Assembly (NCBI RefSeq): GCF_018885265.1
Contig: NZ_CP076538.1
Coordinates: forward strand, 6,918,001-6,982,000
From: Amycolatopsis aidingensis
Lineage (GTDB): Bacteria > Actinomycetota > Actinomycetes > Mycobacteriales > Pseudonocardiaceae
Length of the DNA stretch: 64,000 nucleotides
Direction: 5' to 3'
The translations under genes and the position numbers were made by a program. Shown in pieces: positions 1-64,000 of this stretch. Under the pieces are notes generated by a model, which ran no database searches, was not told where the DNA came from, and saw only the letters and a list, made by a program, of their open reading frames with translations. Within the stretch, counting starts at the first letter, position 1. Each line of letters begins with the position of its first letter.

Positions 1-106
1 GGATCACCACGGCCTTGAGCAGGATCAGCCACCACGGGTCGTCCGCGAGCAGCTCGGCGCGGCTGGCCGCGTCCTGCGCCTGCGCCAGGAAAAGCGGGTC
101 GCTCAC
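1..106 (-). CDS. nuoH: NADH-quinone oxidoreductase subunit H, N-terminal fragment
   Basis: NuoH is the large membrane subunit of complex I that forms part of the quinone site. Only about 35 codons are inside the window; the gene runs off the left edge. The GTG start at 106 overlaps the nuoG stop codon in a GTGA arrangement. The N-terminus contains acidic residues followed by the start of a hydrophobic stretch ([14 protein letters not shown]), as expected for the first membrane helix. The assignment rests on operon position after nuoG plus this start, so the protein itself is only weakly visible. Confidence 0.8.
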
Positions 107-2577
107 TCAGCACCTCCGGCCGCGATCGACACCTCGGCGCCGTGCCCGGCGCCCAGCGCAACGCGGACTCTCGATCCGTCCGAGTTGGACGGTAACCAGA
201 CCACCCCGTCCGGCAGGTCGGCGACCTCCACCGGCAGCGTGATCGAACCCCGGTCGGTGGACACCGTGACCCGCTTGCCGACCGACCGCGCGGTGTTCGC
301 GGACAGCCTGGCCACCACCGGGCGTGCGGTTCCGGCCAGATGCGGCTCGTCCACCTGGAGCGAGCCGTTGTCCAGCAGCTGCCGCCAGGTCGCCAGCACG
401 GCCTTGCCCGCGGCCGGGGCGGCCTGCGGCAGGCCGGGAACGTCCGGGGCGGCACCGTCCCGTGGCCGGGCGGGCAGCCGGGCGAGGTCCCCCGCCGCGG
501 CGGCGGGGCTCTGGGTGAACAGGTCCACGTCCATCTCGACGGCGAGGGTGTCCAGCACCCGGCAGTCCGGCAGCGCGCCGGTGCCCTCCAGGGTCACCTC
601 GAACTCCCGGCGGCGGCCCTCCCAGTTCAGGTAGCTGCCGGACTTCTCGACGGCGGGTGCGATCGGCAGCACCACGTCGGCGCGTTCGGTGACGGCGCTG
701 CGCATCAGTTCCAGGCTGACCACGAAGGCGCCACCGGCCAGTGCGCCGCGGGCCAGCTCCGGATCGGGCAGGTCGTCCGGATCCACCCCGCCGACCAGCA
801 GGCCGGAGAGCTCACCGGCCGCGGCCGCGGACAGGATGCCGGTGGTGTCCCGGCCCGGCTGCGCGGGCAGCGAACCGGCCGCCACTCCCCAGGCCCGTTC
901 GACCTCGGCGCGGGCCTGCTCGTCGGTCACCGCGCGGCCACCGGGCAGCAGGGTGGGCAGGGCGCCGGTGTCCAGCCCGCCGCGCTCACCCGCGCGGCGC
1001 GGGATCCAGGCCAGCTTCGCGCCGGTGCGGGCGGACAGCCGGTGCAGCGCGGTGAACAGGCCCGGCACCTCGGCCGCCCGCTCACCGACCAGCACCACCG
1101 CGCCCTCGGCCGCCAGCTGCTCGTCCAGGTCCTTGGCATGCTGGCCAATGGCCTCGATCGCGGCCGCCTCGCCGCCGGGCCGGCAGGCCAGCAGCTCGCC
1201 GAAGGTCTTGCGCACCGCCGGGGTGCTCCACTGTCCGAGGTGGACGACCTTGGTGCCCTTGTCCCGCGCGGCCTTGCGCAGCCGCAGGAAGACGATCGGT
1301 GCCTCCTCCTCCGGCTCGAAGGCCACGCACAGCACCACCGGGGCGGTCTCCAGCGCGCCGAAGCTGACGTGCTCCGGGGTGTTGCCGACCACGTGCGCGG
1401 CGAGGAAGTCCAGCTCCTCGGGGGAGTGCGCCCGTGCCCGGAAGTCGATGTCGTTGGTGCGCAGGGCCAGCCGGGCGAACTTGGTGTAGGCGTAGGCGTC
1501 CTCGACGGTGAGCCTGCCGCCGGGCAGCACCCCGACCCCGCCTGCGTCCCGCGCCGCGGCCAGGCCGTCGGCGGCAACTCGCAGGGCCTCGGTCCAGGAG
1601 GCCTCCTCCAGCTCGCCGGTCTGCGTGTTACGCACCAGCGGGCGGCGCAGCCGGTCGGCGGCGCTGGTGTAGCGGAAGGCGAACCTGCCCTTGTCGCAGA
1701 CCCACTCCTCGTTCACCTCGGGGTCGTCCCCGGCCAGCTTGCGCATCACCTTGCCGCGCCGGAAGTCGGTGCGCTCGGCGCAGCCGGAGGAACAGTGCTC
1801 GCACACGCTGGGCGCGGACACCAGGTCGAACGGGCGGGAGCGGAACCGGTACTGCGCGCTGGTCAGCGCGCCGACCGGGCAGATCTGGATGGTGTTGCCG
1901 GAGAAGTAGCTGTGGAAAGGGTGCCCGCTGCTGGTGCGCGAGGCCAGGTCCAGCACGTCCGCGGTCTCCGCGGTGCCGATCTGCTGGTTCGCCCCACGCT
2001 CCAGCAGGTCGATGAAGGGGTCACCGGCGATCTGCTCGGAGAACCGGGTGCAGCGCTGGCAGAGCACGCAGCGTTCTCGGTCCAGCAGCACCTGGCTGGA
2101 GATCGGCAGTGGCTTGGGGAAGGTGCGCTTGGCGTCCACGAACCGGGAGTCGGCGCGGCCGTGCGCCATCGCCTGGTTCTGCAGCGGGCACTCCCCGCCC
2201 TTGTCGCAGATCGGGCAGTCCAGCGGGTGGTTGATCAGCAGCAGCTCCATCACGCCCTGCTGCGCCTTGTCCGCCACCGCCGAGGTGAGCTGGGTCTTGA
2301 CCACCATGCCGTCGGCCACGGTCATCGTGCAGGAGGCCTGCGGCTTCGGCATCGGCCTGCCGTTCATCTCGACCTCGACCAGGCACTGCCTGCAGGCGCC
2401 TGCCGGGTCCAGCAGCGGGTGGTCACAGAACCGCGGGATGACCGTGCCGAGTCGCTCGGCGGTGCGGATGAGCAGCTCGCCCTTGGGCGCGATGACCTCT
2501 TCGCCGTCGATGGTCAGCTTGACGTACCCCTCCGGAACCGGGGTCTCTTCCGTCTTGGCTTCGGGCGCGATCGTCAT
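103..2577 (-). CDS. nuoG: NADH-quinone oxidoreductase subunit G (iron-sulfur subunit)
   Basis: Peripheral-arm subunit of complex I, 824 residues, carrying electrons between NuoF/E and NuoB. Visible cluster ligands are Cys51, 62, 65 and 83 (2Fe-2S ferredoxin domain), His117 with Cys121, 124 and 130, Cys170, 173, 176 and 233, and an extra set Cys259, 262, 266 and 293 that matches the N7 cluster of some bacterial NuoG. The C-terminal half is the molybdopterin-oxidoreductase-like fold that has lost its cofactor in this family. The ATG start at 2577 overlaps the nuoF stop (ATGA); an upstream in-frame start would lie inside nuoF. Translation is probably coupled to nuoF. Confidence 0.96.
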
Positions 2578-3860
2578 GATGCTGCTCCCACCAGTTCTTG
2601 CTTGGCCTTGTTGCTCTCGCACAGGGCGAGGAACTCGTCCCGGAAGTACTTGATGCCGCTGGTGATCGGGCTGACCGCGCCGTCGCCGAGCGCGCAGAAC
2701 GAGCGGCCGAGCACGTTGTCACAGACATCGAGCAGGGTGTCGATGTCCTCCTCGGTGCCCTTGCCCTCGACCATCCGCTCCAGCACCTGCGCCATCCAGA
2801 AGGTGCCCTCCCGGCAGGGCGTGCACTTACCGCAGGACTCGTGCTCGTAGAACTGGGTCCACTTCATCACCGCCCATGGCACCGAGACCGTCTCGTTGAA
2901 GATCATCAACGCGGTGGTGCCCAGCATCGAGCCCGCCTCGGCCGCGCCCTCGAAGTCCAGCGGCACGTCCAGGTGCTCCGCGGTGAACAGCGGGGTGGAG
3001 GAACCACCGGGGGTCCAGAACTTCAGCGGGATGCCGTCCTTCATCCCGCCTGCCAGCTCCAGCAGCTCGCGCAGGGTGGTGCCGAGCGGGGCCTCGTACT
3101 GGCCCGGCCGCTCCACGTGCCCGGAGATGGAGTAGATCTTCGGGCCGGGCGACTTCTCGGTGCCCATCTCGCGGAACCAGTCGGCGCCGCCGTTCACGAT
3201 GTACGGCACGCTGGCGATGGTCTCCACGTTGTTCACCGTGGTCGGCGCCGCGTACAGGCCGGAGGCAGCGGGGAACGGCGGCTTCAGCCGTGGCTGCCCG
3301 CGCCTGCCCTCCAGCGAGTCCAGCAACGCGGTCTCCTCGCCGCAGATGTAGGCGCCGGCCCCGGCGTGCACGGTGATGTCCAGGTCGTACCCGCTGCCGA
3401 GGATGTTCTTGCCGAGATAGCCCGCGTCGTAGGCCTCCCGGACCGCGTTGTTCAGCCTGCGGATGCAGTGGATGACCTCGCCGCGCACATAGATGAAGCA
3501 GTGGTGCGAGCGCATCGCGTAGGCGGCGATCACGCAGCCCTCGATCAGCGAGTGCGGGTCCGCCATCATCAGCGGGATGTCCTTGCAGGTCCCCGGCTCG
3601 CCCTCGTCGGCGTTGATGACGAGATAGTGTGGCTTCTCCTCGTCCTTGGGCATGAAGCCCCATTTCACGCCGGCCGGGAAGCCCGCGCCGCCGCGGCCAC
3701 GCAGCCCGGCGTCCTTGATCAGCTGGACCAGCTGCTCCGGGGTGCCCTTGAGCGCCTTGCGGATGGCGGTGTAGCCCTCCAGCCGCTCGTAGGTGTCCAG
3801 CCGCCAGGAGTTCGGGGACAGCCAGCGCTTGGTGAGCACCGGGGTCAACGGGTCGGTCAT
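2574..3860 (-). CDS. nuoF: NADH-quinone oxidoreductase subunit F (NADH/FMN-binding)
   Basis: The 428-residue NADH-oxidising subunit of complex I. The glycine-rich FMN/NADH segment [10 protein letters not shown] lies at residues 55-64. The N3 4Fe-4S ligands are in [12 protein letters not shown] (Cys343, 346, 349) with Cys389 further on. Length is normal for the family. The ATG at 3860 overlaps the nuoE stop (ATGA), and the gene's own stop overlaps the nuoG start, so nuoE, F and G look translationally coupled. Confidence 0.97.
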
Positions 3861-4720
3861 TTCTTCTCCACCTCCGGCAGCGGCACCTCGTCCGCCATCG
3901 CGGGTGCCGTCCAGCCCCGCTCCTCGGCGAGCCGGGCACCGCGCAGGGTCTCCTCGGCGGCCGAGGGGCCGTCGACATCGGTGCGGAAGGTCTGCTCGTC
4001 CTCCGGGAAGAACCCGGCCAGCTGCAGTTCCGTGCTCTTGAAGTCGGTCAGCGGGGCACCCCGGCTTGGCGCGGGCTTCTCCCCGCGGCGCAGGGCGTCC
4101 ACCAGCTCGACCGCACTCTGCTCGGTCTGCTTGTCGTAGAACTCGTAGTTGACCTGCATGACCGGGGCCAGGTCGCAGGCCGCGAGGCACTCGGCGTGCT
4201 CGATGGTCAGCGAGCCGGGCTGCCCCGGTTCGCCAACGGTCTCCTCGTGGCCGAGGGGCTTGCCGTCCGCGCCGAGGTGCTCGGCGAGCCTGCGGTAGAT
4301 CGCGTCCCCGCCCATCGCGGCGCACAGCGTGTTGGTGCACACGCTCACCAGGTGCTCGCCGCAGGGCTTGCGCTTGTACATGGTGTAGAAGGTGACCACC
4401 GCGCTGACCTCGGCCTCGGAAAGGTCGAGCTGCCGGGCGCAGAAGGCGACGCCCTCCTGGCTGACGTAGCCCTGCACGGACTGCACCAGGTGCAACATCG
4501 GCAGCAGCGCCGACCGGCTCTGCGGGTACCGCGAGATCAGGTCCTTCGCCTTGGCCACGATGTCCTCGCCGAACACGTCTGTGTCCAGTGTGGACTCGGC
4601 GAGCTCGAACTCCTCCTTGCCGGTGGAGATGCCGGGGACGTCCACATCGGCACCGGCCGCGGCGTGGGTCTGCTCGCTGTACTGCGGCCCCGGTTCGGGC
4701 ACGGGTGTCGGAGAGTTCAT
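3857..4720 (-). CDS. nuoE: NADH-quinone oxidoreductase subunit E (2Fe-2S)
   Basis: Thioredoxin-fold subunit of complex I that holds the N1a cluster and partners NuoF. Ligands are Cys128 and Cys133 (CTNTLC) and Cys178 and Cys182 (ECLAAC). At 287 residues it is longer than typical NuoE (about 160-250): there is a polar, proline-rich N-terminal tail of about 45 residues and a C-terminal tail of about 70 residues after the cluster domain. Tails of this sort are common in actinobacterial NuoE. The ATG at 4720 overlaps the nuoD stop by four bases. Confidence 0.96.
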
Positions 4721-6096
4721 CGGTCCACTCCCCCCATCACGGGGTCGATCGAGGCGACCGCGGCGATCATGTCGGCCACCAGGCCGCCTTCGGACATGGC
4801 CGGCATCGACTGCAGGTTGACGAAGCTGGGTTCCCGGACGTGCACCCGCATCGGCCGGGTGCCGCCATCGGACACCATGTGGTAGCCGAGCTCGCCGCGC
4901 GGGGACTCCACCGGTACGTACACCTGGCCCGGCGGCACCCGGAAGCCCTCGGTCACCAGCTTGAAGTGGTGGATCAGCGACTCCATCGACTGACCCATGA
5001 TCTTGCGAACGTGCTCCAGCGAGTTCCCCATGCCGTCGCTGGAGACGGACAGCTGGGCCGGCCAGGCGATCTTCTTGTCCTCCACCATGATCGGCCCGGG
5101 CTCCAGCTTCTTCAGCACCTGCCGGATGATCCGCAGGGACTGGTGCATCTCCTCGACCCGGATCAGGTACCGGGCCCAGCAGTCGGCCTCGTTCGAGGTG
5201 GGGATGTCGAACTCGAACTCGTCATAGCAGGAGTACGGCTCGATCTTGCGCAGGTCCCAGGCCAGCCCGGCGGAACGCAGCACCGGCCCGGTGACGCCGA
5301 GCGAGAGGCAGGCGTCCACCGGGAGGTAGCCGACGCCCTTCAGCCGGTTGCGCCAGATCGGCTGGCCGGTGAACAGCTTGTCGTACTGCGGCAGCCGTTT
5401 GTCCATCACCTTGCAGAACTCGGTGACCTTCTCGTGGAAGTCCGGCGGCATGTCCTGGGCCAGCCCGCCGGGCCGGATGAAGGCGTGGTTCATCCGCAGC
5501 CCGGTGAGGTACTCCAGCAGGTGCAGGACTTCCTCCCGCTCGCGGAACCCGTAGGTCATCGCGGTGGAGGCGCCCAGCTCCATCCCGCCGGTGGCAATGT
5601 AGACGAAGTGCGAGCCCAGCCGGTTCAGCTCCAGCAGCAGCACGCGCAGCAGCTGGGCGCGGCGGGGCACCTCGACCTCGAGCAGCTTTTCCACCGCGAG
5701 GCAGTAGGCCATCTCGTTGGCCAGCGGGGCCAGGTAGTCCATTCGCGTCACGAAGGTGACGCCCTGGGTCCAGGTGCGGTACTCGCAGTTCTTCTCGATC
5801 CCGGTGTGCAGGTAGCCGATCACCGAACGCAGGTTGGTGATCGTCTCCCCCTCCAGCTCCAGCACCAGGCGGAGCACGCCGTGCGTTGAGGGGTGCTGCG
5901 GCCCCATGTTGATGACCATGCGCTCGTCATGCTCGGGGTCCAGATCGGAGAGGAAGTCCTCCCAGTCGCCACCGCTGACCGTGTAGACCCGGCCCTCGGT
6001 GGTCTCCCTGGACTCCGCGTAGGGCTGGCTGCTGGCACCCTCGGCCGTGGTGTCGGTGCCGGTGCTCTTCTCGGCGATACGATCGCTGCTGGTCAC
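4717..6096 (-). CDS. nuoD: NADH-quinone oxidoreductase subunit D (quinone-site subunit)
   Basis: The 49-kDa-type subunit that, with NuoB, shapes the quinone pocket of complex I; 459 residues. The signature [15 protein letters not shown] is at about residues 63-77, after a polar tail of about 55 residues. I chose the GTG at 6096 because it overlaps the nuoC stop (GTGA), repeating the coupling seen through the operon. A start further upstream would lie within nuoC. Confidence 0.97.
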
Positions 6097-6872
6097 GAGT
6101 ACGACCTCCGCTGATCGGGTGGCGGGATCTCCGCGCCCTTGTACTCCACCGGGATCCCGCCGAGCGGGTAGTCCTTGCGCTGCGGGTGGCCGTCCCAGTC
6201 GTCCGGCATCAGGATGCGGGTCAGCGCGGGATGTCCCTGGTAGACGATCCCGAACATGTCGTAGGCCTCCCGCTCCTGCCAGTCGGCGGTGGCATAGACC
6301 TCCACGACGGACGGAAGATGCGGGTCCTCGATATCCAGGGTGACCTCGAGCCGGATCCGGCGGCGGAAGGTCATGGACATCAGGTGGTACACCGAGTGCA
6401 GCCGCTGCGGCACCTCCGGCCCGTAGTCCACACCGGACACCGAGCTGCACATCTCGAACCGCAGGCCGGGGTCGTCGCGCAGGGTGCGGCAGACCCCGAC
6501 CAGGTGCTCCCTTGCCACGTAGAAGGTGATCTCGCCGCGGTCCACGGTGACCTGCTGGATGGCCTCGTCCACCGGGATGCCGTTCTCGCCGAGCGCGGCG
6601 AAGAACTCGTCGGCGAACTCGTCGAACCAGCCGCCGTAGGGCCGCTCGGCGGGCGGTGGGGTGTAGGCGGGCAACCGCAGGCCGCCGTAGCCCGAGGTGT
6701 CCCCGGTGCCGGAGACGCCGAACATGCCCTTGCGCGGCCTGCCCGCGACCACCGGTTCGGACGCCTGGGCGGGGCGGGTGCCCGCCGGTTCCAGCCCGCC
6801 TTCTTCGCGCTCGGCGCTGGACTGCTCCTCGCCGGGCCGCGGCTTGGTGGGTTCGTCGTCAGTCACGGGCAC
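6093..6872 (-). CDS. nuoC: NADH-quinone oxidoreductase subunit C
   Basis: The 30-kDa-type connecting subunit of complex I, 259 residues. The family core runs from about residue 85 to the end and contains [19 protein letters not shown] and the terminal [13 protein letters not shown]. The first 75 residues are acidic and glycine/proline-rich, an extension that looks disordered. The GTG at 6872 directly follows the nuoB stop; a second GTG at 6866 (MTDDEP...) is equally possible and sits better behind the GAAG/GTGAG bases at the end of nuoB. Confidence 0.95.
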
Positions 6873-7421
6873 TCACTTCTTCGCGTACTTGATCGACGAG
6901 GGCACCAGCTCGGTCCGCTCGCCGCTGGCGGCGCGCAGGGCCGCACGGCGCGGGCCCATCGGCTCGTCCTGGATCTTGGCGTGCAGCTTGAGGATCGCGT
7001 CCAGCAGCATCTCCGGCCGCGGCGGGCAGCCGGGCAGGTACATGTCCACCGGGACGATGTGGTCCACGCCCTGCACCACGGCGTAGTTGTTGAACATCCC
7101 GCCGGAGGATGCGCACACGCCCATCGAGAGCACCCAGCGCGGCTCGGCCATCTGGTCGTAGATCTGGCGCAGCACCGGGGCCATCTTCTGGCTGACCCGG
7201 CCCGCAACGATCATCAGGTCGGCCTGCCGCGGGGTGGCGCTGAACCGCTCCATGCCGAAGCGGGCGATGTCGTAGCGGGACCCGCCGGTGGTCATCATCT
7301 CGATCGCACAGCAGGCCAGCCCGAAGGTCGCGGGCCACAGCGAGTTCTTCCGCGCCCAGTTGACCAGGCCTTCCAGGCTGGCCAGCAGAATTCCGTTGGG
7401 TAACTTCTCTTCCAGACCCAT
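6873..7421 (-). CDS. nuoB: NADH-quinone oxidoreductase subunit B (N2 cluster)
   Basis: Carries the terminal 4Fe-4S cluster N2 that reduces the quinone. All ligands are visible: tandem Cys37-Cys38 in [10 protein letters not shown], Cys103 in GVCASSGG, and Cys132 in PGCPPRPE. The length of 182 residues is typical. The ATG at 7421 lies one base after the nuoA stop, so the two genes are in one transcript. Confidence 0.98.
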
Positions 7422-7422
7422 A

Positions 7423-7851
7423 TCAGTTCCAATCCAGCCCGCCGCGCATCCACACGTAGATGTCGGCGATGAAGAAGGTCGCGATGAACAGCGTGGCCGC
7501 CGCGAATCCCCAGAGACCGAGCGAGTCCGCCGCCACCGCGTACGGGAACAGGAACACCATCTCGATGTCGAAGAGGATGAACAGCATCGCGGTCACGTAG
7601 TAGGCGACCGGCATCCGGCCGCCACCCACGACGGGCTGTGGCGAGGGCTCGATCCCGCACTCGTACGCCTGGAACTTCGCCTTGTTGAAACGGCTGGGTC
7701 CGAGCAACGGGCCGAGCAGTACGGAGAACACCGCGAACGCGGCGGCCAGCGCGAACAGCAACACGAGCGGCAGGTACATATCCAGGTTGGGCGCGGTCGC
7801 CCCCTGCGCCAACTGCTCGCTCGCTACTAACCTCAGCACGGTCCTGGCCAT
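7423..7851 (-). CDS. nuoA: NADH-quinone oxidoreductase subunit A
   Basis: Small three-helix membrane subunit of complex I and first gene of the operon. The family motif [16 protein letters not shown] follows the first helix, and two more helices flank [22 protein letters not shown]. The ATG at 7851 gives 142 residues; actinobacterial relatives usually begin near Met25 (ATG at 7779). A GGAAAGG run touches the first ATG, too close to act for it but usable for a GTG at 7839, so the true start is uncertain. The promoter region upstream carries two predicted Rex operators. Confidence 0.93.
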
Positions 7852-7974
7852 CCTTTCCGCGCCGCTGCCGGTGGACGTGGTCTGTGCAACTGCCTCGGCG
7901 GCACCCTAAGGGACCTTCATCACACCGCCGAGTGTTAGGGCAGCCTTACAAAGCGTGCTCACCACCCCAGAACC

Positions 7975-8003
7975 CACGTATTCGCTGATGGAGACTTTGT
8001 AAA
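7975..8003 (-). promoter_or_regulatory. Candidate nuo promoter
   Basis: On the minus strand TTTACA (8003-7998) is followed after 17 bases by TACGTG (7980-7975). The -35 matches TTGACA at five of six positions but the -10 is poor. It would start transcription about 120 bases before nuoA, and its -35 lies inside the promoter-proximal Rex site. This is a prediction only. Confidence 0.35.
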
Positions 8004-8014
8004 AAGCTTCACAA
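7997..8014. promoter_or_regulatory. Rex operator 2 upstream of nuoA
   Basis: TTGTAAAAAGCTTCACAA differs at one position from TTGTGAA-N4-TTCACAA, the established Rex consensus in Streptomyces. It overlaps the -35 of the candidate nuo promoter, where a bound repressor would block RNA polymerase. Its centre is 32 bp, about three helical turns, from the second site. Confidence 0.8.
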
Positions 8015-8028
8015 GGGTTCGGTCGACG

Positions 8029-8046
8029 TTGTGAAGCCATTCACAA
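8029..8046. promoter_or_regulatory. Rex operator 1 upstream of nuoA
   Basis: TTGTGAAGCCATTCACAA is a perfect TTGTGAA-N4-TTCACAA inverted repeat, identical to the Rex consensus at all 14 fixed positions. The rex gene lies at 38616-39506. Rex releases DNA when NADH is high, so nuo should be derepressed when NADH accumulates. The nearest gene start on the other side is out of reach because menJ ends, not starts, here. Confidence 0.88.
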
Positions 8047-8177
8047 AGCATGGGCCCCAGTGTAGGACGCGCCTCACATTGTTGTCTCCGGGGACCTTCC
8101 GGTAAGGGGAACCTAACCACTCCACGGCCACCCGGCGGTCACGAGTCGGGGACCAGCGCGAAAAGGATCAAGGGGAC

Positions 8178-8222
8178 CCGTACCACCCCGGTACGGTGGG
8201 AAAACGCTGTGATGTTTCCCAC
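8178..8222 (-). terminator. Hairpin pair downstream of menJ
   Basis: Two adjoining inverted repeats lie 24-68 bases past the menJ stop on the minus strand: GTGGGAAA (8196-8203) with TTTCCCAC (8215-8222), and CCGTACC (8178-8184) with GGTACGG (8190-8196). In the transcript the first has an A-rich 5' side and U-rich 3' side in its stem. They share a base, so they may stack or compete. Probably the transcription end of the menaquinone operon. Confidence 0.45.
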
Positions 8223-8245
8223 GGCCCAGTGCCGGTGCCGGGCGC

Positions 8246-9526
8246 TCAGGCGCTCGGGGTGAGCCGGGAGGCGACCGAGATGAGCCGGTCCACGGCGTCT
8301 CCCCCGGAGGCGTCGTAGCAGCCGGAAAGTCCTTTGTAGACCAACGGGATCAGCGGGTTGATCCGCAGCCCGTACCTGGTGGCCGCGCGCATCACCTTCG
8401 GCTTGCCGATGGCCTTGGCGAACAGGTTCCCGAGCCGGTAGTAGCCGCCCATCTGCTCCTTCAGCGCCAGCGGATAGCCGTGCAGCGCGCGCTCCCTCGA
8501 CGGGCCCTGCGGGCGGGCAAGGGCCTGCTGCACGCACTCGGCGGCCAGCTGCGCGGACTCCATCGCCGCCGAGATGCCCTCACCGTTGAACGGGCTCACC
8601 ATGCCGCCCGCGTCGCCGAGCAGCAGCAGGCCATCCCGGTAGTGCGGGGTGCGGTTGAACCCCATCGGCAGGCCGGCCCCGCCGATCCGGCCGACCGCGT
8701 TCTCCTCGCGGTAACCCCATTCCTCAGGGGTGGAGTCCAGCCAGGAACGCAGCAGCGCGCGATAGTCGGTGTTGCGGAAGGACTTCGAGGTGGACAGCAT
8801 GCCGAGGCCGACGTTCACCGTGCCGTCGCCGAGCGGGAAGGCCCAGCCGTAGCCGGGCAGCAGCTTGGGGCGGCGCGGGTCGCTGCGGTCCCACAGTTCC
8901 AGGTGGCCCTCGATGAACGGGTCGTCGTGCCGCGGGCTGCGGTAGTAGCGGCGCACCGCCACCCCCATCGGCCGCTTCTCCTGCTTGTCGATGCCGATGG
9001 AAAGCGCCAGCCGCGCCGAGACGCCGTCGCAGGCCAGCACCAGCGGCGCCCGGTAGCTCACCGGCCGCTTCTCCTGACCCTGTTTGGCCTGCACGCCGAC
9101 GACCCTTCCGGTGCGCTCGTCGGTGATCGCCCCGGTGACGCTGGTGCGCTCGCACAGCCGCGCCCCCGCCTTCACCGCCGTCCTGGCCAGCAGGTCGTCG
9201 AAGTCGTGCCGGGTCCTGGACACCCCATAGGGCGGGTAGCTGGTGAGCTCGGGCCAGTCCAGCTCCAGGGTCAGGTCGCCGGTCAGGATGCGCAGCCCCC
9301 TGCTGTGCACCCAGCCCGCCTGCTGGCTGGTGTCCAGCCCGAGGTCGATCAGCTGCTTGACCCCGCGCGGGGTGAGGCCGTCCCCGCACACCTTCTCCCG
9401 CGGGAAGGTCGTCTTCTCCAGCAGCAGCACGTCGATGCCCGCCCTGGCAAGGTAGGTCGCCACGGTCGAGCCTGCCGGGCCCGCGCCGACCACGATGACC
9501 TGGGCGTCGCTGCTGGGATCGCTCAT
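8246..9526 (-). CDS. menJ: Geranylgeranyl reductase-family flavoprotein, likely menaquinone reductase
   Basis: FAD-dependent reductase of 426 residues. The Rossmann motif [21 protein letters not shown] starts near residue 10, [17 protein letters not shown] follows, and the second FAD motif [23 protein letters not shown] lies near residue 300; all are standard for the geranylgeranyl reductase/FixC family. In mycobacteria the homologue next to menaquinone genes (MenJ) saturates one isoprene unit of the menaquinone tail, and the overlap of this start with the menG stop (ATGA at 9523-9526) favours that role. Reduction of another polyprenyl substrate cannot be excluded. Confidence 0.85.
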
Positions 9527-10242
9527 GCGCCCGAGTCTACGGAACCCTCGGGACGCCCCGGTTTGACCGCGCGATGGATGGCCACCACCCCGAAGGTGAG
9601 GTTCAGCCACTCCACCTTGGTCCAGCCCGCCGCGGCCATGATCTCCCCGAGCGCCCGCTGGTCCGGCCATTCCAGCATCGACTCGGCGAGGTAGGCGTAG
9701 GCCTCCGGGTTGGACGATGCGCGGCGGCCGAGCCAGGTCAGCAGGGGCAGCAGCACCTTGCGGTAGAGGAAGCGGATCGGCGCGAAGGGCGGGGTGGAGA
9801 CCTCGCACACCACCAGCCGCCCGCCCGGCCGCACCACCCTGGCGATCTCGGCCAGCGCGGCTTTGGTGTCCACGAAGTTGCGCAGCCCGAGGGAGATCGT
9901 GGCGGCGTCGAAGCTGTCGTCGGCGAAGGGCAGCCGCAGGGCGTCCGCGGCGACCATGGGCACGTTCCGGTGCCGTCCGGCGCGCAGCATGCCGATGGAG
10001 AAGTCGGCCGCCAGGCACCAGGCGCCGCCCCGCGCGTACTCCTCGGTGGACACCCCGGTGCCCGCGGCGAGGTCGAGCACCTTCTCGCCACGACGGGCGT
10101 CCAGCACCCGGCCGGTGGTCACCCGCCACCTGCGGTCGAAGCCGAAGGTCATGACGGAGTTCGCCCGGTCGTAACCGGCCGCGACGTCGTCGAACATCGA
10201 CGCGACCTCGCGCGGATCCTTGTCAAGGCTCGCCCTGGACAT
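9523..10242 (-). CDS. menG: Demethylmenaquinone methyltransferase (UbiE/MenG family)
   Basis: SAM-dependent methyltransferase of 239 residues for the last ring step of menaquinone synthesis. The N-terminal [22 protein letters not shown], motif [14 protein letters not shown] (about residues 55-67), and [25 protein letters not shown] are typical of the family. The ATG at 10242 has AGGGTGG upstream. It overlaps menJ by four bases, so the two late menaquinone steps are co-transcribed. Confidence 0.94.
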
Positions 10243-10286
10243 ACCGCCACCCTAATGCCGCGCGCCGGAACGACGCCGCTCGCCGG

Positions 10287-11399
10287 TCAGCCGCGCAGGG
10301 CCTGCAGCATGCCGCGTACCGCGTTGGGCCAGGCGAACTCCTCGGCGCGCGCCCTGGCCGCCGCCCGGCGAGCGGGTTCCGGAGCCGCCAGCAGCCCGGT
10401 GACCGCGGTGGCGAACGCGGGCGCGTGGTCCAGCACCGCGGCCCCGCAGCCAGGCCGCACGATCTCGCGCAGGGCCGAGGAGGCCGAGACCACCACCGGC
10501 GTCCCGGAGGCCAGCGCCTCCAGCGCGGCCAGGCCGAAGGTCTCGTGCGGGCCGGGTGCCAGGGAGACGTCCGCGCTGGCCAGCAGCCGGGCGACCTCGG
10601 CGCGGTCGGCGAGGAAGCCGAGGAAGGTCACCGGCAGCCCGCGGGCCCGGCGTTCCAGCACCCGCCTGCGCGGCCCGTCGCCCGCGATGACCAGCCGGAC
10701 CCTGGCTCCCGACTCGGTCAGTTCGGCGACGGTGTCCACACTGCGCTCCACGTGCTTCTCCGGGGAGAGCCTGCCGCAGTGCACCAGCAGGGTGTCGGCG
10801 CCGCCTGCCAGGTCGTGCCGCCAGCCGTCGTCGCGCACGGTGGGGGTGAAGGTGCTCAGGTCCACCCCGAGCGGCACCCTGCGCACGTTCGGGGCCGCGA
10901 TCCGGTCGAACTCGTCGCGGGCGAAGTAGGTGGTGCACACCACCGTGTCGTAGCTGGCGGCCATCCTGCGGTTGGCCGCGTCCGCGGCCCGCCGGGCCAG
11001 CGGGCCGGGCAACAGGAACTGCTCGAGCAGGCGGTCCAGCCGCTCATGCGAGATGACCACGCTCGGCACGTTGTGCCGCTTGGCCCAGACGCCCATGCCG
11101 CGCAGGGTGAGCCGGTCGGACACCTCCAGCCGGTCCGGCCGCAGCTCGTGCAGCAGCGCCCGCACCCGGTGCGGGTCCACCGCGCGATAGCCGCCGGTGC
11201 CGGGAATCCTGGGTGCGGGCAGGCAGTAGCGGTGCACTCCGCTGGGCAGGGTCTCCTCCGCCTGCCTGCTGCCGGGCACCACCAGCGTCACCCGGTGCCC
11301 GCTGGCGACGTAGCCCGCGCCGAGGTGGTTCAGCGCGGTACGCAGGCCACCCGAGCGGGGGCCGTAGAAGTTCGCCAGCTGGACGATATGCATCGCCAT
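10287..11399 (-). CDS. GT4-family glycosyltransferase
   Basis: Retaining glycosyltransferase of 370 residues with the GT-B fold. The C-terminal domain has LLVHCGRLSPEKHVERSVD, then GPHETFGLAALEALASGTPVVV, the GT4 E-x7-E nucleotide-sugar signature. No signal peptide or membrane segment is visible. The start follows the upstream GT4 stop without a gap (TGA-ATG), making a tandem pair with 11400-12536. By analogy with mycobacterial mannosyltransferases next to menG it may act in mannolipid or lipoglycan synthesis, but donor and acceptor cannot be read from sequence. ATG at 11393 is an alternative start. Confidence 0.85.
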   Translation of the reverse strand: MAMHIVQLANFYGPRSGGLRTALNHLGAGYVASGHRVTLVVPGSRQAEETLPSGVHRYCLPAPRIPGTGGYRAVDPHRVRALLHELRPDRLEVSDRLTLRGMGVWAKRHNVPSVVISHERLDRLLEQFLLPGPLARRAADAANRRMAASYDTVVCTTYFARDEFDRIAAPNVRRVPLGVDLSTFTPTVRDDGWRHDLAGGADTLLVHCGRLSPEKHVERSVDTVAELTESGARVRLVIAGDGPRRRVLERRARGLPVTFLGFLADRAEVARLLASADVSLAPGPHETFGLAALEALASGTPVVVSASSALREIVRPGCGAAVLDHAPAFATAVTGLLAAPEPARRAAARARAEEFAWPNAVRGMLQALRG

Positions 11400-12536
11400 T
11401 CAGGCCGCGCGCGCGGTGGCTGCGACGCGGCCGGTGACCGCCTCGTAGTGGCCGACGAGCTCCTGGCACACCGCGGGCCAGGTACGGCCGAGTACCACCG
11501 TGCGCGCCTGCCTGCCCAGCTGCGTGCGCGGGGCCGGGTCCCGCAGCTCGGCCACCCGCCGCACCAGCTCGCTGGCGAACCCCGCGCGGTCGGCGGGCAG
11601 CAGGTAGCCGGTCCGGCCGTGCCGGACCAGGTCGCGTGGGCCGCCCGCGGCCGGGGCGAGCACCGGCAGCCCGGAGGCCATCGCCTCCTGGATGGTCTGG
11701 CAGAAGGTCTCGTGCGGGCCCGTGTGCACGAACATGTCCATGCTGGCGTAGGCGGTGGACAGGTCAGCGCCGTAGCGGGCACCGAGGAAGGCGGCGCCCG
11801 GAAGGCGTTCGGCAAGCGACTCCCGTTCCGGGCCGTCGCCGACCACGACCACCCGCACGCCCGCCATCCCTGCCAGCGCGGTGAGCCGGTCGACCTCCTT
11901 CTCCGGGGCCAGCCTGCCGACGAAGCCGACCAGCAGTTCCCCGTTCGGGGCCAGCCGCGCGCGCAGGGCGGGATCGGCGTGCGCGGGCGAGAAGCGCTCG
12001 ATATCCACCCCGCGGCCCCAGTGGTGCACCCGCGGGATGCCGTGCAACCGCAGTTCCCGTACCGAGTGCGAGGAGGGGGCGAGCGTGCGGTCGGCCTGGC
12101 AGTGCAGCCTGCGCACCCAGCGCCAGGCGGCCTTGGCGCCCAGTCGCAGCCCGTACGCCGCGGCGAATCCGGGGATGTCGGTCTGGTACACGGCAACCGA
12201 GGGCACCCGCAGCCTGCGCGCGGCCGCCAGCCCGCGCGCGCCGACCACGAACGGGGAAGCAAGGTGCACCACGTCCGGGCCGAACCCGGCGAGCGCGGTG
12301 AGCACAGTCCTGGTGGGCACACCGATCGGCAGCGAGTTCACCACCGGGAGGTCGACGGCGGGGATACGCACTACCGGGGCACCCCGGTAGTCGTTCGGCC
12401 CGGCGCCCGGCGCGACCACGAGCACGTCGTGCGCGCGCTCGCGCAGGTGCTCCACCACCCGGAGCACCGAGTTCGTCACGCCGTTCACCTGCGGTAGGAA
12501 GCTTTCGGTGACAATCGCGACACGCACGTGAGGCAC
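11400..12536 (-). CDS. mgtA: GT4-family alpha-mannosyltransferase, MgtA-like
   Basis: 378 residues, GT-B fold. The N-terminal [27 protein letters not shown] and C-terminal [15 protein letters not shown] plus [23 protein letters not shown] resemble GDP-mannose-dependent mannosyltransferases such as mycobacterial MgtA (Rv0557), whose gene also precedes the menaquinone methyltransferase. This supports a role in glycolipid or lipoglycan mannosylation on the cytoplasmic face. The GTG at 12536 is followed by another at 12527 (MRVAIVTE), which fits the family start better. It is divergent from the inositol-phosphatase gene. Confidence 0.8.
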
Positions 12537-12703
12537 TGTCGCATCCGGGCTCGGCAGGCCGGCGACCAGCGCGTAACCGCCCGGCCAACGCTGCGGAAAG
12601 GCTTGCCCCCGCAGGTCGCGGGGCGTAAACGTTGTCAGATGGCGAGCCGCGCGTCATCTCTATGTCGCGTTCCGGACACCCGGCGTGCGCAGCCTAGAGC
12701 GGC

Positions 12704-13537
12704 GTGACTCTTCTGTCCTCTCGCCCGATGCAACCCGTGGAACCCGGGCTGCTCTCGCGAGCGCTCGAGGTTGCCGGACGGCTGGCCAACGACGCCACCG
12801 ACGTGATCACCGCCACCGCAGGGCGCGGTGCGCACCCCGACACCAAGGACTCCCCTTTCGACTGGGTCACCGACACCGACCGCACCCTGGAGCGGCACAC
12901 CCGGCGGGTACTGACCGCCGAGTTCCCCGGGGTCCCGGTGGTCGGTGAGGAGTTCGGCGCCGATGTGGGTGCGGACGCCGCCGAGTACCGCTGGGTGGTC
13001 GACCCGGTCGACGGCACCGCCAACTACGTCGCAGGCGTGCCCTGGTGCGCCTACAGCCTCGCCCTGATCGACGCATCCGGCCCGGTGGTCGGCGTGGTCG
13101 CCGACCCATACCGGGCGCAGATCTACGCCGCGGCCCGTGGCCGGGGCGCGCGGGCCAACGGCAAGCCGGTCCGGCTGGTGGACCGGGGCAGCACCGCAGG
13201 CGCGATCGTGTGCACGGAGCTGGCCCGCACCGGCCCGTGGCCGGGGATGGGCGAGTTCATCGAGCGGGCCGCCGCCGCGCATGCCGGCGTGCGGGTGCTC
13301 GGTTCGGCGGCGCTGTCCATCGCGCAGGTGGCGCTCGGCCATGCCACGGCCGCGGTGCTGCACAGCTACCACGAATGGGACGTGGCCGGGTCCGTGGCGA
13401 TGGCCATCGAGGCGGGCGCGGTGGTGCTGGACCGCCGGGGTGAGGGCACCGCGCTGCCCGCGGACGGCCTGCTGGTCGCCGCGCCGAGCGTGGCGGAGGA
13501 GGTCCTGGCCTGGTGGCAGGAGACCGTCAGCGCCTGA
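12704..13537 (+). CDS. Inositol monophosphatase-family protein
   Basis: Mg-dependent phosphatase fold, 277 residues. Metal ligands appear in VVGEEFG (about residue 80), DPVDGTANYVAG (about residue 103), and the C-terminal WDVAGSVAMAIEAGAVV. Such enzymes act on inositol phosphate, histidinol phosphate or PAP; the sequence does not separate these. Inositol phosphate would suit phosphatidylinositol and mycothiol needs. No ribosome site precedes the GTG at 12704; ATG at 12728 is an alternative. TAGAGC lies about eight bases upstream, so a leaderless transcript is possible. Confidence 0.85.
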   Translation: MTLLSSRPMQPVEPGLLSRALEVAGRLANDATDVITATAGRGAHPDTKDSPFDWVTDTDRTLERHTRRVLTAEFPGVPVVGEEFGADVGADAAEYRWVVDPVDGTANYVAGVPWCAYSLALIDASGPVVGVVADPYRAQIYAAARGRGARANGKPVRLVDRGSTAGAIVCTELARTGPWPGMGEFIERAAAAHAGVRVLGSAALSIAQVALGHATAAVLHSYHEWDVAGSVAMAIEAGAVVLDRRGEGTALPADGLLVAAPSVAEEVLAWWQETVSA

Positions 13538-13572
13538 GGCGCCCCGGAAGTACCGCCGGCCGCACGTCAACA

Positions 13573-13663
13573 GCAAACTCGCCTGCCTGAGCGGCAAACT
13601 CACGCGCGTGGGCAGCAAACGCGCGCGCGTGGGCGGCAAACACGCCGGGTGGGCTGGGGGTCA
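13573..13663. repeat. Four-unit 21-bp repeat array at the end of the DUF3592 gene
   Basis: GCAAAC recurs at 13573, 13594, 13615 and 13636, exactly 21 bp apart, within degenerate units of the form GTGGGCGGCAAACRCGC. The last unit runs on through CGCCGGGTG-GCTGGGGG into the stop codon of the minus-strand gene at 13661. A second array at 60079-60169 has the same period, the same number of units and the same 25-bp offset to a stop codon. Confidence 0.85.
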
Positions 13664-14122
13664 GCGACGGCGGGAGCGTAACCACCACAGCAGCGGGCCC
13701 GCCACCAGCCAGGTGAAGAGGATGGTGGTGCCCAGCGGGAGCAGGGTGAGCACCCAGGTGCGGCCCGCGACCCTGGCCAGTTCCGGGTCGGTCACGTCGT
13801 ACTCGATCCACACCAGGTCGCCCTCGGCGAGGCCGTCGGGGTAGAGCACGCCGTTGGCGGGGCTGTGCGAGACGCCGTCGGGGGTCTCGTAGCGGATGAT
13901 CGTGCGGTCGAAGGAGACCTGTTCCACCCTGGCGTTCGCGGTGCCGAGGTGCGCGGTGATCGCGCGGTCGTTGCGGATGGCCGCGAACACCAGCGCGACG
14001 CACAGCAGGGTGAGCACCACGGCGAGGCCGAGCACCACCCGCGCACCGATCCGCCACGGGTCCCGGCCGGCCCCCGTGCGGGGAACGGCCAGGGCCTGCG
14101 GGGTGTCACTACCTGCCGTCAC
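13661..14122 (-). CDS. DUF3592-type membrane protein
   Basis: 153-residue protein with a hydrophobic helix at about residues 27-48 and a second at about 125-147, separated by a small extracytoplasmic beta-rich domain. The core holds VSFDRTIIRYETPDGV, then LYPDGLAEGDLVWIEYDVTDPELARVAGRTW, the pattern of DUF3592 proteins. A homologue sits beside menD and mgtA in mycobacteria (Rv0556, from memory). Function unknown. The start is GTG. Its stop codon is embedded in the end of the 21-bp repeat array, and its gene is convergent with the inositol-phosphatase gene. Confidence 0.8.
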   Translation of the reverse strand: MTAGSDTPQALAVPRTGAGRDPWRIGARVVLGLAVVLTLLCVALVFAAIRNDRAITAHLGTANARVEQVSFDRTIIRYETPDGVSHSPANGVLYPDGLAEGDLVWIEYDVTDPELARVAGRTWVLTLLPLGTTILFTWLVAGPLLWWLRSRRR

Positions 14123-14146
14123 GACCCGAGCATACGGCTCGGGTGG

Positions 14147-15679
14147 CTACCCGTGCCGGTGCAGGTGCTCGTGGTTGGCCCGGATCTGCGGGTAGGACTC
14201 CGGCACCGCGAGCCGCCCGCCCGCGGTGCGGGCCACCGTGGCGGCCGAGGCCGCTCCACTCTCCCCGTTCGGGCTCACCGCGGGCTTGCCCGCGGTGAAC
14301 AGCCAGGTCCGGAACAGATCGGAAAGCGGCTTGCCGGAGATCCGCTCGGCCAGCGCGATGAAGTCCCTTGTCCGCGCGTCGCCGCCGGTGAACCGCTGCT
14401 GCCAGGTGCGCAGGATGGTGAAGAAGTCCTCGTCACCGACGGCCGTGCGCAGCGCGTGTACGGCCATCGCGCCCCGGTCGTACACCGCGAGGTCGAACTG
14501 GTTCTCCGGGCCGGGGTCGCCGGGCAGCACCTGCCAGAAGTCGTCCCCTGCCGGGTAGCGGTTGTACAGGTACTCGGCGAGCTCGTCGGCGGTGCCCTCG
14601 CCCTGGTGCTCGGACCAGAGGAACTCGGCATAGCTGGCGAAGCCCTCGTTCAGCCAGATGTCGCTCCACCTGCCCAGCGAAACCGCGTCCCCGAACCACT
14701 GGTGGGCCACCTCGTGCGCCACCACCGAGGTGTTCGTGCCGGCCCGGAAGAACGCCTGGTCGTAGACCGAGCGGGTCTGGTTCTCCAGCGCGAAGCCGAG
14801 CCCGGTGGTGGCCACCCCACCCTGCGCCTCGAACGGGTAGGGCCCGAACTTCCCCGCGAGGAACTCGGTGACCTCAGGGGTGCGCTCGATGCTGGCCATC
14901 GCCGCGGGCAGGCTGGCGCCCAGCGCGGGGTCGTACGCGGTGATGAACGGTTGCCCGCTCGGCGTGGTGGACTGCCGCACGTCGTAGTCGCCGATCGCGA
15001 GGAAGGCCAGGTAGGTCGCCTGCGGCTGGGTGCTGCGCCAGTGCCAGCGGGTCCACCCCGCACGCTGCTTGCTCCTGCGGATCAGGTCCCCGTTGGACAG
15101 TGCGGATACCCCGTCCGGCACCTCGATCGCCACGTCGTAGGTGGCCTTGTCGGTCGGGTGGTCGTTGGCGGGGAACCACCACTCCGAGATCTCCGGCTCA
15201 CCGACGGCCAGCGCCCCGGTCGCCGTTCGCTTCCATGCGGTGTAGCCGTCGATATCCACATCGGACGGTGTACCCGAGTACCTGACCGTCACGAGCACGA
15301 ACTGCCCCTTGGCCAACGGCCTGCGCGGGGTGACGACCAGCTCGCTCGGGTCGGCGGGGGCGGTGCCGAACCGCGCGGGCGCGCTGTTCACCCGGACCGA
15401 CTCCACGTCCAGCGCGAAGTCCAGGTTGAAGCTGGTCAGGTCCTGGGTCGCGGTGGCGAGGATGGTCGTGGTGCCCGCCAGCCGGTCGGTCTCCGGCGTG
15501 TAGGTCAGCCGGAGGTCGTAGTGCAGCACGTCGTAGCCCCCGTTGCCTGCCCCGGGGTAGTACCCGTCGCCGACGCCCGGTGCGCCTGCCCCTGGCACGG
15601 CGCTTGCCGTGCCGGCAAGCAGCACCGTGGCCAGTCCGGTGGACAGCACACTGAGCACGGCACGAGTTCGGATCCGCAT
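14147..15679 (-). CDS. Secreted M1-family metallopeptidase
   Basis: 510 residues with a Sec signal peptide (RIRTR, hydrophobic core to about residue 24, TASA cleavage region). The zinc motif HEVAH is at 322-326 and the third ligand Glu345 is in NEGFASY, the M1 HExxH-x18-E arrangement. The usual GAMEN substrate motif is replaced by GFALEN at about 295-300, as in some actinobacterial secreted M1 enzymes. The long C-terminal ERAP-like domain is missing, so it is a short M1 enzyme acting on peptides outside the cell. The ATG at 15679 is preceded by GGGGAGG. Confidence 0.9.
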   Translation of the reverse strand: MRIRTRAVLSVLSTGLATVLLAGTASAVPGAGAPGVGDGYYPGAGNGGYDVLHYDLRLTYTPETDRLAGTTTILATATQDLTSFNLDFALDVESVRVNSAPARFGTAPADPSELVVTPRRPLAKGQFVLVTVRYSGTPSDVDIDGYTAWKRTATGALAVGEPEISEWWFPANDHPTDKATYDVAIEVPDGVSALSNGDLIRRSKQRAGWTRWHWRSTQPQATYLAFLAIGDYDVRQSTTPSGQPFITAYDPALGASLPAAMASIERTPEVTEFLAGKFGPYPFEAQGGVATTGLGFALENQTRSVYDQAFFRAGTNTSVVAHEVAHQWFGDAVSLGRWSDIWLNEGFASYAEFLWSEHQGEGTADELAEYLYNRYPAGDDFWQVLPGDPGPENQFDLAVYDRGAMAVHALRTAVGDEDFFTILRTWQQRFTGGDARTRDFIALAERISGKPLSDLFRTWLFTAGKPAVSPNGESGAASAATVARTAGGRLAVPESYPQIRANHEHLHRHG

Positions 15680-15783
15680 CGATGCCTCCCCTGGAAGAAC
15701 TCCCCTGAAGAACTCGAAGGCACGAACCTAGCGGGCTGGCCATGGATCATGGAACGGCCGAACGTCGGTTCCTGCCGGCACGA

Positions 15784-17460
15784 TCAGGGGGAGCCCGCGA
15801 CCGCGTCGCGCACCGCGGAACGCAGCCGGGCATGCAGGTCACGATGGCCGGAACGGTCCACCCGCACCTCGACCACCCGCAGCCCCGGCGCCGGGCGCAG
15901 GGCCGCGCGGAACTCCGCCAGCGTGCCCGCCACGGTGTGCGGGACGCCGTATCCCGCGCACAGGGCACCGAGGTCCGCGCCGTGCGGGGTGCCGAACACC
16001 CGCTCGAAGCTGTCCGCGTGCTCCGGTGCCCCCTGCTCGAGCAGGGCGAAGATCCCGCCGCCGTCGTCGTTGACCACCACGATGGTCAGGTCCGGGCGCT
16101 GCTCGGCACCGGTGAGCAGGCCGTTCGCGTCGTGCAGGAAGGTCAGGTCACCGATCAGCGCGTAGGAGTGGCCACGATGCACGGTCGCGGCGCCCATCGC
16201 GGTGGACACCGTGCCATCGATGCCTGCCACCCCGCGGTTGCGGTGCACCAGGATGTCCGGGCGGATCCCCCCGGCCAGCGCGACATCCCTGGTCGGGTTG
16301 GATGAGCCCACGATGAGCAGCGCGTCCGGTGGCAGCGCGGTCACCAGCTCCCCGGCCAGCCGCAGCCCGCTCGGCCACGGCTCCAGCTCCAGTGCCTGCC
16401 GCACCGCGGCGCCTGCCGCCGTGTCCGCCTGCCGCCAGCGGGCCAGCCACTCCGGATCAGCGGGCTTGGTCGGCTCGTCGAACCACTGCCCGACCTGGCG
16501 GACGTTGTGCGCAGGCGCGGGCCAGTCCGAGTCCGGGCGCACCAGCAGCACCTCGACCTCGGGGTCGGACAGCAGATTCTGTACCTGGCGGAACACGGTG
16601 GGCCTGCCGATGCACAGCACCTGCTCCGGTTTGTGCGCCGCGATGAACTCCTCGACCGCCAGCAGCCAGGCGCCGGACCCGATCGCGGTCGCCCCGCCGA
16701 GGCCGAGCCCGCCGGTCTCGGACACCACCGGCCAGCCGTGCTGCTCGGCCCACTCGCTGGCCGCGCGCACCCCGGCGTCGCAGGCCAGCACCAGGCCCTG
16801 CCGGGCAGAGGGCACCACGAACGCGGGCAGCGCGCCGAAGTCGGGCAGCTCGGTCCAGCGCGCCCCGCCGGAGCGGCCCTCCAGCGGCTCGTACCACTCG
16901 CTGGTGCGCCCGCCGTCCGGCACCAGCGGCTCGCGGAAGGGGATGTTCAGGTGCACCGGGCCGGAACGCCACTCCCCGTAGGCGGCGTTCCAGGCCCGGC
17001 AGACCTGGCTGCGCCAGTACGCGTTCTGGCCCGGCCTGCGCTCGGCAACCGCGAGCTCGTCGAAGTACCGCACGGCGTCGCCGTAGAGCCGGTGCTGGTC
17101 GATCACCTGGTTGGCGCCCGCGGCGCGCAGCTCGGGCGGGCGGTCGGCGGTGAGCACGATCAGCGGCACCCCGGCCCGGTCGGCCTCCAGCACCGCCGGA
17201 TGGAAGTTCGCGGCCGCGGTACCCGAGGTGCACACCACCGCGGCCGGGCGGCCGGTGCGGGCGGCGATGCCGAGGGCGAGGAAGGCGGCACCGCGCTCGT
17301 CGATCCGCACGTGCAGGCTGAGCTTGCCGTCCGCGGCCGCGGCGTAGAGCGCGAAGGACAGCGGGGCGTTGCGGGAGCCGGGGCAGAGCACCACATGCGA
17401 GACCGTGTTGCGGACCAGCTCATCGACGATGACGTTCGCCTGCGCTGTGGACGGGTTCAA
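15784..17460 (-). CDS. menD: 2-succinyl-5-enolpyruvyl-6-hydroxy-3-cyclohexene-1-carboxylate synthase
   Basis: Thiamine diphosphate enzyme joining 2-oxoglutarate to isochorismate, the first committed step toward menaquinone; 558 residues. Conserved features are VLCPGSRNAPLSFAL (about residue 20), HVRIDERGAAFLALGIA, SGTAAANFHPAVLEA, and the cofactor segment IGDLTFLHDANGL. I chose the TTG at 17460: GGAGG lies seven bases upstream, and MNPSTxQ matches the mycobacterial MenD start. A GTG at 17496 is a possible longer form. The gene is divergent from menB across a short shared promoter region. Confidence 0.95.
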   Translation of the reverse strand: MNPSTAQANVIVDELVRNTVSHVVLCPGSRNAPLSFALYAAAADGKLSLHVRIDERGAAFLALGIAARTGRPAAVVCTSGTAAANFHPAVLEADRAGVPLIVLTADRPPELRAAGANQVIDQHRLYGDAVRYFDELAVAERRPGQNAYWRSQVCRAWNAAYGEWRSGPVHLNIPFREPLVPDGGRTSEWYEPLEGRSGGARWTELPDFGALPAFVVPSARQGLVLACDAGVRAASEWAEQHGWPVVSETGGLGLGGATAIGSGAWLLAVEEFIAAHKPEQVLCIGRPTVFRQVQNLLSDPEVEVLLVRPDSDWPAPAHNVRQVGQWFDEPTKPADPEWLARWRQADTAAGAAVRQALELEPWPSGLRLAGELVTALPPDALLIVGSSNPTRDVALAGGIRPDILVHRNRGVAGIDGTVSTAMGAATVHRGHSYALIGDLTFLHDANGLLTGAEQRPDLTIVVVNDDGGGIFALLEQGAPEHADSFERVFGTPHGADLGALCAGYGVPHTVAGTLAEFRAALRPAPGLRVVEVRVDRSGHRDLHARLRSAVRDAVAGSP

Positions 17461-17517
17461 CGGCCGGCCTCCGGTCTCGCGTCCGTCTCCATCCACACAC
17501 CGCTTATCCTCCCAAAC
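17461..17517. promoter_or_regulatory. menD-menB divergent intergenic region
   Basis: Only 57 bases separate the TTG of menD from the GTG of menB, so two promoters must overlap or lie within the neighbouring genes. A GGAGG ribosome site for menD is clear. No purine-rich site precedes menB, which suggests a leaderless or very short leader transcript. No convincing -10/-35 pair was found. Confidence 0.4.
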
Positions 17518-18441
17518 GTGGATGAAGATCGCGTTTCCGAGCTGTTCGACCAGACCGCATGGAACGAGGTCGACGGGTTCGACTTCACCGACATCACCTA
17601 CCACCGCTCCGCGGAAAGCCGGTCGGGCAAGCGCGTGGTGCGGGTCGCGTTCGACCGTCCCGAGGTCCGCAACGCCTTCCGCCCGCACACCGTTGACGAG
17701 CTGTACCGCGCGCTCGACCACGCGCGGATGAGCTCCGACGTCGGCTGCGTCCTGCTCACCGGCAACGGTCCGTCGCCCAAGGACGGCGGCTGGGCCTTCT
17801 GCTCTGGTGGTGACCAGCGTATTCGCGGACGGTCCGGCTATCAGTACGCGGCCGGGGAGACGTCCGACACGGTCGATCCCGCGCGGGCAGGCAGGCTGCA
17901 CATCCTCGAGGTCCAGCGGCTGATTCGGTTCATGCCCAAGGTGGTGCTCGCGGTGGTACCCGGCTGGGCCGCGGGTGGCGGGCACTCGCTGCATGTGGTG
18001 TGTGACCTCACCCTGGCCTCGGCGGAGCACGCGCGGTTCAAGCAGACCGACGCCGATGTCGGCTCCTTCGACGGCGGGTTCGGCTCGGCCTACCTTGCCC
18101 GGCAGGTGGGGCAGAAACTCGCCAGGGAGATCTTCTTCCTCGGCAGGGAGTACACCGCGCAGCGGGCGCACGAGATGGGCGCGGTGAACGCGGTCGTGCC
18201 GCATGCCGAGCTCGAGGCCGAGGCGCTGCGCTGGGCCTGGGAGATCAACGGGAAGTCGCCGACAGCGCAGCGGATGCTCAAGTACGCGTTCAACGCGATC
18301 GACGACGGGCTGGTCGGGCAGCAGCTGTTCGCCGGGGAGACCACCCGGCTGGCGTACATGCAGGACGAGGCCGTCGAGGGCAGGGACGCCTTCCTACAGC
18401 GGCGCGAGCCCGACTGGTCCGCGTTTCCGTACTACTACTAG
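17518..18441 (+). CDS. menB: 1,4-dihydroxy-2-naphthoyl-CoA synthase
   Basis: Crotonase-fold enzyme that closes the naphthoquinone ring from o-succinylbenzoyl-CoA; 307 residues. The MenB signatures FDRPEVRNAFRPHTVDEL, GWAFCSGGDQRIRGRSGY, PGWAAGGGHSLHVVCDLT and KQTDADVGSFDGG are all present, and the C-terminus RDAFLQRREPDWSAFPYYY is nearly that of mycobacterial MenB. The GTG at 17518 is used because the preceding bases hold menD regulatory sequence and no other start precedes ELFDQTAW. Its stop overlaps the end of a small convergent gene. Confidence 0.97.
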   Translation: MDEDRVSELFDQTAWNEVDGFDFTDITYHRSAESRSGKRVVRVAFDRPEVRNAFRPHTVDELYRALDHARMSSDVGCVLLTGNGPSPKDGGWAFCSGGDQRIRGRSGYQYAAGETSDTVDPARAGRLHILEVQRLIRFMPKVVLAVVPGWAAGGGHSLHVVCDLTLASAEHARFKQTDADVGSFDGGFGSAYLARQVGQKLAREIFFLGREYTAQRAHEMGAVNAVVPHAELEAEALRWAWEINGKSPTAQRMLKYAFNAIDDGLVGQQLFAGETTRLAYMQDEAVEGRDAFLQRREPDWSAFPYYY

Positions 18442-18593
18442 GAGTAGAAACTCCCGGGGTCGCGCTGCCCTCCGCCGTCCCGGCGCGCCTCCCGGATCCC
18501 GTCCCGCACGGCGGCCCGCACCACGAAGTACAGCACGAAGAAGAACACCGCGGCGAAAGCCAGGCTGACGACGAGGCCCACGAGGTTGTACAT
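18438..18593 (-). CDS. Small single-helix membrane protein
   Basis: 51-residue protein: a hydrophobic helix from about residue 4 to 25 (LVGLVVSLAFAAVFFFVLYFVV), then a charged tail RDGIREARRDGGGQRDPGSFYS. I do not recognise a family. The ATG at 18593 has AGGG about ten bases upstream. The stop codon (18438-18440) overlaps the menB stop on the other strand, and it is divergent from menE. The reading frame could be a real small protein; no conserved motif decides it. Confidence 0.6.
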   Translation of the reverse strand: MYNLVGLVVSLAFAAVFFFVLYFVVRAAVRDGIREARRDGGGQRDPGSFYS

Positions 18594-18706
18594 GGCAGTG
18601 ACCCTAACCGGGAGCCCGGCCGGGCGGCGGTCGCCGGGGCGCGAGACGCGGATCGCACCGGAGCGCGGACTGTCCTGGAAGATCATCTCCCAGGAGGTGC
18701 CGGTAC

Positions 18707-19864
18707 ATGCGTGAGCTGCGGACGGACGGGAGTGCGGCGGCAATCGAACGGCTGAGCCGGGCGCTGGCCGAGGCCCTCGGTGGCGGGCCCGCGGTGCTGC
18801 CGCTGGATAGCCGCGATCCCGGCGCGGGTGAGCTGCGCACGGCGATGCGGCCCGAGCTGCCGGTGGAACCCGGTACCGCGGTGATCGTGCCGACCTCGGG
18901 GTCCACCGGCGACCGCAAGGGCGTGCTGCTGTCCGCGGAGGCGCTGACCGCCTCCGCGCGGGCCACCCATGACCGGCTCGGCGGGCCCGGCCACTGGCTG
19001 CTGGCCACCCCCGCGCACTACATCGGCGGGCTGCAGGTGCTGGTCCGCGCGCTGCTGGCCGGGCGGGAGCCTGCCGTGCTGGATCTCTCCGCCGGGTTCG
19101 ACGTGGCCGCCTTCACCGCGGCCGCCACCCGGCTGTGCGCCGGGCCGGGGCCGCACTACACGGCGCTGGTGCCCACCCAGCTCGCCCGGCTGCTCGCCGC
19201 GGGCGGCGCGGCGACCGCGGCCGCCGCGCGCTTCGACGCGATCGTGCTCGGTGGCGCCGCGCTGCCGGAGCGGCTGCGGGTGGCCGCGCGGCAGGCAGGT
19301 ATCGCGGCCGTGCCCGCCTACGGGATGAGCGAGACCGCGAGTGGCTGCGTGTACGCGGGCGTCCCGCTGGATGGCGTGCGGGTGCGGATCGGGGCGGGTG
19401 AGCGGATCGAGATCGCAGGCCCGGTGCTGGCGCACGGCTACCGGTTACGGCCCGAGCTGAGCGAGCGCACCTTCGCCGGTGGCTGGTTCCGCACCGGCGA
19501 CCTCGGCCGGATCGGGCCGGAGGGTGCGCTGGAGGTGCTCGGCAGGGCGGACGACGTGATCAACACCGGTGGGGTGAAGGTCTCCGCGGCGCAGGTGGAG
19601 CGGGTGCTCGGGGACCGGCCGGGGGTCGCGGGCTGCTGCGTACTCGGGCTGCCCGACCCGGAATGGGGTGAGTCGGTGACGGCCGTGGTGGTACCAGCCG
19701 ATCCCGCGGCCGCCGGCGAGGAACTGCGGGCCGAGCTGCGGGCGGCGGTACGAGCCGAGCTGGGGGCGGCCTGCGTGCCGAAACGCCTGCTGTACGTGGC
19801 GGAGCTGCCGCTGCGCGGACCGGGCAAGGTGGATCGGGCCGCGCTGCGCGGGCGGCTCACCTGA
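18707..19864 (+). CDS. menE: o-succinylbenzoate-CoA ligase
   Basis: AMP-forming ligase that activates o-succinylbenzoate for MenB; 385 residues, short for the family as expected for actinobacterial MenE. The ATP motif VPTSGSTGDRKGVLLSAEAL is at about residue 60, YGMSETASGC near 205, the hinge WFRTGDLGR near 263, and the catalytic lysine is in RGPGKVDRAALRG at the C-terminus. AGGAGG lies nine bases before the ATG. Menaquinone genes on both sides support MenE over a general acyl-CoA ligase. Confidence 0.92.
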   Translation: MRELRTDGSAAAIERLSRALAEALGGGPAVLPLDSRDPGAGELRTAMRPELPVEPGTAVIVPTSGSTGDRKGVLLSAEALTASARATHDRLGGPGHWLLATPAHYIGGLQVLVRALLAGREPAVLDLSAGFDVAAFTAAATRLCAGPGPHYTALVPTQLARLLAAGGAATAAAARFDAIVLGGAALPERLRVAARQAGIAAVPAYGMSETASGCVYAGVPLDGVRVRIGAGERIEIAGPVLAHGYRLRPELSERTFAGGWFRTGDLGRIGPEGALEVLGRADDVINTGGVKVSAAQVERVLGDRPGVAGCCVLGLPDPEWGESVTAVVVPADPAAAGEELRAELRAAVRAELGAACVPKRLLYVAELPLRGPGKVDRAALRGRLT

Positions 19865-20014
19865 GGGGACTACTATCGTCGGCTTTTTTTCGACGGTTCG
19901 GCGCAGTTGGTTGACAGATCACCTTGGCCGGTTTTGGCTGCACCTAGCCAGGCGGCTGGTGTCCGGACAGCGACTGGGGACGTCGCTCTGCCCCTGCCGA
20001 AGGAGAAGCAACAG

Positions 20015-21226
20015 ATGACCCTTGCCACCAGACGGATGAGACGCAGGGCCGGTGCGCTGGCCCTGGTGACCGGCATGGCCTGCGGCGCGGTCGGGCTCGC
20101 CGGACTCGCGGCACCGCGGGCCGAGGCGGACCAGCCGGTACCCGCCAGTGGAACGCTGACCTGGTCGATCACCCCGGAGGGCCAGCAGTCGGCGCGTTCC
20201 CTCGGCACGGTGGCCAGCGCACAGCGGCCCGAGCAGACCGGTATCGAGCAGTTCCCGGCCGAGCCGCTGGACAAGCCGGTGAACACGGTGGTCGCCGAGC
20301 TGGACGCCACCATCCCGGACGGCACGGCGGCCGCGGTGGACGTGCGCGGGCTGCGCGCCGACGGCAGCTGGAGCGAGTGGGCCGAGATCACCACCGAGGC
20401 CGCGGCCGTGCTGCCGGAACCCACCAGGTCGGTGCAGACCCGCCTGGTGCTGACCGCCCCGCAGGGGGAGGGTTTCCCGATCGTGCGGCAGATCGACCTG
20501 ACCGCGTGGAACGCGGAGGAGGTGCAGGCGAGCGCCCCGGCGGGAGAACGCACCTACCGGATCTTCGCCACCAGGGAGGGCCTGGTCGGCGGCACCACCG
20601 CGAACGGCCATGTGATCAAGAGCAGGGACCACTTCGTGGCGCTGCCCTCCCGCAGGGGGCTGGCCAACCGGGGTAGCGGCAACTACACGGTGCAGGTGTG
20701 CACCTCGGACGACGCCAGGTGCGAGTGGGCCCCGGTGTGGGACGTCGGGCCGTGGAACACCAAGGACGACTACTGGAACGCCGACCGGCAGATGTGGCAG
20801 GACCTGCCACTGGGCAAACCGCAGGCGCAGGCGGCGTACCAGGACGGCCACAACGGCGGCCGGGACGGCTTCGGGCGCAGGGTGCTCAACCCCGCGGGCA
20901 TCGACCTCGCCGACGGCACCTTCTGGGACGGCCTCGGCCTGCGGGACAACGCCTGGGTGAACGTGACCTACGAGTGGACCGGCTCCGGCCCGTGGGGAAC
21001 GATCGCCACCTCCAGCACGCCGCTGAACGTGCGCTCCGGGCCGCGGGCCTCCTCCGCCCAGGTCGGCCTGGCCGCGCGGCACGCGCAGGTGCGCATCGAA
21101 TGCCAGGTGACCGGGCAGTCCGTCGGCGGAACCCAGGGAACCTCGGACCTCTGGTACCGCCTCGCGCCGGGCAAGTACGTCGCCCGCGCCTACGTCGACA
21201 CCGCGGTGGCCCCCACCGGCTGCTGA
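20015..21226 (+). CDS. Secreted SH3b-domain protein of unknown role
   Basis: 403 residues with a Sec-type signal peptide (TRRMRRRAGALALVTGMACGAVGLAG, then APRAEA). Residues about 50-160 resemble the beta-rich N-terminal module of actinobacterial amidases (GLRADGSWSEWAEI). The middle (about 170-330) contains YTVQVCTSDDARCEWAPVWDVGPWNTKDDYWN, and the C-terminus is a bacterial SH3 domain (PLNVRSGPRASSAQVGLAARHAQVRIECQ). There is no catalytic motif I recognise. SH3b domains usually bind cell wall, so a wall-associated role is inferred. AAGGAG lies ten bases before the ATG. It is flanked by menE and menA. Confidence 0.75.
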   Translation: MTLATRRMRRRAGALALVTGMACGAVGLAGLAAPRAEADQPVPASGTLTWSITPEGQQSARSLGTVASAQRPEQTGIEQFPAEPLDKPVNTVVAELDATIPDGTAAAVDVRGLRADGSWSEWAEITTEAAAVLPEPTRSVQTRLVLTAPQGEGFPIVRQIDLTAWNAEEVQASAPAGERTYRIFATREGLVGGTTANGHVIKSRDHFVALPSRRGLANRGSGNYTVQVCTSDDARCEWAPVWDVGPWNTKDDYWNADRQMWQDLPLGKPQAQAAYQDGHNGGRDGFGRRVLNPAGIDLADGTFWDGLGLRDNAWVNVTYEWTGSGPWGTIATSSTPLNVRSGPRASSAQVGLAARHAQVRIECQVTGQSVGGTQGTSDLWYRLAPGKYVARAYVDTAVAPTGC

Positions 21227-21278
21227 GGCTGCTGACCCCGCGGGCTCGGCTGCCGGGCCCGCGGAAAGAATGATCGGT

Positions 21279-22154
21279 ATGGCGAGTGTTGGCGAGTGGG
21301 TGGAGGGAGCCCGGCCGCGCACGCTGCCGAACGCGGTGGCGCCGGTGCTGGCCGGGACCGGGGTGGCGATCCAGCTGGACGCCTTCGGTTGGTGGCGGTC
21401 GCTGCTCGCGCTCGGGGTCGCGCTGAGCCTGATCATCGGGGTGAACTACGCCAACGACTACTCCGACGGCGTCCGGGGCACCGACACCGAGCGGGTGGGG
21501 CCGCTGCGCCTGGTCGGCTCGGGCTCCGCGGCACCGCAGGCCGTGCTGGCGGCCGCACTGCTGGCCCTTGGCACCGGCGGGGTGCTCGGCTTGGTGCTGG
21601 TCGCCGCGACCGGGCACTGGTGGCTGCTCGCCTTCGGCGCGGCCTGTCTGGCCGGGGCGTGGTTCTACACCGGCGGCAGGCGGCCATACGGCTATGCCGG
21701 GCTGGGCGAGATCGCCGTGTTCTGCTTCTTCGGCCTGGCCGCCGTGCTGGGCACGGTCTACGTCCAGGCAGGCGAGGTCGGCTGGACGGCGCTGGGCTGC
21801 GCGGTGGCGATCGGCTGCCTTTCCACCGCGGTGCTGACCGCCAACAACCTCAGGGACATCCCGACCGACCGCGCGGCGGGCAAGCGCACCCTGGCCGTCC
21901 GGCTCGGCGACACCGGTACCCGGCGGCTGTACCTCGCGCTGGCCGTGCTCCCGTTCGTGCTCACCATCGCGCTCGGGGTGGCGCATCCGCTCGCGCTACT
22001 CGGCCTGCCCGCCGCCGCCCTGCTGGTCAAACCGCTGCGCGTGGTGCTGGGCGGGCACACCGGCCTCGCCCTGATCCCGGTGCTGCGGGACACCGGCTTC
22101 GCCATGCTGGCCCTGGCCGTGCTGCTCGGCGCCGGGCTGGCGCTCAGCGGGTGA
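21279..22154 (+). CDS. menA: 1,4-dihydroxy-2-naphthoate polyprenyltransferase
   Basis: UbiA-family integral membrane enzyme that attaches the polyprenyl tail to the naphthoate ring; 291 residues, about eight or nine helices. The two aspartate motifs are NYANDYSDGVRGTD (about 50-63) and NNLRDIPTDRAAGK (about 190-203). The N-terminal SVGEWVEGARPRTLPNAVAPVLAGT is close to actinobacterial MenA. The ATG at 21279 has GGAAAGA about eight bases upstream; an ATG at 21270 overlaps that site and is less likely. Confidence 0.95.
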   Translation: MASVGEWVEGARPRTLPNAVAPVLAGTGVAIQLDAFGWWRSLLALGVALSLIIGVNYANDYSDGVRGTDTERVGPLRLVGSGSAAPQAVLAAALLALGTGGVLGLVLVAATGHWWLLAFGAACLAGAWFYTGGRRPYGYAGLGEIAVFCFFGLAAVLGTVYVQAGEVGWTALGCAVAIGCLSTAVLTANNLRDIPTDRAAGKRTLAVRLGDTGTRRLYLALAVLPFVLTIALGVAHPLALLGLPAAALLVKPLRVVLGGHTGLALIPVLRDTGFAMLALAVLLGAGLALSG

Positions 22155-22157
22155 CCC

Positions 22158-23240
22158 CTACGGTTCGGGTTGCCACCTTCCGGTGTCCAGGAACCGCTCG
22201 ATGACCGCCCGGTGCGGGGCGAGGTCCAGCTCCTGCCCGGCCACCCAGGCGTCGTCGTAGTAGGTGTGGGTGTACCGGTCGCCGCTGTCGCACAGCAGGG
22301 TGACCACGCTGCCGGTGCGCCCCTCGGCCAGCATCCTGGCGATCAGCTGGAAGGCGCCGTAGAGATTCGTGCCGGTGGAGCCGCCCGCCCAGTGCCCGGT
22401 GCGCTCGCGCAGCACCCGGATCGCGGCCAGCGAGCCAGCGTCCGGAACCTGGAACATCTCGTCGATCACCCAGGGCACGAAGGAGGGTTCCACCCTTGGC
22501 CTGCCGATCCCCTCGATCCGGGATGGCATGCCGGTGCAGTAGTCCATCGCCCCGGTCTCCCAGGCTCCGTAGAAGGAGGAGTTCTCCGGATCCACTACGG
22601 CGATCTTGGTGGTGTGCCGCCGGTAGCGCACGTACCGGCCGAAGGTGGCGCTGGTGCCGCCGGTGCCCGCGCCGACCACGATCCAGGAGGGCACCGGGTG
22701 CCGCTCGGAGCGCAGCTGGGCGAACACCGACTCGGCGATGTTGTTGTTGCCCCGCCAGTCGGTGGCCCGCTCGGCGTAGGTGAACTGGTCGAGGTAGTGC
22801 CCGTTGCACTCCCTGGCGAGCCGTTCCGCCTCGGTGTACATCTCCGGCGCCCGGTCCACGAAGTGGCAGCGGCCGCCGTAGAACTCGATCAGCGCCACCT
22901 TCTCCTTGCTGGTGCTGCGCGGCACCACGGTGACGAACTCCAGGCCGAGCATCCGGGCGAAGTAGGCCTCGGAGACCGCGGTGGAGCCACTGGAGGCCTC
23001 GATCAGCGCGGTTTCCGGCCCAATCTGCCCGTTCACCAGCCCGTACAGCAGCAACGAGCGGGCCAGCCGGTGCTTGAGCGAGCCGGTGGGGTGCACCGAT
23101 TCGTCCTTGAGGTAGAGGTCGATGCCCCATTCCCTTGGCAGCGGGAACACGTGCAGGTGGGTGTCCGCGCTGCGGTTGGCATCGGCCTCGATGATCCGGA
23201 CAGCCTCGCGTACCCAGGCCCTGCTGTGCGGGACGCTCAT
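22158..23240 (-). CDS. PLP-dependent cysteine synthase-family enzyme (possible L-cysteine desulfhydrase)
   Basis: Fold-type II PLP enzyme, 360 residues. The PLP lysine is in [11 protein letters not shown] (about residue 56) with [13 protein letters not shown] after it, and the phosphate loop is [15 protein letters not shown]. It resembles the Cds1-type proteins of mycobacteria, which release sulfide from cysteine, more than CysK, but catalytic specificity is not certain. The ATG at 23240 overlaps the stop of the upstream DUF4229 gene. The Lrp-family regulator next upstream is a plausible controller, since Lrp proteins often sense amino acids. Confidence 0.82.
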
Positions 23241-23578
23241 CGTCCCTCGGCGTCGGTGTCGGTGTCGATGGCGCCGTCGTCCTCGGGCAGGTCCTCGCCG
23301 CGCAGCTGCGCCCGCAGCCGGGCCCGCTGCCGCGCCCTGCGCTGGTTGCGCACGGCCAGCCCCGCGGTGACCCGCGCGTTCAGCCCGCGCAACAGCAGCA
23401 TCCCGACCGGCAGCCCGGTGACCAGGCCGACCAGCAGCGCCACCAGCAGCGGGACGCCGAGCAGGACGAGGACCACCGCGATCACGCCGACCAGGGCGAA
23501 CCGCGCCACCAGGTACAGGGTCAGGTCCCGGGCGAGGTGCCCGGCCCGCCCCTGCTGGTCCTGCCTCGTGTCGTTCAC
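23237..23578 (-). CDS. DUF4229-type membrane protein
   Basis: 113 residues with two hydrophobic helices ([39 protein letters not shown], about residues 22-60) followed by an arginine-rich segment and an acidic tail [17 protein letters not shown]. This matches the layout of actinobacterial DUF4229 proteins; function unknown. I chose the GTG at 23578 (MNDTRQDQ) because the frame upstream runs into the Lrp gene. Overlaps the next gene by four bases. Confidence 0.7.
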
Positions 23579-23588
23579 GGGTGCGAGG

Positions 23589-24071
23589 TTACGCGCCGCC
23601 GTCGTCCGCTTCGGTGGCCAGGTCCAGCCCGGTGTTGTTCGGGCGGCCCTCGAACCGGGTGGACAGCACCACGGTGGTCTGGGTGCGCGCCACCCCCGCG
23701 ATCCGGCGCAGCCTGCCAAGGGTGCGTTCCAGCTCGTCCACGGTCGGCACCCGGACCTTCACCACGAACGCCTGGTCACCGGCGACCGCGTAGCAGCTCT
23801 CCACCTCCTCCAGGCTGCCAAGCGCCTCGGCCACGTCCTCGTCCGCGGCGGTGTCGGTGGGCTGGATGCCGACCAGCGCGGTCACCCCGAGGCCGACGGT
23901 CCGCGGGTCGACCATGGCGTGGTATCCGGTGATCACCCCGGCGGCCTCGAGCTTGCCGACCCGCTCGTGCACCGAGGAGGCGGACAGGCCGACGAGGCGG
24001 CCGAGCTCGGCATAGGTTGCCCTGCCGTTCTGCCGCAGCTCCGCGATGATCTTGCGATCGAGCTGGTCCAC
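23589..24071 (-). CDS. Lrp/AsnC-family transcriptional regulator
   Basis: 160 residues: winged helix at the N-terminus (LDRKIIAELRQNGRATYAELGRLVGLSASSVHERVGKLEAAGVITGY, residues 4-50) and an RAM effector domain after it (GVTALVGIQPT, then GDQAFVVKVRVPTVDELERTLGRL). Starts at GTG 24071. Lrp proteins usually control nearby amino-acid genes; here the cysteine synthase-family gene lies downstream in the same direction. The region to bldC contains the inverted repeat GGCAGG...CCTGCC near 24100, a possible binding site but unproven. Confidence 0.92.
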   Translation of the reverse strand: MDQLDRKIIAELRQNGRATYAELGRLVGLSASSVHERVGKLEAAGVITGYHAMVDPRTVGLGVTALVGIQPTDTAADEDVAEALGSLEEVESCYAVAGDQAFVVKVRVPTVDELERTLGRLRRIAGVARTQTTVVLSTRFEGRPNNTGLDLATEADDGGA

Positions 24072-24231
24072 GCCCCTTACCTTAACGCCGTCTTTCGGCA
24101 GGTTGGCCGCCTGCCAACGGAGCCCGATTTGTCCCTTACTACCTCTTTACTCTTCGACAACCGTTCGAGTACCCGAAGGGGTGGATGCCACGATTGCCAC
24201 GTCAGCGATCTGGATCCGAAGGAGGCGGAAA

Positions 24232-24447
24232 GTGACCGCAACCGTGGGAGGACGGCTGCTCACACCTGGTGAAGTCGCCGCGTTGTTCCGGGTCGACCCG
24301 AAAACCGTGACCCGCTGGGCCACGGCGGGCCGGATCGGCTCCATCCGCACCCCCGGCGGGCACCGCCGGTTCCGGGAGGCCGAGGTGAACGAGCTGCTCG
24401 CCGAGCTCACCACCGACGCGGGCGAGGCCGCGCCCCAGCAGCCGTAA
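24232..24447 (+). CDS. bldC: BldC, MerR-like developmental regulator
   Basis: 71-residue DNA-binding protein that in Streptomyces controls entry into sporulation. The winged-helix core LLTPGEVAALFRVDPKTVTRWATAGRIGSIRTPGGHRRFREAEVNELL is almost that of Streptomyces BldC, which is about the same length and also lacks any effector domain. The GTG at 24232 has GGAGG seven bases upstream. It is divergent from the Lrp gene. The presence of BldC does not prove aerial growth, since many non-sporulating actinobacteria keep it. Confidence 0.93.
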   Translation: MTATVGGRLLTPGEVAALFRVDPKTVTRWATAGRIGSIRTPGGHRRFREAEVNELLAELTTDAGEAAPQQP

Positions 24448-24583
24448 CTCCCGGTAACCGCGCGGCCCGGGCCGGCGCGGCCGCGTTGTGGCAGGCTGGA
24501 CCGCACCTGCCCCCATGAACCCGACAAAAAGGTTAACCTCGGGGGGCAGGGGGACGCAGCGGACAGGTCGGAAGGGAGCGAGC

Positions 24584-24793
24584 ATGCTCTACTTGCTCGC
24601 GGCAGTCGGGGCGGTCACCGTCGCCATACTGTTGTGGAAGGCGTTCGGTTCGGAACGTGTCGGCGTGCCATCGAGGTCGTCACAGCCGACCCGCCAGGCT
24701 CCGGTCGCTCCCGACGACGACCCTGACTTCCTCCGCAAGCTCGCCGAGGAACAGCGTCGCAAGCCACGCGAAGACGAAAGCGGCAGCTCCTAG
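24584..24793 (+). CDS. Small membrane-anchored protein
   Basis: 69 residues: a hydrophobic N-terminal helix (LYLLAAVGAVTVAILLWKAF), then a proline/serine linker and an acidic, charged tail DDDPDFLRKLAEEQRRKPREDESGS. AAGGGAG lies about seven bases upstream of the ATG. I do not recognise a family, but the site, start and codon use look genuine. It is convergent with the MinD-like gene, ten bases away. Confidence 0.7.
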   Translation: MLYLLAAVGAVTVAILLWKAFGSERVGVPSRSSQPTRQAPVAPDDDPDFLRKLAEEQRRKPREDESGSS

Positions 24794-24803
24794 CAGCCAG
24801 CAG

Positions 24804-26066
24804 CTAGACCGGCTGGCGTCCGTGGCGGTCGTTCGGAAAGGCGTCCGCCACGGTCGCCGCGAGTTCGAGCAGCGCGAGCCGGGTGCCGGACTGCAGGCGG
24901 TCCAGCTCGATCTCCGCGCCCTCCTCCAGATGCGGGTCGAACGGAATCTTGCATACCCCGCGGGTCCGCGCGCCGAAGTGCGCGGCCAGCTTGTCCAGAT
25001 CGACCGAGCCACCCTTCGGGCGCACCGAGTTGATCACCGCGACCGAGCGTTTGACCAGGTCACCGTAGCCGTGCGCGTCCAGCCAGTCCAGCGTGGCCGA
25101 GGCGCTGCGGGCCCCGTCGACCGAACCCGAGGACACGATCACCAGCGAGTCGGCGACGTCCAGCACCCCCTTCATCGCCGAGTGCATGAGGCCGGTCCCG
25201 CAGTCGGTGAGCACGATGTTGTAGAAGTGCTCCAGCAGGTTGACCGCACGCCGGTAGTCGTCCTCGGAGAACGCCTCGGACACCGCGGGGTCCTGCTCGC
25301 TGGCGAGAATCTCCAGCCTGCTCGCGCCCTGTGAGGTGTAGGACCGCACGTCGCTGTACCGGGTGATCTTGTCCGCGTCCCGCAGCAGATGCCGCACGGT
25401 CGCGGTGGTCTCGATCGGGATCTTCTGGGAGAGCGTGCCGCGGTCGGGGTTGGCGTCCACCGCCACCACCCGGTCCCCGCGCAGTGAGGCGAAGGTGGAG
25501 CCGAGGGTGGTCGTCGTGGTGGTCTTGCCGACGCCGCCCTTCAGGCTCAGCATCGCGATCTTGTAGCAGCCGCGCAGTGGCTGGTTCACCCTGGAGATCA
25601 GCTCCCTGCGCCTGCGGTCGGCCGGGCTCTCTCCCGGATTGATCAGGCCACCGGTGCCCGCGTACACCGCCTTGCGCCAGCCGGACTGCGGGCGCCGCTT
25701 CATCCGCTTGACCAGCTGGGCCGAGGTCAGGTCGCCACCACCGGCCAGCGCGTGCCTGCCGGTGGGAACCGGCGGCACCTGCGGCCCACCGCCGGGCGCG
25801 GGCGGCTGCTGCTGGTACTGCGGCGGATACAGCGGGGGCAGGTTTGGGTCGTACTGCGGCTGGTAGGGCTGCTGCTGGGGCCCCGAGGGCGTGGCCTCGG
25901 TGTAGTAGTTCGGCTGCGCAGGCGGGGGCCCCGGCGGCGGGGTGGCGCCCGGCGGTGGCGCGGCCGGATGCGGTGTCGAGTCGGTGCGCTCCTCGGAGAA
26001 GTACCCCGGGTCGCTCTCCTCACCTGCTCCGTGGCCGCGCGCCACCTCCTCGTTGGGTTCGGTCAC
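24804..26066 (-). CDS. MinD/ParA-like ATPase with proline-rich N-terminus
   Basis: 420 residues. The first 110 are rich in proline, glutamine and tyrosine (PQYDPNLPPLYPPQYQQQPP) and look disordered. The deviant Walker A motif LKGGVGKTTTTTTL (about 175-187, Lys181) and VVAVDANPDRGTL follow. The architecture matches mycobacterial Rv0530 and the ESX-linked EspI family. It lies at the 3' end of the cytochrome c biogenesis cluster, which suggests spatial control of a membrane system, but no partner is known to me. The GTG start follows a 90-base gap after ccsA. Confidence 0.85.
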   Translation of the reverse strand: MTEPNEEVARGHGAGEESDPGYFSEERTDSTPHPAAPPPGATPPPGPPPAQPNYYTEATPSGPQQQPYQPQYDPNLPPLYPPQYQQQPPAPGGGPQVPPVPTGRHALAGGGDLTSAQLVKRMKRRPQSGWRKAVYAGTGGLINPGESPADRRRRELISRVNQPLRGCYKIAMLSLKGGVGKTTTTTTLGSTFASLRGDRVVAVDANPDRGTLSQKIPIETTATVRHLLRDADKITRYSDVRSYTSQGASRLEILASEQDPAVSEAFSEDDYRRAVNLLEHFYNIVLTDCGTGLMHSAMKGVLDVADSLVIVSSGSVDGARSASATLDWLDAHGYGDLVKRSVAVINSVRPKGGSVDLDKLAAHFGARTRGVCKIPFDPHLEEGAEIELDRLQSGTRLALLELAATVADAFPNDRHGRQPV

Positions 26067-26156
26067 CGCAGTCGATCCTCCATCGCTAGTTCGGCACGGT
26101 CGGCGTGCCAGTCGCGACGGTAGTCGCCGTCCCCGCCCCGGTCGAACCGGGCCGGG

Positions 26157-27140
26157 TCACACCCCCGCGTAGGAGTGCAGCCCGGTGGTCACCAGGTTGA
26201 CGAAGAACAGGTTGAACACGGTCACCGCGAAGCCGATCACGTTGATCACCGCGGCCCTGGTGCCGCGCCAGCCCGCGGTCGCCCGGGAATGCAGGTAGGC
26301 AGCGTAGATCACCCAGGCCACGAAGGCGGTGGTCTCCTTGGGGTCCCAGCCCCAGAACCGGCCCCAGGCCGCCTCGGCCCAGATCGCGCCGCACAGCACG
26401 CCGAAGGTGAACACCGGGAAGGCGAACACCGTGGCCCGGTAGGCCACCCGGTCCAGCACCTCCAGTGCGGGCAGCCGCGGGCCGAACCGCGCCCACTTGA
26501 CCGGGTTGCGCTCGTGCCTGGACCGGACCAGATAGAGCAGGCTGGCGATACCCGGCACCAGGAAGACCCCGGAGGAGGCCGCGGCTGCGGAGACATGGAT
26601 GACGAGCCAGTAGGACTGCAGCGCGGGCTGCACCGGGGCCGCCTCGGCGTACAGCATGGTGCCGCCGACGAACATCAGGATCACGACCGGCAGCAGCACG
26701 AAGGCGGACAGGTGGCGGACCGGGTTCTTCCGCAGCACCACCAGCCAGGTCACCACGGCGATCAGGCAGACCGCCATGATGTACTCGTACATGTTTCCCC
26801 AGGGCACGCGGCTGGTGGCCAGCCCGCGCAGCACCAGCGCGGTCAGGTGCAGCAGCGCGCCGAGCACGGTGAGCGCGACACCCATCCGGCCGATCCGCTC
26901 GATCCGGCCACGACCGGCAGGCATGGTGGTGTCCCTGCCGGGGGGCGTGGGCTCGGTCGCCACCGGCGCGCCCGCGCCGACCAGCTCCTTCGTCCGTTCC
27001 CTCGTGCGCTGGGCCGCCTGCACGCCCCTGCGGCCGAAGGACTGCTCGACCAGGAAGAAGACCATCGCCAGCACGTACACGGCCACGGCCGTGGTGTAGG
27101 AGAGGTCGCTGTACTGCGACAACGTCTCGGTGACCGGCAT
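26157..27140 (-). CDS. ccsA: Cytochrome c synthase subunit CcsA (CcsB-type naming)
   Basis: System II cytochrome c assembly protein of 327 residues with about eight membrane helices. The tryptophan-rich haem-handling motif WGRFWGWDPKE is near residue 263, with conserved histidines in HLTALVLRG, VIHVSAA and AYLHSRA. Together with ResB it moves haem across the membrane and attaches it to apocytochrome c. The ATG shares one base with the resB stop (TGATG), so the synthase pair is coupled. Confidence 0.94.
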   Translation of the reverse strand: MPVTETLSQYSDLSYTTAVAVYVLAMVFFLVEQSFGRRGVQAAQRTRERTKELVGAGAPVATEPTPPGRDTTMPAGRGRIERIGRMGVALTVLGALLHLTALVLRGLATSRVPWGNMYEYIMAVCLIAVVTWLVVLRKNPVRHLSAFVLLPVVILMFVGGTMLYAEAAPVQPALQSYWLVIHVSAAAASSGVFLVPGIASLLYLVRSRHERNPVKWARFGPRLPALEVLDRVAYRATVFAFPVFTFGVLCGAIWAEAAWGRFWGWDPKETTAFVAWVIYAAYLHSRATAGWRGTRAAVINVIGFAVTVFNLFFVNLVTTGLHSYAGV

Positions 27141-28735
27141 CAGCTGTTCCTTCTTTCGGTGCCCGCGATCTCCTGCGCGATCCGGGTGAACTCCTCGCCG
27201 TACCCAGCCTGATCGGTGCGGGCGAGCCCACCGACTTCTACTACAGTATGTCGTTTGTCATCCCCGGCGGTAACCGGGGTCACCCGTACCCACACCCGGC
27301 GCCGCTTGACCAGCAGTGAGGCGCCGAGGCCGAGGAACATCGCGATCGCGAAGCCGAGTACCCACAGCTGGGTCGGGTCATGCGAAATCTGCAGGGAAAC
27401 CCAGCGCTGGACCCCGTCGAACCGGATCACCGTGCCGTCGTCCAGGGTGATCCGGTCGCCGGGAACCAGGTTCTCCCGCGCCACCCGCTCCAGCCTTCCA
27501 CTGTCCACCATGGACTGGTCGATCTCGAAGATGGACTGGCCACGGCCGGAGTCCACCCCGAGGTCGCCCTGCATCACGTCCACCACGACGCCGGGGTCGG
27601 TCAGCTCCGGCCCCGCCGAGCTGAGCACCCCGCCGTGCACCACCTTGGTCGGCGCGAACAGGCCGGTGACGGCGAGTTGTTTCTCCCTGCGCTGCTCCGG
27701 ATCGGTGATCCCGGGCGGCTCGAACTTGGTCGCCCCCTCGGACAGCAGGGTGGTCTGGTCCACCGGGCGCCACTGGATCGCCTTCGAGCGCACGCTGCCG
27801 TCCGGGAAGGTCACCGTGAACCTCGGCGCGTATCCGTGGCCGAGCAGGTAGACCCGGTCGCCCGCGGTCCGCAGCGGCTCGTTGACCTCCAGCTGGTACG
27901 GCCGCCAGGTGCCGGTCTCCAGGTCCCTGCCGGACTGGTACTCGATGGCGGCCTGGTAGTGCTCCGGCTGGCCTGCCGCGGTGTACCGCGCGGCGAAGTC
28001 GTTCACCTTGACGCAGAACGGGGTGAGCTCGGTGCCGTCGATCCGCAGCCCGGGGTTGAACGAGTCGTAGTTGTAGATCCCGGCGTTGCAGAAGGTCTGG
28101 CCGTCCGCGTGCACGATGACCTGGCCCTCGTAGAAGTACATCTTGCCCAGCGCGAAGGCCACGATCAGGCCGAGCATGCCGAAGTGGAACACCAGGTTGC
28201 CGGTCTCCCGCAGGTAGCCCCGCTCGGCGCTGATACTGCGCGCGCCATCGGCCTCCGTGCGCTCCCGCCTGCGCCAGCCGCGCAGCCTGCGGTTCGCTGC
28301 GGCCAGCACCTCCTCCGCGCTCGCGTCCGACTCGAACCGCCGGTGATGCGGCAGCCGGGCCAGGTTGCGCGGGGTGAGCACCGGCTCGGCGCGCATCGAA
28401 CGCAGGTACTCCACGCTGCGCGGAAGCAGGCAGCCCACCAGGGAAACCATCAGCAGCAGGTAGATCGCGGAGAACCAGACGCTGGAGTAGACGTCGAAGA
28501 ACTGCAGCCGGTCCAGCAGCTTGCCCCACCAGCCGTGCTGCTCGATGTACTCCCGTGTCTTGGGGGCGTTGAGCTGCCGCTGCGGTAGCAGCGCGCCGGG
28601 CATCGCGGCCAGCGCGAGCAGGAACAGCAGGATCAGCGCGGTGCGCATCGAGGTCAGCCCACGCCAGGTGTTGCGGACGAAGGCGAGCGCGCGGCGGGCG
28701 CGGGAGTCGGAGTAGGCCGGGGTCGGGGACGTCAC
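27140..28735 (-). CDS. resB: Cytochrome c biogenesis protein ResB
   Basis: 531-residue partner of CcsA. Three helices lie in the N-terminal part (LILLFLLALAAMPGALLPQRQLN; IYLLLMVSLVGCLLPRSVEYL; LVFHFGMLGLIVAFALGKMYF), a large extracytoplasmic domain occupies about residues 200-440, and a last helix is near 465 (LWVLGFAIAMFLGLGASLLV). I chose the GTG at 28735 because it overlaps the ccdA stop (GTGA). Confidence 0.94.
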   Translation of the reverse strand: MTSPTPAYSDSRARRALAFVRNTWRGLTSMRTALILLFLLALAAMPGALLPQRQLNAPKTREYIEQHGWWGKLLDRLQFFDVYSSVWFSAIYLLLMVSLVGCLLPRSVEYLRSMRAEPVLTPRNLARLPHHRRFESDASAEEVLAAANRRLRGWRRRERTEADGARSISAERGYLRETGNLVFHFGMLGLIVAFALGKMYFYEGQVIVHADGQTFCNAGIYNYDSFNPGLRIDGTELTPFCVKVNDFAARYTAAGQPEHYQAAIEYQSGRDLETGTWRPYQLEVNEPLRTAGDRVYLLGHGYAPRFTVTFPDGSVRSKAIQWRPVDQTTLLSEGATKFEPPGITDPEQRREKQLAVTGLFAPTKVVHGGVLSSAGPELTDPGVVVDVMQGDLGVDSGRGQSIFEIDQSMVDSGRLERVARENLVPGDRITLDDGTVIRFDGVQRWVSLQISHDPTQLWVLGFAIAMFLGLGASLLVKRRRVWVRVTPVTAGDDKRHTVVEVGGLARTDQAGYGEEFTRIAQEIAGTERRNS

Positions 28736-29505
28736 AGCGGCAGCTCCGTATCGGAGATGAAGGCGTCGCGCATCCAGCCGACCAGCTCGCCCCACAGCCC
28801 GGTGACCAGCAGCACGCCCACGACGAACAGCAGTGCGCTGCCGGCGATCTGCACGTAGCGGCCGTTGCGGCGCACCCAGTCGGTGGCCCGCACCGCCCAG
28901 CGTGCCCCCAGCGCGATCAGCAGGAACGGCAGGCCGAGGCCGAGGCAGTACACCAGCACCAGCAGCAGCCCGCGGGCGCCGGTCTCCCCGCTGGCGGTGG
29001 CCAGCACCAGCACCCCGGAGAGGGTGGGGCCGATGCACGGGGTCCAGCCGAGGCCGAACACGGCGCCGAGCAACGGGGCGCCCCACAGCCCGCCGCGCGG
29101 CACCTTGTGCAGCCGCCTCTCCTTCTGCAGTGGCCGGATGCGGCCGAGGAACACCAGCGCCATCGCGATGGTGACCACCCCGCCGAGGCGTTGCAGCAGA
29201 TCCTGGTTCAGCAGCAGGGCGTCGGCGAGCCAGATCAGGCTGCCCACCCCGGCGGCGAACACCACGGTGAAGCCGAGCACGAACAGGGCAGCCGCGCCGA
29301 CGACCGCGTACCGGCCCCGTTTGCGCTGCTCCTCCGCGTCCACGGCGGGCGCGTCCGCGCCGACCAGCGCGGCAAGATAGGCGAGATAGCCGGGGACGAG
29401 CGGGACCACACAGGGGGAGGCGAAGGAGATCGTGCCGGCCAGCAGCGCCACCCCGGCCGCGAGCAGCAGCGGTCCGGAGGTCGCCAACTCGGTCACGGGG
29501 TCCAC
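28732..29505 (-). CDS. ccdA: CcdA-type thiol-disulfide transporter
   Basis: 257 residues, about six helices. It carries electrons from cytoplasmic thioredoxin across the membrane to keep apocytochrome cysteines reduced. The two redox cysteines are in FASPCVVPLVPGY (about residue 32) and GWTPCIGPTLSG (about 152). The GTG at 29505 has a second GTG three codons on (MTELATSG). Co-transcribed with resB and ccsA, and resA lies just upstream. Confidence 0.94.
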   Translation of the reverse strand: MDPVTELATSGPLLLAAGVALLAGTISFASPCVVPLVPGYLAYLAALVGADAPAVDAEEQRKRGRYAVVGAAALFVLGFTVVFAAGVGSLIWLADALLLNQDLLQRLGGVVTIAMALVFLGRIRPLQKERRLHKVPRGGLWGAPLLGAVFGLGWTPCIGPTLSGVLVLATASGETGARGLLLVLVYCLGLGLPFLLIALGARWAVRATDWVRRNGRYVQIAGSALLFVVGVLLVTGLWGELVGWMRDAFISDTELPL

Positions 29506-29568
29506 CCGATCAGGGTAAGGAGTGAATTCCGGGTGAGGACGCCGGGCCGGTCCCTGGCGGGTGTGCGG

Positions 29569-30147
29569 TCACTCCGCCGCCAGCCTGCGGACCACCGGCA
29601 GCAGGTCATCGACCAGCAGCGCGCGCAGGAAGACCGCGGCAACCCGCTGCTGCTTGTCCACCACGATGGTGGAGGGCACGGCGTTGCGCGGATAGCCACG
29701 TAGCGCCAGCATCGAACGCCCGGAAGGGTCGTAGATCGAGGGGTAGGTCAGGCCCCGGTTGCGCATGAAGTCCTGCGGCGCCGCGCGGTTCTCGTCCCGC
29801 ACGTCCAGTCCGAGCACCTGCACGCCCTCGTCCCTGGTCTGCTCGTACAGTTCCTGCATCTCCGGCGCCTCGGTGCGGCAGGGGCCGCACCACTGGCCCC
29901 AGATGTTCAGCACGACCACCTTGCCCGCGTAGTCGGCGATCGAGATCTGCTCCTCCGGCTGGAACAGGTCCTCGCCTGCGAGTTCGAGGACCTGCCGCTC
30001 GGCTGGCTGGTAGAAGATGTCCGTCTGCCCGCCTGGGGAGACGAACTCGAAGCTGCCGCCCTGGGTCACCGCGTCGTCCCCGGTGCTGCAACCGGCCGCG
30101 ACCAGCACGCAGACCAGCCCGGCGAGCAAGGTCTTGAGCCCGCTCAT
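29569..30147 (-). CDS. resA: Thioredoxin-like lipoprotein (ResA type)
   Basis: 192-residue exported thiol reductase that receives electrons from CcdA. A lipoprotein signal ends in LVAAGC (Cys about 20). The redox site is WGQWCGPCRTEAPEM (about residues 92-106), and a cis-proline AVPSTIVVD region follows. The ATG at 30147 overlaps the stop of the histidine phosphatase gene (ATGA). Confidence 0.92.
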   Translation of the reverse strand: MSGLKTLLAGLVCVLVAAGCSTGDDAVTQGGSFEFVSPGGQTDIFYQPAERQVLELAGEDLFQPEEQISIADYAGKVVVLNIWGQWCGPCRTEAPEMQELYEQTRDEGVQVLGLDVRDENRAAPQDFMRNRGLTYPSIYDPSGRSMLALRGYPRNAVPSTIVVDKQQRVAAVFLRALLVDDLLPVVRRLAAE

Positions 30148-30773
30148 GCGCCGGTCATCCGTGGGTCGGTCCGGCCAGCGGGCTCGCTGTAGACCACCTC
30201 GACCAGCTCCTCGCCGATGAACACCAGGCTGGTCAGCGAGGCCAGCGAGCACTGCCGCCTGCGCGGGTCGTGCCAGAGCGTGTGGGCCTCGACGAAGCGG
30301 CGCAGGATCCAGATCGGCAGCTGGTGCGAGACACACAACGCCTCGCAGCCCTCGGCCCTGGCCCGCGCCCGGTACACCGCGCCCAGCATCCGGTGCGCGA
30401 TCTCCACGTACGGCTCGCCCCAGGAAGGGCGGAACGGGTTGCGCAGCTTGGGCCAGTGCCGGACCTGGCGCAGTGCCCCGTCGCCGACCGCCACCCGCAG
30501 CCCCTCGAAGCGGTTGCTCGCCTCGATCAGCCGGTCGTCGGTGTCCACCTCCAGCCGGTGCGCGTCGGCGATCGGCGCCGCGGTCTCCTGCGCCCGCTCC
30601 AGCGGGGAGGCCACCACGTAGGCGATCCGGTGACCGGTGAGGGCCTCGGCCACGGTGACGGCCTGCTTGCGCCCGGTCTCGGAAAGCCGGAAGCCCGGCA
30701 TCCGGCCGTACAGCACACCGCCGGGGTTGTGTACCTCACCGTGCCGGAGCAGGTGCACGATCGTCTCGGTCAT
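30144..30773 (-). CDS. Histidine phosphatase-family protein
   Basis: 209 residues with the phosphohistidine motif HLLRHGEVHN (about residue 7) and the second catalytic histidine in CVSHQLPIWIL (about 158). It belongs to the phosphoglycerate mutase-like superfamily but is not Gpm1, which is encoded at 60167-60916. A homologue sits between hemL and the cytochrome c genes in mycobacteria (Rv0525, from memory). Substrate unknown. AAGGAG lies six bases before the ATG. Confidence 0.85.
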   Translation of the reverse strand: MTETIVHLLRHGEVHNPGGVLYGRMPGFRLSETGRKQAVTVAEALTGHRIAYVVASPLERAQETAAPIADAHRLEVDTDDRLIEASNRFEGLRVAVGDGALRQVRHWPKLRNPFRPSWGEPYVEIAHRMLGAVYRARARAEGCEALCVSHQLPIWILRRFVEAHTLWHDPRRRQCSLASLTSLVFIGEELVEVVYSEPAGRTDPRMTGA

Positions 30774-30838
30774 GCTCGCTCCTTCGCGGCTTCGCGCGCT
30801 GTGGTCACCCTGACTGCCGCGAGTTGACACAAGGGGTG

Positions 30839-32146
30839 TCATGCCGGGCGTCCCGCCGCCGCTGCGGCCCGTGCGGCGGCGGGCAGGGCGGCCTCGATCG
30901 TCTCGAACGCGGCATCGTCCATGGCCGCGTTGACGAACCAGGCCTCGAAGGCGCTCGGCGGCGGGTACACCCCGCGTTCCAGCAGGGCATGGAAGAACGG
31001 CGGAAACCGCCAGGTGTCCGCGGCGGCAGCGGCAGGGTAGTCGTGCACCGGCTGCTCGGTGAAGAACACGCTGACCAGGTTGCCTGCGTAGGACACGGTA
31101 TGCGGCACCCCAGCCGCGGTCAGCGCCTGCTCCAGCAGGGCACCCAGCCGTTGCGAGTTGGCGTCCAGGGTGCGGTAGACGGCATCGTCCGCGGCGCGCA
31201 GGGTGGCCAGACCAGCGGCCACCGCGACCGGGTTCCCGGCCAGCGTGCCTGCCTGGTACACGGGCCCGCTCGGGGCCAGCTTCGCCATCACCTCGGCGCG
31301 CCCGCCGAAGGCCGCGGCAGGCAGCCCGCCGGACATCACCTTGCCGAAGGTGTAGAGGTCGCCGGGTACCAGGTCGAGCCCGAACCAGCCGGAACGGGAA
31401 ACCCGGAACCCGGTCATCACCTCGTCCATGATCAGCAGCGCGCCGTGCTCGTGCGCGGCCGCGCGCAGGGCGGCGTTGAACCCCTCGCGCGGCGGCACCG
31501 CGCCCATGTTCCCCGCTGCCGCCTCGGTGATGATCGCGGCCACCGAGTCCGGGTTCTCCGCGAAGCACTGCCGGACGGCCTCGATGTCGTTGTACGGCAG
31601 CACGATGGTGTCCGAGGCCTGAGTGCCGGTGACCCCGGGCGAGGTCGGCAGGCCGAGCGTGGCGACCCCGGAGCCTGCCTGCGCCAGCAGCGCGTCCACA
31701 TGCCCGTGGTAGCAGCCCGCGAACTTGATGATCTTGCTACGCCCGGTGAACGCCCTGGCCAGCCGGATCGCGCTCATCGTGGCCTCGGTGCCGGAGTTCA
31801 CCAGCCGCACCTGCTCCACCGGGTCGACCCGGTCGATGATCTCCTCGGCCAGCTCGACCTCACCGATGGTCGGGGTGCCGAAGGACAGCCCGGCGGACGC
31901 CGCCTCCCTGGTGGCCTCCACCACCCGCGGATGCGCGTGCCCGAGGATCATCGGCCCCCAGGAGGACACCAGGTCGACGTAGCTGTTGCCGTCGGCATCC
32001 CACAGGTGCGCGCCCTCGCCGCGCACCATGAACCGGGGGGTGCCGCCGACCGAGCTGAACGCCCGCACCGGGGAGTTCACCCCGCCGGGTGTGGCCGTCT
32101 CCGCCCGCTCGAACCATGACTTGGACCGCTCGACTTGCTGTGTCAC
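30839..32146 (-). CDS. hemL: Glutamate-1-semialdehyde 2,1-aminomutase
   Basis: PLP enzyme making 5-aminolevulinate in the C5 pathway, 435 residues. PLP lysine 269 is in [36 protein letters not shown] and [10 protein letters not shown] are class-III aminotransferase features of this enzyme. I chose the GTG at 32146 ([11 protein letters not shown]); longer frames reach into the upstream gene. It works directly after HemA (37219-38616) in the same strand block. Confidence 0.96.
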
Positions 32147-32195
32147 ACCGCCAGTCTGGCAAAGCCGGAAACCACGGCCACGCGGCGGCCCGATC

Positions 32196-32546
32196 TCAGC
32201 GGGCGTACCTGCGATGCTTGCGGCGGCGGGTGCGCACCGCGAGCAGCAGCTGGCGCAGGGCATCGACCAGCAGGATCGCGGCCACAGTGGCCAGGCCGAT
32301 CGCGCCGCCGACCCAGTCGCCCGCGTAGCGGGTCGAGGTCAGCTCGGTGCCGTCGGAGAGCCGGGTGGTGATCGTGCTGACGGCGCTGGACCAGCAGGTC
32401 AGCGCCGCCCAGCAGGCCAGCGCGGCCAGCGCCAGCTCGAGCAGTGCGACCAGTGCCCGCCACGGCTGGTGCAGTGGCCCCGGGTTGTGCTCTGGCTCTT
32501 CCGGCCAGGCGGGCGCATCCGCCGGTGCGGAGGCGAGGTCGTTCAT
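32196..32546 (-). CDS. Small two-helix membrane protein
   Basis: 116 residues with hydrophobic helices at about 32-50 ([21 protein letters not shown]) and 81-98 ([19 protein letters not shown]), and a basic C-terminus [12 protein letters not shown]. No family recognised. ATG 32546 chosen over TTG 32555 because GGATAA lies at better spacing. Lies between hemL and two other membrane-protein genes in the same direction. Confidence 0.65.
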
Positions 32547-32557
32547 GAGGCGCAAGG

Positions 32558-33007
32558 TTATCCGGCTTCCCTTGCCTCGTGAAGCGCGCTACGCAACCGC
32601 GCATCGTCCCGTGCCCAGGCCAGCACCACGGAGCCGTCGTCAAGCCGGATGGGCACCTCGGTGTACTTGCGCGGGACGGTCCAGGCGCCGCCGAGCACCC
32701 GCGCCCCAGCCGGGGCACCGACCTCGTCCAGCTCGGCGATCCGCGCCACCGGCAGCGCCTCCCTGCCCTGCCACAGCGTGCTGGGGGTGACCCGGACCAG
32801 CAGGAAACGCCGCCGCGCGTACACCCAGACCATGCTGAGCAACAGCAGCACCACCCCGACGCCGACCCAGGCGAAGGTGTGTGTCGGCCCGCCGATGGAC
32901 AGCTCGGCGAGGTACCCGGCCAGCGCGAAACCCGGGCCCCACAGCAGCGGGGCACCCCCAGCGCCCGGCTCGTGGTAGATCGTCGGTTCCCCGGCCGGTT
33001 CGGTCAT
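32558..33007 (-). CDS. Membrane protein resembling DUF3093
   Basis: 149 residues: two helices in the first half (WGPGFALAGYLAEL and FAWVGVGVVLLLLSMVWVY), then a soluble beta-rich domain with VTPSTLWQGREALPVARIAELDEV and IRLDDGSVVLAWARDD. The layout, two helices then a small soluble domain with a PRKYTEVPI segment, recalls DUF3093; similarity is partial and the family call is tentative. The start overlaps the stop of the preceding gene by four bases, so they form one unit. Confidence 0.65.
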   Translation of the reverse strand: MTEPAGEPTIYHEPGAGGAPLLWGPGFALAGYLAELSIGGPTHTFAWVGVGVVLLLLSMVWVYARRRFLLVRVTPSTLWQGREALPVARIAELDEVGAPAGARVLGGAWTVPRKYTEVPIRLDDGSVVLAWARDDARLRSALHEAREAG

Positions 33008-33531
33008 CGGCGCGGTTGCCTCGGCAGCTTGGGGAAGTAGTAGGCGACGCCGGGCAGGTACATCAGCACCAGCGCGGCGACCGCGAGCAGGGTGGACAGG
33101 GTGGCGAAGATGACGTGCCCGAACAGCACGAACTGGAAGAGCACGGTCACCACCGCCAGCACGGTGAGCACCGAGCGGGCCGAGCGGGTGCCCTCCCGCG
33201 CCTTGTACGCGAACAGCACGAACAGTGCGGCGAAGGCGATCGAGCCGACCAGCACGCCCCAGAGGAAGGTGGTGGTTCCCGCGGCCACGTCCTCCGGGGT
33301 GATCCGATCGTCCCTGGTCTGCTCGAGCAGCTGTTCGATCACCTGGTCCTTGCTGATCAGGGTCAGCACGTAGCCGACGACCATCGAAAGACCCGCTCCG
33401 ACCCAGAGGCCGAAGGAGATGTTCACCGCACGCGGTGGGTTCACCTCCCGTGGCGGGTCGCCGGGCAGGCGGGGCGCGGGCGGCATCCCGTCCGCGCGCC
33501 GCTGGTCGTCGGATTCCTCCGGGGTGCTCAC
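33004..33531 (-). CDS. Four-helix membrane protein of unknown function
   Basis: 175 residues. After a polar N-terminus (about 35 residues) come four helices near 39-60, 88-107, 119-138 and 141-161. No catalytic motif. It lies directly downstream of hemB by nine bases, an arrangement also seen in mycobacteria where membrane proteins follow hemB, so a role connected with haem is possible but unsupported. Confidence 0.7.
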   Translation of the reverse strand: MSTPEESDDQRRADGMPPAPRLPGDPPREVNPPRAVNISFGLWVGAGLSMVVGYVLTLISKDQVIEQLLEQTRDDRITPEDVAAGTTTFLWGVLVGSIAFAALFVLFAYKAREGTRSARSVLTVLAVVTVLFQFVLFGHVIFATLSTLLAVAALVLMYLPGVAYYFPKLPRQPRR

Positions 33532-33540
33532 GCCAGCACC

Positions 33541-34530
33541 CTAGCGGTCCCGGTCCAGCCAGGCCGCGGCCTCGGCCGCCCAGTAGGTCAGCACCTGGTC
33601 CGCGCCAGCCCTGCGGATCGAGGTCAGCACCTCCAGCACGGTGCGCTCGCGATCCAGCCAGCCGTTCGCGGCCGCCGCCTCGACCATCGCGTACTCGCCG
33701 GAGATGTTGTACGCGGCCACCGGCACCGGCGAGTGCTCGGCCGCGGCCCGCACGATATCCAAATAGGACAAAGCGGGTTTGATCATCACGAGGTCCGCGC
33801 CCTCGGCCACGTCCAGCTCGATCTCCCGCAGCGCCTCGCGGGCGTTGCCGGGGTCCTGTTGGTAGGTCTTGCGGTCGCCCTGCAACTGGGAGTCCACCGC
33901 CTCGCGGAACGGGCCGTAGAAGGCGCTGGCGTACTTGACCGCGTAGGCGAGGATGCCGGTTCCGGAGTACCCGGCGGCGTCCAGCGCGCGGCGGATCACC
34001 CCGACCTGGCCGTCCATCATCCCGCTGGGGCCGAGCAGATGCGCCCCGGCCTCAGCCTGGGCGAGCGCCATCGCGGCGTAGCGGTCCAGGGTGGCGTCGT
34101 TGTCCACCCCGCCGTGCTCGTCCAGCACCCCGCAGTGGCCGTGGTCGGTGAACTCGTCCAGGCAGGTGTCGGCCATCAGCACGGTGTCGTCGCCGAGTTC
34201 GGCACGCAGGTCGGCGAGGGCCAGGTTGAGGATGCCGTGCTCGTCGGTCGCCCCGGAACCGATGGCGTCCCTCGTGCTGGGCACGCCGAAGATCATCAGC
34301 CCGCCGACCCCTGCCCGTACGGCATCCACCGCCGCCTTGCGCAGGGAGTCCCTGGTGTGCTGCACGACACCGGGCATGCTGCTGATCGGGCGCGGCTGGC
34401 TGGCACCCTCGGCGACGAACATGGGCAGGATCAGCTGGCGCGGGCGCAGGGTGGTCTCGCTGACCAGGCGTCGCATGGCCGGGCTGACGCGAAGCCTTCG
34501 CGGGCGATGCTCGGGAAACACCCCCCGCAC
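33541..34530 (-). CDS. hemB: Delta-aminolevulinic acid dehydratase (porphobilinogen synthase)
   Basis: 329 residues. Schiff-base lysines are in [13 protein letters not shown] and [10 protein letters not shown]. The metal segment [18 protein letters not shown] keeps two of the three cysteines of the zinc type and has Asp at the middle position, as I recall for mycobacterial HemB. GTG 34530 is preferred: GGGGGAG lies five bases upstream, and the protein then aligns with the mycobacterial start. An 83-bp hairpin element separates it from hemD, unlike the compact rest of the operon. Confidence 0.95.
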
Positions 34531-34549
34531 GGTACTCCCCCAGGCAGAG

Positions 34550-34632
34550 GCCCTGAACGGCACGTTGTGGACGTCAGACGTCCCGAACGTGGCGTTCGAG
34601 ACGTTGAACGTCCCGAAAGTGCCGTTCAGGGC
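34550..34632. repeat. 83-bp hairpin element between hemD and hemB
   Basis: Perfect 14-bp terminal inverted repeat, GCCCTGAACGGCAC (34550-34563) and GTGCCGTTCAGGGC (34619-34632), with one further G-C pair outside. Inside are units of about 30 bp, each a GAAC start and a near-palindromic GACGT-NN-GACGTC/GACGTTGAACGTC core. The partner copy is at 46599-46681, of identical length. It starts 13 bases after the hemD stop. Confidence 0.9.
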
Positions 34633-34645
34633 CCTTGGGCGGGCT

Positions 34646-36178
34646 TCAGGAGCGGCGGGTGCGCTTGGCCTTGCGGGGCGGGGGAAGGGCGCCCTCGGCC
34701 CGCAGCCGGGATGCGTGCTCGGCCAGCGCGTCCACCAGCATCACCACGTTCGGGTGCTCCGGCTGCACGTCCACCCGCAGGCCGAACTCCGTCGCGGTCT
34801 CCGCCGTCTTCGGGCCGATGCAGGCGACCAGGGTGCGGGCATGCGGCTTGCCCGCGATCCCGACCAGGTTACGCACCGTGGAGGAGGAGGTGAAGCACAC
34901 CGCGTCGAACCCGCCGGTCTTGATCATCTCGCGGGTCTCGGCAGGCGGCGGCGCGGCCCGCACGGTGCGGTAGGCGGTCACGTCGTCGATCTCCCAGCCA
35001 CGGTCGCTCAGACCGGCCGAAAGGGTCTCGGTGGCGATGTCGGCGCGCGGCAGCAGCACCCGGTCCACCGGATCCAGCACGTCGTCATAGGGCGGGAACT
35101 CCGCGAGCAGGCCCTCGCTGGACTGCTCCCCGGACGGCACCAGCTCCGGGATGATGCCGAAGGAACGCACCTTCTCCGCGGTGGACTCCCCGACGCAGGC
35201 GATCTTCACGCCGGAGAACGCGCGTGCGTCCAGGCCGAACTCCTCGAACTTCTCCCACACCGCGCGCACCGCGTTGGTCGAGGTGAACACCAGCCACTGG
35301 TAGCGGCCGTCCACGAGGCCCTTGACCGAACGCTCCATCTGCGCCGGGCTGCGCGGCGGCTCCACCGAGATGGTGGGCACCTCGTGCGAAGTGGCGCCGT
35401 GGCTGCGCAGCCGCTCGGCCATATCGCCGGCCTGCTCCTTGGTCCGCGGCACCAGCACCTTCCAGCCGTACAGCGCGCGGGACTCCCACCAGGACAGCTT
35501 CGAGCGGTTGCCTGCCTCCTCGCCGATGGTCACCACCAGCGGGCCGACCAGCTCACCGGCGTCGGCGGAGAGGGTGCCCAGCGTGCTGTCCACGGTGCGC
35601 TGGGTGTTGATGGTGCCGTTGCAGGTGACCGCGACCGGGGTGTCCGCGGGCTGACCCTTGTCCACCAGCGCGGAGGCCGCCTCGGCCAGGTGGCTGGAGG
35701 TGGCGTGCAGCACCAGCGGGCCGGGCACGGTCGCCAGCGCGGCCCAGTCCACCTCGCCGCGCACGTCCACCTCGGTGTGCGTGCCGCCGAGTGCGACTCC
35801 GGCGTAGGCGGGCACGGCCGCCCCTGGCGAGACCCCGGGCACCACGTCGAACACGGCGCTGGTGCGCGCCACGGCCTGCACCTCGGCCACCACGGCGGGC
35901 TGAGTCAGCGGGTCGCCACCGACCAGGCGCAGCACCAGCCTGCCCGCCTTGGCCTCGGCGGCGAGATCCTTGGCGACGTCGCCCGGCTCGCCGACGGCGG
36001 GACGCACCTCGGCCTCGGCACCGGCGTAGGCGAGCGCGGTGGAGGGCACGTCGGGATCGGTCACCACCAGCTCGGCCTTGGCCAGCAGTTCCTGGGCCCG
36101 AACGGTCAGCAGCCCGGCGTCACCGGGGCCCGAGCCCACGAAGGCGACGCGCCCGGTGGACTTTCGTGCGCGGGTCAT
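34646..36178 (-). CDS. hemD: Uroporphyrinogen-III synthase fused to a SUMT-like domain
   Basis: 510 residues in two parts. Residues about 8-235 are a tetrapyrrole-methylase (SUMT/CobA) fold beginning [15 protein letters not shown]; residues about 250-490 are HemD ([67 protein letters not shown]), which cyclises hydroxymethylbilane. The methylase part has [13 protein letters not shown] where active SUMT has GDPFxFGRGGEE, so its catalysis is doubtful. The same fusion exists in mycobacterial HemD. A 91-base gap separates it from hemC. Confidence 0.92.
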
Positions 36179-36269
36179 CTCGTGTATTTCTCCTCGTCAG
36201 CGGCCGTGGCGACGCAGCCGGACGGCCAGTACCTACCTTGCGTGTGGCTTTCTTCGTCGGTGCTGTCGG

Positions 36270-37226
36270 TCACTGCGAGCCGCGGCCCGGACCGGAGAGT
36301 GCTCCGGCGCCGAGTTCGAGCAGCTCCGCGGCCACATCCCGGCCGAGCTGCTCCGCTTCGCCCTTCTCGGCGACAGCCGAGGCACGAAGGATCTCCACGG
36401 CCTCGCCGTCCATTCCCGCGGCGGCGACCCCGCGCAACGAGACCCGCTCCACCACGGAGCCGGACTCGTCCAGGTCCTCCACCACGTCGGCGAGCGCACC
36501 GACGGGTGCGCTGCAGCCGGCCTCGAGCGCGGCCAGCATGGCCCGCTCTGCCGTCACCGCGACCCTTGTCCCTTCATCGTCCACAAGGGACTGAAGAAGA
36601 TGTTCCACGTCCACGTCGTCGACGCGGGTCTCCACCGCCAGCGCGCCCTGCGCCGGGGCGGGCAGCAGCTGGATCGGGTCCAGCGTCTCGGTGATCACGT
36701 TCAGCCGGTCCACCCTGGCCAGGCCAGCCCTGGCGAGCACCACCGCGTCCAGCTCGCCACCGAACACCTTGCCGATGCGGGTGTCGATATTGCCGCGGAT
36801 CGGCACCACCTCGAGGCCGAGGCCGAGCCCGCGCAGCTGGGCGCTCCGCCGCGGCGAACCGGTACCGACGGTCGAGCCGGGCGGCAGCTCGGCGAGGGTG
36901 AGGCCGTCGCGCGCGATCAGCGCGTCCCTCGGGTCGGCCCGCTGCGGCACCGCGGCCAGCGCGATCCCGGGCTCCGGCGCGGTCGGCAGGTCCTTGTAGG
37001 AGTGCACGGCCACGTCCACCCTGCCCTGCGCCAGCGCCTCGCGCAGCGCGGAGGTGAAAACGCCGACCCCGATCTCGGCGATCGGGGCGCTGGAGCGGTC
37101 CCCTGGTGTCGAGATCGTGACGATCTCCACCTGCTGGCCAGCCTGCTCCAGTACCTTTGCCACGGCGCCGGTCTGCGCGAGGGCCAGCATGCTGCCCCGC
37201 GTCCCGATCCGGATGGTCCTATTCAT
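36270..37226 (-). CDS. hemC: Hydroxymethylbilane synthase
   Basis: 318 residues. It polymerises four porphobilinogens on a dipyrromethane cofactor attached to Cys238 in [34 protein letters not shown] and [13 protein letters not shown] are the expected substrate-binding motifs. The ATG at 37226 lies within the end of hemA (overlap of eight bases), so the two are coupled. Confidence 0.97.
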
Positions 37227-38616
37227 TATCGCTTCCACCGTCCACACGCGACCCACCCTGCCGGGCGTCGCGGACGTCGATCTGGTCGTGTTTGGCCGCG
37301 CCGGACGGGCTGGCCACCGCGGCGGGCGCCTGCGGGTCGAGCCCGAACAGCTCGCGCAGCGCACCGGCATAGTCGGTGTCCGCGGTCTCCGCGGCCAGTT
37401 GCTTGACCCGCACGGTCGGCGCGTGCAGCAGCTTGTCGACCACCCTGCGCACCGTGCCTGCCAGCTCGGTGCGGACCTCCTCGTCCAGGTCGGGCAGCCG
37501 GTTGTCCAGCCGGAGCAGCTCGGCGTCCACCACCTCGGCCGCGCGCTTGCGCAGCGCGGTCACGGTCGGGGTCACCTCGGCGCTGCGCTGACCCGCGAGA
37601 TAGTCCCGCACCTCGTCCAGCACGATGCCGGTGGCCTTGGCGATCTGCTTGGCGCTGCTGGTGCCCCCGGAACCGTCGGCAGCGGCGGCGTCCATCCGGC
37701 GCCGCACGGTCTCCAGGTCGACCACCCGCACCCCGGGCATCCGGTCCACCTCGGGCGCGACGTCCCGCGGCAGGCCGAGGTCGAACACCACCAGCGGGTC
37801 GCCGGAGCGGGCCGCGAGGACCCCCTCGACCAGGCCGGACTCCAGCACTGCGCCCTGCGCCCCTGTGCAGCACACCACGAGATCCGCCGCGGCGAGCTGC
37901 TCGGCGAGCGAGCCGATGTCCGCGGCCCGCGCGGAAACGCCCTGCTCGACCAGCGACTCGGCCAGCCGGTCGGCGTTGGCCCTGGTGCGGTTCACCACGG
38001 TGATCTCGCCGATGCCGTCCTTGCGCAGCTGGGACGCGGCCAGCGCGCCCATCGAGCCCGCGCCGACCACAACGGCACGCTTGCCCGCGACCGCGGGCGC
38101 CTCGGCCAGCGCCTCGGACACCACGGAGGCACCCAGCGCACCGAGGCCGGTCTCGCTGTGCACCCGCTTCCCGACCCGCAGCGTGGTCTGGACCAATTCG
38201 TGCATGGTGCGGCCGACCGTGCCTGCCTCGCGCGCCGCGGCGTAGGCCGCGCGCACCTGGCCGAGGATCTGGGTCTCGCCGACCACCATCGAGTCGAGCC
38301 CGGCCGCGACCGAGAACACATGCTCCACCGCGGCACCGGCGTAGTGCACGTACAGCTTGTCGTAGAGGTCGGAAGGCTCCAGCCCGGCCTGCCGGGCCAG
38401 CACGGTGGAGATGTCCGCGAGCCCGCCGTGGAAGGTCTCCACCACCGCGTAGGCCTCGATGCGATTGCAGGTGGAGACCAGCATCACCTCGCCGACATGC
38501 TGGGCCTGCTGCAGTTCGTGCAGCACCTTGTCCAGCTCGTCCGCGGGCACCGTGGCCTTGGCCAGCATGCCGAGATCGGCGGTGCGATGGGAGAGCCCCA
38601 CTGCCAGCACGCTCAT
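37219..38616 (-). CDS. hemA: Glutamyl-tRNA reductase
   Basis: 465 residues, first step of the C5 haem pathway. Catalytic Cys50 is in STCNRIEAY, and the NADPH fold is [18 protein letters not shown] (about 180-197). About 30 extra residues after the family end ([10 protein letters not shown]...GGSDNE) look disordered. The ATG shares one base with the rex stop (TGATG). Being second in a Rex-led operon, haem supply is likely tuned to redox state. Confidence 0.96.
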
Positions 38617-39506
38617 CACCGCACCACCATTCCGTCCATACCGTCCATGCCATCCAGGCTGTGCCCCGCGTCCAGGCCCGTCCCGGCCTGCGGGGAACCG
38701 TCCTGCGCCGGTTCCGCGCCATCGGCCCTGCGGGCCACGTGGAAGGACAGGATCTGCAACTCGACCGCGAGGTCGACCTTGCGCACCTCGACATGTTCGG
38801 GCACTTGCAACACCACCGGCGCGAAGTTCAGGATGCACTGCACCCCGCCGGCGACCAGCCGGTCACAGACGGACTGCGCCGCGGTCGGCGGGGTGGCGAT
38901 GACCCCGATGGAGATCTGCCGCTCGGCGCATACCGCCGGGATGTCGTCCAGATGTGACACCGGTAGCCCACCGACGGGAACGCCCATCAGGTCCGGGTCG
39001 ACGTCGAACAGCGCCTCGACCGGGAAGCCCCGCCCGGGGAAACCGCCATAGTTGGCCAACGCATGACCAAGGTTACCGATTCCCACCACGGCGACCTTGT
39101 GTTTGCGGGTCAGCCCGAGCGTGCGCTCGATCTGGCCGACCAGCACGGCCACGTCGTAGCCAACCCCGCGGGTGCCGTAGGAGCCGAGGTAGGACAGGTC
39201 CTTGCGCAGCTTGGCGGAGTTCACCCCGGCGGCGGAGGACAGCTCCTCGCTGGACACCGTGGTGGCGCCCTGGTCGGCCATGGCGGAGAGCACCCGCAGG
39301 TAGACGGCCAGCCGGGCGACGGCGGCCTCCGGGATGGACTTCGCCCTCGCGGCGACCGGGTCGGCGCCCTCGGGGACCTGTCCGTTCTGCTCCACCGCGA
39401 GCATCTCGGCCGTCGGTGCGTTGTCGGCGTCGGGGGTACCGGCCGCTCCGCCGGTGCGCTTGTGCGCGGCCTTGGCGCCGTTTCGCCGGCCCCGCTGTGC
39501 CACCAC
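38616..39506 (-). CDS. rex: Redox-sensing transcriptional repressor Rex
   Basis: 296 residues. An extra polar N-terminus (about 55 residues) precedes the winged helix ([46 protein letters not shown], about 57-119) and an NAD(H) Rossmann domain with [16 protein letters not shown] (141-156). Rex binds TTGTGAA-N4-TTCACAA and leaves DNA when NADH is high. GAGGAG lies before the GTG at 39506; a second GTG follows at 39503. It heads the rex-hemA-hemC-hemD operon, the same order as in Streptomyces. Confidence 0.96.
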
Positions 39507-39624
39507 GCTGGCCTCTCCTCGTCAGTCGGCCACGGCCGACCGCATCGCTCGTTCGGAAAACAATCCTTGACCCCACGGCCGTCCCGGTGTTCGATATTCC
39601 GCCAGCCGTTCGGGGCCTCGTCAT

Positions 39625-39653
39625 ACGGTAGCTATTTGTGAACGCAGGCACAA
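39625..39653 (-). promoter_or_regulatory. Candidate rex promoter
   Basis: Minus strand: TTGTGC (39653-39648), 17 bases, TACCGT (39630-39625). Both hexamers fit a vegetative actinobacterial promoter moderately well. The leader to the rex start would be about 110 bases. The -35 and most of the spacer lie inside the Rex operator, so autorepression follows naturally. Confidence 0.5.
39636..39653. promoter_or_regulatory. Rex operator at the rex promoter
   Basis: TTGTGAACGCAGGCACAA: the left half is a perfect TTGTGAA and the right half has GG for TT, two mismatches from TTGTGAA-N4-TTCACAA. It is the only such site in this 200-bp gap and overlaps the predicted promoter. Rex autoregulates in Streptomyces, which supports the call; the weaker match suggests lower affinity than at nuo. 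Confidence 0.78.
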
Positions 39654-39705
39654 AGTGGCTGGTCGGGCCGCATTGACGGGTTGAGTCCAGTTCAGGAACG
39701 GTTCT

Positions 39706-41253
39706 TCAGCGAGTGGTGAAGGCCACGGTGTGCCAGCCGGTCGCGCCGTCCGGTACCACCCCGGTGCGCTCCCCGGTCTGCACATAGCCGGACCGGTCGG
39801 TGGCGCGGCAGGAAACCCGGTGCTCCCCCGGTGGGACCTCCAGCTCCACCCGCCACATCCGCCAGGTGTCCACGTTCACCTCGGTGCCGAGTTCGGCGCG
39901 CTGCCATTCGCCCTCGTCCAGCCGCACCTCGACCCGCGCGATGCCGACGGTCTGCGCCCACGCGATTCCGGCCACCACCACCCGGCCCGCGGCGAGCTCG
40001 TCCCCGGAAGCCGGGGAGTCGATCCGGGACTGCGTCTTCACCGGTGCCCGCCGGGCCCAGCCCCGGTCCAGCCAGTACGCCCTGCGCGCGTCCCAGGTGG
40101 TGATCTCGATCTCGCGGACCCATTTGGTCGCCGAGACGTAGCCGTACAGGCCGGGGATCACCATCCGGGCCGGGAAGCCGTGCTCCACCGGCAGCGGCTC
40201 CCCGTTCATCCCGATGGCCAGCAGCGCACCGCGGTCCGGCTCGAGCGCGGCGGCCAGCGGGGTACCGCAGGTCCAGCCGTCCTCGCTGGTGGAGAACAGC
40301 TGCTCGGCACCGGGCCGGATACCCGCCTCGCGCAGCAGGTCGCCCAGGTCCACGCCGAGGAAGTTCGATGTCGAGATGTACGGCCCGCCTACCTGGTTGG
40401 AAACGCAGCAGAGGGTGATCGTGCGCTCGACCAGCGGCCGGGACCGGATATCGGCGTAGCTGAAGGTCAGCTCCCGCTCGACCATGCCGTGGATGCGCAA
40501 GGTCCAGTCCGCGGCCCGCAGCTGCGGCACGATGATCGCGGTGTCGATCCGGTAGAAGTCCTGGTTGGCGGTGAGGAAGGCCGGGGTGCCCTGCGCGGCG
40601 AAGTCCGCCCCCGCGGGGATCGGCGGCGCGGGCCGGGCCGCGGTGAGGCCGCCGACCGCCCGGCGCGAGCCCTGCGCGTCGGTGCCGCTGCCGATCAGCT
40701 GGCCCGCAAGGCCGGCGACACCCGCGCCCGCGGCAACCCCGCCCGCGCCGAGCAGGAACCGCCGCCGATCCGGGGCCGCCGGATCGATATCGCTCGTCCC
40801 GGCGCGGGCGAGCAACCAGCGGAAGGTCAGCACCCCGGCGAGCAGGGCGGCCGCGGGAGCGGCCAGCGCCGCGGACCCGAGGTCCGGCCTTCCGTGCACG
40901 GCGAGCCCGCCGAGCAGGCCGGCCGCCACGATCAGCACCGTGCCCGGCAGCGGGCCACGAAGGGAAAGTAACCCGGCCAGCGCGGCGAGACCGAGCAGCA
41001 CCAGTGCCATCCCGAGCAGCAGCACCAGCTTGTCGTAGGTGCCGAAGGCATCGACCGCGAAGTCCTTGAGCCAGCTCGGGGTCAGGTCGATCGCCGCGTT
41101 GGCGACCGCGAGGTACGGCGAGGCGTTGATGCCGATGAAGGCGGCCACCAGATGCCCGGCGCCCAGCGCCGCGACCAGCGCGAGCACCCCGGCCAGCATG
41201 GCGTTCCCCGGCGGTGGCTTCGCGGCGCCCGGTTCGGTTACGGCTGAGCTCAT
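39706..41253 (-). CDS. Membrane-anchored sulfite oxidase-type molybdopterin protein
   Basis: 515 residues. About five helices in the first 165 residues, then RRRFLLGAGG preceding a last hydrophobic stretch, then an extracytoplasmic oxidoreductase domain (about 215-410) with the molybdenum cysteine in ITLCCVSNQVGG, and a C-terminal Mo-co dimerisation domain (VVVAGIAWAQTVGIARVEVRLDEG). Members oxidise sulfite or reduce methionine sulfoxide; the substrate here is not evident. It follows the glutaredoxin-like gene. Confidence 0.88.
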   Translation of the reverse strand: MSSAVTEPGAAKPPPGNAMLAGVLALVAALGAGHLVAAFIGINASPYLAVANAAIDLTPSWLKDFAVDAFGTYDKLVLLLGMALVLLGLAALAGLLSLRGPLPGTVLIVAAGLLGGLAVHGRPDLGSAALAAPAAALLAGVLTFRWLLARAGTSDIDPAAPDRRRFLLGAGGVAAGAGVAGLAGQLIGSGTDAQGSRRAVGGLTAARPAPPIPAGADFAAQGTPAFLTANQDFYRIDTAIIVPQLRAADWTLRIHGMVERELTFSYADIRSRPLVERTITLCCVSNQVGGPYISTSNFLGVDLGDLLREAGIRPGAEQLFSTSEDGWTCGTPLAAALEPDRGALLAIGMNGEPLPVEHGFPARMVIPGLYGYVSATKWVREIEITTWDARRAYWLDRGWARRAPVKTQSRIDSPASGDELAAGRVVVAGIAWAQTVGIARVEVRLDEGEWQRAELGTEVNVDTWRMWRVELEVPPGEHRVSCRATDRSGYVQTGERTGVVPDGATGWHTVAFTTR

Positions 41254-41311
41254 GCCTCCATGGTCGGAGCACCGACCCGGCCGGGCCCAGCTGATCGCCC
41301 TTACGAGTGCC

Positions 41312-41545
41312 TTACGCCAGCGCCCGGCGCAGCCGGTCCTCCTCCACCGCCCAGTAGCCGTGCTCCGCGTCGTCCACCAGGATCACCGGCACCCGGTCGC
41401 CGTACTCGGCCCGGTGCTCGGGGTCGGCATCCACGTCCACGGCCGACCAGGGCACGCCCAGCTCGGCGCAGATGCGCTCGACGTCCCGCTCGGCCCGCTC
41501 GCAGGCCGGGCAGCCCTGCCTCGTCATCACGGTCACCCGGTGCAC
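41312..41545 (-). CDS. Glutaredoxin-like thiol protein
   Basis: 77 residues with VTVMTRQGCPACERAERDVERICAEL: the active-site CPAC is followed by a thioredoxin-like fold, and the cis-proline is in DRVPVILVDD. Similar to the small thioredoxin-fold protein (Rv0508) upstream of hemA in mycobacteria. Redox partner unknown. The GTG at 41545 lies four bases after the ligase stop; a GTG three codons on is an alternative. Confidence 0.85.
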   Translation of the reverse strand: MHRVTVMTRQGCPACERAERDVERICAELGVPWSAVDVDADPEHRAEYGDRVPVILVDDAEHGYWAVEEDRLRRALA

Positions 41546-41549
41546 GCGC

Positions 41550-43082
41550 TCACTCTCCCACGCGCAGCTGCACCCGGCGCAGCTTGCCGGTCGGCGAATG
41601 CGGCAGTTCCTCGACGAACTCCACCGTGCGCGGCACCTTGTAGCCGGCCAGCTCGGCCGCGCAGTGCTCGATCACCTGCTGCGCGGAAAGGGCGGAACCG
41701 GCCGCGGGCACGAGCACCGCCTTCACCGCCTCACCGGTGCGCTCGTCCAGCACCCCGACCACGGCCACCTCGGACACCCCCGGCAGGCGGCCGATCACCT
41801 CCTCCACCTCGTGCGGGTACACGTTGAACCCGTTCACGATGATCAGGTCGCCGGCCCGGTCGACCAGGTGCAGGTCGCCGTCCACGTCCAGGTAGCCGAC
41901 ATCACCGGTGCGGTACCAGCCCTCGGCGTCCGGACCGTGCGCCCCGTCCGGCCAGTACCCGGAGAACAGGTTCGCGCCGCGCACCGAGACCAGTCCGGTG
42001 CCCAGCGAGGCGCCGTCCTCATCGCCGAAGACGTCATCCGGGTCCGCCGGGTCCAGCGGTACCGCACCGCTCTCCCCGTCGCTGTCCACGAGGCGCAGCT
42101 CCACCCCGGGCAGCGGCCTGCCGACCGAGCCCGGTTTCGGGTAGCCGGTGACCAGGGTGGAGGTCACCACCGGGGCGGTCTCGGTCAGCCCGTAACCCTC
42201 GTAGACCCCGAGCCCGATGGCGCCGCGGATGGCGGCGAGCACCTTCGGGTGCAGCGGGGCGGCCCCGGAGGTCAGCCTGCGCACGGTGGCCAGCCCGGTG
42301 CCGAGTTCGTCCGCGGGCAGGGCGGCGAGCGCGGAATACATCGCGGGCACCCCCGCGATCGCGGTCACCCTGTGCTCGGCGCAGGCGGCCAGCGCCTTGC
42401 CCGCGTCGAACCGTTCGGCAAGCACCGTGGTGGCCCCGACCGAGGTGGCCATCAGCAGCCCAGGGCCGAGCCCGTACACGTGAAACAGCGGGATCGCAAG
42501 GAACAGCCGGTCGCTGTGCTCGAGCACCGGCGGGCTCACCGCCGCCAGCTGGGTGACATTGGCCAGCAGGGCGCGATGCGACAGCATCACGCCCCTGGAC
42601 GGCCCGGTGGTGCCGGAGGTGTAGGAGATCACCGCGATGTCCTCGCCGGCACGCCCCGGCGCGACCGGCGCGGGGCTGCCATCGGGGGCGAGCACCGGCT
42701 CCAGCGCGCGTACCCCAGCGGGCAGTTCGAGGTCGTCCGGTCGCCTGGTGAGCAGCAGGCTCGCCCCGCTGTGCGCCAGCAACCCGTGCAGCTCGGCCGC
42801 GGGTCCCTGCGGGGACAGCGGAACCGCGATGCCGCCCGCGCGCAGCACGGCGTACAGCGAGATCGCGAAGGCAGCCGAGGTCGGCAGCCGGACCGCCACC
42901 CGGTCCCCCGCGCGCACGCCCGCCGCGCGCAGCTCGCCTGCCTGCGCGTCCACCGCCGCCTCCACGCCCGACCAGGTGAGCGCCGTGCCGTCCACGGTGT
43001 CGATCAGGGCGGGCGAGTCGGGCCAGTGCCGCGCCGCCAGGGTGACCAGATCCGCCACATTGCCGCCGCTCGGTACCGCCAC
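41550..43082 (-). CDS. AMP-dependent acyl-CoA synthetase/ligase
   Basis: 510 residues. The ATP loop ISYTSGTTGPSRGVMLSHRALL (near 148), YGLTETAPV (near 290), the hinge WYRTGDVGYLDVDGDLHLVDRAGDLII, and the C-terminal PTGKLRRVQLR with the catalytic lysine are all present. Substrate (fatty or aryl acid) cannot be told. GTG 43082 has AAAGGGG about eight bases upstream; ATG 43109 and ATG 43154 give longer forms. Downstream genes on this strand are the glutaredoxin-like protein and Moco protein. Confidence 0.87.
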   Translation of the reverse strand: MAVPSGGNVADLVTLAARHWPDSPALIDTVDGTALTWSGVEAAVDAQAGELRAAGVRAGDRVAVRLPTSAAFAISLYAVLRAGGIAVPLSPQGPAAELHGLLAHSGASLLLTRRPDDLELPAGVRALEPVLAPDGSPAPVAPGRAGEDIAVISYTSGTTGPSRGVMLSHRALLANVTQLAAVSPPVLEHSDRLFLAIPLFHVYGLGPGLLMATSVGATTVLAERFDAGKALAACAEHRVTAIAGVPAMYSALAALPADELGTGLATVRRLTSGAAPLHPKVLAAIRGAIGLGVYEGYGLTETAPVVTSTLVTGYPKPGSVGRPLPGVELRLVDSDGESGAVPLDPADPDDVFGDEDGASLGTGLVSVRGANLFSGYWPDGAHGPDAEGWYRTGDVGYLDVDGDLHLVDRAGDLIIVNGFNVYPHEVEEVIGRLPGVSEVAVVGVLDERTGEAVKAVLVPAAGSALSAQQVIEHCAAELAGYKVPRTVEFVEELPHSPTGKLRRVQLRVGE

Positions 43083-43294
43083 CGCGCAGCCCCTTTCGGT
43101 CGAGTGCATGAGCGCACAGTGTTGTTCAAGTCTGGCATTCGCATCCCCCGTCATGGTGAGTCTGCGGGTTCGTCTCCCGTTCGCAATCAGATCGGCACTA
43201 CCTACTTCCGGGTAACTACCCGTATGCTGCGGTACGCGCCCGGGTGGCGATCATCACTCGGGGCTGGTGGAGAAGGCTCGGGAGGTGCGACCAG

Positions 43295-43975
43295 ATGAGC
43301 CTGCAAGTCGCCGTTTCGGCAGGCCCTGCGCTGGTAGCGCGCCGTGTCCCGGACGCGGCCGCGCCGGTGGACCGGTTCGTGCCCCAGGCTGCGCCCGATC
43401 CGACCGCGGAGGCATGGGAGCTGGTGCACGCCGCGCAGGACGGGGACACCGAGGCCTTCGGCAGGCTGTACGACCGCTACGTCGAGGTGGTGTTCCGTTA
43501 TGTCCTGTTCCGGCTCGGCGACCGCGACCTCGCCGAGGACGTCACCAGTGAGACCTTCCTGCGCGCCCTGCGCCGGATCACCTCGGTCAGCTACCAGGGC
43601 CGCGATGTCGGCGCCTGGTTCGTCACCATCGCCCGCAACCTGGTGCTCGATCACGTGAAGTCCAGCAGGTTCCGGTTGGAGATCATCACCGACGAGGTGA
43701 TCGAGGGCGGCTCCGCGGCGTTCACCGGCGCACAGCAACGGCCGCAGGTGGGTCCCGAGCAACAGGTGCTGAACCGGGCCACCCAGGCCGAGCTGTTCCG
43801 CTGCATCGCCAGCCTCGGCGAGGACCAGCGGGAATGCATCGTGCTGCGGTTCCTGCAGGGGCTTTCGGTGGCCGAGACGGCCGAGATCATGAACCGCAAC
43901 GAGGGTGCCATCAAGGCGCTGCAGCACCGCGCGGTCCGCCGGTTGGCGCAACTGCTGCCCACCGGTCTGCGCTGA
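43295..43975 (+). CDS. ECF sigma factor of the BldN type
   Basis: 226 residues. After an N-terminal extension of about 45 residues, sigma region 2 (AFGRLYDRYVEVVFRYVLFRLGDRDLAEDVTSETFLRALRRI; then GAWFVTIARNLVLDHVKSSRFRLE) and region 4 (ECIVLRFLQGLSVAETAEIMNRNEGAIKALQHRAVRRLAQLL) follow. The segments DHVKSSRFRLE and FLQGLSVAETA are close to Streptomyces BldN, which drives developmental genes and also has an N-terminal extension. GGGAGG lies ten bases before the ATG. Confidence 0.9.
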   Translation: MSLQVAVSAGPALVARRVPDAAAPVDRFVPQAAPDPTAEAWELVHAAQDGDTEAFGRLYDRYVEVVFRYVLFRLGDRDLAEDVTSETFLRALRRITSVSYQGRDVGAWFVTIARNLVLDHVKSSRFRLEIITDEVIEGGSAAFTGAQQRPQVGPEQQVLNRATQAELFRCIASLGEDQRECIVLRFLQGLSVAETAEIMNRNEGAIKALQHRAVRRLAQLLPTGLR

Positions 43976-44103
43976 CAGCCTGTTGACAAATCGAAGATAG
44001 CTGCCTGTGGTGAGCAGAAGAACGCGCGCGGCGGAGCCCGCGAGCGGCGAGGCCGGGCGCACGACCGGCGTAGGTGACCGCCGTGACAGCGCCCGAGCCC
44101 GGC

Positions 44104-44125
44104 CGAGCCGATCGTGTCGCGCGTT
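44104..44125 (+). repeat. 22-bp dispersed repeat, copy 1
   Basis: CGAGCCGATCGTG-T-CGCGCGTT. The same 22 bases with one change occur at 45528-45549. It lies in the leader before the DUF5667 gene, 98 bases from its start. Meaning unknown; a shared regulatory or repeat-element end is possible. Confidence 0.6.
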
Positions 44126-44223
44126 TACCGGCAGACGCTGAGGGTTCACCCGTTCGGCGACGGTTCGCTGTCCGGTGTGCCGGGTCCGTAACCGCTTGCC
44201 CCGGCCGTTCGTTGCTCCTGCTG

Positions 44224-45438
44224 ATGAGCGGGTTTCACCGGTTCTCCCCGCGGCGTGCCGCACACGAGCGGTTCGCTCGCGCCGTCGACGCCGCGGAAGG
44301 GGACCGGGCACGGGAGGACACGACCGGCACCGAGGAGTTCGGCGCCGAGCTGGCCGTGGTGTCCGCCCTGCGTGATCTCGGGGCCACCGCCGCGCCGGAG
44401 GAGCAGGCGCTGGCCAGGATGGCCGACCGGATCCGCGCGGGCGAGCACGGTGGGCAGGCCACGGAGTTCCCCGCGGCCCCCGAGTCCCCCGCCGCCGCGC
44501 CGCGACCACCCGAGCCGGAGCCGGTAGCGCGGGTGCCGCGCCCCCGCCGCCGGCCCCGGCCGGTTGCGGTGCTGGCCGGTGCGTGCTGCCTGCTGCTCGC
44601 GCTCGGCGGGCTCGCGCTGATGCTGTCCAGGGACGCGCTGCCAGGGGACACGCTGTATGACATCAAGCGGGTCCGCGAGGCGGTGAGCCTCGGGCTGACC
44701 TTCGACGAGGAGGCGAGGGGCAGGCTGCACCTCGAGTACGCCGCGGGCAGGCTGGCCGAGCTGGCCAGGCTCACCGAGCGCACCGCCAAGGGCGCCACCC
44801 ATCCGGGTTACCGGGACGCGCTCGCCGACTTCGACGCCGACGCCCGGTCCGGGGTGGCCAGGATGGTCGCACTCGGCACCAGCTCCTCCGGCACCCAGCT
44901 GGACGAGCTGCGCTCCTGGGCGAGCGCGCAGGCGGACCGGCTGAACCGGCTGCGGGCCGCGCTGCCCGCCGACGCGGTCCCGCGCGGGGACGCCTCCGCG
45001 GCCCTGGTGCACCGGATCGGGGAACGCGCCACCGCGCTGGCCGGCCGGATGGGCTGCACCCAGATCACCTCCGGCCGCACCGACGAGCTGGGCGCGCTGC
45101 CCGCACCGGGTCCGTGCGCCCCGCCGGGCCGCCAGGCGGACCGCAGCCCACCGGAACTGGCCGCCCCGCCCGAGGCACCACGGTCCGCGGCGGAACGGAC
45201 CGGGTCACCCACGGGGCCGCCCGCCGTGCGGCTGGCCACCGGGCCCGCCCCGGTGCGCCCGGAGCCGCCGACGACCCCGGAACTGCCCGCGCCGACCATC
45301 GACCCGACCAGGGTTCCCCCGGCACCGCTGCCCACCGGGATCTCCCGGCCCCGGCTGCCGGACTCGGTGCCGGAGCCGCCGGCCCTGCTGGAGGTCCCGC
45401 CGCTGCTTCCGGTGCTGCCCGAGGTCCGGATCGGCTAG
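44224..45438 (+). CDS. DUF5667-type membrane protein, candidate anti-sigma partner
   Basis: 404 residues: a cytoplasmic N-terminus of about 110 residues, one helix (VAVLAGACCLLLALGGLALML, 114-134), an extracytoplasmic helical domain (LPGDTLYDIKRVREAVSLGLTF...EYAAGRLAELARL, about 138-270) typical of DUF5667, and a proline-rich tail of about 120 residues. DUF5667 genes often follow ECF sigma genes in actinobacteria; with BldN just upstream, control of that sigma factor is a reasonable inference. ATG 44224 fits the SGFHRFSPRRAAHERFARAV start; upstream in-frame starts would add about 50 uninformative residues. Confidence 0.75.
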   Translation: MSGFHRFSPRRAAHERFARAVDAAEGDRAREDTTGTEEFGAELAVVSALRDLGATAAPEEQALARMADRIRAGEHGGQATEFPAAPESPAAAPRPPEPEPVARVPRPRRRPRPVAVLAGACCLLLALGGLALMLSRDALPGDTLYDIKRVREAVSLGLTFDEEARGRLHLEYAAGRLAELARLTERTAKGATHPGYRDALADFDADARSGVARMVALGTSSSGTQLDELRSWASAQADRLNRLRAALPADAVPRGDASAALVHRIGERATALAGRMGCTQITSGRTDELGALPAPGPCAPPGRQADRSPPELAAPPEAPRSAAERTGSPTGPPAVRLATGPAPVRPEPPTTPELPAPTIDPTRVPPAPLPTGISRPRLPDSVPEPPALLEVPPLLPVLPEVRIG

Positions 45439-45460
45439 CCCCGACCAGGTCCGGTTCACC

Positions 45461-45506
45461 AGCAGGCTGTCAGGCATAGTCGATACGCTGTGCCTGACAG
45501 CCTGCT
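45461..45506 (+). terminator. 16-bp perfect hairpin after the DUF5667 gene
   Basis: AGCAGGCTGTCAGGCA (45461-45476) pairs perfectly with TGCCTGACAGCCTGCT (45491-45506) around a 14-base loop, 23 bases after the stop codon. There is no U-tract, which is common for actinobacterial terminators. Its right arm is also part of a second possible stem with 45546-45559, so this may be an attenuator rather than a simple end. Confidence 0.6.
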
Positions 45507-45559
45507 CCTGAACTGGGCTTTGCCGCTCGAGCCGATCGTGCCGCGCGTTCAGGAACAGG
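45500..45559 (+). promoter_or_regulatory. Alternative stem before the HAD gene
   Basis: GCCTGCTCCTGAAC (45500-45513) can pair with GTTCAGGAACAGGC (45546-45559) with a single mismatch in 14. Its left arm overlaps the right arm of the 45461-45506 hairpin, so only one can form. The 22-bp repeat lies in the loop. The ribosome site of the HAD gene begins about 20 bases later. Confidence 0.5.
45528..45549 (+). repeat. 22-bp dispersed repeat, copy 2
   Basis: CGAGCCGATCGTG-C-CGCGCGTT, one base different from 44104-44125. It lies 42 bases upstream of the HAD start inside the loop and right arm of the alternative stem. Confidence 0.6.
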
Positions 45560-45590
45560 CACTGAAGGAACCAAGGCGGAGGCGGTGTGC

Positions 45591-46577
45591 GTGTCATGGT
45601 GGCGGGGCCGTAACAAGGCCCACGAACTGGAAAGGCTGGCCACGCTGGCCGGGGAGGCCTCGGCGGAAGCCGCGGTCGCGCTGGAGGCAGCGTCCACATC
45701 CACCCAGTTGCCCACCGAGCCGGAGATCCCTGCCGAGGACGGCGAGCAGGATGCTGCCGGTGCGGGCGGTGTGCCCACCGAGCCGGATCCCGCGCCCGCG
45801 CCGCCCGACCTGACCGCGGCCGCGTTCTTCGATGTGGACAACACGATGATGATGGGCGCTTCCATCTTCCACTTCGCCCGCGGGCTGGCCGCGCGTAAGT
45901 ACGTCACGGCCTCCGACCTGGCCGGATTCGCCTGGCAGCAGGTGAAGTTCCGGGTGGGAGGCAAGGAGAACAAGGAGAGCGTGTCCTCCGCACGGGAGCA
46001 GCTGCTGTCCTTTGTGGCCGGCCGCACCGTGGACGAGATGGTCGAGGTCGGCGAGGAGATCTACGACGAGCTGATGGCCGACAAGATCTGGTCGGGCACC
46101 AGGGCACTGGCGCAGATGCACCTGGAGGCGGGGCAGCGGGTCTGGCTGGTCACCGCCACCCCGGTGGAGCTGGCCGCGATCATCGCGCGGCGGCTGGGGC
46201 TGACCGGCGCGCTGGGCACCGTGGCCGAGCATGTGGACGGGGTCTACACCGGCAGGCTGGTCGGCGACCTGCTGCACGGCAGGGCGAAGGCGCATGCGGT
46301 GCGGGCGCTTGCCGCGCGGGAAGGGCTGAACCTGCGGCGCTGCGCCGCCTACTCCGACTCACAGAACGACGTGCCGATGCTGTCGGTGGTCGGCACGGCG
46401 GTTGCGGTGAACCCGGACGCCGGGCTGCGCGAGATCGCAAGGAACCGGCAGTGGGAGATCCGGGACTTCCGCACCGGCCGCAAGGCCGCCAAGATCGGTG
46501 TGCCCTCGGTGCTCGGCGCGGGCGCCCTGGCCGGGGCCGTGGCCGCCGGGCTCGCCTACCGCAAGCGCACCGCCTGA
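45591..46577 (+). CDS. HAD-family (SerB-like) hydrolase with C-terminal hydrophobic tail
   Basis: 328 residues. Nucleophile motif [11 protein letters not shown] (Asp81, Asp83), motif II LVTATP, a lysine in [11 protein letters not shown], and motif [14 protein letters not shown] define the HAD-IB subfamily, which includes phosphoserine phosphatase and mycobacterial SerB1. The first 70 residues are acidic and disordered; the last 30 ([20 protein letters not shown]) form a helix that may tether it to the membrane. GTG 45591 has GGAGG eight bases upstream; GTG 45585 is alternative. Confidence 0.87.
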
Positions 46578-46598
46578 CCCCTCCCCGAAGTACGAAGT

Positions 46599-46681
46599 GC
46601 CCTGAACGTGGCGATCAGGACGTTCAACGTCGCGAACGGCACTTTTGGGACGTCTGACGTCGCGAAAGCCACGTTCAGGGC
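46599..46681. repeat. 83-bp hairpin element between convergent genes
   Basis: Perfect 14-bp terminal inverted repeat GCCCTGAACGTGGC (46599-46612) and GCCACGTTCAGGGC (46668-46681) around two units of about 30 bp. Same length and plan as 34550-34632. The outer nine stem bases are identical in both copies, but the inner five differ (GTGGC against GGCAC), with matching changes on the other arm. It starts nine bases past the acyltransferase stop. Confidence 0.9.
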
Positions 46682-46690
46682 TTGAGAGGG

Positions 46691-47716
46691 TCAGCGGAAG
46701 ACGCCGGTGCGCTGGGCGAGGCGGCGGTAGAGGGCCTGCTGGATGGACTCCCGGACCTGGTCGGTCAGGTTGAACACCAGCATCGGGTCCTCGGCCGCCT
46801 CGGCGGCGAGGTCCTCGGTGGCCAGCTCGGCGGTGCTGATCGGCTCGCCGAACTCGATCTGCCACTTGGTCGGCAGCGGGATTGCGCCGAGCGGGCCGAG
46901 CAGCGGGAAGAACGGCGTCACCGGGAAGTAGGGCAGGCCGAACAGCCTGGCCAGTGGCTTGATGTCGCCGATCTTCGGGTAGATCTCCTCGGCGCCCACG
47001 ATCGAGCAGGGCACGATCGGCACCCCGGTGCGCAGGGCGGCCGAGACGAACCCGCCACGACCGAACCGTTGCAGCTTGTACCGGGAGGAGAACGGCTTGC
47101 CGACGCCCTTGAAGCCCTCCGGCCACACCCCGACCAGCTCGCCGGAGCGCAGCAGCCGCTCGGCGTCCGGGTTGCAGGCCAGCGTCTGCCCCGACTTGCG
47201 GGCCAGCGCGCCGAGCATGGGCGTGCGGAAAACCAGATCCGCGCCGAGCATCCGCAGGTACCGCCGGTGCGGATGCTCGTCGTGCACGGCCAGTGCGGTC
47301 ATCAGCGAGTCCAGCGGGAGCACCCCGGAGTGGTTGCACACCACCAGCGCGCCGCCGTCCAGTGGGAGGTTGTGCACCCCGTGCGTGCTGACCCGGAACC
47401 ACTTCCGGTACAGCAACCGCAGTGGGGGAAGCAGCAGCATCTCGGTCAGCTCGGGGTCGAACCCGAACTCGTCCACCGGGTAGTCCCCGGTCAGCCGGTT
47501 GCGGACGAACTCGAGCGCCCGCACCAGTGCCTCCGGCAGGGACTCGGCGCCGAGCAGGTGCTCCGCCTCGTCCGCCGCGGCAGGCCGCTGGGGCAACGGC
47601 AGCACGGTGTCCGTGGGCTCCGCGGCCGCCCCCGTGGAGCGAGCGGGCGGTTCCGGCTGGGCCTGCCGGTCCCTGCCGTGCAGCGGGATGATCCGTGCCT
47701 CCGCTCCTTCGGTCAC
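46691..47716 (-). CDS. PlsC-family acyltransferase
   Basis: 341 residues. The acyltransferase core runs from about residue 120: VVCNHSGVLPLDSLM (catalytic His-Asp block, with a longer spacing than HX4D), then GVWPEGFKGVGKPFS (substrate block), and VPIVPCSIVGAEE. The first 90 residues are polar. A mycobacterial homologue (Rv0502) also neighbours galE2 and the ribosomal protein gene. The likely role is 1-acylglycerol-3-phosphate or another phospholipid acyl transfer; acceptor not proven. GTG start. Confidence 0.85.
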   Translation of the reverse strand: MTEGAEARIIPLHGRDRQAQPEPPARSTGAAAEPTDTVLPLPQRPAAADEAEHLLGAESLPEALVRALEFVRNRLTGDYPVDEFGFDPELTEMLLLPPLRLLYRKWFRVSTHGVHNLPLDGGALVVCNHSGVLPLDSLMTALAVHDEHPHRRYLRMLGADLVFRTPMLGALARKSGQTLACNPDAERLLRSGELVGVWPEGFKGVGKPFSSRYKLQRFGRGGFVSAALRTGVPIVPCSIVGAEEIYPKIGDIKPLARLFGLPYFPVTPFFPLLGPLGAIPLPTKWQIEFGEPISTAELATEDLAAEAAEDPMLVFNLTDQVRESIQQALYRRLAQRTGVFR

Positions 47717-47744
47717 GTCGCTCGCCTCGCTTCCCGCTCGCCAC

Positions 47745-48794
47745 TCACCGCCGGCCTGCCTGCCCGGTCGCCGCCGCGACCGTCACCTTGCCCACCAGGT
47801 TCGACAGCCGGTTCCCGTCCAGCACCGGTCGCAGCCCGCGGCCTGCGACGTAGTCGTCGAATGCCTCCCGGGTGGTCCACCGCGGGGTGTAGCCGAAGTT
47901 CTCCTTCAACCGGGTGGTGTCCACCACCCGGCCGAAGTTCAGCAGTCGCACCTGGTCGGCGGAGAAGTCGACCACACGGGCGCCGCGCAGCACCCGGCTG
48001 ACCGAGGGCACCGCCGTGCGCGGCATCGGCAGCTCGATCCGGCCCGCCCTGCGGATCGCCTGGGACAGGGTGATCACCCCGTCGCCACCGACGTTGAACA
48101 CGCCCGGCCTGTCCTGCAGGGTGGCCAGCTCGAGCATGGCCAGCGCGTCCGAGGTGTGCAGCAGCTGCATCCGCGCGTCGTAGCCGAGTACGGTCGGCAC
48201 CACCGGCAGGGCGAAGTACCGTGCCAGCACGGTGTCGGTATCCGGCCCGATCAGGTTGATGAACCGGGCCGTGGTCACGGTGAGGTCCGGCCGCCGCCGT
48301 TCCAGGCCACGGACATACCCCTCCATCTCCACCGCGTCCTTCGCGTAACCGCTGGTGGAGGTCGGGATCAGCTCGGAATCCTCGGTGAACACCGCTGGCG
48401 AGCGCGGACCGGCGCCGTAGACGGCCGCGGTGGACTTGACCACCAGCTTGCGCACCCGGGGAGAGCGCTGGCAGGCGGCCAGCAGCCGCATGGTGCCGAT
48501 GACGTTGACCTCTTTGATCGCGGTGCGCCTGCCGGGGCCAGCGGGGTGCACGGTGGTCGAGGCGTGCACCACGGTGTCCACCTTGGCGGAGCTGATGACC
48601 TTCGCGATCAGCGGGTTGCGGATGTCCGCGCGGACGAACTCGGCGTGCCCCATCCGGCGCAGCACCGACCTGCGCGGCGGCGTGATGTCCACGCCGATCA
48701 CCCGTTCCAGGTCGGGGTTGTTGCCGAGCCTGGCGAGCAGGCGGCCGCCAAGCTCACCACCGACGCCGGTCACCAGCACGATATTGGACGGCAT
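47745..48794 (-). CDS. NAD-dependent epimerase/dehydratase (GalE-like SDR)
   Basis: 349 residues of the extended short-chain dehydrogenase family. The cofactor motif VLVTGVGGELGGRLLARL (about 6-23), then ADIRNP, VVHASTTV, and STAAVYGAG with the catalytic SGYAKDAVEMEGY (Tyr about 162, Lys 164). Substrate unclear; relatives are annotated as UDP-glucose 4-epimerase. AAGGGG lies about five bases before the ATG at 48794. Lies downstream of bS22 beyond a terminator-like hairpin. Confidence 0.87.
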   Translation of the reverse strand: MPSNIVLVTGVGGELGGRLLARLGNNPDLERVIGVDITPPRRSVLRRMGHAEFVRADIRNPLIAKVISSAKVDTVVHASTTVHPAGPGRRTAIKEVNVIGTMRLLAACQRSPRVRKLVVKSTAAVYGAGPRSPAVFTEDSELIPTSTSGYAKDAVEMEGYVRGLERRRPDLTVTTARFINLIGPDTDTVLARYFALPVVPTVLGYDARMQLLHTSDALAMLELATLQDRPGVFNVGGDGVITLSQAIRRAGRIELPMPRTAVPSVSRVLRGARVVDFSADQVRLLNFGRVVDTTRLKENFGYTPRWTTREAFDDYVAGRGLRPVLDGNRLSNLVGKVTVAAATGQAGRR

Positions 48795-48934
48795 GCGACC
48801 CCTTGCACAGCTGTGGGTACCGGGTACACGAGCCCGCACCGGGTGGAAACTCGCCTTGACGCGCCCTGGATGCTACCGCGCGCGGGCCGGCCAGGTGAGG
48901 GGCCTAACACGCTGTTAACCCAGCTCACGCACAA

Positions 48935-48963
48935 ACGGCCCGTCCATCCACGGGACGGGCCGT
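48935..48963 (-). terminator. Hairpin downstream of bS22
   Basis: ACGGCCCGTCC (48935-48945) and GGACGGGCCGT (48953-48963) form a perfect 11-bp stem with a 7-base loop. On the minus strand it is followed by TTTGTG. It lies 23 bases after the bS22 stop and should separate that gene from the epimerase gene. Confidence 0.65.
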
Positions 48964-48985
48964 CGGTTTCGGTGTCGAGTGGCCG

Positions 48986-49087
48986 CTACTTGCCCTGCTT
49001 GCGACGCTGCACCCGGGTACGGCGCAACAGCTTGCGGTGCTTCTTCTTGGACATACGCTTGCGGCGCTTCTTGATCACCGAACCCAC
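48986..49087 (-). CDS. Small ribosomal subunit protein bS22 (AURKAIP1/COX24-domain)
   Basis: 33-residue very basic protein, [20 protein letters not shown] then [13 protein letters not shown]. This matches the actinobacterial bS22 protein (mycobacterial Rv0500B) that binds the 30S subunit and carries the COX24-type domain. AAGGAG lies seven bases before the GTG at 49087. It is co-oriented with the excisionase-like gene and has its own hairpin terminator, so it can be expressed strongly by itself. Confidence 0.95.
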
Positions 49088-49207
49088 GGGTGCTCCTTCA
49101 TGTCGTTCGTTGGGGTCACGCGGGACAGCGCGTCGTCCAACCAGGAGCGCATCTGCCACGATCGGCCTATCAGGTTACCGTGGCCGGTCGTGGCGGTCGT
49201 GACGCCC

Positions 49208-49423
49208 CTACCCGACGTCGAAGTACGCCCCTTCCAGGTAGTCGTGCACCGCCTTCTCCGGCACGCGGAACGACTTGCCGACCCGCACGGCGGGCAGCTC
49301 ACCCGAGTGCACCATCCGGTAGACGGTCATCTTGGATACCCGCATTATCGTGGCCACCTCGGCGACCGTCAGAAACTGGACCTGCCGGGGTGGCGGCACG
49401 TCGTCCTTCTTGTTCTGCGGCAT
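49208..49423 (-). CDS. Excisionase/BldC-fold DNA-binding protein
   Basis: 71 residues: FLTVAEVATIMRVSKMTVYRMVHSGELPAVRVGKSFRVPEKAVHDYLEGAYFDVG, a MerR-type winged helix like excisionases and BldC, with no effector domain. It corresponds to mycobacterial Rv0500A next to proC. It is not a phage excisionase: no integrase or att site is near. Targets unknown. ATG at 49423. Confidence 0.9.
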   Translation of the reverse strand: MPQNKKDDVPPPRQVQFLTVAEVATIMRVSKMTVYRMVHSGELPAVRVGKSFRVPEKAVHDYLEGAYFDVG

Positions 49424-49567
49424 AATTCACCGTGTCCTTCGACACATGTCGCGCCGCTCGGCTTCCCCACCGGGCGGTACCGACACGCACGTGCTCATTC
49501 GAGGGTAGCGGGACACGTGGGGCCGATGCGACGGTTGGCGCGAACTTTGCCCCGACCGGCGAGACGG

Positions 49568-50380
49568 TCAGCCGGTTTGTTGCGCCTTTCCGAGCTCCAC
49601 CGAGCGATCCCTGGCGGCCTCGATCGCGGCGAGTAGCGCGGCCCGCACTCCGTGTCGTTCCAGCTCGCGGATCGCGTTGATGGTGGTGCCGCCCGGCGAG
49701 GTCACCGCCTCGCGCAGGGTGACAGGGTGCTGGCCGGTGTCGGACAGCATCTTCCCCGCTCCCACCGCCGACTGGATGATCAGCTTCTCCGCGACCGCAC
49801 GCGGGAGGCCGAGCAGGATACCCGCGTCGATCATGGCCTCGACCAGGAAGAAGAAGTACGCAGGCCCGGAGCCGGAGAGAGCGGTGACGGCGTCCTGCTG
49901 CGCCTCGGGTACCCGGACCACGCTGCCGACGCAGGACAGCAGCTCCTCCACCAGCGCGAGCTGTTCTGCGGTGGCGTGCCTGCCTGCGGAGATCACGCTC
50001 ATCGCCTCGCCGACCACCATCGGGGTGTTCGGCATCACCCGGACCACGGGGGTGCCCTCGGCCAGCCTGCGTTCGTACAGCGCGGTGGGCAGGCCGGCGC
50101 ACAGCGAGACCACCAGCGAGTCCGGGCCGGCCAGCGGGGCCAGCTCGTCCAGCAGCGGCTCGATGTCCTGCGGCTTCACCGCGACCACCAGCACCTCGGC
50201 CCGCTTGGCCGCCTCCGGCACGGTCACCGCGGCCACCCCATACCGCTGGGTGAGCTCGGCGGCTCGCTCCTCGTGCCGTTCGGTGAACATCAGGTCCTCG
50301 GCCCGGCGCCCGCCGTGCAGCAACCCGCCCAGCAACGCCTCACCGATCTTGCCCGCGCCCAGTACCGCGATGGTGGTCAT
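49568..50380 (-). CDS. proC: Pyrroline-5-carboxylate reductase
   Basis: 270 residues. NADPH motif IAVLGAGKIGEALLGGLL (residues 3-20), VVAVKPQDI, MPNTPMVVGEAMSVI and the C-terminal signature GSGPAYFFFLVEAMIDAGILLGLPRAVAEKLI...ATGAGKML-like VGAGKMLSDTGQHPVTLREAVTSPGGTT. Last step of proline synthesis. Interestingly, the proline dehydrogenase gene lies two genes upstream, so making and breaking of proline are neighbours. Confidence 0.97.
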   Translation of the reverse strand: MTTIAVLGAGKIGEALLGGLLHGGRRAEDLMFTERHEERAAELTQRYGVAAVTVPEAAKRAEVLVVAVKPQDIEPLLDELAPLAGPDSLVVSLCAGLPTALYERRLAEGTPVVRVMPNTPMVVGEAMSVISAGRHATAEQLALVEELLSCVGSVVRVPEAQQDAVTALSGSGPAYFFFLVEAMIDAGILLGLPRAVAEKLIIQSAVGAGKMLSDTGQHPVTLREAVTSPGGTTINAIRELERHGVRAALLAAIEAARDRSVELGKAQQTG

Positions 50381-50408
50381 ACCGGGAAACTACCTCCCCC
50401 GTGCAAAG

Positions 50409-51230
50409 TCAGGGGGCGGGGGACAGCGCCAGCTGGCGGGCCTGGCAGACCAGGCGGCCCTGGGCGTCGACCACGGTGGCGTCGGAGTCGAACCAGCCCT
50501 CCTGGATCGCCCGGCAGTCCACCTGGACCCGCAGCCAGCCGGCCACCGGGCGGGTACGCACCAGGGCGGTCAGCTGCGCGGTCGGGGCCCAGCCGAACCG
50601 CCCGATGTTGAACACCACCGGCGGGTTGATGTCGCCTGCCAGCAGGGCGAAGAACGGGTCGGGGTCACCCTCCCGCGGGCGGACCCACAACCGCATCCGC
50701 GGCGGGTCGCCGGAGCGACCGGAGACGTAGCCCGCGGTATGCGGGTCCAGCCGCACCTCACAACCCTTGGCCAGGTCGAACGCGCCCTCCGGGGTGTCCC
50801 CGGACAGCACCACCGCACCGGACGGCGGCTCGGCAGGCAGCGCGGGCACATCGGCCCACACCGGCCTGCGGATCGGCAGCCTGCCCGCGGTGACCCTGGC
50901 CTCCACGCAGCTGCGCCCGCGTTGCTCCAGGTGGACCGCGGCAACCGTGGCCCTGCGGCCGACCTTGCGGATCTCGGTGCGCAGCAGCACCGGGCCGATC
51001 GCGGGCGGCTGCAGGAACTCGGCGCTGACCGCCAGCGGGTCGGCCGGTGGCTCGCCCCGTTCGGCCAGGCTGGCCAGCGCCGTCCTGGCCAGCAGGGCGA
51101 TCATGAACCCGCCGTGCGGGTGGCCGCCGACCGTCCACTCCTGCCGCAGATCCGCGGTGAACGTGCCGTCGCCAAGCGACCGGGGAACACACGCCGCGCC
51201 GAAGGCCGCGGCACCATCAGAGCTGTTCAC
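50409..51230 (-). CDS. Thioesterase-family (hot-dog fold) protein
   Basis: 273 residues, a double hot-dog arrangement: GTFTADLRQEWTVGGHPHGGFMIALLARTAL at the N-terminus (about 23-53) and VFNIGRFGWAPTAQLTALVRTRPVAGWLRVQVDCRAI in the C-terminal half. Acyl-CoA thioesterase-like proteins of this length are widespread in actinobacteria (compare Rv0499). Substrate unknown. The GTG at 51230 overlaps the proline dehydrogenase stop (GTGA), so the two are coupled. Confidence 0.82.
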   Translation of the reverse strand: MNSSDGAAAFGAACVPRSLGDGTFTADLRQEWTVGGHPHGGFMIALLARTALASLAERGEPPADPLAVSAEFLQPPAIGPVLLRTEIRKVGRRATVAAVHLEQRGRSCVEARVTAGRLPIRRPVWADVPALPAEPPSGAVVLSGDTPEGAFDLAKGCEVRLDPHTAGYVSGRSGDPPRMRLWVRPREGDPDPFFALLAGDINPPVVFNIGRFGWAPTAQLTALVRTRPVAGWLRVQVDCRAIQEGWFDSDATVVDAQGRLVCQARQLALSPAP

Positions 51231-52153
51231 GAACGGCTGACCAGCGCGCGAAGGAAGAACGCCGTGTTCGCGGGTCGCTCGGCCAGTCTGCGCATCAGGT
51301 ACCCATACCATTGCTCGCCGTAGGGCACGTAGACCCGAACAGTCTCGCCATCGGCGGCCAATCGCAGCTGCTCGTCCGGGCGGACCCCGTACAGCATCTG
51401 GTACTCGTAACTCCCCTGTTTGCGCCCGTACCACCGGACCCGTTCGCCCAGCACCGCGATCAGCCGCGGATCATGGGTCGCGAACATCGGATAACCACCC
51501 CCTTCGAGCAGCACGTTCGCACAACGCACGTAGCTGAGATCCACCTGGTGACCGTCCGCGAAGGCCACCGTGGCCGGCTCGGCGTAGGCGCCCTTGCACA
51601 ACCGCACCCTGGACTCCGGCACCGCGAGCGCCGCGGCGTCCGCCTCGGTGCGCCGCAGGTAGGACTGCAGTACCGCGCCTGCCCACGGCCAGGCCCGGCG
51701 CAGCTCGGCGAGCGCGGCCAGGGTGGCGTCGGTGGTGGTGTGGTCCTCCATGTCCAGGGTCACCGTGGTGCCGCACTGCTCGGCCGCGGCGCAGATCCGG
51801 TAGGCGTTGTCCACGGCCAGCTTCTCGTCCAGCTCCTGGCCGACGGCGGACAGCTTTACGCTGACCTCGGCGCGATCGGCGAGTCCCTCGGCGTGCAGCC
51901 GGTCCAGCAACGCGAGATAGGCCTGCACGGTGCGCTCGGCCTGGCTGGTGTCGGCGGTGTGCTCCCCGAGGTAGTCGAGGCTGGCGTGCAGCCCGTCCCC
52001 GGCCAGCCTGCGGACCACCTCGACCGCCTCGGCCGTGCTCTCCCCCGCGACGAAACGGTTCACCACGCCGCGGGTACCGGGGGCGGTCGCCACGGCGCGA
52101 CGGATCGCATCGCTGCCCGCGGCCGCGAGAATCAACGAACGCAGTGGATTCAC
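51227..52153 (-). CDS. Proline dehydrogenase
   Basis: 308-residue flavoenzyme of the monofunctional PutB type. LDYLGEHTADTSQAERTVQAY, VSVKLSAVGQELDEK, VTLDMEDHTTTDATL, VLQSYLRRTEAD, RLCKGAYAEP and the end YGEQWYGYLMRRLAERPAN are all conserved. Oxidises proline to pyrroline-5-carboxylate and passes electrons to the quinone pool. The partner P5C dehydrogenase is not in the window. A GTG start is used at 52153. Confidence 0.93.
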   Translation of the reverse strand: MNPLRSLILAAAGSDAIRRAVATAPGTRGVVNRFVAGESTAEAVEVVRRLAGDGLHASLDYLGEHTADTSQAERTVQAYLALLDRLHAEGLADRAEVSVKLSAVGQELDEKLAVDNAYRICAAAEQCGTTVTLDMEDHTTTDATLAALAELRRAWPWAGAVLQSYLRRTEADAAALAVPESRVRLCKGAYAEPATVAFADGHQVDLSYVRCANVLLEGGGYPMFATHDPRLIAVLGERVRWYGRKQGSYEYQMLYGVRPDEQLRLAADGETVRVYVPYGEQWYGYLMRRLAERPANTAFFLRALVSRS

Positions 52154-52232
52154 GACAGGAACTGTACGTGTTCTGTCCCTGTCACCGGCTGACCGGCACC
52201 GCGCACAACCAGTCGGTTGATGTCACTCGCGC

Positions 52233-53036
52233 TCACTGGCCCAGATGCAACCGGGCGAACAGCAGCGCCTCGGCCAGGTCCCTGACCCGCCGGGCCTGCT
52301 GGCCTGCCCTGCGGGTGTTCACCTCGAGCACGACCTGGCCGGCGAAACCGCTGGTCGTGAGCTTCTCAAGGAGCTCGGCGCAGGGCTGGTTGCCATGCCC
52401 GGGCACCAGGTGCTCATCCTTGGGCAAACCGGTGCCGTCGGCGAGGTGCACATGGGTGAGCCCGGCACCCATCCGCTCGGCAAGGGCCAGCGGATCCATC
52501 CTGGCGGCCGCGGTATGCGAGAGGTCCAGGGTGTAGTTGCGGTAGCCGACATCGGTGGGGTCGATGGACGGCCGGAAGGCGGACACCCTGCTGTGCCGCC
52601 CGCCGCCGGGCGGGCGGACCTTGAACATGTTCTCCACCGCCACCGCGACCCCGCTGGTCTCCTCCAGCTCGGTGACCAGGTCGGCGAAGGACTCGGCGTA
52701 GCGGCGCTGCCAGCGAAACGGCGGATGCACCACCACCGTGCGCGCACCGAGTTCGAGAGCGGCGTCCACGGTGCGGCGCAGCCGGACCTCCGGGTCCGGG
52801 GACCACACCCGCTGGGTGATCAGCAGCGAGGGGGAGTGCAGCGACAGCACCGGCATCCCGGTGTCGGCCGACCAGCGGCGCAACGCCTGCACGTCCTGGC
52901 TGACCTGGTCCACCCAGACCATCACCTCGACGCCGTCGTAGCCCAGTTCGGCGGCGAGCTCGAACCCGGCGCCGGCCCGTTGCGGCCACACCGAGGCGGT
53001 GGACAACCCGACCGGGATCGGGTGCGGTTCGGTCAT
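52233..53036 (-). CDS. Sugar phosphate isomerase/epimerase-like TIM barrel protein
   Basis: 267 residues, xylose isomerase-like TIM barrel: LGYDGVEVMVWVDQVS, LSLHSPSLL, VVVHPPFRWQ, VAVENMF, TLDLSHTAAARMD, THVHLADGTGLPKDEHLVPGHG and VVLEVNTR carry the usual metal-ligand His, Glu and Asp positions. Homologue of mycobacterial Rv0498 next to ppx; reaction unknown. ATG at 53036 is separated by five bases from the proline-repeat protein gene. Confidence 0.85.
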   Translation of the reverse strand: MTEPHPIPVGLSTASVWPQRAGAGFELAAELGYDGVEVMVWVDQVSQDVQALRRWSADTGMPVLSLHSPSLLITQRVWSPDPEVRLRRTVDAALELGARTVVVHPPFRWQRRYAESFADLVTELEETSGVAVAVENMFKVRPPGGGRHSRVSAFRPSIDPTDVGYRNYTLDLSHTAAARMDPLALAERMGAGLTHVHLADGTGLPKDEHLVPGHGNQPCAELLEKLTTSGFAGQVVLEVNTRRAGQQARRVRDLAEALLFARLHLGQ

Positions 53037-53041
53037 CGCAC

Positions 53042-54601
53042 CTATCTCGAGACCAGCAACAACGCGGCGGGCGATACCGTGACCACCAGCCCGACCAGCA
53101 GGGCCAGCACGGTGGTCTGCAGGTCCTCGGCCCGGCGCACCTTGCGCACGATCAGCACCAGCCCGACGGTCACCACCAGCGCGGCGACCAGGGCCGCAGC
53201 CGGGAGCCGGGTCCACAGCCAGTTGAAGCCGAGCCAGACCCCGGCACCACCGACCACCCCGAGGGCGAGCTGCCCGGCCAGCGCCAGCCACTGCTTGGCG
53301 GGCGAGTCGTCCTCGTCCTCCTCGGCCTCGGCCAGTTCCTCGGCCTCGGTGAAGCCGTCCTCGTCCGTACCGTCCATCGCGGGTTCGAGCGGCTCGTCAT
53401 CGGCGTAGTCGTACTCGTCCGGGCGCAGGTCGGCCTCACGCAGCGGATCGTCGAGCGGATCGCCGTAGTCGTCCAGCCCTTCCGGCGAGTAGGTGTCCAC
53501 CCCGGAGTCGGCCAGCGGGTCGTCCGTCGGCACGAACCCCTGGGTCGGCGGGCCGCCGTCGAGGTCACCGGCCGGGCCCGCTTCGGCGGGCGCGACGGCA
53601 GGCATGGCCCCGACCTCGGTGTCGTCCAGCTGCGTCTTGCGCCTGCGTTCCCGCCAGCCCGCGAGCCCGGCAGGCGGCTCATCCGGCTCCGGCTCGGCGG
53701 GGGCCGAGCCGTTCTGACCCGGTGCGACGTCGCCGACAACGGGGAACTGCTCGGTATGCGATTCCGGCTCCGGCTGCGGGGCGGCCCGGCGCATCGGCCT
53801 GCGCCCGCGGGCGGGGGCACCGGGCGGAACCGGGTAGCCACCGGTGGCCATCCGGCCCGGCGGCGGGGGCGGGGGCTGTTCCGGAGCCTCCGGCTCGGCC
53901 TCCTCCAGCCCGTCCAGCCGGGCCGAGAGGGAACCTGCGGGCGGGGGCGGTGGCTGCTGGCCCCGCCCCGGGGCCCTGGCAGGCGGCTCCTGCTGTCCAG
54001 CCGGCGGCTGCTGCACCAGGTTCCGGCCACGGTGCGGCAGCGGTGGCCGGGACATGGCACCGGAGTCCTGTTGCGGGGGCCGGGGCATGGCACCGGAATC
54101 CTGCTGCGGCGGGCGCGGCATCGGCCCCGAGTCCTGTTGTGGCGGACGCGGCCGTTGGCCGGTGTCCTGGTGCGGCGGGCGCGGCGGCGCGCCGGGGTCC
54201 TGCTGCGGGGGCCGGGGCATGGCACCCGAATCCTGCTGCGGCGGGCGCGGCGGCGGGCCAGGCTCCTGGCGCGGGGGGCGGGGCAGTGCGCCGGACTCCT
54301 GCTGCGGCGGGCGGCCCGGCTCGGGCTGGGGTGGCGGAGGCGGAGGCGGCGCCGGGGCGCGGCCCTCCGGTTCCGGCTGCCTGCGCGCGTTGCGCCGGGT
54401 GGGCGGGGGCGGACCCTCCGCCTGGATTCTGTCGATGATCGCCTGCGGTGCGGTGTCGCCGATGCCGGGCTGCTCGTCGGCCTCGTCCTCGGCAGCACGA
54501 CGACGGCGGCGGCGTGGCGCGCCGCCGACCTGACCGCCGTGCTGGGCGAGCAGTTCAGCCACGGTCTTCTGTGGCTGCTCGCCTCCGCTTTCTCGCGTCA
54601 T
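53042..54601 (-). CDS. Proline-rich repeat membrane protein
   Basis: 519 residues. A basic/acidic N-terminus (about 1-95) is followed by eight 11-residue units of the type RPPQQDSGAMP (about 97-184), more proline-rich linker, an acidic region (about 330-425), and two C-terminal helices (WLALAGQLALGVVGGAGVWLGFNWLW and AAALVAALVVTVGLVLIV) with a third at the end. The membrane end matches mycobacterial Rv0497; the repeats do not. The ATG at 54601 overlaps the ppx stop (ATGA), and another ATG lies three codons upstream. Confidence 0.82.
   Translation of the reverse strand: MTRESGGEQPQKTVAELLAQHGGQVGGAPRRRRRRAAEDEADEQPGIGDTAPQAIIDRIQAEGPPPPTRRNARRQPEPEGRAPAPPPPPPPQPEPGRPPQQESGALPRPPRQEPGPPPRPPQQDSGAMPRPPQQDPGAPPRPPHQDTGQRPRPPQQDSGPMPRPPQQDSGAMPRPPQQDSGAMSRPPLPHRGRNLVQQPPAGQQEPPARAPGRGQQPPPPPAGSLSARLDGLEEAEPEAPEQPPPPPPGRMATGGYPVPPGAPARGRRPMRRAAPQPEPESHTEQFPVVGDVAPGQNGSAPAEPEPDEPPAGLAGWRERRRKTQLDDTEVGAMPAVAPAEAGPAGDLDGGPPTQGFVPTDDPLADSGVDTYSPEGLDDYGDPLDDPLREADLRPDEYDYADDEPLEPAMDGTDEDGFTEAEELAEAEEDEDDSPAKQWLALAGQLALGVVGGAGVWLGFNWLWTRLPAAALVAALVVTVGLVLIVRKVRRAEDLQTTVLALLVGLVVTVSPAALLLVSR
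54050..54313. repeat. In-frame 33-bp minisatellite, eight units
   Basis: Eight consecutive 33-bp units encode RPP-x-Q-(D/E)-x-G-x-x-(P/S) in the gene at 53042-54601. The units match imperfectly; the strongest pair codes RPPQQDSGAMP twice. Since 33 is a multiple of three, gain or loss of units keeps the frame. Confidence 0.85.
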
Positions 54602-55596
54602 CCCTTCCACCGTGCCCGTTGCTTGTCATCCACGTCCAGCGCGCCACCGTCCGGAACAGTCTGGTCGGTGCCGTTGGAATGGTCCAGCCGCCGCAGGATC
54701 ACGCCTTCGCGCAGCGCCCAGGGGCAGATCTCCAACTCCGGAAGCGACAAGGCTCGCATCGTGGCCTGCGCCACCAGCGCGCCCGCGACCAGCTGATGCG
54801 CCCTGCTGGCGCTGACCCCCTCCAGTTCCGCGAGGTCGGCCGAGGACATCCGGGAGATGAACGAGATCAGCTGGCGCAGCGCGGTGTCGGTCAGGGTGCG
54901 CCGCACCCGCGGGCCTGCCGAGGACGGCGCGGCACCGGTCAGCCTGGCCAGCGAACGGAAGGTCTTGGAGGTGGCAACCGCCCGGTCCGGCGCCCCGTGC
55001 CGGGCCAGCTTCTTGGCCAGCTCGCCGAGCTGGTCCTCCAGCCAGGCCGTGGTGGACACCAGCTCCGAGCGGCGCGGCGGGTCGTGCGCGAACCTGGTCC
55101 TGGTGATCCGGCCCGCACCCAGCGGGAGCGAGGCCGCCAGCTCGGGGGCCTCGTCCATGCCGATGGCGACCTCCAGCGAGCCGCCGCCGATGTCCAGTAC
55201 CAGCAGCTGGCCCGCGGACCAGCCGTACCACCGGCGCACCGCGAGGAAGGTCAGCCGCGCCTCGTCCTCGCCGGTGAGCACCTGTAGCTCGACCCCGGTC
55301 TCCTCGGCGACCTTGCGCAGTACGGTGCTCACGTTCTTCGCCTCGCGCACCGCCGAGGTGGCGAAGGCGAGCACGTCCTCGCAGCCGAGCCGCGCGGCCG
55401 CGGCCCTGGCCGACTCGACCGCATGCACCAGCTCCTCGGCGCCGCGCTTGCTCAGCTCACCGTCGGCCGTGATCTGCTCGGCCAGGCGCAGCACGGTCTT
55501 CTCGGAGTGCATCGGCGTCGGATGCGCACCACGGTGCGCGTCCACCACGAGCAGGTGGACGGTGTTCGATCCGACGTCGAGTACCCCTAGGCGCAC
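54598..55596 (-). CDS. Ppx/GppA-family exopolyphosphatase
   Basis: 332 residues of the actin-like ASKHA fold. RLGVLDVGSNTVHLLVVDA (residues 1-20), TSAVREAKNVSTVLRKV, TGEDEARLTFLAVRRWYGW, LDIGGGSLEVAIG and SISRMSSADLAELEGVS-like segments match mycobacterial Rv0496, a polyphosphate/ppGpp-related phosphatase. GTG 55596 matches that start; ATG 55623 adds nine residues. Close to RegX3-SenX3, the phosphate-sensing pair, which fits polyphosphate metabolism. Confidence 0.92.
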   Translation of the reverse strand: MRLGVLDVGSNTVHLLVVDAHRGAHPTPMHSEKTVLRLAEQITADGELSKRGAEELVHAVESARAAAARLGCEDVLAFATSAVREAKNVSTVLRKVAEETGVELQVLTGEDEARLTFLAVRRWYGWSAGQLLVLDIGGGSLEVAIGMDEAPELAASLPLGAGRITRTRFAHDPPRRSELVSTTAWLEDQLGELAKKLARHGAPDRAVATSKTFRSLARLTGAAPSSAGPRVRRTLTDTALRQLISFISRMSSADLAELEGVSASRAHQLVAGALVAQATMRALSLPELEICPWALREGVILRRLDHSNGTDQTVPDGGALDVDDKQRARWKG

Positions 55597-55633
55597 GAGG
55601 CGGTACGGTACCCGGCGCCGCATGGCGGCCTAC

Positions 55634-56326
55634 TCAGGTCTCGAACTTGTAACCGAGACCACGCACGGTCACCAGGTGACGAGGGGATCCGGGATCCGGT
55701 TCGATCTTCGACCGCAGCCGCTTGACGTGCACGTCCAGGGTCTTGGTGTCGCCGACGTAGTCCGCGCCCCAGACCCGGTCGATCAGCTGGCCGCGGGTGA
55801 GCACCCTGCCCACGTTCCGCAGCAGGTACTCCAGCAGGTCGAACTCCTTCAGCGGCAGGGAGACCTCACCGCCGTCCACGGTGACGACATGCCGCTCCAC
55901 GTCCATCCGCACCGGGCCCGCGGCCAGCACCAGCGGGGCCAGCTCGGCGCCCTCGCTGCCCGGTTCGCCACCGCGGCGCAGCACCGCGCGCACCCTGGCG
56001 ATCAGCTCGCGGGCCGAGTACGGCTTGGTCACGTAGTCATCGGCACCGAGCTCGAGGCCGACCACCTTGTCGATCTCGCTGTCCCTGGCCGTCACCATGA
56101 TCACCGGGACGGCCGCGCGCTGGCGCAGCTGCTTGCACACGTCGGTGCCGCTCATCCCGGGCAGCATCAGGTCGAGCAGCACGATGTCGGCGCCGTTGCG
56201 GTCGAACTCCTCCAGCGCCTCCTGCCCGGTGGCGGCCACGGCCGCGGTGAAGCCCTCCTTGCGCAGCAGGAAGGCGAGCGGGTCGGCGAACGACTCCTCG
56301 TCCTCGACGATGAGCACCCTCGTCAC
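55634..56326 (-). CDS. regX3: Two-component response regulator RegX3
   Basis: 230 residues of the OmpR/PhoB class. The receiver has the phospho-acceptor Asp52 in LLDLMLPGMSG and Lys101 in YVTKPYSARELIARV; the C-terminal winged helix ends RLRSKIEPDPGSPRHLVTVRGLGYKFE. In mycobacteria and Streptomyces (PhoP) this regulator turns on phosphate-starvation genes. The start is 15 bases after the senX3 stop. Confidence 0.95.
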   Translation of the reverse strand: MTRVLIVEDEESFADPLAFLLRKEGFTAAVAATGQEALEEFDRNGADIVLLDLMLPGMSGTDVCKQLRQRAAVPVIMVTARDSEIDKVVGLELGADDYVTKPYSARELIARVRAVLRRGGEPGSEGAELAPLVLAAGPVRMDVERHVVTVDGGEVSLPLKEFDLLEYLLRNVGRVLTRGQLIDRVWGADYVGDTKTLDVHVKRLRSKIEPDPGSPRHLVTVRGLGYKFET

Positions 56327-56341
56327 AGTGTTCCTCCAAAT

Positions 56342-57568
56342 TCACAGACGGCGGGGGTGAGCCCCCGTCAGGGGGTCGGAATCGGTACTCTCCGATCCGG
56401 TCGCCACCCGGCGGTTCTGCCGCTCGAGGGACGTCTGCTGGCTGCCGTTCTCGGCGCCGCGATGGGCCGGGATGCGCAGCGTGAAGGTGGAGCCGGTGCC
56501 CGGCATGCTCCACAGCCGCACGTCGCCGCCGTGGTTGGCCGCGACGTGCTTGACGATGGCCAGGCCGAGCCCGGTGCCGCCGGTCACCCTGGAGCGGGCC
56601 TTGTCCACCCGGTAGAAGCGTTCGAAGACGCGCTGCTGTTCCTCCTCGGCGATGCCGATCCCGCGGTCGGTGACCGCGATCTCCACATGCCCGTCCACCA
56701 GCCGCCTGCTGATCGAGACCGGGCTGCCCTGCGGGGAGTAGGCCACCGCGTTCTCCAGCAGGTTGGACAGCGCGGTGACCAGCAGGGTGCGGTCACCCTC
56801 GATGAGCAGGTCGCTGTCGCTGTCGGTGGCCACGGTGATCTCGGCGGACTCCGCGGAGAGCTTGACCCTGCCGAGCGCCTCCCGCACCACGGCGTCCACC
56901 TCGACCACGTTCAGGTCCGGCAGCCGCTCGGCTCCCTGCAACCGGGACAGCGCGATGAGCTCGGTCACCAGCTTGCCAAGCCGGGTGGACTCGCGCAGGA
57001 TCTTGCCGCCGAACCTGCGGACCTCCTCGGTGTCCTCGGCCGCGTCCAGCACGGCCTCGGTGAGCAGGGCGATCGCCCCGACCGGGGTCTTGAGCTCGTG
57101 GCTGACGTTGGCCACGAAGTCGCGCCTGGTGGCCTCCAGCCGCACGGCCTCGGAGTGGTCCACCGCCTCGACCACGGTGAACCCGTCACCGAGCGGGCGG
57201 ACCTCGCCGAGCACCGCCTCCGGCTGACGGCCCCGGACCTCCAGCGGGGACAGGTCGATCTCCACCGGCTCGGCGGTGTCGATGACCTGCTCGGCCGCCT
57301 TGCGGGCGCGGGCGTCGGCCTGGTTGTTGCGGATCATCCCGAGTGCCTCGGCCCGCGGGTTGTGCAGCACCAGGTCGCCGAAGCGGTTCAGCACGACGAC
57401 CCCGTTGTTGGAGGAACGCACCTGCCGTTCGAGCAGTTCGGCGACGGTGGGCCCAGCGGGTCTCCTGCCCTGCGGGTGCGAGCGGCGCGCCTTGGCCACC
57501 AGGAAGCCAATGACCGCGCCGACCACCAACGCACCGGTGGCCAGAGCGAGCGTTGCAGGCACGGTCAC
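56342..57568 (-). CDS. senX3: Sensor histidine kinase SenX3
   Basis: 408 residues: one N-terminal helix (LALATGALVVGAVIGFLVAKA), a PAS domain (about 40-140), the H-box FVANVSHELKTPVGAI (His157), N-box LSNLLENAVAYSPQGSPV, and G-boxes VTDRGIGIAEEEQQRVFERFYRVD and TGGTGLGLAIVKHV. Only one helix, so the sensory input is probably through partner proteins rather than outside the cell. GTG start at 57568. Confidence 0.95.
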   Translation of the reverse strand: MTVPATLALATGALVVGAVIGFLVAKARRSHPQGRRPAGPTVAELLERQVRSSNNGVVVLNRFGDLVLHNPRAEALGMIRNNQADARARKAAEQVIDTAEPVEIDLSPLEVRGRQPEAVLGEVRPLGDGFTVVEAVDHSEAVRLEATRRDFVANVSHELKTPVGAIALLTEAVLDAAEDTEEVRRFGGKILRESTRLGKLVTELIALSRLQGAERLPDLNVVEVDAVVREALGRVKLSAESAEITVATDSDSDLLIEGDRTLLVTALSNLLENAVAYSPQGSPVSISRRLVDGHVEIAVTDRGIGIAEEEQQRVFERFYRVDKARSRVTGGTGLGLAIVKHVAANHGGDVRLWSMPGTGSTFTLRIPAHRGAENGSQQTSLERQNRRVATGSESTDSDPLTGAHPRRL

Positions 57569-57875
57569 AGGGGAATCGTAAGCATCGTGGTAGCCCTTTG
57601 GCCTAGTCCTGGCAGCGTTCTCGTGATGGCTGTGACACCTACGGGCGATATATTCGCCGCCACTTCAGGGCCCGTTCACTTCGTCGTCGCCCTGGCGCGT
57701 CCCGGCGTCGTCAGCCGACCGCCGTGGTTCATCCGATCGAATCGCCTTGGCTCACTCGCCCGAGGGGCACTGGTCCGGTTGCCGAACGGATTGCGTCACC
57801 GGATCTTCGCGACCTATGGAACGAACCGGACTCAATGAGATAACATCTTGATAACAAGAGGTTGGGGGCGGCGCG
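57569..57875. other. 307-bp intergenic region between senX3 and a small membrane gene
   Basis: Divergent genes, so this must contain two promoters. I see no convincing -35/-10 pair. GATAACA occurs at 57839-57845 and 57850-57856, an 11-bp direct repeat close to the small gene. GTTCACTTCGT at 57679 resembles half of a Pho box, but no second unit of good quality follows. A tract of lower GC lies at 57820-57860. Confidence 0.4.
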
Positions 57876-58130
57876 ATGACCGAGGCACACGGACCGGACC
57901 TTCCCGGCGAGCCGGAGACGGTGTGGCACGGCATGCTGCGCCTCCTGGATCGCGCGATGGACAGCACGGGGCGCACGCTGCGGCTGATCGTGCTGATCTA
58001 CCCGCTGCTGCTGTTGCTGGCCGCGGTCACGGTGCTGGTGCTGCGGATGGGTCCCGCGGCGGGCGGGCTGGCCGCCGGCCTGTGCGCGGTCGCCAGCTTG
58101 TTCCGCGCCCGCCGCGGCCGGGGCCGGTGA
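57876..58130 (+). CDS. Small membrane protein
   Basis: 84 residues: a soluble N-terminus (MTEAHGPDLPGEPETVWHGM), one or two helices (LIVLIYPLLLLLAAVTVLVLRMG; GGLAAGLCAVASLF) and a basic end RARRGRGR. No family recognised. A weak GGGGGCGG precedes the ATG. Its leader carries the 11-bp direct repeat GATAACA. Convergent with the aldo/keto reductase gene. Confidence 0.6.
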   Translation: MTEAHGPDLPGEPETVWHGMLRLLDRAMDSTGRTLRLIVLIYPLLLLLAAVTVLVLRMGPAAGGLAAGLCAVASLFRARRGRGR

Positions 58131-58134
58131 GCGC

Positions 58135-58995
58135 TCAGCCGCCGCCCAGCCGGTCCAGCTCGGCGGCCGAGAGCTCGATCCCAGCCGCAGCCACGTTCTG
58201 CTCAAGGTGCTCGGGGTTGCCGGTGCCCGGGATGGCCAGCACGTTCGGCGCCCGGCGCAGGCTCCAGGCCAGTAGCAGCTGAGCCGGGCTGACCCCGCGT
58301 TCCCCGGCCAGCCCGGCCACCCGCCCGCCGGGGTCGCCGCCGACGACACCGAAGAAGGGCACGAAGGCGATTCCGTGCTCGGTGCAGGTGTCCAGCAGGG
58401 CGTCGTCGGCGCGGTTGGCCGGGCCGTACTGGTTCTGCACGGCCACCACCGGCGCGATCCGCCGGGCCTCGGTGAGGTGTTCGGGCCCGATATTGGAAAT
58501 CCCGAGGTGCCGGATCAGCCCGGCCTCGCGCAGCTCGGCAAGGGCGCCGAACCGCTCGGCCAGCGAGCCGGTGCCGCGCTCGAGGCCCTCGCCGATCCGC
58601 AGATAGACCAGGTCCAGGTGGTCCCGGCCGAGCTGGCGCAGGTTCTCCTCCACCTGCCCGCGCAGCTGCCCTGGCCGCGCGGCAGGCAACCACTCGCCGG
58701 AGGCGTCCCTTCCCGGCCCGACCTTGGTGGCGATCAGCAGGTCCTCTGGATACGGCCGCAGCGCGCTGTTGATCAGCTCGTTGGCCGAGTACCGCGGGGA
58801 GAAGTAGAAGGCGGCGGTGTCGATGTGGTTGATCCCCAGCTCGACCGCCCTGCGCAGCACGGTGAGCGCGCGCTCGCGTTCACTGCTGTCGCCATCGGTG
58901 TGGTGGAACAACCGCATCGCGCCAAGGCCGAGCCGGTTGACCATGTGATCGCCGAGGTGCCAGGTGGCCGCGGCCGTGTTCGTCGATGTCGTCAT
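58135..58995 (-). CDS. Aldo/keto reductase
   Basis: 286 residues, NADPH-dependent TIM barrel. Catalytic residues are visible: Asp in HIDTAAFYFSPRYSANELI with the Tyr, Lys in LIATKVGPG, and His replaced by YLRIG in the following strand, so the tetrad may be incomplete. C-terminal IPGTGNPEHLEQNVAAAGI binds NADP. Substrate unknown. Divergent from the LuxR-type regulator, which likely controls it. Confidence 0.87.
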   Translation of the reverse strand: MTTSTNTAAATWHLGDHMVNRLGLGAMRLFHHTDGDSSERERALTVLRRAVELGINHIDTAAFYFSPRYSANELINSALRPYPEDLLIATKVGPGRDASGEWLPAARPGQLRGQVEENLRQLGRDHLDLVYLRIGEGLERGTGSLAERFGALAELREAGLIRHLGISNIGPEHLTEARRIAPVVAVQNQYGPANRADDALLDTCTEHGIAFVPFFGVVGGDPGGRVAGLAGERGVSPAQLLLAWSLRRAPNVLAIPGTGNPEHLEQNVAAAGIELSAAELDRLGGG

Positions 58996-59090
58996 GACCG
59001 CAGCCTGGCCCTCCGCCGGTGCGGCCGCCCCCGGTTGGCAGCAAGCTGCCGAACGTTGCCGCGGGGCAGCGCACGGACGAGACTCGAAGC

Positions 59091-59750
59091 ATGGAACGGA
59101 CCGGGGACGTGGTGGTGCTGCGGGGCGAGCGGGAGCTGTTCCAGCGGGCAGGACACCTGCTGACCACCGCCGATGAGGTCTGCTGTGCCGCGAACGACCT
59201 GTTCACCTGGGCGGCGGGCCACACCCGGTGGCCGGATGCTGCCGCCGAGGTCGCCAGCCAGCACGCGCGGGGCAGGCGGATTCGCAAGGTCTACCGTCCG
59301 GGCGCCCTGCTGGATCCCTCTTCCGCCCAGCACCTGCGGCAGATCGAGCGAGCGGGGGCACGGATCCGGATCACCCAGGACGAACTGAACGAGACCATCA
59401 TCATCGACCGGCGGCTGGCGGTACTGGCAGGCGACCTGGTGGACGGTGCCCGTAGCTACAGCGTGATCACCCGTCCGGAGGTGGTGCAGGGGGTGACCTC
59501 GCTGTTCGAGGCCGCCTGGCGGGCCGCGACCGACCTTGCCGGGTACGACGCGCGGTTCGCCGAGCTCAGGGCGGTGGCGCCGCGGATCCTCGAGCTGCTC
59601 GCCGCAGGCTGCAAGGACGAGGCCGCCGCGCGCACGCTAGGCCTCGGGCTGCGCACCTACCGCCGCCGGGTGGCCGAGCTGATGGACGCGCTCGGCGCCG
59701 AGTCCCGGTTCCAGGCCGGGGCGCGGGCGCGCGAGCTCGGCCTGATCTGA
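59091..59750 (+). CDS. TrmB/LuxR-like transcriptional regulator
   Basis: 219 residues. The N-terminal two thirds resembles a TrmB-like sensor domain (RRIRKVYRPGALLDPSSAQHLRQIERAGARIRI, then LNETIIIDRRLAVLAGDL), and the end is a LuxR-type helix-turn-helix (APRILELLAAGCKDEAAARTLGLGLRTYRRRVAELMDALGAESRFQAGARARELGLI). The start is an ATG without a clear ribosome site, 95 bases from the divergent aldo/keto reductase start. Target likely includes that reductase. Confidence 0.78.
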   Translation: MERTGDVVVLRGERELFQRAGHLLTTADEVCCAANDLFTWAAGHTRWPDAAAEVASQHARGRRIRKVYRPGALLDPSSAQHLRQIERAGARIRITQDELNETIIIDRRLAVLAGDLVDGARSYSVITRPEVVQGVTSLFEAAWRAATDLAGYDARFAELRAVAPRILELLAAGCKDEAAARTLGLGLRTYRRRVAELMDALGAESRFQAGARARELGLI

Positions 59751-59761
59751 CCGTAAGGGGC

Positions 59762-59798
59762 GGGTCGTGGGCGCGTTTCGGGAGCGCGCCCACGACCC
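59762..59798. terminator. 14-bp perfect hairpin after the LuxR-type gene
   Basis: GGGTCGTGGGCGCG (59762-59775) and CGCGCCCACGACCC (59785-59798) form a perfect stem with a 9-base loop, 12 bases after the regulator stop. There is no U-tract. It could end transcripts coming from both directions, including the tiny gene at 59929-59979. Confidence 0.65.
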
Positions 59799-59928
59799 AC
59801 CGGGCCGGCTGCTCGAGCCGGTACTGCACACGCTTGGTGGGGGCGCGGAAGGCCGGGTGCCGAAGGGCTTCAGGACATACGGGGACTACCGCCGGTACAG
59901 GGCGGGAGAGGCCGGGATTCCGGGTGCG

Positions 59929-59979
59929 CTACTTGGATGCGACGACCGAGGGGCGGCACAGGTTCCGGATTGTGAACAT
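59929..59979 (-). CDS. 16-codon reading frame with strong expression signals
   Basis: Encodes MFTIRNLCRPSVVASK and ends in TAG. AGGAGG (59992-59987) lies seven bases before the ATG, and a vegetative-type promoter (TTGGCT, 17 bases, TATCCT) lies at 60042-60014, giving a leader of about 28 bases. The 14-bp hairpin at 59762-59798 can end the transcript. No downstream gene on this strand lies within 760 bases, so it is not an obvious leader. I do not recognise the peptide. One cysteine and two arginines; too short for a helix prediction. Confidence 0.55.
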   Translation of the reverse strand: MFTIRNLCRPSVVASK

Positions 59980-60013
59980 GGCTCCACCTCCTCGGGGCGT
60001 AGACGTTCCGTCG

Positions 60014-60042
60014 AGGATAGCTCGATGACTCCGGGTAGCCAA
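60014..60042 (-). promoter_or_regulatory. Candidate promoter of the 16-codon gene
   Basis: Minus strand TTGGCT (60042-60037), 17-base spacer, TATCCT (60019-60014). Four of six -35 and four of six -10 positions fit the vegetative consensus, at ideal spacing. Transcription would start near 60007. Confidence 0.5.
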
Positions 60043-60078
60043 CCCCTTTGGCGCACGGGTGAGGCGCTCACCGGAACG

Positions 60079-60169
60079 GCCAACTCGGGTACGTGAATGG
60101 CCAACTCACGTACGTGGCGGGCAAACACGGGTACGTGGGCGGCAAACACGCCGGGTGAGCTGGGGGTCA
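60079..60169. repeat. Four-unit 21-bp repeat array at the end of gpm1
   Basis: GCCAAC at 60079 and 60100 and GCAAAC at 60121 and 60142, each 21 bp apart. The last unit continues CGCCGGGTGAGCTGGGGG into the gpm1 stop at 60167. From GTGGGCGGCAAAC on, it differs from the array at 13573-13663 at a single base. The first two units are degenerate (GCCAAC). Confidence 0.85.
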
Positions 60170-60916
60170 GCGGCCTTGGGCCGCGACGGCGGCGGCCGCC
60201 TCGGTGGCGGCGGCCGGGTCGAGGTAGGTGCCGCCGGGGGTGACCGGCCGCAGGTCCGCGGTGAGGTCGTAGCGCAGCGGGATGCCGGTGGGGATGTTCA
60301 GGCCGGCGATCTCCTCGTCGGAGATCCCATCCAGGTGCTTGACCAGAGCGCGCAGCGAGTTCCCGTGCGCGGCCAGCAGCACCGTCCGCCCGGCCCGCAG
60401 GTCCGGCACGATCGCCGACTCCCAGTACGGCAGCAGGCGCGCCACCACGTCCTGCAGGCATTCGGTCAGCGGGGCCGTGTCGCCGAGGTCCGCGTACCGC
60501 GGGTCGGCGTCCTGGCTGAACTCGCTGCCCCGCTCGATCGGCGGCGGCGGGGTGTCGTAGGACCGGCGCCAGAGCATGAACTGCTCCTCGCCGAACTCCT
60601 CGAGGGTCTGCTTCTTGTTCTTGCCCTGCAACGCGCCGTAGTGCCGCTCGTTCAGCCGCCAGTCCCTGCGCACCTCGATCCAGTGCCGGTCCGCGACGTC
60701 CAGCGCGATGTTCGCGGTGGAGATCGCCCTGCGCAGCAGCGAGGTGTGCACCACGTCCGGCAGCAGCCCGGTCTCGGCGAGCAGCTCGCCGCCGCGCCGT
60801 GCCTCCGCTTCCCCCTGCTCGGACAGCGGGACGTCAACCCAGCCGGTGAACAGGTTCTCCGCGTTCCACGTGCTCTGCCCGTGCCGCAACAGCACCAGGG
60901 TCCCTAGCTCGGCCAT
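60167..60916 (-). CDS. gpm1: 2,3-bisphosphoglycerate-dependent phosphoglycerate mutase
   Basis: 249 residues of glycolysis/gluconeogenesis. Phosphohistidine in [29 protein letters not shown] (His about 12), [19 protein letters not shown] and [16 protein letters not shown] carry the catalytic residues. Start ATG 60916 matches the family. Synteny with senX3-regX3 and mshA supports Gpm1. Its stop codon forms part of a 21-bp repeat array end. Confidence 0.96.
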
Positions 60917-61384
60917 GCGCACAGCTTGCCAGAGCCAGGCCGCGGGGTGGCAGCGGGCCGAGACAGCGCGAAGCCGTTCCGCAAGCCCGCGACCGGCGAA
61001 AACACGTCTACCGACAGTGGCCTGGGTTAGCGGAGTGAACACCTACAACCGGGTTTGCGAAGCGCCAACAAGATCTCAATCGAGTCACGTTAGTTGCATA
61101 CCGTTAACCCAATCACGAAAGTTCACTCGAATGGAGTAGCCAGTAATCTTGTGATTACTGACCAGGTTCTGCCAAGTTGGCATCTGTCCCGCTCGACTGG
61201 AAACCACGCACTCCCCAGCCGGGCGGACCGAGGCGCAGCTCGTCTCCCCCCTGCCGAGCTGCGACCCGCCGGCCCCGTTGGCATCCCCCTCGTCACCGGG
61301 TCCATCGCGGCGGGAACGTAAGCGGGGCGGCTCGAGTTCGCGACTCCCCCCTCCCTCGAGCCGCTCCGCTCCCTCATGTCCCGG
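60917..61384. other. 468-bp intergenic region upstream of gpm1 with a low-GC stretch
   Basis: Between gpm1 and the end of the DUF4349 gene, both on the minus strand. Bases 61050-61165 are clearly richer in A and T than the surroundings. It holds the palindrome at 61141-61160 and the repeated TCAC motifs at 61112 and 61121. No protein-coding frame with a credible start was found. The last 200 bases are C-rich runs without recognisable features. Confidence 0.5.
61141..61160. promoter_or_regulatory. Perfect 8-bp palindrome, candidate operator
   Basis: CAGTAATC-TTGT-GATTACTG, two perfect 8-bp arms around four bases. It lies in the low-GC tract 225 bases upstream of gpm1. AGTAA-N8-TTACT loosely resembles a BldD-type AGTNA...TNACT layout, but BldD usually prefers AGTGA...TCAC, and no binding protein can be named. 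Confidence 0.45.
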
Positions 61385-62284
61385 TCATTCCGGTAACGCA
61401 GCACTGGCTACCCGGCGGCGACGGCGCCGAAACAGCTGCCACGCCACTGCCGCGAAGGGCAGGCCGAAGAAGGCGAGGAACGGCAGGGCGGTGGCCAGCA
61501 CGGTGAGCGCGTCCCCGAGGAACCCGGTGAACGCGCGCCAGCCCGCGGCGAGGCCGCCGAGGATGCCCTCGTCCTCCGGTTCCGGCGCGGCCGCGGCGGC
61601 CCGGCTGACGGTCAGCGAGACCGTGGACGTGGCGACCCTTCCGGCCAGCGCCTCCTGCCTGGCCTGCAGCGACTCCAGCTCCGCCTGGCGCTGGGTGAGC
61701 TCGGCCTCCACCGAGGTGACCTCGCTGATCGAGCTCGCCCGGTCCAGCAGGGCGCGCACCCGTTGCACACTGGCCCGCTGCGAAGCCAGCCTGGACTCCA
61801 CGTCCACCACCTGCTCGGTCACGTCCTCCGTGCGCTGCTGCCTGCGCACCACCTCACCGAGCGCGGCCAGCTCCCCGAGCACCCCGTCCAGCCGGTCGCT
61901 CGGCACCACCACCTCGACCGAGGCGGAGTGCTGGTCCACCCGTTCCTGCCCGGTGTAGCCGCCCGCGCCGGTGGCGACCTGCCTGGCCTCGCGCACCGCG
62001 GCGGACACATCCGGTGCGGTCAGCTCCAGCTGCGCGGTGCGGGCCAGCTTGCGTTCCGCCCCCTCGATTCGCACCGCCGCGCCGCTGCCGCCACGCTGAT
62101 CCGCGCCTTCCCGCGCCGCGGGCGCGTCCGCAGCGTTCCCGGACTCCTCGCCTGCCTGCCCGGCGCCCGCGGGCGCGGACAACGGCGTGGCCGCCTGCCG
62201 GTCACCGGTGCAGCCGGACAGCAGCCCCACCGTCATCCCCAGTGCCACCAGCAGCATCGCAGGCGGCTTCGCTCTCGATCGCAT
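61385..62284 (-). CDS. DUF4349-type lipoprotein
   Basis: 299 residues. The lipobox LLSGC (Cys about 25) follows a hydrophobic signal. RKLARTAQLELTAPDVSAAVREARQVATGAGGYTG and VPSDRLDGVLGELAALGEVVRRQQRTEDVTEQVVDVESRLASQRASVQRVRALLDRA (long coiled coil, about 125-215) match DUF4349. A C-terminal helix (ALTVLATALPFLAFFGLPFAAVAWQLF) with a basic end places the protein in the membrane at both termini. GGAGGG lies seven bases before the ATG. Function unknown. Confidence 0.85.
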   Translation of the reverse strand: MRSRAKPPAMLLVALGMTVGLLSGCTGDRQAATPLSAPAGAGQAGEESGNAADAPAAREGADQRGGSGAAVRIEGAERKLARTAQLELTAPDVSAAVREARQVATGAGGYTGQERVDQHSASVEVVVPSDRLDGVLGELAALGEVVRRQQRTEDVTEQVVDVESRLASQRASVQRVRALLDRASSISEVTSVEAELTQRQAELESLQARQEALAGRVATSTVSLTVSRAAAAAPEPEDEGILGGLAAGWRAFTGFLGDALTVLATALPFLAFFGLPFAAVAWQLFRRRRRRVASAALPE

Positions 62285-62346
62285 TCCGCTCCCTCCAGTC
62301 ATGGCGAGGAAGGGACGGAGCGGCACACCGCCGCGGTTGCACCCCG

Positions 62347-62850
62347 CTAGCCGTCCGGCGCGACGAGGTGCTTGAAGGCCTGCAGGTTGGCAAGGGACTC
62401 GCCGCGCGAGACCCGCCAGTCCCATTCGCGCTGGATCGAGCTCGCGAAGCCGAGCTCCAGCAGGGTGTTGAAGTCGCCGTCGGCGGCCTCGAGCACCTGG
62501 CCGAGGATCCGGTCCAGCTCGTCGCCGGTGAGGGTCTCCAGGGCATGCCTGCCGACCAGGTAGATGTCGCCGACCGAGTCGAGCGCGTAGTACACCCCGT
62601 ACAGCTTGGCGTTGCGCTGCAACAGGAACCGGTAGACCCGCTGCTGCTCCTCGTCCGGCCTGCGGCAGACGAACGCCTCCACCACCAGCGCGTGCTCCCC
62701 GGCGACCAGCCAGCAGTTGGTCTGCAGCTTCTTGCTACCCGGCAACGTGACGAAGTACTTGCCCTCGCCATGCCGCTCGTACTCTAGGCCGGATTCCTCC
62801 ACTGTGGACCGGATCAGCTCGTCGGCGCGCGCCGGGTCCCGTGCCGTCAT
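62347..62850 (-). CDS. YbjN-domain protein
   Basis: 167 residues. [49 protein letters not shown] and [43 protein letters not shown] show the YbjN fold, a type III secretion chaperone-like domain. The mycobacterial homologue (Rv0487) is next to mshA as here; function unknown. The ATG at 62850 overlaps the mshA stop (ATGA), so it is coupled to mshA. Confidence 0.9.
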
Positions 62851-64000
62851 ACCGCCACCTCCTGCAGCGCGAGCGCACTGGCATTCCGGAACGCTACTGC
62901 CGCATCGGCGTAGGTGCCCAGCAAGGTCTCGGTGGTGCGCTGCCAGGAGAACCGCCTGGCGTGCTGCACCGCGTTCGCCGCGAGCTCGGCGCGCCGCCGT
63001 GGCTGCAGCGCGACGTTTGCCAGGGCCCGCGCCCAGTCCCCGGCCCGGTGGCCCGGCACCAGCAGCCCGGAGACCCCGTGCGCGACGGCCACCGGGAGGC
63101 CGCCGACCTCCGCCGCCACCACCGGGGTGCCGCAGGCCTGCGCCTCCAGCGCGACCAGACCGAAGGACTCGTTGTAGCTGGGTACGGCCACCACGTCGGC
63201 GGCGCGGAAGACGTCGACCAGTGCCTGCCCTGGCTGCGGGGGCAGGAACCGGGTCTGCCGTTCGATGCCAAGCGAGGCGGCCAGCTCGCGCAGGGCATGC
63301 GGCTGTTCCAGGCCGGATCCCGACGGCCCGCCGACCACCAGCACGACCAGACGTTCGGCCAGCTCGGGCCGGTCACGCAGCAGCCGTGCGGCCGCGTGCA
63401 GCAGCACGTCGGGGGCCTTCAGCGGCTGCAACCGCCCGGCGAAGGCCAGCACCACCGCATCCGCAGGCAGGCCGAGGGCCGCCCTGGCCAGCGCGGTCGA
63501 TCCCGGGGTGAACCGGTCGAGGTCCACCCCGGGAGACACGGTGCGCACGGCGTGCGGGTCGGCGTCGTACAGGGCGATCAGCTCCCGCGCCTCCACCGGG
63601 GTGTTGGCCACCAGCCGGTCCGCCTCGGCGACGACCTGCTCCTCGCCGATCACCCTGGTCCGTGGTTCCGGGCTGTCCCCCTCGGCGAGCGCGGCGTTCT
63701 TCACCTTGGCCAGGGTGTGCGCGGTGTGCACAAGCGGCACCCCCCAGCGGTCCCTTGCCAGCCAGCCGACCTGGCCGGACAGCCAGTAGTGCGAGTGGAT
63801 CACGTCGTAGTAGCCGGGCTCGTGGAAAGCCTCGGTGCGCAGCACCCCCGAGGTGAACGCGCACAGCTGCGCGGGCAGCTCGGCACGGCTCAGCGGCTCG
63901 TACGGGCCCGCCGGGATGTGCCGGACCAGCACGCCGGGGGCCAGCTCGGCCACCGGCGGCTGGTCGGAGGACGTCGCCCTGGTGAAGATCTCCACGCTGA
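62847..64000 (-). CDS. mshA: D-inositol-3-phosphate glycosyltransferase, N-terminally cut
   Basis: First glycosyl transfer of mycothiol synthesis, joining GlcNAc to inositol-3-phosphate. About 384 codons are inside the window; the N-terminus lies beyond the right edge. [104 protein letters not shown] and [31 protein letters not shown] are diagnostic MshA sequence, including the E-x7-E site. It confirms an actinobacterium with mycothiol. Confidence 0.94.

Follow-up and report, generated by a model that had tools for sequence, protein, structure and literature searches.

The locus at 13573-13663 raises the question of why a short array of 21-bp repeats should stand directly behind a stop codon, and whether that stop belongs to the repeat or to the gene that it ends. 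The initial annotation of the window (the whole stretch of 64,000 nucleotides analysed here) described four GCAAAC motifs exactly 21 bp apart, set 25 bp before the TGA of a minus-strand gene, and an array of the same build at 60079-60169. The motifs do start at 13573, 13594, 13615 and 13636 of the plus strand, and the distance was reproduced as well, being 25 bp from the first base of the last core to the TGA at 13661-13663 and 19 nt from the end of that core. The likeness of the second array was borne out for its four units, its period of 21 and the length of its leader, in which 18 of 19 bases are the same, but GCAAAC occurs in only two of its four cores, the remaining two reading GCCAAC.

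Read along the minus strand, the first array (13558-13660) begins behind the TGA (13661-13663) of an open frame at 13661-14122, which has no Pfam family, with a leader of 19 nt, CCCCCAGCCCACCCGGCGT (13642-13660), similar to the leaders of other arrays. It is followed by four units of 21 bp, namely GTTTGCCGCCCACGCGCGCGC (13621-13641), GTTTGCTGCCCACGCGCGTGA (13600-13620), GTTTGCCGCTCAGGCAGGCGA (13579-13599) and GTTTGCTGTTGACGTGCGGCC (13558-13578), and a convergent plus-strand gene of the inositol monophosphatase family (PF00459, 12704-13537) ends 20 nt from the far end of the array. The second minus-strand array (60064-60166) is organised in the same way: the TGA (60167-60169) of a phosphoglycerate-mutase-like gene (PF00300, 60167-60916) precedes the 19-nt leader CCCCCAGCTCACCCGGCGT (60148-60166) and the units GTTTGCCGCCCACGTACCCGT (60127-60147), GTTTGCCCGCCACGTACGTGA (60106-60126), GTTGGCCATTCACGTACCCGA (60085-60105) and GTTGGCCGTTCCGGTGAGCGC (60064-60084). 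Among named proteins, those that match the mutase-like gene best are from Amycolatopsis, the probable genus of this genome. On the minus strand, the leader of the window arrays reads CCCCCAGCYCACCCGGCGT, and the units start with GTTTGC or GTTGGC. Tandem Repeats Finder (TRF) reports a period of 21 for both arrays, scoring 87 for 4.0 copies at 13573-13654 and 73 for 3.6 copies at 60076-60150. A search of the window against Rfam gave no match at gathering scores, and the lone 12-base core matched the window 12 times with 10.3 matches expected, which is not significant.

The 21-bp repeat family is not due to chance. A two-unit pattern with a pitch of 21 bp and at most one mismatch matches the genome that holds the window (G000) 63+79 times, with no match for the reversed-pattern control and a single one for a similar pattern with a period of 19 bp; a looser three-core pattern gives 81+97 matches, and its control two. 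The arrays were collected from 1.15 Mb of the genome, whose 7.66 Mb form a single contig; this sample is composed of 40 even stretches of 20 kb, 20 of 5 kb around pattern hits, 40 of 5-6 kb picked at pattern or similarity hits, and the window. This sample contains 98 distinct arrays with 353 units, a collection biased toward canonical units by the 60 stretches of this genome that were chosen by pattern hits; the 40 even stretches together with the window hold 19 arrays, 13 of them single. Most arrays have three (42) or four (35) units, others five (12), two (7), six (one) or seven (one), and at least four units were detected in 49 of the 98. The spacing of units is exactly 21 in 247 of 255 cases, and neighbouring units differ on average at 6.4 of 21 sites, yet a spacing other than 21 occurs in only 4 of 251 pairs. 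The conserved core of the unit is CG-N-GTT-K-GC. Between the cores, an alternation of purines and pyrimidines is frequent, which suggested Z-DNA by eye as a possible explanation; the alternation is not common to all sister units. Two layouts can be distinguished: 56 arrays are single, and 42 form the arms of 21 divergent pairs, whose arms run away from a common centre with their first bases 16-19 nt apart.

Among intergenic clusters of the even sample and the window, a lag of 21 is found 18 times and the next commonest lag, 30, six times. In the genome G194, 21 is likewise the commonest intergenic lag (10 clusters against at most one for any other), while in smaller samples lags 30 and 21 are equal, with three each in the sister species G148 and eight each in G018, where four of each eight derive from masked N. 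The lag of 30 bp marks a second intergenic family, of palindromic appearance and with a length of about 70-93 bp around GAACGTGGCGTTC..GACGTC..CCACGTTC, which lies at 34543-34635 and 46604-46689 of the window, at the loci L031, L038, L044 and L057, and at L345 and L346 of G148, with six clusters in the even sample and window and three in G148. Inside long open frames, the window also carries a 33-bp tandem repeat of about 7.7 copies at 54060-54313, for which periods of 66 and 99 bp are alternative readings.

The tie to stop codons proposed from the window holds beyond it, as a same-strand stop lies within 25 nt of 37 of the 56 single arrays (at 4-21 nt in 36, and overlapping the called gene end by 12 in one). 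Random placement into the present gaps, repeated 2000 times, gave 3.0 such arrays on average and never more than 10. The same closeness is seen for 9 of the 13 singles in the even sample and window. With a median of 22 nt for array-free convergent gaps, this null sets a low bar, and at convergent pairs the closeness to stops is partly forced, given such short gaps and a null built on present gap lengths. A cleaner test than random placement is offered by co-directional junctions, where 13 single arrays lie in sense and 3 in antisense orientation (p = 0.02), genes being called throughout with our own codon-usage script rather than a standard caller. Twelve of these 13 sense arrays stand 4-20 nt past the stop, with the next gene always farther away than this stop; eight of the 12 have at least 65 nt free downstream. 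Moreover, after subtraction of the array, co-directional gaps with arrays remain longer (median 94, n=23) than those without (median 41, n=618; p = 0.005). The remainder of convergent gaps is short, like array-free ones. By junction type, the even sample and window have arrays at 7 of 140 convergent junctions, at 8 of 493 co-directional ones and at 1 of 140 divergent ones, and 13 of the 21 divergent pairs of the whole sample lie between genes called convergent. Exceptions exist: 19 of the 56 singles are farther from a same-strand stop or beside an opposite-strand gene, five singles were called in divergent junctions, and 3 of the 98 arrays were flagged inside a called gene. Coding heptad repeats are rejected, as the offsets between array and stop cover all three frames. 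With respect to strand, singles count 12 to 4 within 0-1 Mb, where the genes sampled count 60 to 57, and 0 to 8 within 6-7.7 Mb, where the genes count 72 to 141; this bias, somewhat above that of the genes sampled and possibly linked to replication, is suggestive only.

A closer look at the stops themselves bears on the idea that the repeat captures them. Contrary to the initial annotation, the stop is no fixed part of the repeat but varies across arrays, with 31 TGA, 4 TAA and 1 TAG at the 36 arrays listed, compared with 779, 96 and 190 over 1065 called genes. TGA is not significantly enriched at arrays (p = 0.09), whereas TAG is scarcer (1/36 versus 190/1065, p = 0.015). The proposed insertion or recombination that captures stop codons is further opposed by a linker of 0-3 nt, judged by eye, between the stop and the full leader, and by the mutase-like gene, where relatives devoid of the array have much the same C-terminal residues and likewise end in TGA, TAG or TAA, so that the stop is native at this gene. 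The shortage of TAG before arrays speaks on the other side, as do nine relatives in which arrays of different units occupy the intergenic region of the first window array and, by eye, start at the TGA with zero spacing, this TGA standing in place of the CGA of the unit. Random distances to stops, or absence of the family elsewhere, which the initial annotation named as counter-evidence to its reading, did not come out.

A comparison is provided by the sister species G148, which bears units of the same type and whose mutase-like protein is 96 percent identical to that of G000. For 24 of 46 eligible gene-end anchors, the corresponding end was searched in G148; one anchor without a listed match and one with only a 74 percent match, discarded together with the other secondary matches, were dropped, leaving 22 compared ends, one of which relies on an 80 percent match. 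The array is kept at 20 of these 22 ends, partly in degenerate form, and absent at two. Among the 14 retained singles, the offset is identical in seven and the number of units in three; the other 11 differ, and they do so by whole units. In units 1 and 2 of the 14 singles, 6 of 224 cells differ in the core columns and 77 of 196 in the variable ones; the columns were chosen by us, and the profile by which units were found gives an advantage to intact cores. With identities of 0.80, 0.74 and 0.69 (units 1-3), orthologous units are hardly more alike than units at other loci (0.76, 0.72 and 0.65), while identity between the two species is 0.78-1.0 for the seven leaders that agree in length. The units thus turn over at fixed places. 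At the locus L016 (G000:C1:1997400), and also at L301 in G148, a divergent pair adjoins a putative CRISPR array, with repeats near CCCCCGCTTGCGCGGGGAAGAC.

At the end of the mutase-like gene (gpm), the array occupies the position of a hairpin in relatives. For the 90 nt past the gpm stop, folding energies run from -45 to -68 kcal/mol in 20 of 21 relatives, with z between -3.7 and -11.1, and many of these ends show a palindrome to the eye; the only relative without a strong fold, G021 (z +1.2), has no array either. The array-bearing end of G148 reaches -32.7 kcal/mol (z -0.3) and that of G000 -34.1 kcal/mol, and since the z of the latter, -3.4, comes close to that of the weakest fold among the 20 relatives, the gpm end of G000 may also form a hairpin. 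The gpm ends of G002, G007, G009, G020 and others carry long palindromes, for example TGTCATGA..TCATGACA and CTCGTGAGTG..CACTCACGAG, some common to several species, which are possibly another recurring gene-end family.

Folding of the arrays themselves differs between the two layouts. Compared with shuffles, the 56 singles have a mean fold z of -0.14 in sense and -0.99 in antisense direction, and their units alone of +0.14, while 80 ordinary gene ends give a mean of -1.15 and a median of -0.42; RNA hairpins of single arrays are thus rejected on average. The 21 divergent pairs, on the other hand, fold strongly (mean z -6.5). A left arm is no nearer to its own right arm than to others, as unit cores are 0.83, 0.69 and 0.61 identical within a locus and 0.81, 0.73 and 0.60 across loci. 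Selection for arm pairing therefore finds no support, and the pairing follows from the shared unit.

Outside the two sister species, the arrangement recurs with other sequences. The two-unit pattern is present in one of 60 genomes, namely G000 itself, G148 being outside that set. The consensus pattern occurs in 22 of 390 genomes of the family, its reversed control appearing twice among the matches listed, and exceeds 100 occurrences in five: G000, G148, G188, G194 and G206. Other species bear different 21-bp units, some directly past stops, some as divergent pairs and some farther off; arrays directly past a stop were seen in Saccharomonospora (21 bp), Umezawaea (22 bp) and Sinomonas (21 bp). 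Composition varies among these units. With one unit typed for each, that of G018 is C-rich, while the excess of C over G on the sense strand is -7 in G011, -4 in Sinomonas, -1 in Saccharomonospora, Umezawaea and G194, and near neutral in G016 and G032 (0) and G029 (+1). In G011 (L156, L157 and L160), the 21-bp arrays have the flank behind them in common as well, near GGGACACGTGGTGGGGTTTCGGGCTCGCC, so that the repeated element is longer there; in G194, a second 21-bp intergenic family has another unit near GCGAGTTCCACGTTCCCGC (L333:19809-19890, L339:7355-7419). An origin as a plasmid- or phage-borne element finds no support, as none of 72,556 plasmid and none of 50,697 phage records matched; viral contigs gave three pattern matches.

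Of the roles suggested at the outset, one right after translation, at the end of translation or of transcription, is the best remaining idea. Our preferred reading, put forward tentatively and at somewhat less than even confidence, is that the arrays are conserved elements of transcription-unit ends, which would be bound by a factor and would stop or insulate transcription. The element typically consists of a short leader behind the native stop and two to seven sense units of 21 bp or, elsewhere and often between convergent genes, of two arrays diverging from one centre. The unit core, the exact 21-bp pitch and the place at the gene end are kept, while linker sequence and unit number turn over fast and are as different between orthologous arrays as among the arrays of a single genome. 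For a sequence-specific factor, every second helical turn would offer a site; neighbouring factors would then lie on the same face of the DNA and could cooperate, and the resulting complex would stop or insulate the transcription that leaves the gene, at the position taken by a hairpin in related species. Directly observed are the placement, the pitch, the conservation of the core, the retention in the sister species, the unit turnover and the relatives' folds at one gene. The boundary or termination function and the DNA binding by a putative protein, for which no candidate was found, are what we infer, because such a boundary element best joins core, pitch, sense orientation, address and retention despite the turnover of copy number. 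A directional element fits the divergent pairs poorly, since a transcript meets the antisense array first. A bolder version, which we consider unlikely as it stands, would make the arrays a third mode of ending transcription units, neither hairpin nor Rho, in which a putative factor reads the 21-bp pitch of gene-end arrays; the recognised sequence would then drift from lineage to lineage, whereas the pitch, the address at gene ends and the cooperativity would stay.

Whole-unit changes in copy number, homogenisation, species-specific units and the shortness of convergent gaps after subtraction of the array are all what would be expected of a tolerated satellite, amplified by slippage, by conversion or by an enzyme that requires the core for copying, and surviving without function at gene ends, where it does least harm. 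This neutral reading accounts for the turnover but less well for the near-invariant core, the identical offset at 7 of 14 singles and the retention of the array at 20 of 22 ends even where the unit number differs (11 of 14 single loci), and we regard it as rather improbable. Less probable still is a Rho-type terminator. Rho-dependent terminators are C-rich, G-poor and yield unstructured RNA, and sense RNA of this kind past the stop would load Rho after the ribosomes have left. In the 80 nt past the stop, 40 array ends of G000 indeed exceed 252 control ends in C-G skew (0.136 versus 0.003, p = 1.5e-16) and in YC steps (16.1 versus 13.2), and they fold more weakly (-24.6 versus -31.5); such C-rich, weakly structured RNA is thus found in G000, and the typed unit of G018 is of similar composition. 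However, the composition is not kept in G011, G194, Saccharomonospora, Umezawaea and Sinomonas, sense-strand units being neutral or G-rich in several other lineages, and the divergent pairs present the antisense array first. The arrays also have a strict 21-bp pitch, and Rho is not known to depend on units spaced exactly 21 nt apart.

The folding of the 21 pairs and the strong folds at the same gene end in relatives would, in turn, suit RNA hairpin elements made of inverted arrays, acting as intrinsic terminators or as protectors of mRNA ends, with singles as their halves. The paired arrays and the relatives' orthologous ends do resemble intrinsic or bidirectional hairpin terminators in their strong folds. 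A stable RNA hairpin is, however, a property of the pairs (n=21) and not of the 56 singles, which on average fold no better than shuffles, and the arms lack covariation within a locus, which makes this explanation highly improbable.

With respect to known repeats, the accessible text of PMC8161180 (Subirana and Messeguer) describes mostly noncoding bacterial tandem repeats of 20-21 nt, including those of Actinobacteria, which have a constant length and a species-specific sequence, share a short sequence within a species and were found by a search that required four repeats; their function is called enigmatic. The arrays described here agree with them in constant unit length, noncoding position, species-specific sequence and a short conserved element (CG.GTT.GC). 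A link to stop codons, sense orientation, a leader, divergent pairs and orthologous retention, all seen for the arrays of G000, are not reported in that text as far as it was accessible. Likewise from accessible text, repeats of 52 nt are transcribed in a Bacillus (PMC8625621), and REPs are high-copy palindromes lying mostly less than 20 bp from the 3' ends of flanking convergent or co-directional genes, which form inverted dimers, may supply a TAG stop and are in many cases tied to Y1 transposases (PMC3733652). Close placement at gene 3' ends is common to REP/BIME elements and the arrays, but the latter consist of head-to-tail units at a fixed pitch and not of hairpins, and the palindrome of 20-40 bp per REP unit has no counterpart in their units (z +0.14 over 56 singles). 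In addition, the Y1/RAYT transposase family PF01797 was found in none of six genomes tested and in 5 of 14 control genomes. An REP/RAYT element is rejected on account of the non-palindromic units together with the lack of PF01797 in the six genomes. Gene-end arrays of such kind were not described for this bacterial group among the matches listed, which were mostly titles and abstracts of open-access papers.

Hence, the kind of repeat is known, from bacterial satellites of 20-21 nt and from REP-like placement, and the variant is new. The arrays resemble an unusual marker of gene ends more than random junk. The repeats of 20-21 nt that are called enigmatic in the accessible text of PMC8161180 gain an address here, at gene ends, mostly on the sense strand and next to the stop. 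Moreover, the retention of arrays at orthologous gene ends of a sister species, together with a hairpin counterpart at one gene, makes their role directly testable.
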